Shown here: positions 1-23,790 of the stretch, one piece after another | How positions within the stretch are numbered: the first letter of the stretch is position 1 | How the letters are laid out: the number at the start of each line of letters is the position of its first letter | IMG/VR virus record: IMGVR_UViG_3300044825_003179 | Location: 1 to 23,790 of that record | Source of the DNA: a virus | Reading direction: 5' to 3' (one strand) | Length of the DNA: 23,790 nt | The notes under the pieces: generated by a model | Database searches by the model: none | Seen by the model: the letters and a program-made list of their open reading frames with translations, nothing else | What the model was told of the DNA's origin: nothing | Made by a program: the position numbers and the translations under genes

Positions 1-1
1 G

Positions 2-1102
2 GAGGATGGCCTGTCGGTGCCCCTGCAGCTCCAGTTGCTGGAGCCCGAGCACCTGCCCATCAACCTGAACACCGATCTGCCGTCCGGCAACGTCGTGCGC
101 TCCGGCATCGAGTTCGACAACCTTGGGCGGCGCGTTGCCTACCACCTGTACCGCTCGCACCCGGAGGACGGGCGTTTGGCCCCGATGTCGGGCCAGGGCG
201 GGATGGACACGGTGCGCATCGATGCCAAGGAGATCATTCACCTGTTCCGCGTGCTGCGCCCGGGGCAGATCCGGGGCGAGCCTTGGTTGTCACGGGCCCT
301 GGTCAAGCTCAACGAGCTCGACCAGTACGACGACGCCGAGCTGGTGCGCAAGAAGACCGCCGCGATGTTCGCCGGCTTCGTCACGCGCCAGAGCCCCGAG
401 GACAACCTCATGGGCGAAGGGGCGGCTGACGGCAACGGCATTGCACTCGCTGGCCTGGAGCCCGGCACCTTGCAGATCCTGGAGCCGGGCGAGGACATCA
501 AGTTCTCCGACCCGGCCGATGTCGGCGGTTCCTACTCGGAGTTCCTGCGCAACCAGTTCCGGGCCGTGGCAGCAGCACTCGGTGTCACCTACGAGCAGCT
601 GACCGGTGACCTCACGGGCGTGAACTATTCCAGCATCCGGGCCGGGCTGCTCGAGTTCCGGCGCCGCTGCGAGATGGTCCAGCACTCGGTGCTGGTGCAC
701 CAGATGTGCCGCCCGGTCTGGAAGGCCTGGATGAAGCAGGCCGTGCTCGCGGGCGCGCTGGAGGCCCCCGGCTTTGCGCGTGCCGGACAAGCACGCCGGC
801 GCGAGTACCTGCAGGTCAAGTGGATCCCGCAGGGCTGGCAGTGGGTCGATCCCGAGAAGGAATTCAAAGCGATGTTGCTCGCCATCCGGGCCGGCCTGAT
901 GAGCCGATCGGAAGCCATCTCGGCCTTTGGCTACGACGCCGAGGACGTCGACCGCGAGATCGCCGCCGACAACCGGCGCGCCGACGACCTGGGGCTGATC
1001 TTCGACTCCGATCCCCGCAAGACCTCCAAGGACGGCGGCAGCGCGGAGCCGAACCGAAACGCCGAGCCTGCGCCCCCGGCCGACAGCACTTCAACAGCCT
1101 GA
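2..1102 (+). CDS. Phage portal protein, lambda gpB family (5' truncated)
   Basis: Portal subunit: forms the dodecameric ring at one capsid vertex through which DNA is packaged and to which the tail connects. The reading frame is open from base 2, so the N-terminal part (roughly 150 residues, judging from lambda gpB at about 530) lies outside the window; 366 codons remain. A GTG at 17 is only an internal codon. Recognisable family features are the conserved stretch around PGQIRGEPWLSRAL, the following helix-rich clip/stem segment (LNELDQYDDAELVRKK, then AGFVTR), the YSSIRAGLLEFRRR segment, and the Arg/Ser-rich C-terminal region SRSEAISAFGYDAEDVDREI. The last 30 residues are a Pro/Ala-rich disordered tail. 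The protease gene follows after 9 bases. The assignment rests on family memory plus position directly before the protease, decoration and capsid genes. Confidence 0.93.
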   Translation, partial: EDGLSVPLQLQLLEPEHLPINLNTDLPSGNVVRSGIEFDNLGRRVAYHLYRSHPEDGRLAPMSGQGGMDTVRIDAKEIIHLFRVLRPGQIRGEPWLSRALVKLNELDQYDDAELVRKKTAAMFAGFVTRQSPEDNLMGEGAADGNGIALAGLEPGTLQILEPGEDIKFSDPADVGGSYSEFLRNQFRAVAAALGVTYEQLTGDLTGVNYSSIRAGLLEFRRRCEMVQHSVLVHQMCRPVWKAWMKQAVLAGALEAPGFARAGQARRREYLQVKWIPQGWQWVDPEKEFKAMLLAIRAGLMSRSEAISAFGYDAEDVDREIAADNRRADDLGLIFDSDPRKTSKDGGSAEPNRNAEPAPPADSTSTA

Positions 1103-1111
1103 AGGACTCCC

Positions 1112-2353
1112 ATGACCCTGTTGCCCCATCTGGCGACACGCCTCTTTGGCGTGCCGCTGGCCATCCATCGCCCCAAACTCGACGTCATCCTTTCGGTGCT
1201 CGGCCACCGGGTCGGGCTGACCGAACTGGCTGCACCCGCGGGATTCACGCCGCCCGCACGGGCAGCACCGATCCAGACGCCCAAGGTCGCGGTCATTCCG
1301 ATCCACGGCACGCTGGTGCGCCGCACCGTCGGACTCGAAGCTGAGTCGGGCTTGACCAGCTATGCCGGGCTCGCCGCCCAACTCGACGCCGCCTTGGCCA
1401 GCCCGGATGTGTCCGCGATCCTGCTCGACATCGACTCCCCCGGTGGCGAGTCGAGTGGCGTGTTCGACCTGGCCGATCGCATCCGTGCGGCCACCCAGAT
1501 CAAGCCGGTCTGGGCGGTCGCCAATGACATGGCCTTCTCGGCGGCCTATGCGCTGGCCTCCGCTGCCAGCAAGGTGTTCGTTTCGCGCACCGGCGGGGTC
1601 GGATCCATCGGCGTCATCGCGATGCACGTCGACCAGTCGGCCAAGGACGCCCAGGACGGCGTTCGCTACACGGCCGTGTTCGCGGGCGATCGCAAGAACG
1701 ACCTCAACCCGCACCAACCGATCTCGGACCAGGCCCATGCGCAACTGCAGTCCGAGGTCAATCGGATCTACGGGCTGTTCGTCGAGACGGTGGCCCGGCA
1801 TCGGGGGCTTGAGCCAGCCACCGTGCGCGACACCGAAGCCGGTCTGTTCTTCGGCCAGGCCGCCGTCGGGATCGGACTGGCGGACGCCATCGGCACCTTC
1901 GATGACGCGCTGGCCCAGCTTCTCGAGACGCTTTCTCCCTCCCCAGTGGTTTCCGCCCTGGGGGCTTCACTTCATCTCCAAACGGAGTTCTCCATGAATG
2001 ACCGAACCGACCCCGCTGCTCCTGATCGGCCTGCTGCTGATCCTGCTGGCAGAGCTTCTCAACCGGCCACCACCGCCGTAGCCGCACCCGCCATGTCCAT
2101 GGCCGATGCGCTTGAAATCGCCCAAACCTGCACGCTGGCCGGTCGCACTGATCTGATCGCAGGCTTCCTCGAAGCCCAGGCCTCACCGGCCAAGGTGCGC
2201 AGCCAACTCCTGGCCGCACAGGCTGATGCCTCGCCCGAGATCGTCAGTCGCATCGATCCGCAGTCGCCGGCGGCACTCGCCAACGCGGCTCACCCCGCTT
2301 CCCCCCACAACCCGCTGGTCCAGGCCGTCAAGAGCCGCCTGGGTGCCCACTGA
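1112..2353 (+). CDS. S49-family prohead maturation protease with C-terminal scaffold region (lambda gpC type)
   Basis: Serine protease that processes the prohead from inside, 413 residues. Visible SppA/S49 features: IDSPGGESSGVFDLADRI (residues 107-124, oxyanion-side loop), MAFSAAYALAS with predicted nucleophile Ser143, RTGGVGSIGV (159-168), and GDRKNDLNP with predicted general-base Lys195. The Ser-Lys distance of 52 residues equals, from memory, that of lambda gpC (Ser166/Lys218). The catalytic domain ends near residue 275. A Ala/Pro-rich linker and a helical C-terminal region follow, equivalent to lambda Nu3, and this region can also be made alone from an internal ATG at 1994. The start ATG at 1112 has a Shine-Dalgarno AAGGA 5 bases upstream. 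It sits between the portal and decoration genes, as in lambda. Confidence 0.93.
   Translation: MTLLPHLATRLFGVPLAIHRPKLDVILSVLGHRVGLTELAAPAGFTPPARAAPIQTPKVAVIPIHGTLVRRTVGLEAESGLTSYAGLAAQLDAALASPDVSAILLDIDSPGGESSGVFDLADRIRAATQIKPVWAVANDMAFSAAYALASAASKVFVSRTGGVGSIGVIAMHVDQSAKDAQDGVRYTAVFAGDRKNDLNPHQPISDQAHAQLQSEVNRIYGLFVETVARHRGLEPATVRDTEAGLFFGQAAVGIGLADAIGTFDDALAQLLETLSPSPVVSALGASLHLQTEFSMNDRTDPAAPDRPAADPAGRASQPATTAVAAPAMSMADALEIAQTCTLAGRTDLIAGFLEAQASPAKVRSQLLAAQADASPEIVSRIDPQSPAALANAAHPASPHNPLVQAVKSRLGAH
1994..2353 (+). CDS. Nested in-frame scaffold protein (lambda Nu3 analogue)
   Basis: This is an in-frame internal start inside the protease gene that would give a free 119-residue scaffold sharing the protease C-terminus. 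The ATG at 1994 (MNDRTDPAAPDRP) is preceded by a good Shine-Dalgarno, CGGAG, 6 bases upstream, and lies exactly after the catalytic domain. The product has a disordered Pro/Ala-rich N-terminus, then helices (ADALEIAQTCTLAGRTDLI, AKVRSQLLAAQ) and a basic end (AVKSRLGAH). That basic end is typical of scaffolds that contact the capsid protein. In lambda, Nu3 is translated from within C in the same frame. Independent translation here is inference from the ribosome binding site and that precedent. Confidence 0.7.
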   Translation: MNDRTDPAAPDRPAADPAGRASQPATTAVAAPAMSMADALEIAQTCTLAGRTDLIAGFLEAQASPAKVRSQLLAAQADASPEIVSRIDPQSPAALANAAHPASPHNPLVQAVKSRLGAH

Positions 2354-2371
2354 ACCTGAGAGGAAACTGTC

Positions 2372-2749
2372 ATGCCTGCACTGCAAGAACCGTTCAACCT
2401 CGGCGACCTCCTCAAGTACGAGGCGCCCAATCTGTATTCCCGTGACCGCGTCACGGTGGCCTCCGGCCAGACCCTGACCCTGGGCACCGTGCTGGGCCTG
2501 GTGACCGCCACGGGCAAGGTCAAGCAGATCGATCCGTCGGCCACCGACGGCAGCCAGTACGCCGCCGGCGTGCTGATGCAAGACGTCGACGCCCACCTGG
2601 CCGATCGCCCCGATGGGCTGATGGTGGCCCGACACGCCATCGTCGCCGACCACGCGCTGCAGTGGCCCGCGGGCATCACGCTGGCCGAGCAGCAAGCCGC
2701 CGTGCTGCAACTCAAGGCACTCGGCGTCCTGGTGCGCGCTGGCGCCTGA
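2372..2749 (+). CDS. Head decoration protein, lambda gpD family
   Basis: Small capsid-stabilising protein that binds as trimers to the expanded head. It is 125 residues long, close to the usual 110-130. The body matches the family pattern: an N-terminal flexible arm (LGDLLKYEAPNLYSRD), the β-rich stretch RVTVASGQTLTLGTVLG, the conserved AAGVLMQDVDA, and the C-terminal ALQLKALGVLVRAG-type helix and strand (here VLQLKALGVLVRAGA). The start ATG at 2372 has AGAGGA upstream, 18 bases after the protease stop. It lies directly before the capsid gene, as in lambda D-E. Confidence 0.9.
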   Translation: MPALQEPFNLGDLLKYEAPNLYSRDRVTVASGQTLTLGTVLGLVTATGKVKQIDPSATDGSQYAAGVLMQDVDAHLADRPDGLMVARHAIVADHALQWPAGITLAEQQAAVLQLKALGVLVRAGA

Positions 2750-2766
2750 CTTCTGGGAGACAAATC

Positions 2767-3801
2767 ATGCAAAACCCCTTTACCAATCCCGCCTTCTCGA
2801 TGGCCTCGATGACGGCCGCGATCAACCTGATCCCGAATCGCTACGGTCGCATGGAAGAGCTGCGGCTGTTTCCGGCCAAGCCGGTGCGCACGCGCCAGAT
2901 CGTCGTTGAGGAACAAAACGGCGTGCTCAACCTGCTGCCGTCTCTCCCGCCCGGTTCCCCCGGCACCGTCGGCATCCGTGGCAAGCGCAAAGTGCGCTCC
3001 TTCGTGATCCCGCATATCCCGCACGACGATGTGGTGCTGCCCGAGGAGGTCCAGGGCCTGCGCGCCTTCGGCTCCGAAACCGAGATGGAGTCGATCGCCG
3101 GCGTCATGGCCCGCCACCTCGAGACCATGCGCAACAAGCACGCGATCACGCTGGAGCACCTGCGCATGGGCGCCTTGAAAGGCGTGATCCTGGATGCGGA
3201 TGGCTCGGTGATCTACGACCTTTACAAAGAGTTCGAGATCCGTCAGAAGGAGTTCAATTTCGAACTCGGCTCAGTCGTCAACGGCAAGTGGGCCAGCTCG
3301 AGCAAAGATACCGATGTGCGCGGTGCCTGCACCGATGTACTGAGCCATATCGAGCACAGCCTGCTGGGCGAATTCATGAACGGCGTGCATTGCCTGTGCT
3401 CGCCCGAGTTCTTCAGTGCACTGGTCAGTCATCCCAGCGTCAAGGAAGCGTACACGACCTATCAGCAGGGAATCATGCTGATCAACGATGTGCGCGCTGG
3501 CTTCTCGTTCGGTGGCATCACTTTCTCGGAGTACCGAGGCCAGGCCACGGACATGACGGGTGTGACGCGCCGTTTCATCGAACCAGGCGCGGCCCATTGC
3601 TTCCCACTGGGCACGATCGACACCTTCTGCACCTACTTCGCTCCGGCTGACTTCAACGAGACGGCCAACACCCTGGGCCAGACCCTGTACGCCAAGCAGG
3701 AGCCGCGCAAGTTCGACCGGGGCACGGATCTGCACACGCAGTCCAACCCGCTGCCGATGTGCCACCGCCCGGGTGTGCTGGTGAAGCTGACCAGGTCCTG
3801 A
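2767..3801 (+). CDS. Major capsid protein, lambda gpE family
   Basis: Main head subunit (HK97 fold), 344 residues, matching the about 340 of lambda gpE. Supporting features are the N-terminal MQNPFTNPAFSMASMTAAIN and the RYGRMEELRLFP segment, the E-loop region RQIVVEEQNGVLNLLPS, the long spine-type helix EMESIAGVMARHLETMRNKHAITLEH (residues about 104-129), and the C-terminal P-domain/A-domain strands ending in YAKQEPRKFDRG and LLVKLTRS-like residues (VLVKLTRS). The ATG at 2767 is chosen because GGGAGA lies 7 bases upstream. An in-frame ATG at 2662 would overlap the decoration gene by almost 90 bases and adds an arginine-rich stretch foreign to the family. Confidence 0.93.
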   Translation: MQNPFTNPAFSMASMTAAINLIPNRYGRMEELRLFPAKPVRTRQIVVEEQNGVLNLLPSLPPGSPGTVGIRGKRKVRSFVIPHIPHDDVVLPEEVQGLRAFGSETEMESIAGVMARHLETMRNKHAITLEHLRMGALKGVILDADGSVIYDLYKEFEIRQKEFNFELGSVVNGKWASSSKDTDVRGACTDVLSHIEHSLLGEFMNGVHCLCSPEFFSALVSHPSVKEAYTTYQQGIMLINDVRAGFSFGGITFSEYRGQATDMTGVTRRFIEPGAAHCFPLGTIDTFCTYFAPADFNETANTLGQTLYAKQEPRKFDRGTDLHTQSNPLPMCHRPGVLVKLTRS

Positions 3802-3809
3802 GCATCGGC

Positions 3810-4112
3810 ATGAGCTTGATCGAAGTCCTCTACGAGTCGGCGGCCAACGCCGGTTTGCTCCAGCCCTGTACCTGGCGCCCGAGTGATGGCTCGTCCCCCC
3901 AGAGCCGTCCGGTCGGCTTCACCGCGCCGGACGACACCGTGCTCGACGGTTTGAGCCTGAGCACCGAGTACGCGATGACCTATCCCGCCTCCAGCTTCAC
4001 CGGCCTGGCCCCTCGCGAGGCGGTCGAAATCGACGGCGTGACCTATCTGGTGCGAGATGTCCGGGCCGTGGGCGATGGCTCCGAGCGGCGCGCGACCTTG
4101 ACGAGGATCTGA
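3810..4112 (+). CDS. Head-tail connector/attachment protein, lambda gpFII-like
   Basis: This 100-residue protein is probably the small head-completion subunit at the head-tail interface. The β-rich C-terminal half (EVDGVTYLVRD-like: VEIDGVTYLVRDVRAVGDG, then a closing ATLTRI strand) has the compact β-barrel pattern of gpFII-type attachment proteins. The central loop is Pro/Ser-rich. The gene follows the capsid gene after 8 bases and is 3 bases ahead of the next gene, the expected place for connector genes. The Shine-Dalgarno is weak. The ATG at 3810 is preferred over an upstream in-frame start at 3759 that would overlap the capsid gene. Family assignment is by pattern and position only. Confidence 0.7.
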   Translation: MSLIEVLYESAANAGLLQPCTWRPSDGSSPQSRPVGFTAPDDTVLDGLSLSTEYAMTYPASSFTGLAPREAVEIDGVTYLVRDVRAVGDGSERRATLTRI

Positions 4113-4115
4113 GCG

Positions 4116-4562
4116 ATGGCCGCCCACTCGATCCGCGAACAGATCCTGCTCGCGGTGCTGGATGCCGTCCGACCTGCTGCCGACGAGCTCGGCGCCACGC
4201 TGCACCGCTCGCCCGCTCTGGCCATCAGTCGCGAACGCTGCCCGGCGCTGGTGTTGTTCCCCGAGTCCGAGTCCATCACCGAACGGGCCAACGACCGCGT
4301 CACGCGCGAGCTGATCGTGCGCGTGGTGGCGCTGGTCCGGGCGGTGCCGCCCACGGTACCGGAAACCGAGGCCGATCGGCTGCTGACCGCTTCCCACGCC
4401 GCCTTGTTCGCGGATGTGACTTTCGGCGGCTTGGCGCTCGGCATCCGGGAGCAGGACTGCGACTGGGAGGTGGAGGACGCCGATGCAGTGGCCGTGGCGC
4501 TGCCGGCTCGCTACGCCGTCACCTACCGCACGCTGGCCCATGACATTTCCCTTTCAGGATGA
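4116..4562 (+). CDS. Tail terminator/completion protein (gpU-like position)
   Basis: This 148-residue protein probably caps the tail tube and joins it to the head. The N-terminus is helical (SIREQILLAVLDAVRP). It is followed by a β-strand carrying CPALVLFPESESI, a long strand-helix unit (RELIVRVVALVRAVP, then ETEADRLLTASHAALF) and a C-terminal strand ending ALPARYAVTYRTL. The mixed α/β pattern with an 'A..Y.V.YRT' ending is common in tail terminator proteins (gpU/HK97 gp10-neighbour families). GAGGA lies about 8 bases before the ATG. It sits between the connector and the tail tube genes, which supports the role. No catalytic motif is expected or seen. Confidence 0.6.
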   Translation: MAAHSIREQILLAVLDAVRPAADELGATLHRSPALAISRERCPALVLFPESESITERANDRVTRELIVRVVALVRAVPPTVPETEADRLLTASHAALFADVTFGGLALGIREQDCDWEVEDADAVAVALPARYAVTYRTLAHDISLSG

Positions 4563-4566
4563 ACCC

Positions 4567-4755
4567 ATGCCCCGACTTCAACTGATCCGCGAGCACACGC
4601 ACGCGGGCAAGGTCTACGCGGTGGGCGATCGGCTCGAGGTCGATGCCGACATCGCCGAGTGGCTGTTGGCGAACGACATCGCCGTGACCGAACCCAAGCC
4701 CGCCAGGACTGAAACCGAACTTCCCTCTATTCCACGCAAGGAACCCAAGTCATGA
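4567..4755 (+). CDS. Small DUF7210-like phage protein
   Basis: This 62-residue protein has the pattern IREHTHAGKVYAVGDRLEVD followed by AEWLLANDIAV, which I recognise as the short phage family DUF7210 (His-x-His-x-Gly-Lys, Gly-Asp and Trp-Leu positions). The function is unknown. The family typically sits between connector/terminator and tail tube genes, as here. The C-terminal 20 residues are charged and probably disordered. The ATG at 4567 is 4 bases past the previous stop. The stop overlaps the next start (ATGA at 4752-4755), implying translational coupling to the tail tube gene. Confidence 0.7.
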   Translation: MPRLQLIREHTHAGKVYAVGDRLEVDADIAEWLLANDIAVTEPKPARTETELPSIPRKEPKS

Positions 4756-5504
4756 GCACCTACGCTTCCTTTCAAGGCCGAGTCTTCCTCGGCAAGCGCG
4801 ATGCCGCTGGCCTGCCGATCGAGGTGCGCTCGCCAGGCAACGTCGCCGAGCTGAAACTCTCGCTCAAGACCGATGTGCTCGAGCACTACGAAAGCCAGAG
4901 CGGCCAGCGCTCGCTGGACCATCGCATGGTCAAGCAGAAGTCCGCCACCGTGAACCTGACCATCGAGGAGTTCACCAAGGAAAACTTGGCGCTCGCCCTC
5001 TACGGCACCCACGTCGTCGGCACGCCGGGCACGGTCACGGCCGAACCCGTGGGCGGTGCTACCCCCGTCGTCGGCGACCGCTACTTCCTGGCGCACCCCA
5101 AGGTGTCGAACCTGGTGATCACGGACTCGGCAGGCACACCTGCCACGCTGACCGCCGGCACCCACTACACCGCCGATCTGGACTTCGGTGCCGTCCAGTT
5201 CCTGGACACCACCGGACTGACCGCACCGTTCAAGGCCAACTACGGCTATGGCATCGCCACCGAGATCGGCATCTTCACCCAGGCGCTGCCGGAGCGCTAC
5301 CTGCGGCTCGAAGGTCTGAACACCGCGCAGGGCAATGCCAAAGTGCTGGTCGAGCTCTACCGCGTGGCCTTCGATCCGCTGAAAGAAATCGCCTTCATCT
5401 CGGACGAGTACAACAAGTTCGAGCTCGAAGGTGCGCTGCTGGCTGATGCCAGCAAGCCATTCGATGCAGTGCTGGGTCAGTTCGGTCGGATTGTCCAACT
5501 CTGA
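4752..5504 (+). CDS. Major tail tube protein
   Basis: Subunit that polymerises around the tape measure to form the siphovirus tail tube; 250 residues, in the size range of lambda gpV. The N-terminus (TYASFQGRVFLGKRDA) and the segment LSLKTDVLEHYESQSG are typical of 'phage tail tube protein' families in betaproteobacterial prophages. The middle (about residues 105-170) is an all-β insertion with LTAGTHYTADLDFGAVQFLD. The C-terminal strand-rich region (VELYRVAFDPLKEIAFI, then FELEGALLAD) completes the tube fold. AAGGA lies 9 bases upstream of the ATG, and the start overlaps the previous stop by ATGA. It sits immediately upstream of the tail assembly chaperone pair, as in lambda V-G-GT. Confidence 0.85.
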   Translation: MSTYASFQGRVFLGKRDAAGLPIEVRSPGNVAELKLSLKTDVLEHYESQSGQRSLDHRMVKQKSATVNLTIEEFTKENLALALYGTHVVGTPGTVTAEPVGGATPVVGDRYFLAHPKVSNLVITDSAGTPATLTAGTHYTADLDFGAVQFLDTTGLTAPFKANYGYGIATEIGIFTQALPERYLRLEGLNTAQGNAKVLVELYRVAFDPLKEIAFISDEYNKFELEGALLADASKPFDAVLGQFGRIVQL

Positions 5505-5515
5505 AGGGGAGCGCC

Positions 5516-5917
5516 ATGACTGAACTGGACACGCTGGTGCCCGCGGGCCTCGAACTGGTGATCGGCGGCGAAACGCTGACGATCAAGCCCTTGAAGGTCG
5601 GGCAGTTGCCGGCCTTCCTGCGGGCGATCTCGCCGGTGATGCAGCAGCTCACTGCGGCTGAGATCGACTGGCTGGGGCTGATCGGTGAACGTGGAGACGA
5701 TCTGCTGGCCGCCATCGCCATCGCAGTGGGCAAGCCCCGGACCTGGGTCGATGAGCTGGCAGCCGATGAGGCGATCCTGCTGGCGGCCAAGGTCATTGAG
5801 GTGAACGCGGATTTTTTTACGCGGACGGTGCTGCCGAAATTCGACGGCCTGTTCGGGACGCTCACGCAGCCGCTGGACGTGAGAGAGGTGGCTGGATCGA
5901 CGCCGTCCAGCGCCTGA
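5516..5917 (+). CDS. Tail assembly chaperone, gpG-like (zero-frame product)
   Basis: This 133-residue protein occupies the lambda gpG position between tail tube and tape measure genes; such proteins coat the tape measure during tail assembly. It has an N-terminal β-hairpin (LELVIGGETLTIKPLKVGQL) and then mostly helices. The start ATG at 5516 has a strong Shine-Dalgarno AAGGGGAG. At codons 99-101 the gene runs over seven consecutive T residues (5812-5818), an in-frame T_TTT_TTT slippery heptamer, allowing a -1 shift to the overlapping frame ending at 6135. Without the shift, translation ends at TGA 5915-5917. Gene position, size and slippery site together make the G/GT assignment strong even though the sequence is diverged. 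Confidence 0.85.
   Translation: MTELDTLVPAGLELVIGGETLTIKPLKVGQLPAFLRAISPVMQQLTAAEIDWLGLIGERGDDLLAAIAIAVGKPRTWVDELAADEAILLAAKVIEVNADFFTRTVLPKFDGLFGTLTQPLDVREVAGSTPSSA
5812..5818 (+). promoter_or_regulatory. Programmed -1 ribosomal frameshift site T_TTT_TTT
   Basis: Seven T residues form a perfect X_XXY_YYZ heptamer in the zero frame: GAT (5810-5812), TTT, TTT. This A/T run is striking in a GC-rich gene. Both Phe codons re-pair perfectly after slipping back one base, and the -1 frame then stays open for 105 codons with a conserved-looking domain. The GC-rich sequence downstream could supply a stimulatory structure, but I did not resolve one. Confidence 0.85.
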
Positions 5918-6135
5918 TTGGGCATGGACACCGCCTGCCCGACATCCTGGACTACACGTTGGCACAGGTGCAGGCCTTCATCGAGGCGACGGCTCGTGTT
6001 GACGCCGAGCAGGATGCCCGGCTGCTGTCGCTGATCGCGATCGGCACGCGCGGCGATGGCCGCCAGCTCGACAAGACCCTCGACCGACTCACCGAACAGG
6101 TCCAAGACCATGCGCATCTCCGTCCGCATCGATAG
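5818..6135 (+). CDS. gpGT-like -1 frameshift extension of the tail chaperone
   Basis: This frame is open from the slippery site to TAG 6133-6135 and encodes 105 residues. Fused to the first 101 residues of the zero-frame gene, it gives a 206-residue product (join 5516..5818, 5818..6135). After a low-complexity junction the extension reads GWIDAVQRLIGHGHRLPDIL and then DYTLAQVQAFIEATA, a conserved-looking helical domain as in lambda T. It has no credible start codon of its own: no ATG lies in frame before the domain. This is the expected design for a frameshift-only domain. The T domain is known in lambda to bind the tail tube protein while the G part binds the tape measure. The 3' end overlaps the next gene by 26 bases. 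Confidence 0.8.
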   Translation, partial: YADGAAEIRRPVRDAHAAAGRERGGWIDAVQRLIGHGHRLPDILDYTLAQVQAFIEATARVDAEQDARLLSLIAIGTRGDGRQLDKTLDRLTEQVQDHAHLRPHR

Positions 6136-6754
6136 CGCTGCCGCCCAGGCTCAACTGCGCCGCTGGGGCGGTGAGTTCCGGGCCTCGGTCCAGAAGGCTG
6201 TCGCCCAGGCGATCGCCAGCGAGGCGACGGAATTGCGGCAGGATGTTCGCAGCCATGTCGCGGGTCAGATGAAGGTGGTCAGGAAGTCCTTCGTGAAGAG
6301 CTTCAGCGCCAAGGTGCTGGACAAGGACCCGAAGCGCTTGCCAGCGCTCTACGTTGGCTCTCGCATCCCATGGTCGGGCACGCACGAGCGCGGCGGCGTG
6401 ATCGGGGGCCGGATGCTGATCCCGCTGCACGGTCGGGTGGGTCGCAAGCGCTTCAAGGCGCAAGTGGCCGATCTGATACGGGGCGGCAATGCCTACTTCA
6501 TCAAGAATGCCAAGGGCAACATCGTCCTGATGGCTGAAAACCTCCGCGAATACGACTACACGCTGGGAGGCTTCAAGCGCCGCTACCGCAAGGCCGCAGG
6601 CATCCAGCGGCTCAAGCGCGGCGCTGACATTCCCATCGCGGTACTGGTGCCCAAGGTGGTGCTCAAGAAACGGCTCGATGTCGAAGGTATGGTGGCGGGG
6701 CGCATTCCGCGACTGTCGATCTCGATCGAGCGCAGCCTGCAAAGCATACGGTGA
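6110..6754 (+). CDS. Phage virion morphogenesis/minor tail protein, DUF6441-like
   Basis: This 214-residue basic protein begins with a helical segment (AAAQAQLRRWGGEFRASVQK, then AVAQAIASEATELRQDVRSH). It continues with a β-rich core containing LYVGSRIPWSGTHERGGVIG and GRMLIPLHGRVGR, then IVLMAENLREYDYTLGGF. I recognise the GGxIGGRMLIPL pattern from the DUF6441 phage family. The N-terminal region also resembles lambda gpZ/HK97 gp10-type tail completion proteins. The ATG at 6110 has only a weak CAGGT upstream, and the gene overlaps the frameshift product by 26 bases, so coupling is likely. It lies between chaperone and tape measure genes. A tail assembly role is likely, but its exact function is not determined. 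Confidence 0.6.
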   Translation: MRISVRIDSAAAQAQLRRWGGEFRASVQKAVAQAIASEATELRQDVRSHVAGQMKVVRKSFVKSFSAKVLDKDPKRLPALYVGSRIPWSGTHERGGVIGGRMLIPLHGRVGRKRFKAQVADLIRGGNAYFIKNAKGNIVLMAENLREYDYTLGGFKRRYRKAAGIQRLKRGADIPIAVLVPKVVLKKRLDVEGMVAGRIPRLSISIERSLQSIR

Positions 6755-6756
6755 GT

Positions 6757-7236
6757 TCACGAACTCAGCGGCCAGACTTCCTTGCCGATGGACTTGAACT
6801 TGCTGACGCTGAGGGCCCCCCGTTCGTTTCTGGCACGAGACCCTGGGGCACGGAGTGCCGCTTCAACGGCTGATCGTTGTGCCTCGTAGACCGCCGTAGG
6901 CTGAAGGTTCTCGTCCAGCAGCACGAGCAGAACGGCGTCCCACTCTTTTTCGAGATCAATTTTGCCAATACGTTGACCAGGGTTGTTCGTGGTGATGCAC
7001 CTGCCTTTGATCTGAAGCCGCTGTATGCCGTCCGCAGTCCTGCGAATGGCGTCGAAGCCGGCTTGCCTGACCATCGCCAACTCGAGATTAAGCAGTCGTA
7101 CGGCTTCGTACTCGGCCACTTCACCGGTGATGCCAATCGGGCGGCCAGTCAATTTCCTGTACCGAACGGCAATCTGGCGCGCTTCGTTGATGAGGTGGCT
7201 GATCTCAGCCATGTCGATGGGTTCCAGTTCTTTCAT
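6757..7236 (-). CDS. Reverse-strand cargo gene: DUF6998-like protein with PD-(D/E)xK-type residues
   Basis: This 159-residue protein is read opposite to the tail operon. I recognise the pattern YRKLTGRPIGITGEVAEYEA, RQAGFDAI and LQIKGR as the DUF6998 family. The conserved acidic and basic residues fit a PD-(D/E)xK/Mrr-like nuclease core: Glu39 and Glu42, Asp62, and Gln75-x-Lys77. The protein ends ARNERGALSVSKFKSIGK, also typical of the family. No membrane or signal segment is seen. The gene has only 2 bases to the convergent upstream gene and 28 to the divergent tape measure gene. Its base composition looks lower in GC than its neighbours. Nuclease function is inferred from motif spacing only; catalysis is not shown. 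A role in defence, exclusion or lysogenic conversion is speculation. Confidence 0.72.
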   Translation of the reverse strand: MKELEPIDMAEISHLINEARQIAVRYRKLTGRPIGITGEVAEYEAVRLLNLELAMVRQAGFDAIRRTADGIQRLQIKGRCITTNNPGQRIGKIDLEKEWDAVLLVLLDENLQPTAVYEAQRSAVEAALRAPGSRARNERGALSVSKFKSIGKEVWPLSS

Positions 7237-7264
7237 AGCTATGACATTGTGAGTGTTGGGTCAC

Positions 7265-10200
7265 ATGGCAACAAATCGAATCAGTGTCTTGGTGGCCCTC
7301 GACGCCGCCGACGAGGGCCTCAAGCGCGCTATTCAATCGGCTGAGAAATCCCTGGGCGAACTCTCGTCTACCGCCAAGACCGCAGGCGACAAGGCGGCTG
7401 CCGGCATGGCCGAGGTCAAGGCCGGCGTGTCGGCCTTCGGCGAGCAGGTCAACCGCGCCAAGACGCAGTTGCTCGCTTTCGTCTCGATCAACTGGGCGGT
7501 CGGCAAGGTGCAGGAGATCGTGCAGGTGGCCGACGCCTGGAACATGATGTCGGCGCGCCTCAAGCTCGCCACTGCCGGCCAGCGTGAGTACACGGTGGCG
7601 CAACAGGCGCTGTTCGACATCGCCCAGCGCATCGGGGTGCCGATCCAGGAAACCGCCACGCTCTACGGCAAGCTGCAGCAGGCAGTGCGAATGCTGGGGG
7701 GCGAGCAGCAGGACGCGCTGGCCATCACCGAGACCATCTCGCAGGCGCTGCGTCTGTCGGGCGCATCGGCTGCGGAGGCGCAGTCGTCTCTCTTGCAGTT
7801 CGGCCAGGCACTGGCCTCGGGCGTGCTGCGCGGCGAAGAGTTCAACTCCGTCGTCGAGAACAGCCCCCGCCTGGCGCAAGCCTTGGCCGATGGCCTGAAC
7901 GTGCCGATCGGGCGCCTGAGGAAGCTGGCCGAAGAAGGCCGTCTGACCGCCGACGTGGTCGTCAACGCGCTGCTGGGCCAGAAAGACAAGCTGGCAGCCG
8001 AGTATGCGCAGCTGCCGGCCACGGTCAGCCAGGCCTTCACCCGCCTGACGAATGCCTTTGGCCTGTGGGTCACCCGACTCGACGAGTCGACCGGCTTGAC
8101 CAAGAAGCTGGCTGAGGCGATGAGCTTCCTCGCGAACAATCTCGACACCGTGATGCAGTGGCTGCAGCGCATCGCTGGGGTCGGGCTCGCCGTGCTGGTC
8201 TACCGACTGATCCCAGCGATGATCACCGCCTGGCAGACGGCGGGCGCTGCGGCTGTCGCGGCAGCCAGCGCCACTTCGGCCGCCTGGGCCACAGCCAATC
8301 TGTCGATTTCGGCGGCGGTCACCAGCGTCGGCCTGCTCAAGACGACCTTCGCCATGCTCGGAGCCTTCCTGGTCGGCTGGGAGATCGGCACCTGGCTGTC
8401 GGAGAAGTTCGAGATTGTCCGCAAGGCCGGCATCTTCATGGTCGAGATGCTGGTCAAGGCCGTCGAACAACTGCAGTACCGCTGGGAAGCCTTCGCGGCC
8501 ATCTTCACCTCCGACACGATCGATCAAGCCACTCAGCGACACCAGCAGCGCCTAGTCGAGATGAACCAGATCTTCGGTCAGATGTACGCCGATGCTGGGC
8601 GTGGTGCAGAGGCAGCCAAGGGTGCGATGAACACCGCCGCCACGGCAGCCGAGGAGATCGCCAAGCGACTGGAGGCCGTGCGTCTGGGCACGCAGGAAGC
8701 GGTCGGGCGTGGTGTCGAGGCGGTCCACACCGCCCTGGAGAAACTCAAGTCCCGCCTGGGCGAGGTCGAGCAGGCCGTTGGCAAGGCGAACCAGACGGTC
8801 AACGACTCGACCGCCAAGATGGCTACAGCCTACCAAGGGATGACCACCCTCGTGGAGGCGAATCTGCAGCGGCAGGTCGACGCGGTCAAGGCACGCTTTC
8901 AGCAGGAACAGGCGGCGCTCGAACTCAAGACCCAATCCGAAACGGCGCTGATCACCAAGTCGACCCAGCTGCTGTCCGAGGCGCTGACGCAGCAGACCAC
9001 GCTGCGGCAGCAGGCCAGCACGGCGACTCTGAAGCTGGTCGACGCCGAGTCCACGGCACGGATCGAGGCTGCACGCCGGCAGGGCCAGAACGAAGCCGAG
9101 CGCTCGGCCAACGTCACCCGGGTCGAGAACGAGATCCTGGCGACCAAGCGCCAGACCTTGACGCAGGCACTGGCAGAGTACCGGCAGCATGTCGATGCCT
9201 TGAACGCCGAGGCCAACCGCCATCTGGTCGAGGTCCAGCGCATCGAGGGCGAGAAGCGCCAGTTGTCGATGACGACCGAGGAGCGCATCCGCGAGATCGC
9301 GCGCCAAGGGATGAGCGAGTTCCAGGCCAACGAGGACCGCAAGCGGCAGATCGCGGAACTGCAGCAGCAAGCCCGCCAGGCCCTGGCCAACGGTGAACTC
9401 GACCTGGCCCGGCAACTGGCCCAGAAGGCGATGGACCTGGCCGCGCAAGTCGCCACTGCCCAGACCAACGAGGCCAAGCGCGCCGAGGATGCCAAGAAGC
9501 AGTCCGAGCAGAACATGACCCAGGTCGTGCAGCTCGAAGCGCAGTCGCGCGAGGCTTATCGCAAGCAGGAGTACGCCAGCGCCGACCAGCTGATGCGCCA
9601 GGCCGAAGCCCTGCGGGCCGAGATCAGCCAGAAGTCGCAAGCATCCGATCAGGCTGCGCTGCAGAGCAAGGGCCAAGTGGCGCAGGCCATTGGATCGATC
9701 CGGACTTCGGAGGACCTGCTCAATCAGGCGCTGGACGCCGAGGCCAAAGCGCACCGCACGGCCGCCCAGTCGGCGATCAGCGCACGCGACGACATCCAGC
9801 GAACGCTCTCGCAGACCCAGGGGCAGATCGATGAGATCGCGGCCAAGCTTGCCCAAGGGCTCAAAGTCACGCTGGACGCAGACGCCAGTCGCTTCCAGCA
9901 GGCGATTGCGGAGCTCGACAAGGCCATGGCCGAGAAGGCCTACCTGGTCCAGATCCAGGCCGACTTGCAGCAGGCCGAGCAAAAGCTCAAGGAGTACGAG
10001 CAGCTACTCAAAGACGGCAAGACGCTGCCAGTGGACGCCGACGTCAGCCAGGCCAAGGCGGCCCTGGACAAGCTCAAGGCCTACGCCGACCAGCAATCCC
10101 AGCTAGAACTGAAGGTCGCGACCGAAAAGGCCCAGGCCTCGATCACCAACGTCGCGGGCATGATCCGCGCGCTCGACCGCATCCAGACCGAATCGCGCCA

Positions 10201-11275
10201 CACCGTCAGCAGCAATGCTGACGCCGTGCGGGCTGAGATTGCGAGTCTCAACGGCGCCAACACCTCCAGCACGCACACCATCTACGTGCGGCGGGTCGAA
10301 GCGAATGCGGCAGGCGGACTGGTCGGGGCCGGGATCCGTCGCTTTGCCACCGGTGGCGCCGTGGGCTCACCGCTGGCAGCGGCCTTTGCGCCGATGCGCG
10401 GCGGACGCGTGCCGGGCACGGGCAACCAGGACACGGTGCCGCGCACGCTGCAGGCGGGGGCCTTCGTGCTGCGCAAGGCGGCGGTACAAAAGTACGGTGG
10501 CTCCATGCTGGCTCAGTTGGCCGGCGGTGTGGCGCGCTTCGCGACGGGCGGCCGGGTCGGCAACTTCGTCATGCCGGTCCCGAAGCAGAACCGCGACGCG
10601 GCCGAAGCGCTCAAGATGATTGAGCTCGGCATGTCGGGCATGGATCAGTACACGAACTGGTTGCAGCACCAGTACGGTGCCTCGATCAGCCTGGACACGC
10701 GCCGCACGACGCTGGAGTACTGGGGTCAGATGGCGCAGGCCGACCGGCGCGCGCTCGAATCCTTCATCGGGGTCAAGCAACTGACCACAAATGAACGACA
10801 GACGGTCGATCGCATCCGCAACACCTGGCGCGAGGCGATGGCCCAGCCCCTGATCTGGGGCAAGGACCTCGAGCGCGATCTGATCGACTACATGGAGCAG
10901 CACCAGGGCGAGTTCTTCCGCGCTGGCGGCCTGGCCCGCTCCGACACGGTGCCCGCCATGCTGACGCCGGGTGAGTACGTGGTCAACCGCGAGGCGGTGG
11001 CGCGCTTTGGCTCGGGCTTCTTCGATGCGCTCAACCGGCTGGCCTTGCCGGCTCAAGCGGTGGCGCAGCGGGTGCAGGGCTTTGCCAGCGGCGGCCTGGT
11101 CCAGCCGAGTCGGTCACTGCTGACCCGGCCAGATCTGCCGGCTGACAGCAGTCCGGTGCGCACGGTCCGGGTCGAACTGGCGGCGGGCGACCGCAAGGTC
11201 AGTGCCTCGATCGCCGAGCGTGACGAGGCCAGCCTGCTGCAACTGCTGCAAGTCGCCCGTGCGCGGGCAGTTTGA
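7265..11275 (+). CDS. Tail tape measure protein
   Basis: Sets tail length and is ejected through the tail during DNA delivery; 1336 residues. The N-terminal tape measure domain (about residues 70-265) shows the family signature: LYGKLQQAVRMLGGEQ, ALRLSGASAAEAQSSLLQFG, then GVLRGEEFNSVVENSPRLAQ. A hydrophobic region with several possible membrane-spanning helices covers about 297-375. Then come about 550 residues of Gln/Ala/Glu-rich coiled coil (about 430-990). The C-terminus carries two copies of a GG...DTVP...L..G.(Y/F)V(L/V) unit (about 1026-1070 and 1217-1245) and an FASGGLV end, as in many tape measure proteins. The ATG at 7265 is preferred over an in-frame GTG at 7253; neither has a strong ribosome binding site. 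The divergent cargo gene upstream may have replaced the normal one. Confidence 0.95.
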   Translation: MATNRISVLVALDAADEGLKRAIQSAEKSLGELSSTAKTAGDKAAAGMAEVKAGVSAFGEQVNRAKTQLLAFVSINWAVGKVQEIVQVADAWNMMSARLKLATAGQREYTVAQQALFDIAQRIGVPIQETATLYGKLQQAVRMLGGEQQDALAITETISQALRLSGASAAEAQSSLLQFGQALASGVLRGEEFNSVVENSPRLAQALADGLNVPIGRLRKLAEEGRLTADVVVNALLGQKDKLAAEYAQLPATVSQAFTRLTNAFGLWVTRLDESTGLTKKLAEAMSFLANNLDTVMQWLQRIAGVGLAVLVYRLIPAMITAWQTAGAAAVAAASATSAAWATANLSISAAVTSVGLLKTTFAMLGAFLVGWEIGTWLSEKFEIVRKAGIFMVEMLVKAVEQLQYRWEAFAAIFTSDTIDQATQRHQQRLVEMNQIFGQMYADAGRGAEAAKGAMNTAATAAEEIAKRLEAVRLGTQEAVGRGVEAVHTALEKLKSRLGEVEQAVGKANQTVNDSTAKMATAYQGMTTLVEANLQRQVDAVKARFQQEQAALELKTQSETALITKSTQLLSEALTQQTTLRQQASTATLKLVDAESTARIEAARRQGQNEAERSANVTRVENEILATKRQTLTQALAEYRQHVDALNAEANRHLVEVQRIEGEKRQLSMTTEERIREIARQGMSEFQANEDRKRQIAELQQQARQALANGELDLARQLAQKAMDLAAQVATAQTNEAKRAEDAKKQSEQNMTQVVQLEAQSREAYRKQEYASADQLMRQAEALRAEISQKSQASDQAALQSKGQVAQAIGSIRTSEDLLNQALDAEAKAHRTAAQSAISARDDIQRTLSQTQGQIDEIAAKLAQGLKVTLDADASRFQQAIAELDKAMAEKAYLVQIQADLQQAEQKLKEYEQLLKDGKTLPVDADVSQAKAALDKLKAYADQQSQLELKVATEKAQASITNVAGMIRALDRIQTESRHTVSSNADAVRAEIASLNGANTSSTHTIYVRRVEANAAGGLVGAGIRRFATGGAVGSPLAAAFAPMRGGRVPGTGNQDTVPRTLQAGAFVLRKAAVQKYGGSMLAQLAGGVARFATGGRVGNFVMPVPKQNRDAAEALKMIELGMSGMDQYTNWLQHQYGASISLDTRRTTLEYWGQMAQADRRALESFIGVKQLTTNERQTVDRIRNTWREAMAQPLIWGKDLERDLIDYMEQHQGEFFRAGGLARSDTVPAMLTPGEYVVNREAVARFGSGFFDALNRLALPAQAVAQRVQGFASGGLVQPSRSLLTRPDLPADSSPVRTVRVELAAGDRKVSASIAERDEASLLQLLQVARARAV

Positions 11276-11284
11276 GAGTCACCA

Positions 11285-11692
11285 ATGGAACTGAAGAACC
11301 TCGCGACCGAGGCGGCCTTGCTGCTGCCCGATGACCTGCTCTGGAGCGACGAGCATGCCTGGACACCCGCAGTCTCCAGCGTGTCCTACCTAATCACTGG
11401 CGCCTTGCTGGTCCAGTCGGCTACCCGCCAGGCCGGGCGCCCGATCACCTTGATTGGACCCGCAGACATGGCCTGGGTGACGCGGACCACGCTGGAAACC
11501 TTGCGCAGCTGGGCCGCTGTGGCCCTGTCCGACACCAACGGGCGCTTTGCCCTGACCTTGGCCGACGGCCGTGTCTTCACGGTGGCGTTTCGCCACCAGG
11601 ACACCGCAATCGAGGCCGAACCCGTGCTGGGCATCCCGGCGCGCTCGGATGCGGACTTCTACCGCTTGACCGTGCGCCTGATGGAAATCTGA
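11285..11692 (+). CDS. Minor tail protein following the tape measure
   Basis: This 135-residue protein lies directly downstream of the tape measure gene (9-base gap, GAGAG near the start). It has a characteristic phage pattern: LPDDLLWSDEHAWTP, then SYLITGALLVQSATRQAGRP, ITLIGPADMAWVTRTTLETL, the β-strands LTLADGRVFTVAFRH, and a final YRLTVRLMEI. The alternating β-strands and 'G.A..V...TRQAGRPITL' motif recall small distal-tail/tail-tip proteins in this kind of prophage, in the place of lambda gpM or a distal tail protein. I do not know a named family for it; a tail-tip role is inferred from position. Confidence 0.6.
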   Translation: MELKNLATEAALLLPDDLLWSDEHAWTPAVSSVSYLITGALLVQSATRQAGRPITLIGPADMAWVTRTTLETLRSWAAVALSDTNGRFALTLADGRVFTVAFRHQDTAIEAEPVLGIPARSDADFYRLTVRLMEI

Positions 11693-11696
11693 CGGC

Positions 11697-12110
11697 TCAG
11701 GTCAGGTCCATGAACGGGTTGTGGGCGACTTCCCACAAGAAGCCGTCCGGGTCGGCGAAATATCCCGAGTAGCCGCCCCAGAACACTTTCTGCCCGGGCT
11801 TTTGCAGCGTGGCGCCCGCAGCGACGGCTTCGGCCAGCACGGCATCGACATCCTCAGGTGAAGCGACGTTGTGCGCCAGGGTGAATCCCGGAAACCCCGA
11901 TCCCGTGCTGTCGGGGGTGGCGTTGGCATGGGCGTCCTCGGCCAGTTTCTCGCGGGGAAACAGCGCCAGGACCAGGCCGTTGGCCGTGTCCAGGAAGGCG
12001 ATGTCTTCGGTGCTTTCCTGCCTCACCGCAAAACCCAAGCGCTCGTAAAAGGCGCGTGACCTCGGCAAATCGCCAACCCCCAGCGTGATGAGACTGATGC
12101 GCGGTTTCAT
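11697..12110 (-). CDS. VOC-family (glyoxalase/bleomycin-resistance fold) protein, cargo gene
   Basis: This 137-residue protein has two βαβββ units of the vicinal oxygen chelate fold. The N-terminal unit is ISLITLGVGDLPRSRAFYER with LGFAV. The C-terminal unit is EDVDAVLAEAVAAGATL followed by GYSGYFADPDGFLWEVAHNP. The closing W-E-V-A-H-N-P is the hallmark of PF00903-type proteins, and its Glu is usually a metal ligand. It is cytosolic, with no signal sequence. Substrates in this superfamily vary widely (lactoylglutathione lyase, antibiotic binding, ring-cleaving dioxygenases), so none can be assigned. The gene is reversed between two tail genes, 4 bases from the convergent neighbour, so it is cargo rather than a tail component. 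A poly-G run precedes its start. GC content looks similar to the neighbours. Confidence 0.88.
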   Translation of the reverse strand: MKPRISLITLGVGDLPRSRAFYERLGFAVRQESTEDIAFLDTANGLVLALFPREKLAEDAHANATPDSTGSGFPGFTLAHNVASPEDVDAVLAEAVAAGATLQKPGQKVFWGGYSGYFADPDGFLWEVAHNPFMDLT

Positions 12111-12147
12111 CCTGGTTCCCCCCCCTCATTCCAGAAACGACGATCTT

Positions 12148-13830
12148 ATGCCCATCCTTTCAGGTGATGTCAAACTGCTGAAGTCGGCCAACATGGCGGA
12201 CGTACTCGAGGGTGGCGGGGCGCCGACCGGCTTGCAGATTGCCGACGGCGTCAGCAACTCGATCTTCCCCGACGTGTCGGAACTGGACCGCGCCGGTGGC
12301 CGGGTCAACCTGCGCAAGACCTTCGTCGGCGTGCAGACCGATGACACCGATGTCTATTTCGGGGCCAACGTGATCGTGGCCGAGCCGCCCGAGGACCCGC
12401 GCGTGTCGGTGACGCTGTTCACCAACAAGCAGACCTTCGACACGCGCAGCCAGGTGTCCAGCCGGGTCGAGTCCTACCTGAACGCCGGTCCCGAGATCGA
12501 CGGCTACCTGTACGAGAACCACATCACCGGCCAGCGTTCGATCCAGATCTTCCAGCGCTTGGAGGCGGCACCGCCGACGATTGGCCGCACCCTGGTGCTG
12601 CGCAAGAACGAGGGCCAGCCGACCGAATACGAGCAGTACGTGCGGATCACCCGAGTGGTGGTGGAGGAACGGGGCTTCACGGTTCCAGGTGGCCAGATCG
12701 ATTACCGCGCCAACGTCGTGACCTGCGACCTGTCGGATGCTTTGCGGGCGGATTTTCCCGGCTCGCCGGCCAGCCGGGACTTCATCAAGCTACCCACCGC
12801 CAGCAAGCTGCGCGACACGGTGGTGGCGGATGCCGGCATCTACTGCGGCACGACACCGCTGACGCAGGCCGGCGCCATCGGCGATGTCTACGCGCGGGTG
12901 GCGAGCGTCTACTCGCAGCTGGTGCCGGCGGCGCAGAGCGAGAACCCGCTGGTGGATCAGTACCACTCGGGGCCGTTCATCAACACGCTGGCGACCACGC
13001 CGCGCCTGGTGCAGGTGGGCGGCTCGCCGATGTCGCTGCGCACCAAGGTGACGCAGGAAACCCGTGGCTATAACTACACAGCGATCCTGAAACCGCTGCC
13101 GGCCAAAGGCAGCGTGCGGATCGTCTATCGCGCGCTGGGCAATACCTACAGCCTGGCCGATGACGGTGCTGGCAACCTGAAGGGCAACGGCAGCGGCACG
13201 GTGAGCTACCTGACCGGCTCGGTGTCGGTGACGCTGCAGGCGCTGCCCGATGACCGCAGCGCGATCGTCTACTACTGGGGGCCGAATCAGGCGTTCAGTA
13301 ACCGATCCGGTCAGGCCGGCTTCAAGCCACCGACCGTGCGGCTGACGCTGGAGCACCAGTTTGTCGAGCACGGCTCGGTGACGGTCAAATGGACTTCTGG
13401 CGGAGCGCTCAAGACCGCCACCGACGACGGGCTGGGCGGCTTCACGGGTGCAGGCGCGGGCGCGATCAACTACGTGACGGGCGAACTGTTTCTGGTGCCC
13501 AGCGCCTTCCCGGATGCCGGCACGCAGTACCAGATCGACTACCAGTGGTCCGAGGTGGTCGAGGAGGTCAAGCCGGGGCTGTCGCCGGATGCCTCGGGCT
13601 TCATCGCCCTCACGCTGGCCCAGGATCCGATGCCGGGCTCGATCGCCGTGAGCTGGGCCACGACGCAGGTGACGACGGTGACCAGTGGTTCGTCTTCGAG
13701 CGCGGCCAGCAGCGCGCGCAGTGCGATCGACGGGATCCAGACCCGTTCGTACTGGCAGCCGCCCTACACCTACTGGGTGCCAGATCCGCAGCCGTACTGG
13801 CGTACCCAAGCTGTCAGCGCCGCACGCTGA
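12148..13830 (+). CDS. Large tail-tip protein A with repeated β modules
   Basis: This 560-residue protein of unknown precise function lies in the tail-tip/fibre region. The N-terminus (LSGDVKLLKSANMADVLEGG) and the β-rich body are of a type seen in siphoviral prophages of betaproteobacteria and pseudomonads. Two similar modules are visible at about residues 320-378 (GSVRIVYRALGNTYSLADDG, ending YYWG) and 408-467 (GSVTVKWTSGGALKTATDDG, ending DYQW). Each has a central G.(I/V).Y.TG element. A degenerate start of a third (PGSIAVSWATTQ) follows. The C-terminus has a Ser-rich linker and a Trp/Tyr/Pro-rich end. The ATG at 12148 matches the expected N-terminus; upstream in-frame codons from 12085 would overlap the reversed VOC gene. 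Its ribosome binding site is weak. Confidence 0.65.
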   Translation: MPILSGDVKLLKSANMADVLEGGGAPTGLQIADGVSNSIFPDVSELDRAGGRVNLRKTFVGVQTDDTDVYFGANVIVAEPPEDPRVSVTLFTNKQTFDTRSQVSSRVESYLNAGPEIDGYLYENHITGQRSIQIFQRLEAAPPTIGRTLVLRKNEGQPTEYEQYVRITRVVVEERGFTVPGGQIDYRANVVTCDLSDALRADFPGSPASRDFIKLPTASKLRDTVVADAGIYCGTTPLTQAGAIGDVYARVASVYSQLVPAAQSENPLVDQYHSGPFINTLATTPRLVQVGGSPMSLRTKVTQETRGYNYTAILKPLPAKGSVRIVYRALGNTYSLADDGAGNLKGNGSGTVSYLTGSVSVTLQALPDDRSAIVYYWGPNQAFSNRSGQAGFKPPTVRLTLEHQFVEHGSVTVKWTSGGALKTATDDGLGGFTGAGAGAINYVTGELFLVPSAFPDAGTQYQIDYQWSEVVEEVKPGLSPDASGFIALTLAQDPMPGSIAVSWATTQVTTVTSGSSSSAASSARSAIDGIQTRSYWQPPYTYWVPDPQPYWRTQAVSAAR

Positions 13831-13856
13831 TCGCCGTCATTTCAAGGAACACCATC

Positions 13857-15794
13857 ATGGGACAAGTAGCCGTACCGGGATATTGGTACACCGGCGCGCG
13901 CTGGAAGCAGTCGAACACGGCCAGCCAAACGAGCAGCTATTCGGTCGAGGCCTCGAATTCGTCCACCACCAGCGTCACGCTGATGCACACCGCGACCGAC
14001 GATGGCGAGGGTGAGATCGCGGGCGGCATGGGCTCGGTGCTGTATTCGGCCAAGAGCCTGAACCTCAAGGTCGTCGCGGACTTCCAGGCGACCAGCTTCA
14101 AGTCGTCCTATGAGAACGCTTCCTCGTTTGAGACTTCCAGCAATGTCACCGACACCCAAGGCAGTGTCACCCCGGGCAGCACGAGTTCGGGCGGCTCGTC
14201 CAACACCAAGGGTGGCGAGTACGGCTCGCAGGAGTTCAAGGAGAACTTCGGCAGCAACTCCCTGGTGGTGCGCTACAAGACCGGTGTGGGCGTTCCGCAG
14301 TCGGCCAGCCAGACCTATACGCCGCCAGCCGTGACGCTGGACTTGGTGCCGTACACCACTGAAGCCGTGGTGCCGGGCTCGGTGCGCTTCACCTGGATGG
14401 GCACGGTCTACGAGGACTTCGAGGGCGTGATCTACCGGGGCCGCACCAGCAGCAACGCGGGCGTGGCGTCGGGCACGATCGACTACGAGAGCGGCGTGGC
14501 GACGATGAACGACTACGTCGTCAGCGGCAACCCGGCCAGCTTCACGCTCGACAGCTTGTGGACACGCAAGGGTCGCGCCGACCCGATCGCCACCCTCGCG
14601 TTCAACACGGAACTGAGCCCGATCAAGCCGGGCGGCCTGGTGCTGTCGGTGGTGGACCTGGCCGGCAACCAGTTGATCGCAACCGCCGACCTCAACGGTC
14701 GGATCCTGGCCGAGCATGTCTACGGCTCGATCGATTACGCGACCGGCTTGGTGGAGATCCAGTTCGGCGACTTCGTGACGGCGGCCAACATGACCGACGC
14801 CGAGAAGACCGAGTGGTGGTACGACGCGGACGACGTGTTCACCACCGGCGCGCTGACCGGCCAGATCTGGCGTCCGTGGCCGGTGCTGCCCGAGTCGCTG
14901 CGCTACAACGCGGTGGCCTACACCTACCTGCCGCTGGACGCCGACATCCTGGGCCTGGACCCGGTGCGCTTGCCCAGCGACGGTCGGGTACCGATCTTCC
15001 GTCCGGGCGGCTTCGCGGTCGTCGGACATACCGGCGAGTTGACCGCCACGGTCAGCAACGGCCAGACGCTCAACTGCGGTCGGGTGCGCCTGAGCCGAGT
15101 GCGCGTGCTGGGCCATGACGGCAACGTGATCCACACCGGCTACTCGGTCGACCTGGAAGCCGGCCTGGTGACGTTCACCAACGTGGGCGGCTACAGCCAG
15201 CCGGTCACGGTTCAGCACCGCATCGAGGACATGGTGCTGGTCAGCGACGTGCAGATCACGGGCCGGCTCAAGTTCACCCGGCCGCTGACGCACCAGTACC
15301 CGGTGCCGGGCAGCTATGTCTCGAGCGCGCTGGTGGCCGGCGACCTGTTCGCCCAAGTCAACACCGTGTTCGACCAGTCGTCCTGGAGCAATGCTTGGGC
15401 CGACTCACTCAATGGCAGCGCGGCGACCGGCACCTTCAACGTGACGCAGTTCCCGATCACGGTCACCAACCGGGGCGCGATCACCGAGCGCTGGGCGATC
15501 CGCTTCACCAACACGACATCGTTTGAAGTGATCGGCGAGCACGTCGGCGTCATCGCGGTCGGCAACACCAGCACCGACTGCGCGCCGCTCAATCCGGCCA
15601 CCGGCGCACCGTACTTCGTGATCCCGGCCGCCGGCTGGGGCAGCGGCTGGTCGACCGGCAACGTGCTGCGCTTCAACAGCGTGGGTGCCATGTTCCCGGT
15701 CTGGATGGTCCGCACGGTGCAGCAAGGGCCGGAAACCGTGCTGGACGACCACTTCACCGTTCTGATTCGCGGCGATGTCAACGCCAACCCGTAA
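13857..15794 (+). CDS. Large tail-tip protein B, related in style to its upstream neighbour
   Basis: This 645-residue, β-rich protein has no recognised enzymatic motif. It starts MGQVAVPGYWYTGARWKQSN, followed by Ser/Thr-rich stretches and a Ser/Gly linker around residue 105. A module resembling those in the upstream protein appears at about residues 172-234 (PGSVRFTWMGTVYEDFEGVI with ASGTIDYESGVATM). A more distant one follows near 260-305 (containing YGSIDYATGLVEIQFGDF). The C-terminal 150 residues hold strands such as RWAIRFTNTTSFEVIGEHVG and the pattern FPVWMVRTVQQGP. AAGGA lies 9 bases before the ATG at 13857; an earlier in-frame start would overlap the preceding gene by hundreds of bases. 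The gene is probably a structural tail-tip or fibre-base component. This is inferred from position between tape measure and hub genes. Confidence 0.65.
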   Translation: MGQVAVPGYWYTGARWKQSNTASQTSSYSVEASNSSTTSVTLMHTATDDGEGEIAGGMGSVLYSAKSLNLKVVADFQATSFKSSYENASSFETSSNVTDTQGSVTPGSTSSGGSSNTKGGEYGSQEFKENFGSNSLVVRYKTGVGVPQSASQTYTPPAVTLDLVPYTTEAVVPGSVRFTWMGTVYEDFEGVIYRGRTSSNAGVASGTIDYESGVATMNDYVVSGNPASFTLDSLWTRKGRADPIATLAFNTELSPIKPGGLVLSVVDLAGNQLIATADLNGRILAEHVYGSIDYATGLVEIQFGDFVTAANMTDAEKTEWWYDADDVFTTGALTGQIWRPWPVLPESLRYNAVAYTYLPLDADILGLDPVRLPSDGRVPIFRPGGFAVVGHTGELTATVSNGQTLNCGRVRLSRVRVLGHDGNVIHTGYSVDLEAGLVTFTNVGGYSQPVTVQHRIEDMVLVSDVQITGRLKFTRPLTHQYPVPGSYVSSALVAGDLFAQVNTVFDQSSWSNAWADSLNGSAATGTFNVTQFPITVTNRGAITERWAIRFTNTTSFEVIGEHVGVIAVGNTSTDCAPLNPATGAPYFVIPAAGWGSGWSTGNVLRFNSVGAMFPVWMVRTVQQGPETVLDDHFTVLIRGDVNANP

Positions 15795-15806
15795 AGGAGA
15801 AACACC

Positions 15807-17006
15807 ATGCCTATGAACACCAGCGTCAAGTTCTTCTCGAGCACGATGCTCAACGCGCCGAAGCTGTCCGGGACCAAAGGATCGATGATTTCGATGCTCG
15901 ACGCCTGCCTGGTCGATGGCTGGAATCTGATCACCGTGGACAGCCTGTCGGTGTCGAATAACGTGGCGACGGCCAACATTTCAGCGGGTCACGGCTTCGT
16001 GCAGTGGCAGGTAATCCAGGTGGCAGGCGCCACCCCGAGCAGCCTCAACGGCGAGCACCGCGTGACCGAGGTGACGACCACCACGGTGAAGTTCGAGGTC
16101 ACGGGCGTGGCCAACGGTACAGCGACCGGCGCCATCACGATCAAGGTCGCGCCCCTAGGCTGGCTCAAGTCGTTCTCGGGCACCAACAAGGCCGCCTACA
16201 AGGTTGACGCCACGAAATACCCGCAGAGCACCGGCTGCCTGGTCCGTTTTGACGACGACCTGAGCAACTACAACACCCGCGTTGCAGGGTTCGAGTCCAT
16301 GACTTCGGTGGATGTTGGCGCGGGCAAATTCCCAACGGACGGTCAGATGAGCGCAGGGTTGTGGATGCTCAGGACCCAAGACTCCAGCATTACCAGATAC
16401 CGCCCTTGGTTCCTGGTCGGGGATGGGCGGATCTTCTACTTTGGTGTGGCCAGCTATACCGACGACGCGATGTACAACGGGCCTTGTTGGGGTGCGTTTG
16501 GTGAGTACAAGAGCGTGACCAGCGGTGATACGTTCAACTTCGTCGTGGCCGGTAATTACCCAGGTGACAGCACGCCGTCGCCCGACCAAAGCTACACCTT
16601 CTGCAATGCAAGCAGAGCCGAGTATCAGTATGTGGCTCGCAGCTATGACGGCCTGAGCGGCAGTGCCAGGTTCCAAGCACGTTCATGGCCCAGTGGCTAT
16701 GGTGGGTCTGGTGAAGCTAGCGCCCCGCTGGCCTACCCCAATGGCCCCAACAACGGGCTGTACCTGTGCCCGCTGGAGATCATGGAACTGAACGATTACG
16801 GCAATCACCACCGTGGTACCTATCCTGGCGTGTTGATGCTGCCGCATCGCCTGATGAACCGCATCGTGCCCGATCGTCAGACCGCCGTGCTGGACAACGC
16901 GATCGCGGGGTTTGAAGGCAAGGTGGTGGGCTTCTTCCCAACTGCCTACAGCGGCTCGTCCCGTGGCGTGGTGGCCTTCGACCTGACTGGGCCTTGGGAG
17001 CATTGA
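15807..17006 (+). CDS. Tail fibre/tip protein with Ig-like β domain
   Basis: This 399-residue protein starts with a very strong Shine-Dalgarno (AAAGGAG overlapping the previous stop, 6 bases before the ATG). The N-terminal 130 residues include a β-sandwich-like unit (SLSVSNNVATANISAGHGFV through VKFEVTGVANGTATGAITIK) with 'G.H...Q.I.V.G' features common in phage tail-tip proteins. The rest is an aromatic- and Gly/Ser-rich globular domain (GWLKSFSGTNKAAYKV; RYRPWFLVGDGRIFYFG; LMNRIVPDRQTAVLD). From about base 16270 onward wobble positions look less GC-biased than upstream, suggesting a recombined distal domain. A host-contact or tip role is likely from position; no named family is claimed. Confidence 0.6.
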   Translation: MPMNTSVKFFSSTMLNAPKLSGTKGSMISMLDACLVDGWNLITVDSLSVSNNVATANISAGHGFVQWQVIQVAGATPSSLNGEHRVTEVTTTTVKFEVTGVANGTATGAITIKVAPLGWLKSFSGTNKAAYKVDATKYPQSTGCLVRFDDDLSNYNTRVAGFESMTSVDVGAGKFPTDGQMSAGLWMLRTQDSSITRYRPWFLVGDGRIFYFGVASYTDDAMYNGPCWGAFGEYKSVTSGDTFNFVVAGNYPGDSTPSPDQSYTFCNASRAEYQYVARSYDGLSGSARFQARSWPSGYGGSGEASAPLAYPNGPNNGLYLCPLEIMELNDYGNHHRGTYPGVLMLPHRLMNRIVPDRQTAVLDNAIAGFEGKVVGFFPTAYSGSSRGVVAFDLTGPWEH

Positions 17007-17007
17007 G

Positions 17008-18120
17008 ATGGCACTGCAATTAGGCGGTACCGCGCTGCTGCTCCACATGGACGGTTCCAACGGCTCCCAGGTGTTCACGGACAGTTCGGTGGCCCCGAGA
17101 ACCATCAGCGTCGCCGGAACGGCGCAGATCAGCACCGCACAGTCTGTGTTTGGCAGTTCGTCCGCCGCTGTCAACGGGACGTCCAACTACCTCTACACCA
17201 CGCTGAAGGACCCGGTCGGCTCGGGCGACTTCACGCTGGAGCTGTGGGCCAGCCTGACCCAGGCGACAGGGGGCTACCAGAACCTGATCGATTTTGGCTA
17301 TGCCAGTCCCACCCTTCGCTTTGGGGACGGCGGCTTTGGTCAAAAGCTACAGGTGGCAGTGCTCAGCCACGACGGCTCCCTCATCTATTCCTGCAACATC
17401 ACGCAGACCAGTTTCGTCGGAACCGGGTTCCACCACATCGCCTTTGTTCGCAAAGCCGGGCGGGTGTACCTGTTCGTCGATGGTGTCAAGCAGTGGCTCG
17501 GCACGGGTGTCAACCCCTCCACCTACCCGAGCCAAAGCTATTCCAGCCCCTACGACGCCAGTTCGAGAAGCCTGTCTGTGGGCTACGGTTTCGTCGGCTA
17601 TCTGGATGAGGTCCACATTGCGCTGGGCATTGCCAAGTACACCGAGGACTTCATACCGCCGAGTGCGCCGCTGAAGATCGTTGCCGGTGTGCCGGTCAAC
17701 ACCTTCCAAACCGGTGATTACACGATCGGTCGCGGCTCTGCGGGTTTCAACGCCCGCCCGGTGTTGCAGCGCAAGACGACGGATCTGCGCGACCGGGCAC
17801 CCTACGGAATGCCGATGACACTGTCTGAACTGGTCGGTGACCGCATCTACCGGCCTTGGCAGTTCAAGGGTCGGGGCCGGATCGCTGGCACGGTCAAGGA
17901 AAAGGCCAGCCCGACCGACAAGCCGGTGGCGCGCCGCGTGCGCCTGTACCGAGAGCCGGATGGTCGGCTGGTTCGCACCACCTGGAGCGACCCGGTGACG
18001 GGCGCCTACGAGTTCAGCGGCATCCCGATGGACACCAAGTACACCGTGGTCAGCCACGACTACTTGACCCTGTACCGAGCGGTACTGGCCGACAACCTGG
18101 CACCGGAGTTGATTCCATGA
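17008..18120 (+). CDS. LamG/concanavalin-A-like and CnaB-like adhesin of the tail
   Basis: This 370-residue protein has two recognisable domains. Residues about 1-225 form a LamG-like jelly roll: the opening LLLHMDGSNGSQVFTDSS, then SNYLYT, GDFTLELWASL, FHHIAFVRKAGRVYLFVDGV and GYLDEVHIALGIAKY are signature strands. Residues about 288-355 form a carboxypeptidase-regulatory/CnaB-like β-sandwich (GRIAGTVKEKASPTDKPVAR, then GAYEFSGIPMDTKYTVVSHD). The region between them is a linker. LamG domains usually bind glycans, so cell-surface attachment by the phage tail is a reasonable inference, not shown. The start follows the previous stop by one base, with GGGAG upstream. The stop overlaps the next start (ATGA). 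No signal peptide is seen, as expected for a virion protein. Confidence 0.8.
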   Translation: MALQLGGTALLLHMDGSNGSQVFTDSSVAPRTISVAGTAQISTAQSVFGSSSAAVNGTSNYLYTTLKDPVGSGDFTLELWASLTQATGGYQNLIDFGYASPTLRFGDGGFGQKLQVAVLSHDGSLIYSCNITQTSFVGTGFHHIAFVRKAGRVYLFVDGVKQWLGTGVNPSTYPSQSYSSPYDASSRSLSVGYGFVGYLDEVHIALGIAKYTEDFIPPSAPLKIVAGVPVNTFQTGDYTIGRGSAGFNARPVLQRKTTDLRDRAPYGMPMTLSELVGDRIYRPWQFKGRGRIAGTVKEKASPTDKPVARRVRLYREPDGRLVRTTWSDPVTGAYEFSGIPMDTKYTVVSHDYLTLYRAVLADNLAPELIP

Positions 18121-18512
18121 CGATTGCCATCACCATCAAACACAACACCGCCCGACTGGCAGGCTCACTGGCCGACCTGGACGCTGGCACCGGCAATGCG
18201 GCCATCCGCATCTACGGCGGCACGCGCCCGGCCACCCCGGACACGCCTCCCACGGAAGCCGCGCTGGTCGAGATCGGGCTGACCAAGCCGGCCGGCACGG
18301 TGAGCGGCGGCGTGCTGACGCTGACCCAGGCCGACAACGGGCTGATCATGAACTCGGGCACCGCGACCTGGGCGCGCGTGGTAGACGGAGCCGGGGCTAC
18401 CTGCTTCGACTGCGATGCGGGCGAGGGTATAGGCGCGTGGGAGATCCAGTTGTCGCAGGTGGTGCTGTACGCTGGCGGCGAGGTGGCCCTGGTGTCGGCA
18501 GTGCTCGGCTAA
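18117..18512 (+). CDS. Small conserved tail-region protein of unknown function
   Basis: This 131-residue, mostly β protein starts in an ATGA overlap with the LamG gene, with GGAG 8 bases upstream. The visible pattern is ITIKHNTARLAGSLADLDAG, then AAIRIYGGTRP, LVEIGLTKPAG, and a Cys-containing segment ATCFDCDAG near the end. The C-terminal strands (WEIQLSQVVLYAGGEVALVS) close the fold. It has no membrane segment or enzymatic motif that I recognise. Tight coupling to the LamG protein and a 3-base gap to the hub gene argue that it is a virion or tail-assembly component. Confidence 0.65.
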   Translation: MTIAITIKHNTARLAGSLADLDAGTGNAAIRIYGGTRPATPDTPPTEAALVEIGLTKPAGTVSGGVLTLTQADNGLIMNSGTATWARVVDGAGATCFDCDAGEGIGAWEIQLSQVVLYAGGEVALVSAVLG

Positions 18513-18515
18513 GAC

Positions 18516-21155
18516 ATGGCGGCCGACGATCTCCTGTTCGAGACGCCGGCGCCGGCCAGCCCGGCGATGGTGTTCGGCGCCGGGGCGCCGGCCGCGCCGC
18601 TGGCACCAGAAGTTCTGCGGTTTGAGGCTGTTGCACCGGCCAGTCCCAATCTGTGCTTTGGCGCCGAGGGAGCGGATACCTCGCTGCCGACGACGGAAGC
18701 GGTGCTAGCGGGCATGCTGCCGCTGCCAGTGCTGCTGGCCGAGGGCCGGGTGGCGATCCCGGCGCAGCTCACGGGCACGTTGCCGGGCCTGACGCTGCAG
18801 GCCAGCCTGCGCTCGCCGGGCCTGGTCGATCTGGCCGCGACCCTGCCACGACCCACTCTGTTAGCCCTGGCCGTGGCGAGGGTGGATGCTGCCCTGGGCT
18901 GCACGCTGCCTGGTCCGGTGCTGCGCGCTGGTGTGTCCGCACCGGTCAATGCGGCCCTGACGGGCACGCTAGCTGATCCGACCTTTGCCGCGCGCGCGCA
19001 GACGGCGCAACCTGGCGTCAAGCTGGTGTTCTCGCGCGATCCGGCGACCGATGGCAATCTGCTGTTCGGCCCGGAGATCGAGACGCAGTATGCGGACTTG
19101 ACGGGCGCGCTACCAGAGCCAGCCTTTGCCGCCAGCATCGGTCCGCAGCAGCAGGTCGTGCGGCTGCGCTTCGCAGTGGAGGCATCCAGCAGCACGCAGC
19201 TGGTGTTTGGCCGCGATGGCGAGGCGCCAGTCAAGGTGGAGTCCGCCACGCTGGCGGGCATGCTGCCGGCTCCGACGCTGCAGGCGCAGGCGAGCTACCG
19301 ACAGGACATCGCGCTGACGGGCACACTGCAGGGGCCGACTTTCCGGGCGTTCGGTGCTGTCACGGTCGAGGTGTCTCTGACAGGTGTTCTGCCTAGCCAG
19401 ACGCTGTTGGCCAAGACGCGCAGCATCGCAAGCGCCAGGCTGACCGGCACGCTGCCGATGCTTGATGTGCTGGCCGACACCCGCTACCTGAGCAACACCT
19501 CGCGACCCATGGTGGGCCAGCGCACGACCGTCTGGAGTCCGACCAGCCTGGCCGACCAGACCGGTTTGGAGCACCGCCAGCAGGTGGGGCAGAAGGTGCC
19601 AGTCGGGTGGCAGCAAGCCTGGCAACAGGGGCTGACCACCCAGCCCGGGGTCGACCATCCGTTGCCCAAGGTGCTGGCCCGCGATCATGTGCCGGGCGAG
19701 TCGGGCTTTCAGGTGGCCCAGCCGTTGCCGGATCTGACCGCGTTCCGCCACCAGGAGGCGGCGCGCAGCGTGCGAGTGCTGCTGTCCGATGCCTTCGAGC
19801 AGGCAGCGGCGTTGCGCGATGCCACGGGCTTTCGTCACCAGGTGGCCGATCGGGATAAGCGCGGCTGGACGCAGGGTGATTGGGACAACGCGCGCGGTCT
19901 GGCCGCACGCTGGCGGACGAGCTTCCAGCCGACTGTGCCCTGGGTGCTGCGTTACGGCGGGCGTCACCAGGATGCCAAGGTGCCGCCACCGGGCATCAGC
20001 ATCTTCACCCGGCCCAAGCCACCGGGACCGCCACCGTGCTACACGCCCGATCCGCATCTGCTGTTCTCTGAAGCCTTCGGTGCGATGCCGCATCTCGTCT
20101 TTGTATGTCAGGGCCAACGTCCCGATTTCGTCGGGACGGTCGTCGTTCCCGTCAGGAGGGTGTATTTCGTGATCAACAACGTGAGCCTGCACCGCGTGGC
20201 CGATGGCATGGAGGTGCCGGTCTACAGTCTTTCGCTCTCGCTCGATGCCTCGTCCTGGACCTGGGGCTTCGAGGCGCGCTTGCCCGCCCAGGCCGAAGCC
20301 TTGGTCGCTTCCAGCCAGGCGTCCGAGCCGGTCAAGCTCGCCGCCCGCGTCAACGGCACGCTGTTTTGCGTCTACGCCGAACACATCAGCCGCGAGCGAA
20401 CCTTTGGCGAGGCGAGCATCCGTGTCTCTGGCCGTGGGCGCAACGCCGTGCTGGGCGCACCCTATGCGCCGGTCATGACCTTCCGCAATGGCGATCTGCG
20501 CAGTGCACAGCAGTTGATGGAGGATGTGCTGACCGTCAACGGCGTGCCCCTGGGCTGGACGATCGATTGGGGCCTGACGGACTGGAACGTCCCAGCGGGC
20601 GTGTTCTCCTTGCAAGGCACCTGGATCGAGGCGCTGACGACGATCGCCACGGCGGCCGGCGCCTATCTGCTACCCCATCCCGCAGGGCAAAGCCTCCGGG
20701 TGCGCCGTCGCTATCCCGTGCCACCCTGGGAATGGGAGTCGATCACGCCGGATTTTGTGTTGCCCGTGGACGCTGTCTCGCGCGAGTCGCTGCGCTGGCT
20801 CAAGAAGCCCGCGTACAACCGCGTGTTCGTGTCCGGGCAGGAGGTCGGGGTGCTCGGGCAAGTGACCCGGGCTGGCACCGCAGGCGACATCTTGGCGCCG
20901 ATGGTCGTCGACCCGCTCATCACCGAAGTGGCTGCCGCTCGCCAGCGAGGCCTCGCCGTGTTGGCCGACACTGGCTCTCAACTCGAGGTCAACCTGCGCC
21001 TGCCGGTGCTGGCCGAGACCGGCATCATCGAACCGGGCGCCTTCGTGGAGTACCGGGAGGGCAGCGTCACTCGGCTGGGCCTTGTGCGCTCGACGCAGAT
21101 CGAAGCCGGCCTGCCGGAAGTCTGGCAAACCCTGGGAGTTCAGAGCTATGCATAA
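18516..21155 (+). CDS. Tail hub/baseplate-like protein with a repeat-built N-terminal extension
   Basis: This 879-residue protein has three parts. Residues 1-325 are repeats: ten units with the consensus LTGTLPxPTLxA, mostly spaced exactly 21 residues, interleaved with LxF...LxF pairs spaced 12 residues. Residues about 330-510 are a Gln/His-rich linker with recurring F-R-H-Q. From about 540 to the end is a domain resembling siphoviral/Mu gp44-type hub proteins: SLSLDASSWTWGFEARLP, IRVSGRGRNAVL, a middle WIEALTTIATAAGAYLLPHP, and a C-terminal AARQRGLAVLADTGS with PVLAETGIIEPGAFVEY. The hub sits at the tail tip and supports fibre attachment and membrane contact. The ATG at 18516 follows the previous stop by 3 bases with a weak ribosome site. 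The hub assignment is a family-pattern inference; the repeats are seen directly. Confidence 0.75.
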   Translation: MAADDLLFETPAPASPAMVFGAGAPAAPLAPEVLRFEAVAPASPNLCFGAEGADTSLPTTEAVLAGMLPLPVLLAEGRVAIPAQLTGTLPGLTLQASLRSPGLVDLAATLPRPTLLALAVARVDAALGCTLPGPVLRAGVSAPVNAALTGTLADPTFAARAQTAQPGVKLVFSRDPATDGNLLFGPEIETQYADLTGALPEPAFAASIGPQQQVVRLRFAVEASSSTQLVFGRDGEAPVKVESATLAGMLPAPTLQAQASYRQDIALTGTLQGPTFRAFGAVTVEVSLTGVLPSQTLLAKTRSIASARLTGTLPMLDVLADTRYLSNTSRPMVGQRTTVWSPTSLADQTGLEHRQQVGQKVPVGWQQAWQQGLTTQPGVDHPLPKVLARDHVPGESGFQVAQPLPDLTAFRHQEAARSVRVLLSDAFEQAAALRDATGFRHQVADRDKRGWTQGDWDNARGLAARWRTSFQPTVPWVLRYGGRHQDAKVPPPGISIFTRPKPPGPPPCYTPDPHLLFSEAFGAMPHLVFVCQGQRPDFVGTVVVPVRRVYFVINNVSLHRVADGMEVPVYSLSLSLDASSWTWGFEARLPAQAEALVASSQASEPVKLAARVNGTLFCVYAEHISRERTFGEASIRVSGRGRNAVLGAPYAPVMTFRNGDLRSAQQLMEDVLTVNGVPLGWTIDWGLTDWNVPAGVFSLQGTWIEALTTIATAAGAYLLPHPAGQSLRVRRRYPVPPWEWESITPDFVLPVDAVSRESLRWLKKPAYNRVFVSGQEVGVLGQVTRAGTAGDILAPMVVDPLITEVAAARQRGLAVLADTGSQLEVNLRLPVLAETGIIEPGAFVEYREGSVTRLGLVRSTQIEAGLPEVWQTLGVQSYA
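18699..19481 (+). repeat. Tandem 21-residue (63-bp) coding repeats in the hub protein
   Basis: Ten protein repeats (consensus L-(T/A)-G-(T/M)-L-P-x-P-T-L-x-A) begin at hub residues 64, 85, 106, 127, 148, 195, 246, 267, 288 and 309. Within the two tandem blocks every step is exactly 21 residues. The DNA copies are diverged, so selection acts on the protein pattern. LxF-type inserts separate the two blocks and the single unit. Confidence 0.85.
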
Positions 21156-21369
21156 CCTCTACGAGCAGTTCCGCCAGTTGATTCCCGATCCACCCTTGCA
21201 AGCCGGCACGGTGGTGGCCCTTGGGTCTGGCGTGGTCACCGTGGCCATGCCGGGTGGTGGCCTGATCAAGGCCCGCGGGAGTGCGGCCATCGGCCAGAAC
21301 GTGTTCGTGCGCGATGACGCCGTCGAGGGCATTGCCCCGGCCTTGACGCTGGAGCTGATCGAGATCTGA
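21148..21369 (+). CDS. Small OB-like tail protein
   Basis: This 73-residue protein has its start within the last codons of the hub gene (8-base overlap), with GGGAG upstream of ATG 21148. The pattern is a short helix (LYEQFRQLIP), then continuous β-strands: GTVVALGSGVVTVAMPGGG, LIKARGS, AIGQNVFVRDDAVEGIAP. The alternating strands with a Gly-rich turn resemble the OB-fold found in phage spike and hub-associated proteins. That fold assignment is pattern-based. Translational coupling and position suggest a partner of the hub protein at the tail tip. Confidence 0.7.
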   Translation: MHNLYEQFRQLIPDPPLQAGTVVALGSGVVTVAMPGGGLIKARGSAAIGQNVFVRDDAVEGIAPALTLELIEI

Positions 21370-21404
21370 CGGACACCCGATCCTCTCTATCCCTTTCGAA
21401 TCTC

Positions 21405-21443
21405 CCCGCCCGAGTGCAGCAGCGCCGGGCGGGTTTCTCATTT
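21405..21443 (+). terminator. Candidate intrinsic terminator between tail and lysis modules
   Basis: An 8-bp perfect G/C stem (CCCGCCCG at 21405-21412 pairs with CGGGCGGG at 21426-21433) with a 13-base loop is followed by TTTCTCATTT. It lies in the only sizeable gap (86 bases) of the late operon. The T-tract is imperfect, so termination may be partial. Late phage transcripts often read through such sites. Confidence 0.65.
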
Positions 21444-21455
21444 CTGGAGGTCACG

Positions 21456-21767
21456 ATGAAAGACACCGAACAACCTGCCGCTCTGGTCGAGAACATGCTG
21501 CTGATGCGGCGCGAGGACTTCGAGGAACTGCTCGACCACGCTGCCGAGCGTGGTGCCGTGCGTTGCCTGGCTCAACTCGGCCTGGAAAACGGTCACGCCG
21601 CGCGCGACATCCGCGAGTTGCGCGACCTACTGGATGCCTGGCGCGATGCGCGCCGCACGGCTTGGCTGACCCTGGTCAAGGTAGCGACCACCGGCGTTCT
21701 GGCCGCGTTGCTGGTCGGTGCCGCAATCAAGCTCAGGTTGCTGGAGACGATCGGAGGTGGGCAATGA
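21456..21767 (+). CDS. DUF6127-like small membrane protein at the head of the lysis cassette
   Basis: This 103-residue protein starts MKDTEQPAALVENMLLMRRE. The conserved stretch EELLDHAAERGAVRCLAQLG with DIRELRDLLDAWRDARRTAW matches, from memory, family DUF6127. One hydrophobic helix lies at about residues 70-91 (VATTGVLAALLVGAA), with an N-terminal soluble helical part. TGGAGG lies 6-7 bases before ATG 21456, the strongest ribosome site in this region, just after the hairpin. The stop overlaps the holin start (ATGA). The function is unknown. Placement suggests an accessory membrane protein of lysis or a holin partner. Confidence 0.75.
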   Translation: MKDTEQPAALVENMLLMRREDFEELLDHAAERGAVRCLAQLGLENGHAARDIRELRDLLDAWRDARRTAWLTLVKVATTGVLAALLVGAAIKLRLLETIGGGQ

Positions 21768-22240
21768 TCGAAACCCTGCTCGGTGGCCTCCTGGGTGGGG
21801 CCTTCCGTCTGGCGCCCGAAATCCTCAAGTGGCTGGATCGCCAGGGTGAGCGCGGACATGAACTGGCGATGCAGGACAAGGCGCTGGAGTTCGAGAAACT
21901 GCGCGGCGCCCAGCGCATGGCCGAGATCGGTGCCGCATCCGATGCCGCTTGGAACGTCGGCGCCATCGAAACCCTGCGCGAAGCCGTCCGCACCCAGGGC
22001 GAGAAAACCGGCATGCGCTGGGCCGATGGTCTTTCAGCCAGCGTGCGCCCAGTGATCACCTACTGGTTCATGGCACTGTACTGCGCGGCCAAGATGGCGG
22101 CGTTTGCGGCAGCTATCACGGCGGGTGCTGGCTGGGGCACGACCATCCTGCATGCCTGGACGGAGGCCGATCAGGCACTGTGGGCCGGGGTGCTGAACTT
22201 CTGGTTCCTGGGACGCGTGTTCGATCGGGTGCGACCGTGA
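21764..22240 (+). CDS. Probable holin, 3TM gene-transfer-agent type
   Basis: This 158-residue protein probably permeabilises the inner membrane at lysis so that the lysozyme reaches peptidoglycan. It has a hydrophobic N-terminus (MIETLLGGLLGGAFRLAP), a charged helical middle, and the conserved membrane segments SVRPVITYWFMALYCAAKMA (about 94-123) and LWAGVLNFWFLGRVFDR (about 139-155). The 'RPVITYW...' and 'FWFLGRVFDR' elements match the GTA_holin_3TM family (PF11351) from memory. GGAGG is within a few bases of ATG 21764, which overlaps the previous stop as ATGA. Its stop overlaps the endolysin start as GTGA. Adjacency to the lysozyme gene strongly supports the role. Confidence 0.78.
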   Translation: MIETLLGGLLGGAFRLAPEILKWLDRQGERGHELAMQDKALEFEKLRGAQRMAEIGAASDAAWNVGAIETLREAVRTQGEKTGMRWADGLSASVRPVITYWFMALYCAAKMAAFAAAITAGAGWGTTILHAWTEADQALWAGVLNFWFLGRVFDRVRP

Positions 22241-22695
22241 TCGCGGTGCCGGAGGCGGCCATCGACCTAGCCAAGCGCTTCGAGGGGTTCCACAGGGTGC
22301 CGAAGCATGACCCTGGCCGTGCCCACCCATACATCTGCCCAGCGGGCTACTGGACGATTGGGTACGGCCATCTGTGTGACCCGAAGCACCCGCCGATTAC
22401 TGAGGAGGAAGCCGAAGTCTACCTGGCTCGCGATCTGCAGACAGCGCTGGCGGCGACCCTGCGCTACTGCCCAGTGTTGGCCACCGAGCCCAAGGGGCGG
22501 CTCGCGGCCATCGTGGACTTCACTTTCAACCTTGGGGCAGGGCGGCTGCAGACGTCGACGCTGCGACGACGGGTCAACCAGCGCGACTGGATCGCTACCG
22601 GTCAGGAGCTACGCCGATGGGTCTATGGGGGCGGGAAGGTTCTTCCGGGACTTGTGAAACGACGCACTGCGGAGGCTGCGTTGCTAAGGTTGTAA
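22237..22695 (+). CDS. Phage endolysin, GH24 lysozyme (muramidase)
   Basis: Hydrolyses the glycan strands of peptidoglycan at the end of infection; 152 residues, like P22/T4-type lysozymes. The GTG start at 22237 overlaps the holin stop (GTGA). Catalytic features: AKRFEGF with Glu16; PYICPAGYWTIGYGH with Thr40; and Cys34 at the position usually held by Asp (the D/C-5-residues-T pattern). The spacing from Glu16 to Cys34 is longer than the classic eight residues because of an insertion (RVPKHDPGRAH). The C-terminal lobe has IVDFTFNLGAG and RRWVYGGGKVLPGLVKRR, as in the family. There is no signal peptide or SAR helix, so export depends on the holin. No Rz/Rz1 genes follow; the reversed TIR gene is 25 bases away. 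Confidence 0.93.
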   Translation: MIAVPEAAIDLAKRFEGFHRVPKHDPGRAHPYICPAGYWTIGYGHLCDPKHPPITEEEAEVYLARDLQTALAATLRYCPVLATEPKGRLAAIVDFTFNLGAGRLQTSTLRRRVNQRDWIATGQELRRWVYGGGKVLPGLVKRRTAEAALLRL

Positions 22696-22720
22696 TTGAC
22701 GGCTGACTAAACAATCCCCA

Positions 22721-23671
22721 TCAAGGCTGCTGAATTGCCCGACGCAGCGACGCAGAGATATCCCAGACGTTTGACTGGCCGCCCATGTATCTGGAAACCT
22801 TGATGTGATTGTTTGCTTCCAGCAGGTTCAGCACGAAGTCGACGAAGGCGCGGGGTTTGTCGACACGCGTCGCCAATTCCTCGTTAATGCGGACGTTCTC
22901 ATTGACCAGCAGCGCGGCGATCCGGGCCACTACGTCCTGATAGCCCTCGACATACGCTTCTGCGAACTGCTGAAAACCGTAGTCCGTCAGCACGACATGC
23001 GACAGCGGTGCTCCGAGAACCCGCCCGATTTTGATGTAGTAGTGCTGTTCGAGAATTTCCAGCGAGTCGAGAAGCTCCTGCTGCGGCACATCTTGGAGCG
23101 CCGGTTCGGCGCGCAGCCGATCCCAGTCCACAAGACCTGCATCGTCGTCGATTTGCATCTGGGCAATTACACGCAAGGCTAAGTCATCAACCCGCGTCAA
23201 GCCGGAGATCAATGGCGCTGGCCCGGAGAATCTGGCAGGCGGTTGGCCGATAGTGGGCTTATCGTCTGTGTCGAAGATCGCCGACAGGATACGCTGCAAG
23301 CTCTGGCTGTAGTCGGTGAGGTCATCGACCCGCTGCCAGAGGGTGGATCGCAGGCTTTCGGGCACGTCACAATCGTCAATGACCACAGGGATCAATCGGG
23401 TACCACGGCTGATCTTGTTGACCACCGAGGTATTTAGCTCTTCCCGAACCCAAGGCTTCTGAACACTGATCTTGGACAAGACGATGATGACGGCCCGTGC
23501 CTCCTTTAGTCCTTCTTCGAAGATCCTGTCCACCAAACTATCACCCGGCTTCATCTCCCATTGATCGAGCCAAGCGTCTACGCCGTTCTCACGTAAGCGC
23601 CTCGCGAAGTCAACCACAAAGCGTGTTTTGTCTTCACTGGCATGGCTCAAAAAAACTTTTGGTGGACTCAT
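22721..23671 (-). CDS. TIR-domain protein with tandem winged-helix-like C-terminal region (predicted NADase defence effector)
   Basis: This 316-residue protein (from ATG 23671) is convergent with the endolysin. Residues 4-110 form a TIR domain of the TIR_2 type: KVFLSHASEDK, VDAWLDQWEMKPGDSL, AVIIVLSKISVQ, PWVREEL and RLIPVVIDD. The WxxxE motif (Trp74-Glu78) places the catalytic Glu of NAD-cleaving TIR enzymes at Glu78. After a Pro-rich linker (about 140-160) the C-terminal half looks like two winged helices (about 165-240 and 245-310), a possible sensing or DNA/RNA-binding part. Bacterial TIR proteins commonly kill infected cells by depleting NAD+. A similar role here is inferred. The gene looks lower in GC than the phage genes. 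Longer in-frame starts at 23695 and 23707 lie inside the adjacent IS end, and AAGGGG precedes 23671, so this start is preferred. Confidence 0.85.
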   Translation of the reverse strand: MSPPKVFLSHASEDKTRFVVDFARRLRENGVDAWLDQWEMKPGDSLVDRIFEEGLKEARAVIIVLSKISVQKPWVREELNTSVVNKISRGTRLIPVVIDDCDVPESLRSTLWQRVDDLTDYSQSLQRILSAIFDTDDKPTIGQPPARFSGPAPLISGLTRVDDLALRVIAQMQIDDDAGLVDWDRLRAEPALQDVPQQELLDSLEILEQHYYIKIGRVLGAPLSHVVLTDYGFQQFAEAYVEGYQDVVARIAALLVNENVRINEELATRVDKPRAFVDFVLNLLEANNHIKVSRYMGGQSNVWDISASLRRAIQQP

Positions 23672-23692
23672 GCTAGCGAAGCCCCTTAAATC

Positions 23693-23711
23693 CATCCCGT
23701 TATACACATCT
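23693..23711 (+). repeat. Left terminal inverted repeat of an IS50/Tn5-like element
   Basis: The 19 bases end in TTATACACATCT (23700-23711), identical to positions 8-19 of the Tn5 mosaic end, and 14 of 19 positions match overall. TTATACACA within it fits the DnaA-box form TTATNCACA, as in the outside end of IS50. The orientation points inward toward the transposase start at 23749. The outermost boundary is uncertain by a few bases. Confidence 0.65.
23699..23704 (-). promoter_or_regulatory. Possible -10 hexamer for the TIR gene, inside the IS end
   Basis: Read on the minus strand this is TATAAC, a 5/6 match to TATAAT. It sits about 28 bases before the preferred TIR start, so transcripts would begin around 23692 and carry the AAGGGG ribosome site. 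No good -35 was found at 17 bases. An ATGACA lies too far upstream, at a 23-base spacing. Weak evidence. Confidence 0.3.
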
Positions 23712-23748
23712 CGTAGGATGACGGCTTTGTCATGACAGGAGCGTGGGT

Positions 23749-23790
23749 GTGAGCTGGGCGACAGAAGAATTCGAGACCTTGGACCTGGGG
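23749..23790 (+). CDS. IS4-family transposase, N-terminal 14 codons (Tn5-type DNA-binding domain)
   Basis: The frame from GTG 23749 reads (M)SWATEEFETLDLG and runs off the window end. The pattern W-A-x-E-x-F-x-x-x-D-L-G is the opening of the Tn5-type transposase N-terminal DNA-binding domain, which normally continues with D-x-R-R. A well-placed Shine-Dalgarno AGGAG at 23737-23741 lies 7 bases before the GTG, supporting this start. A competing ATG at 23732 stops after six codons. Together with the terminal repeat just upstream this identifies a partial insertion sequence. The catalytic DDE residues are not visible. Confidence 0.72.
   Translation, partial: MSWATEEFETLDLG

What the first reader, a model, noticed from the sequence alone, without database searches (positions are those of the whole stretch)
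6757..7236. Reverse-strand nuclease-like (DUF6998) gene inserted in the tail operon
The gene is read against the operon, sits 2 bases from one tail gene and 28 from the tape measure gene, and looks lower in GC. Its Glu39/Glu42, Asp62 and Gln75-x-Lys77 spacing fits a PD-(D/E)xK/Mrr-like core. A self-contained nuclease-like cargo gene expressed from the lysogen could be an exclusion or anti-mobile-element factor. The family has no established function that I know of.
Basis: partly seen in the sequence, partly recalled or inferred. Interest (0 to 1): 0.62.

Follow-up and report, generated by a model that had tools for sequence, protein, structure and literature searches.

The report
Prophage-borne enzyme cutting methylated DNA
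A gene sitting backwards among the tail genes of a bacterial virus encodes a close relative of known enzymes that cut only cytosine-methylated DNA, and its position is a recurring slot where related viruses keep other defence or toxin genes, so it probably helps an infected cell destroy rival DNA.

Summary
In detail: window 6757-7236 (-) is a 159-aa gene, opposite to the late operon, 2 nt from the DUF6441 gene and 28 nt from the tape-measure ATG, with lower GC. The nuclease reading is right, but "no established function" is not. The protein is 50% identical to Pam7902I, a purified 5-methylcytosine-dependent restriction enzyme of the Esp638I branch of the BisI family. All six residues mutated in Pam7902I align with identical residues (E42, D62, Q75, K77, D100, D108). 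The predicted fold (pLDDT 93.6) matches NhoI and Eco15I best, then PvuII.

The context is the newer part. In related prophages the DUF6441|tape-measure junction is normally closed, but 16 of 114 distinct junctions hold inserts. Their assigned cargo is always on the reverse strand: BisI-type enzyme, PD-T4-3-like GIY-YIG nuclease, RiboL-PSP HEPN protein, and Phd+PIN, Phd+ParE and ParD+ParE modules, sometimes stacked. In the 80 nearest relatives, ten other head-tail junctions had no insert (0 of 652) against 4 of 78 here.

Most likely it is a lysogen-expressed enzyme cutting incoming 5mC-bearing DNA. Expression, activity and exclusion are untested. The gene is a new member of a known family; the antisense cargo slot is the more interesting part.

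The parts
6757..7236 (-). BisI-family (Esp638I/Pam7902I branch) 5-methylcytosine-dependent endonuclease gene, 159 aa; catalytic residues E42, D62, Q75, K77 plus D100, D108
6755..7264 (.). insert occupying the DUF6441|tape-measure junction; closed in most relatives
6056..6754 (+). DUF6441 tail-region gene, left flank of the cargo slot (the start may lie further in; a 6107 start was also used)
7265..11275 (+). tape measure protein gene (TMP_3), right flank of the cargo slot; any promoter of the nuclease gene must lie in the 28-base gap or inside this gene's 5' end

Best explanation
The gene encodes a small, solitary (no partner methyltransferase seen) Type IIM/IV restriction endonuclease of the Esp638I/Pam7902I branch of the BisI family. 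By analogy with Pam7902I, a PD-(D/E)xK dimer reads several 5-methylcytosines (or 5hmC) in a GCSSGC-like site (relaxed RYSSRY) and cuts within it. It is carried as a backwards cargo gene (moron) in a slot between the DUF6441 and tape-measure genes of a prophage family. Most likely it is made in the lysogen, where unmodified host and prophage DNA is safe, and cuts incoming phage or plasmid DNA bearing dense cytosine methylation, excluding rivals. After induction, late transcription runs antisense through it and may switch it off. Shown by computation: homology, catalytic residues, fold, cargo slot, strand bias. Inferred: activity, site, expression, target, exclusion, silencing.
For: Pam7902I (WP_054068722, found as hit H8 on its own strain's plasmid; characterised in PMC8281217) aligns at 73/147 = 50% identity. 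PADLOC mREase_II model E=3.6e-44. Residues whose alanine mutants were dead in Pam7902I (E39, D59, K74, D98, D106; Q72A partly active) map to E42, D62, K77, D100, D108, Q75 and are kept in 75, 75, 75, 75, 70 and 76 of 76 rows. AlphaFold2 pLDDT 93.6, pTM 0.88; Foldseek best hits are NhoI then Eco15I, then PvuII; VIA-align Z 13.2 NhoI, 11.7 Eco15I, 10.3 PvuII. Profile search: Eco15I E=9.4e-9, NhoI 1.1e-6. No methyltransferase family among the 25 window proteins scanned. Same gene at the same junction, reversed, in two other genomes (L019, L021). 16 of 114 distinct junctions occupied, assigned cargo reversed in all 16; the cargo families are nuclease, HEPN or toxin-antitoxin.
Against: No sigma-70-like promoter upstream at the scan's threshold; the best pair is TTGTTG-17-CACAAT, 7 of 12, tied with others. 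The C-terminal methyl-sensing motif of BisI enzymes could not be aligned. The Ramlibacter copy at the same site is split across two frames near residue 128, so the gene may be dispensable or decaying there, or the assembly in error. A defence-gene excess next to homologues was not shown: near and distal neighbours both hold scattered defence genes. The BisI family's natural target is stated to be unknown (PMC11347163 section 25).
Confidence: 0.72

Rival explanations
1. Retention or conflict cargo rather than anti-phage defence: like the toxin-antitoxin modules that share the slot, the enzyme mainly punishes entry of rival elements that bring a cytosine-5 methyltransferase (restriction-modification plasmids, other prophages), because newly methylated DNA becomes its substrate.
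For: The slot's commonest cargo is toxin-antitoxin modules (10 of 16 occupied junctions); the enzyme needs only methylation of its site to act (PMC8281217); homologues sit on plasmids (27 records).
Against: GIY-YIG PD-T4-3-like and HEPN cargo point to phage defence; only 1 of 121 near neighbours of chromosomal homologues is a C5 methyltransferase.
Confidence: 0.3
2. Inert passenger: a recently acquired gene without present function.
For: Low GC, two-frame copy in Ramlibacter, no clear promoter.
Against: Full-length with all catalytic residues kept although relatives differ at 30-50% of positions; found at the same slot in three phage genomes at about 67-72% protein identity, which suggests long-term retention.
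Confidence: 0.15
3. A lytic-cycle nuclease of the phage, for host DNA breakdown or genome processing.
For: It lies inside the late region.
Against: Opposite strand to the late operon; absent at this site from most relatives (98 of 114 junctions closed); the nearest solved folds are modification-dependent and type II restriction enzymes, not processing nucleases.
Confidence: 0.05

Closest known systems
Pam7902I / Esp638I (BisI-family m5C-dependent endonucleases; PMC8281217 and PMC4926085, passages and sections read)
   Same: 50% identity over 147 aa to Pam7902I; same D-x12-QxK site and the same further essential acidic residues; same length class and RNERG motif
   Different: Pam7902I is on a Pseudomonas plasmid; this copy is inside a prophage tail operon; its own activity and site are untested
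NhoI and Eco15I (BisI-family crystal structures; PMC11347163, abstract and four sections read)
   Same: same PD-(D/E)xK fold, QxK variant, catalytic helix glutamate
   Different: about 20% identity; they read GCNGC; the C-terminal methyl-pocket motif could not be matched
Prophage-encoded antiviral hotspots in P2/P4, Vibrionaceae and Bacillus prophages (PMC9122126, abstract, section 12 and passages read)
   Same: a fixed slot in a prophage with exchangeable defence cargo
   Different: the Vibrionaceae and Bacillus ones lie beside repressor/regulator and integrase-side genes; this slot is between two tail genes and its cargo is always reversed; no occurrence of tape measure or Burkholderia in that paper's main text
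Tab moron of phage JBD26 (PMC10884400, passages read)
   Same: defence moron inside the late operon of a prophage
   Different: between terminase genes and acts on tail assembly, not a DNA nuclease

Membership tests
BisI family, Esp638I/Pam7902I branch | clear sequence homology to a biochemically proven member | tested here: met
   50% over 147 aa to Pam7902I; mREase_II E=3.6e-44; the tree places window and Pam7902I in one 62-row group, SH-aLRT 87
BisI family, Esp638I/Pam7902I branch | catalytic E...D-x(10-12)-QxK | tested here: met
   E42, D62-x12-Q75-x-K77
BisI family, Esp638I/Pam7902I branch | PD-(D/E)xK fold as in NhoI/Eco15I | tested here: met
BisI family, Esp638I/Pam7902I branch | solitary enzyme without partner methyltransferase | tested here: met
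   no methyltransferase family among 25 window proteins; the phage outside the 23.8 kb record is not seen
BisI family, Esp638I/Pam7902I branch | methyl-pocket motif (H/R)(V/I/T/M) near the C-terminus | tested here: inconclusive
   profile alignment ends before that region; R136 75/76 and R139 76/76 but not assigned a role
BisI family, Esp638I/Pam7902I branch | cleaves only 5mC/5hmC DNA | not testable with these tools
   needs purified protein
Prophage defence/cargo hotspot | same conserved flanks, closed in most relatives, different cargo in others | tested here: met
   98 closed and 16 occupied of 114 distinct junctions, six cargo types
Prophage defence/cargo hotspot | cargo protects the lysogen | not testable with these tools
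   needs plaque tests
PvuII-type endonucleases | closer to PvuII than to BisI enzymes | tested here: not met
   PvuII ranks after NhoI/Eco15I by Foldseek and below NhoI by VIA-align Z

The most novel reading that the evidence does not exclude
The DUF6441|tape-measure junction is a dedicated antisense cargo dock of a prophage family: defence and toxin genes are repeatedly gained, stacked and lost there, always backwards, so that they are expressed in the quiet prophage and shut off by late transcription when the phage itself replicates. The methyl-dependent nuclease is one of its payloads, giving a natural context in which the BisI family's unknown target can be tested.
Probability: 0.35. Interest if true: 0.65.

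Novelty: new member of a known kind. Interest (0 to 1): 0.47.

Why it matters
What BisI-family enzymes protect against is stated to be an open question (PMC11347163, section 25). A copy held at a defined, exchangeable slot of a temperate phage, where sister phages hold phage-defence-like and toxin-antitoxin cargo, points to rivalry between mobile elements and can be tested with a deletion in a lysogen. It also suggests a function for proteins labelled DUF6998, and gives a simple place to look (DUF6441|tape measure, reverse strand) for further defence genes.

Tried and rejected
Constant genomic partner of DUF6998: 121 near neighbours of 31 chromosomal homologues showed scattered families, one C5 methyltransferase, and defence families no more evidently than 111 distal ORFs of the same loci (only the first 25 of 90 and 123 PADLOC families were shown, and ORFs were called crudely, so this is weak). 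It neither shows nor excludes defence-island enrichment. 31 of the 80 genome loci were used: those with full flanks, after dropping 13 (near-copies and the two same-slot prophages). Of 124 near and 113 distal ORFs listed, 121 and 111 were scanned; 5 that stood in both lists or lay far out were dropped from one.

Phage records: no tblastn match of the nuclease or of DUF6441 in the INPHARED phages at 1e-5, so only IMG/VR and genome contigs informed the survey.

Second cargo site: the reverse glyoxalase gene at 11697-12110 was tested as another slot; none of 60 relatives passing the end filters holds an insert over 200 bases there, and no glyoxalase match was found.

Reverse orientation of BisI genes in other phages is not a rule: it opposes the capsid gene in L003, L004, L005, L006 and L010 but agrees with the portal gene in L100, L105 and L110.

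Cargo mechanism: insert edges lie close to the flanking stop and start codons; I saw no transposase or integrase among the assigned cargo, but made no systematic search for edge repeats. Literature: searches for DUF6998 and DUF6441 (0 papers each) and for prophage hotspots or morons with tape measure/tail terms listed no title or abstract that names this slot; only listings were seen, apart from the papers cited.

Tree limits: one search is a quick tree with two very long distant rows (L205, L211) and 44 open branches; 5 junctions with short sequence were dropped before it. Counts of changes (11 for occupancy; at least 6 forced) do not separate gain from loss.

Full report
OBSERVATION. The ORF at 6757-7236 (-) is real, 159 aa, between the DUF6441 gene (stop at 6754) and the tape-measure gene (ATG 7265 by comparison with relatives), with GC 0.577 against 0.655 for the first 22.7 kb of the window. 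The window is a 23,790-base virus record. Pfam gives, over 25 window proteins, portal, S49 protease, decoration protein D, capsid E, DUF6441, TMP_3, lysozyme and others, and no methyltransferase.

WHAT IT IS. Pfam calls it DUF6998 (29 bits), but PADLOC's type II methyl-directed restriction enzyme model matches at 3.6e-44 and a single-sequence PDB search gives Eco15I at 5e-4. Among 27 plasmid records with a homologue is the P. amygdali YM7902 plasmid whose protein WP_054068722.1 is Pam7902I, purified and characterised in PMC8281217 (section 17 and passages of section 18). The two proteins share 73 of 147 aligned residues. Pam7902I cuts m5C DNA at GCS^SGC, relaxed RYS^SRY; E39A, D59A, K74A, D98A and D106A are dead and Q72A is partly active. 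These map to E42, D62, K77, D100, D108 and Q75 of the window protein; across 76 rows they are kept in 75, 75, 75, 75, 70 and 76. The model of the window protein is matched best by NhoI and Eco15I and then PvuII (Foldseek; VIA-align Z 13.2, 11.7 and 10.3), and PvuII is also the nearest canonical relative named for the BisI family in PMC11347163 (section 20). A profile of the 76 rows finds Eco15I (9.4e-9) and NhoI (1.1e-6) in the PDB by sequence. The C-terminal methyl-reading motif could not be aligned, so the exact site (GCSSGC) is inferred from Pam7902I only.

WHERE IT SITS. A survey of relatives used four viral scans, one search of 399 genomes of the order of the Ramlibacter genome (15 of 399 had DUF6441) and the two genome loci L019 and L021. 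Of 334 loci, 18 lacked one flank; the rest gave 114 distinct junctions, of which 16 hold more than 100 extra bases and 98 are closed (gap -93 to 91). Distinct means not identical in sequence, so near-copies count apart (L278/L288 and L348/L438 are such pairs). L019 entered through the nuclease search, so it is not an unbiased count; L207 (the same Ramlibacter locus as L021) was also found through DUF6441 alone. Cargo by Pfam, PADLOC and tblastn: BisI-type enzyme (L019, L207); PD-T4-3-like GIY-YIG nuclease (L163, L186, L222; PADLOC 8e-25 and 9e-23 for the first two, the third by similarity); RiboL-PSP HEPN (L276; Pfam 2e-28, no PADLOC match); Phd+PIN (L116, L169, L194, L348, L438); Phd+ParE (L278, L288, L317, L423); ParD+ParE (L338, and again in L317). 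Every assigned cargo gene lies on the strand opposite to the late operon. L317 stacks ParD+ParE, a lone Phd antitoxin and Phd+ParE; L348 and L438 carry a ParD-like remnant beside Phd+PIN. PMC10952713 (one passage read) lists the HEPN family PF18735 and GIY-YIG among domains of anti-phage systems, PD-T4-3 among the latter.

CONTROL. In the 80 nearest viral relatives, ten other head-tail junctions show no insert over 200 bases in 652 observations, against 4 of 78 for DUF6441|TMP (Fisher p 1.2e-4; related phages are not independent, so this is a guide only).

TURNOVER. On a tree of DUF6441 plus tape-measure N-terminus (110 rows), occupancy needs at least 11 changes, 6 forced by well-supported branches; the three BisI-carrying rows need three label changes, two of them forced, and two prophages of one Ramlibacter genome are sisters (SH-aLRT 99) though one carries the nuclease and the other Phd+PIN. 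On the nuclease tree, window, L021, L019 and L020 group together (88), so the gene has probably moved among phages of this family; L020 lies next to recombinase genes instead. The Ramlibacter copy is split over two frames near residue 128.

HOW IT WORKS. Shown: family, catalytic site, fold, slot, strand bias. Inferred: (1) the gene is transcribed in the lysogen; no sigma-70-like site passed the scan and the best upstream pair is only 7 of 12, so this is the weakest step; (2) the dimer reads several 5mC or 5hmC in GCSSGC-like sites; (3) it cuts incoming DNA methylated by its own synthesis pathway or by a methyltransferase; (4) antisense late transcription shuts it off at induction. Self-DNA is spared as long as the host has no matching cytosine methylation; the window itself has 118 GCSSGC sites.

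KNOWN OR NEW. The enzyme is a new member of a known kind. Prophage association of a BisI homologue is already noted for Bth171I and, as a mobile element, for Bce1273I (PMC4926085 section 16). Prophage defence hotspots are known (PMC9122126), none at this slot in the parts read. Papers: PMC8281217, PMC4926085, PMC11347163, PMC10884400, PMC10952713 and PMC9122126 were read in the named sections or passages; all others only as search listings.

Noticed in passing
window 22721-23707 (-): TIR-domain protein (TIR_2 E=3e-27; PADLOC bSEFIR 2e-23, PDC-S66 7e-23) after the lysozyme gene, low GC 0.558: a second likely defence gene at the record's right end.
   Followed up: partly
window 11697-12110 (-): Glyoxalase/bleomycin-resistance-fold gene read against the operon between two tail genes; absent from that junction in the relatives examined.
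   Followed up: partly
L194 and L207 (Ramlibacter aurantiacus genome, G001 contig 27): Two sister prophages in one genome carry different cargo at the same slot: a Phd+PIN module and the BisI-type gene.
   Followed up: yes
L317:3639-5523: Three toxin-antitoxin pieces stacked in one slot, all reversed: ParD+ParE, lone Phd, Phd+ParE.
   Followed up: partly
L018 (Sinorhizobium medicae plasmid): A BisI-family homologue next to UvrD-helicase and ATP-dependent endonuclease genes (Gabija-like arrangement, name recalled) and a toxin-antitoxin pair.
   Followed up: no
L163:6685-7488 (-), L186, L222: 267-aa GIY-YIG protein related to PD-T4-3 with a long C-terminal part, at the tail slot of three prophages.
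   Followed up: partly

Follow-up and report, generated by a model that had tools for sequence, protein, structure and literature searches.

A 21-residue repeat of variable copy number in the N-terminal extension of a phage tail hub protein

The window, i.e. the whole stretch of 23,790 nucleotides analysed here (IMG/VR virus record IMGVR_UViG_3300044825_003179), contains an open reading frame (ORF) for a tail hub protein of 879 amino acids, preceded by genes for a virion structural protein and a LamG-like protein (Table 1). A homologue of the virion structural protein gene is found in 157 of 185 related loci. The hub protein matches phrog_6079 (tail protein) over residues 215-877 (E 1.9e-121), and thereby covers nearly the full profile (positions 4-602 of 605). 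Relatives within the phrog_6079 family share with it the 16-residue boxes and the 21-residue units described below, but the match begins at the fourth box and leaves out ~214 N-terminal residues that include three boxes and six units.

Table 1 Features of the tail hub gene and its upstream neighbours in the window
Feature	Position	Strand	Basis or remark
LamG-like protein, upstream	17008-18120		Pfam Laminin_G_3
Virion structural protein, phrog_3758, directly upstream of hub gene	18117..18512	+	E 7.2e-21
Tail hub protein, 879 aa	18516..21155	+	ORF; C-terminal hub domain and ~547-aa N-terminal extension
Box 1, residues 6-21, LLFETPAPASPAMVFG	18531..18578	+	LxF-x10-LxFG pattern
Box 2, residues 34-49, LRFEAVAPASPNLCFG	18615..18662	+	LxF-x10-LxFG pattern
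Array A, five tandem units, starts 64, 85, 106, 127, 148	18705..19019	+	Motif and unit profile
Box 3, residues 170-185, LVFSRDPATDGNLLFG	19023..19070	+	LxF-x10-LxFG pattern
Unit 6, residue 195	19098..19160	+	Unit profile
Box 4, residues 217-232, LRFAVEASSSTQLVFG	19164..19211	+	LxF-x10-LxFG pattern
Array B, four tandem units, starts 246, 267, 288, 309	19251..19502	+	Unit profile, module alignment
Middle region, residues 330-549, RPxVG motif to hub domain	19503..20162	+	Near-fixed length in relatives
Predicted hub domain, residues ~550-879, Mu gp44/T4 gp27 type	20163..21152	+	AF2 and PDB comparison

Three further ORFs or ORF pairs were observed elsewhere in the window. A TIR-domain ORF on the - strand (22721-23707; Pfam TIR_2, 3.4e-27; PADLOC bSEFIR, 1.9e-23) is possibly a phage-borne defence gene. 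A glyoxalase-superfamily ORF (11697-12110, - strand; Pfam PF00903, 6.7e-18) runs opposite to the tail operon in which it is located. The phrog_6128 protein (12085-15794; profile of 1200 positions) is split into ORFs at 12085-13830 and about 13857-15794, both parts of which match one single ORF in 145 related loci and are separate ORFs in 9 others; the split may be a fission or a frameshift.

The C-terminal part of the hub protein was predicted by AlphaFold (AF2) with a pLDDT of mostly 91-98 across residues ~550-879, and can with confidence be assigned, on the basis of this model, to the Mu gp44/T4 gp27 type of hub domain. PDB alignments extend across the whole domain (Z 17-23, about residues 553-879), the best being with 8fqc_C1 (Z 22.8, rmsd 3.3, 294 aligned residues), and include Mu gp44 (9ki1_G, Z 21.7, rmsd 3.4, 296 aligned) and 1wru (Z 20.5), as well as T4 gp27, VgrG and related hubs; the comparison, made with the full-length model, covers residues 548-879 only and says nothing about the repeats. 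The alignment begins within about the first 15 residues of most of the matched PDB hub chains. Most of these chains thus start at the hub fold, whereas the phage protein has ~547 residues before it, and the extension is therefore extra to the common fold.

Ten 21-residue units in this extension, at the starting residues given in the original prediction (Table 1), were confirmed. The loose motif L[TAG][GAC][TMVA]L has exactly ten matches in the 879-residue protein, all at these positions and none elsewhere, and each of the seven tandem steps measures exactly 21 residues. The self-similarity of residues 1-335 was highest at lag 21 (z 6.3), followed by lags 42 (4.3) and 63 (2.8), relative to 300 shuffles. 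When held out from the profile, the unit cores scored 14.5-23.8 bits each, compared with a mean best score of ~7.2 in shuffles, and no non-unit window outscored them. A chance origin of the ten-unit periodicity is excluded. The repeats do lie in the span first proposed, 18699-19481, but its end cuts the tenth unit, which really ends at ~19502. At the DNA level the units have diverged, as had been noted (mean identity 48 %, maximum 63 %; mean amino acid identity 36 %), and the repeat therefore does not look like a product of recent slippage; Tandem Repeats Finder found no array in the DNA.

The two non-tandem steps, of 47 (residues 148 to 195) and 51 (195 to 246) residues, each hold an inserted 16-residue box which the original prediction did not mention. 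Four boxes with the LxF-x10-LxFG pattern are present in the N-terminal 345 amino acids, compared with 0.12 expected in shuffles. Residues 34-132 and 217-314 align with a score of 134 (300 shuffles: mean 36, sd 8, maximum 82), both halves consisting of a box followed by tandem units, an arrangement which most relatives have once. The simplest reading of the alignment is a duplication of a box-plus-units module, together with the gain of more units, which would be the source of the extra length.

None of Pfam, PHROG or NCBIfam places a described domain on the repeats, in line with the original prediction, and no description of a 21-residue repeat was found in the open-licence literature searched. 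A sequence search with the unit profile against PDB chains gave no match at E up to 1. A tblastn search of phage records with residues 1-338 gave no match at E up to 1, and a pattern-based scan with the same N-terminal part gave 12 candidates, none of which was confirmed. Both outcomes are probably due to the repeats being short and diverged, as profile methods do detect relatives. When 251 genomes from a single bacterial family were scanned, the unit profile matched 19 places, 16 of which were in ORFs that also matched the hub profile; of the other three, one was in a decayed hub remnant and two, both above E 1e-4 and attributed to chance, were in PriA-like helicases. Across these genomes, the unit thus appears to be essentially specific to these hubs. 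It is a real repeat, undescribed in the sources searched, although the protein that bears it is otherwise of a known kind.

About 180 loci with relatives of the hub came from scans of contigs, both viral and genomic. The usual full-length relative has 620-680 residues and shares a plan in which boxes and two to four units precede an RPxVG motif, followed by the middle region, a CYTP box and the hub. Against the four boxes and ten units of the hub in the window, most relatives have one or two boxes, together with two to four units. At least two units were found in 64 of 93 non-redundant hubs, the counts being 0 (20 hubs), 1 (9), 2 (24), 3 (27), 4 (11), 7 (1) and 10 (the window), as obtained with a fixed matrix from an alignment of the same family (A4), on which the counts in relatives lean. 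The zero count in 20 hubs partly reflects a limit of sensitivity, since on visual inspection two of them (L068 and L149) appear to hold diverged units. The highest count after that of the window, seven, was in a contig of a Rhodoferax MAG (L161). The suggestion that copy number could vary between phages was thus borne out, and so was the 21-residue register: 83 of the 126 unit-to-unit steps in the 93 hubs are exactly 21 residues and 11 are 47, equal to the box-containing 148-195 step of the window, while the remaining lengths of 22, 23 and 26 are loop insertions. Two-unit segments of relatives align without gaps over the 38 rows of A4. Three hub genes (L066, L069 and L209) have truncated or broken N-terminal parts and are apparently from decayed prophages or deletions.

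In the ten nearest intact hubs (80-81 % identity in the hub domain), the N-terminal parts are 75-121 residues long, compared with 329 in the window, and have 31-41 % identity to that of the window. An extension of this kind, though with fewer units, is also borne by relatives, which argues against the idea of units added to an ordinary hub; as far as can be judged from the sequences compared, the extension is family-wide and, with ten units, unusually long in the window. The dN/dS ratio, estimated from 59 independent pairs of relatives, was 0.29 in the N-terminal part, 0.28 in the middle region and 0.11 in the hub, consistent with purifying selection on the repeat region in relatives, weaker than on the hub. 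The middle region is 218-225 residues long in most relatives (5th-95th percentile). Some relatives have a second repeat with a period of 14-15 residues and the motif W/F-Q-x-A, located after the 21-residue units and before the hub (autocorrelation at lag 14, z about 6 in L068 and L080 and 5.5 in L001); in the middle region of the window (19503-20162), a script detected no bounded region of this repeat.

Across 90 units of the family, hydrophobic residues occupy positions -2, 0, 4, 7, 9, 11 and 13, with polar or mixed residues between, and alanine or glycine is found at position 2 in 91 % and proline at position 5 in 86 %. The pattern suggests two short beta-strands around an LPx[LP] turn. The alternating hydrophobic residues, together with the purifying selection in relatives, support the earlier view of a structural protein repeat. 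The full-length AlphaFold model has a pLDDT of mostly 24-55 over the N-terminal extension, and the five-unit array modelled alone with 38 sequences had a pLDDT of 46, with strands placed on the array without confidence. Such a failure of single-chain folding, taken by itself, would fit an intertwined trimer or disorder alike. The gp32 protein of Salmonella phage Jersey, compared here by its description, also has a conserved N-terminal region, a siphophage hub domain of unknown fold that structure prediction did not place; repeats are not reported there (PMC13243795).

The best explanation, for which the chances appear about even, is that the ten units are expanded repeats of a beta-hairpin type, normal to the hub family, which form an assembly-folded rod or strap of adjustable length. 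Each unit would contribute a strand, the LPx[LP] turn and a second strand. From the sequence pattern and the failed single-chain prediction, we infer that the array would be unfolded as a single chain and would acquire its beta-structure on the assembly of three hubs or against neighbouring tail-tip proteins. The resulting rod or strap, around or beside the hub, may hold or position adhesion proteins.

A specific form of this explanation is itself unlikely. In it, the units would build a triple beta-spiral, or another intertwined trimeric shaft of this sort, with a length set by their number. Like the shafts of adenovirus and reovirus, the array would have, by its sequence pattern, short strand pairs at a turn residue, here the conserved proline, with variable loops between the repeats; the changes in spacing (22, 23, 26 and 47) fall between units and never inside the core, and an intertwined trimer would be expected to defeat single-chain prediction. 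However, the unit profile has no match among solved chains, these shafts included, and the usual repeat of triple beta-spiral shafts is shorter than the strict 21-residue step.

It is distinctly unlikely that the units or boxes are strand-addition elements docking on a tail-tip partner, the extension being a string of binding sites. The isolated-hairpin pattern with no stand-alone predicted fold would suit this reading, and a precedent is the N-terminal arm of the distal tail protein of phage JBD30, which wraps the tail fibres (PMC11445458); JBD30 gp49 and gp53 had no profile match with the hub of the window. Relatives with none to seven units have, where enough DNA was available, the same neighbour genes, mostly once each, and the unit number therefore does not follow partner copy number. 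The lack of a duplicated partner gene in high-copy phages argues against partner binding unit by unit.

A monomeric beta-solenoid, as originally suggested, would agree with the regular period of 21 residues and the alternating hydrophobic residues, but AlphaFold, which usually predicts regular solenoids well, builds none from ten or five units, making this reading very improbable. Likewise very improbable is a linker that is disordered and under little constraint, its repeat being one of composition, since, in spite of the low pLDDT throughout the array, distant relatives keep the register and the hydrophobic pattern and the dN/dS of the N-terminal part is 0.29.

With an assembly-folded rod or strap as the preferred reading, it may be proposed, tentatively and with considerable doubt, that the 21-residue unit represents a hitherto undescribed element of a trimeric beta-fibre, placed N-terminal of a gp27-type hub, and that the number of units would determine how far the tail tip reaches or how it is spaced. 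The array offers a place to look for a repeat fold to which none of the libraries searched gives a name. The unit numbers, from none found to ten, form a natural series that lends itself to the question whether the number of units influences tail-tip geometry or adsorption.
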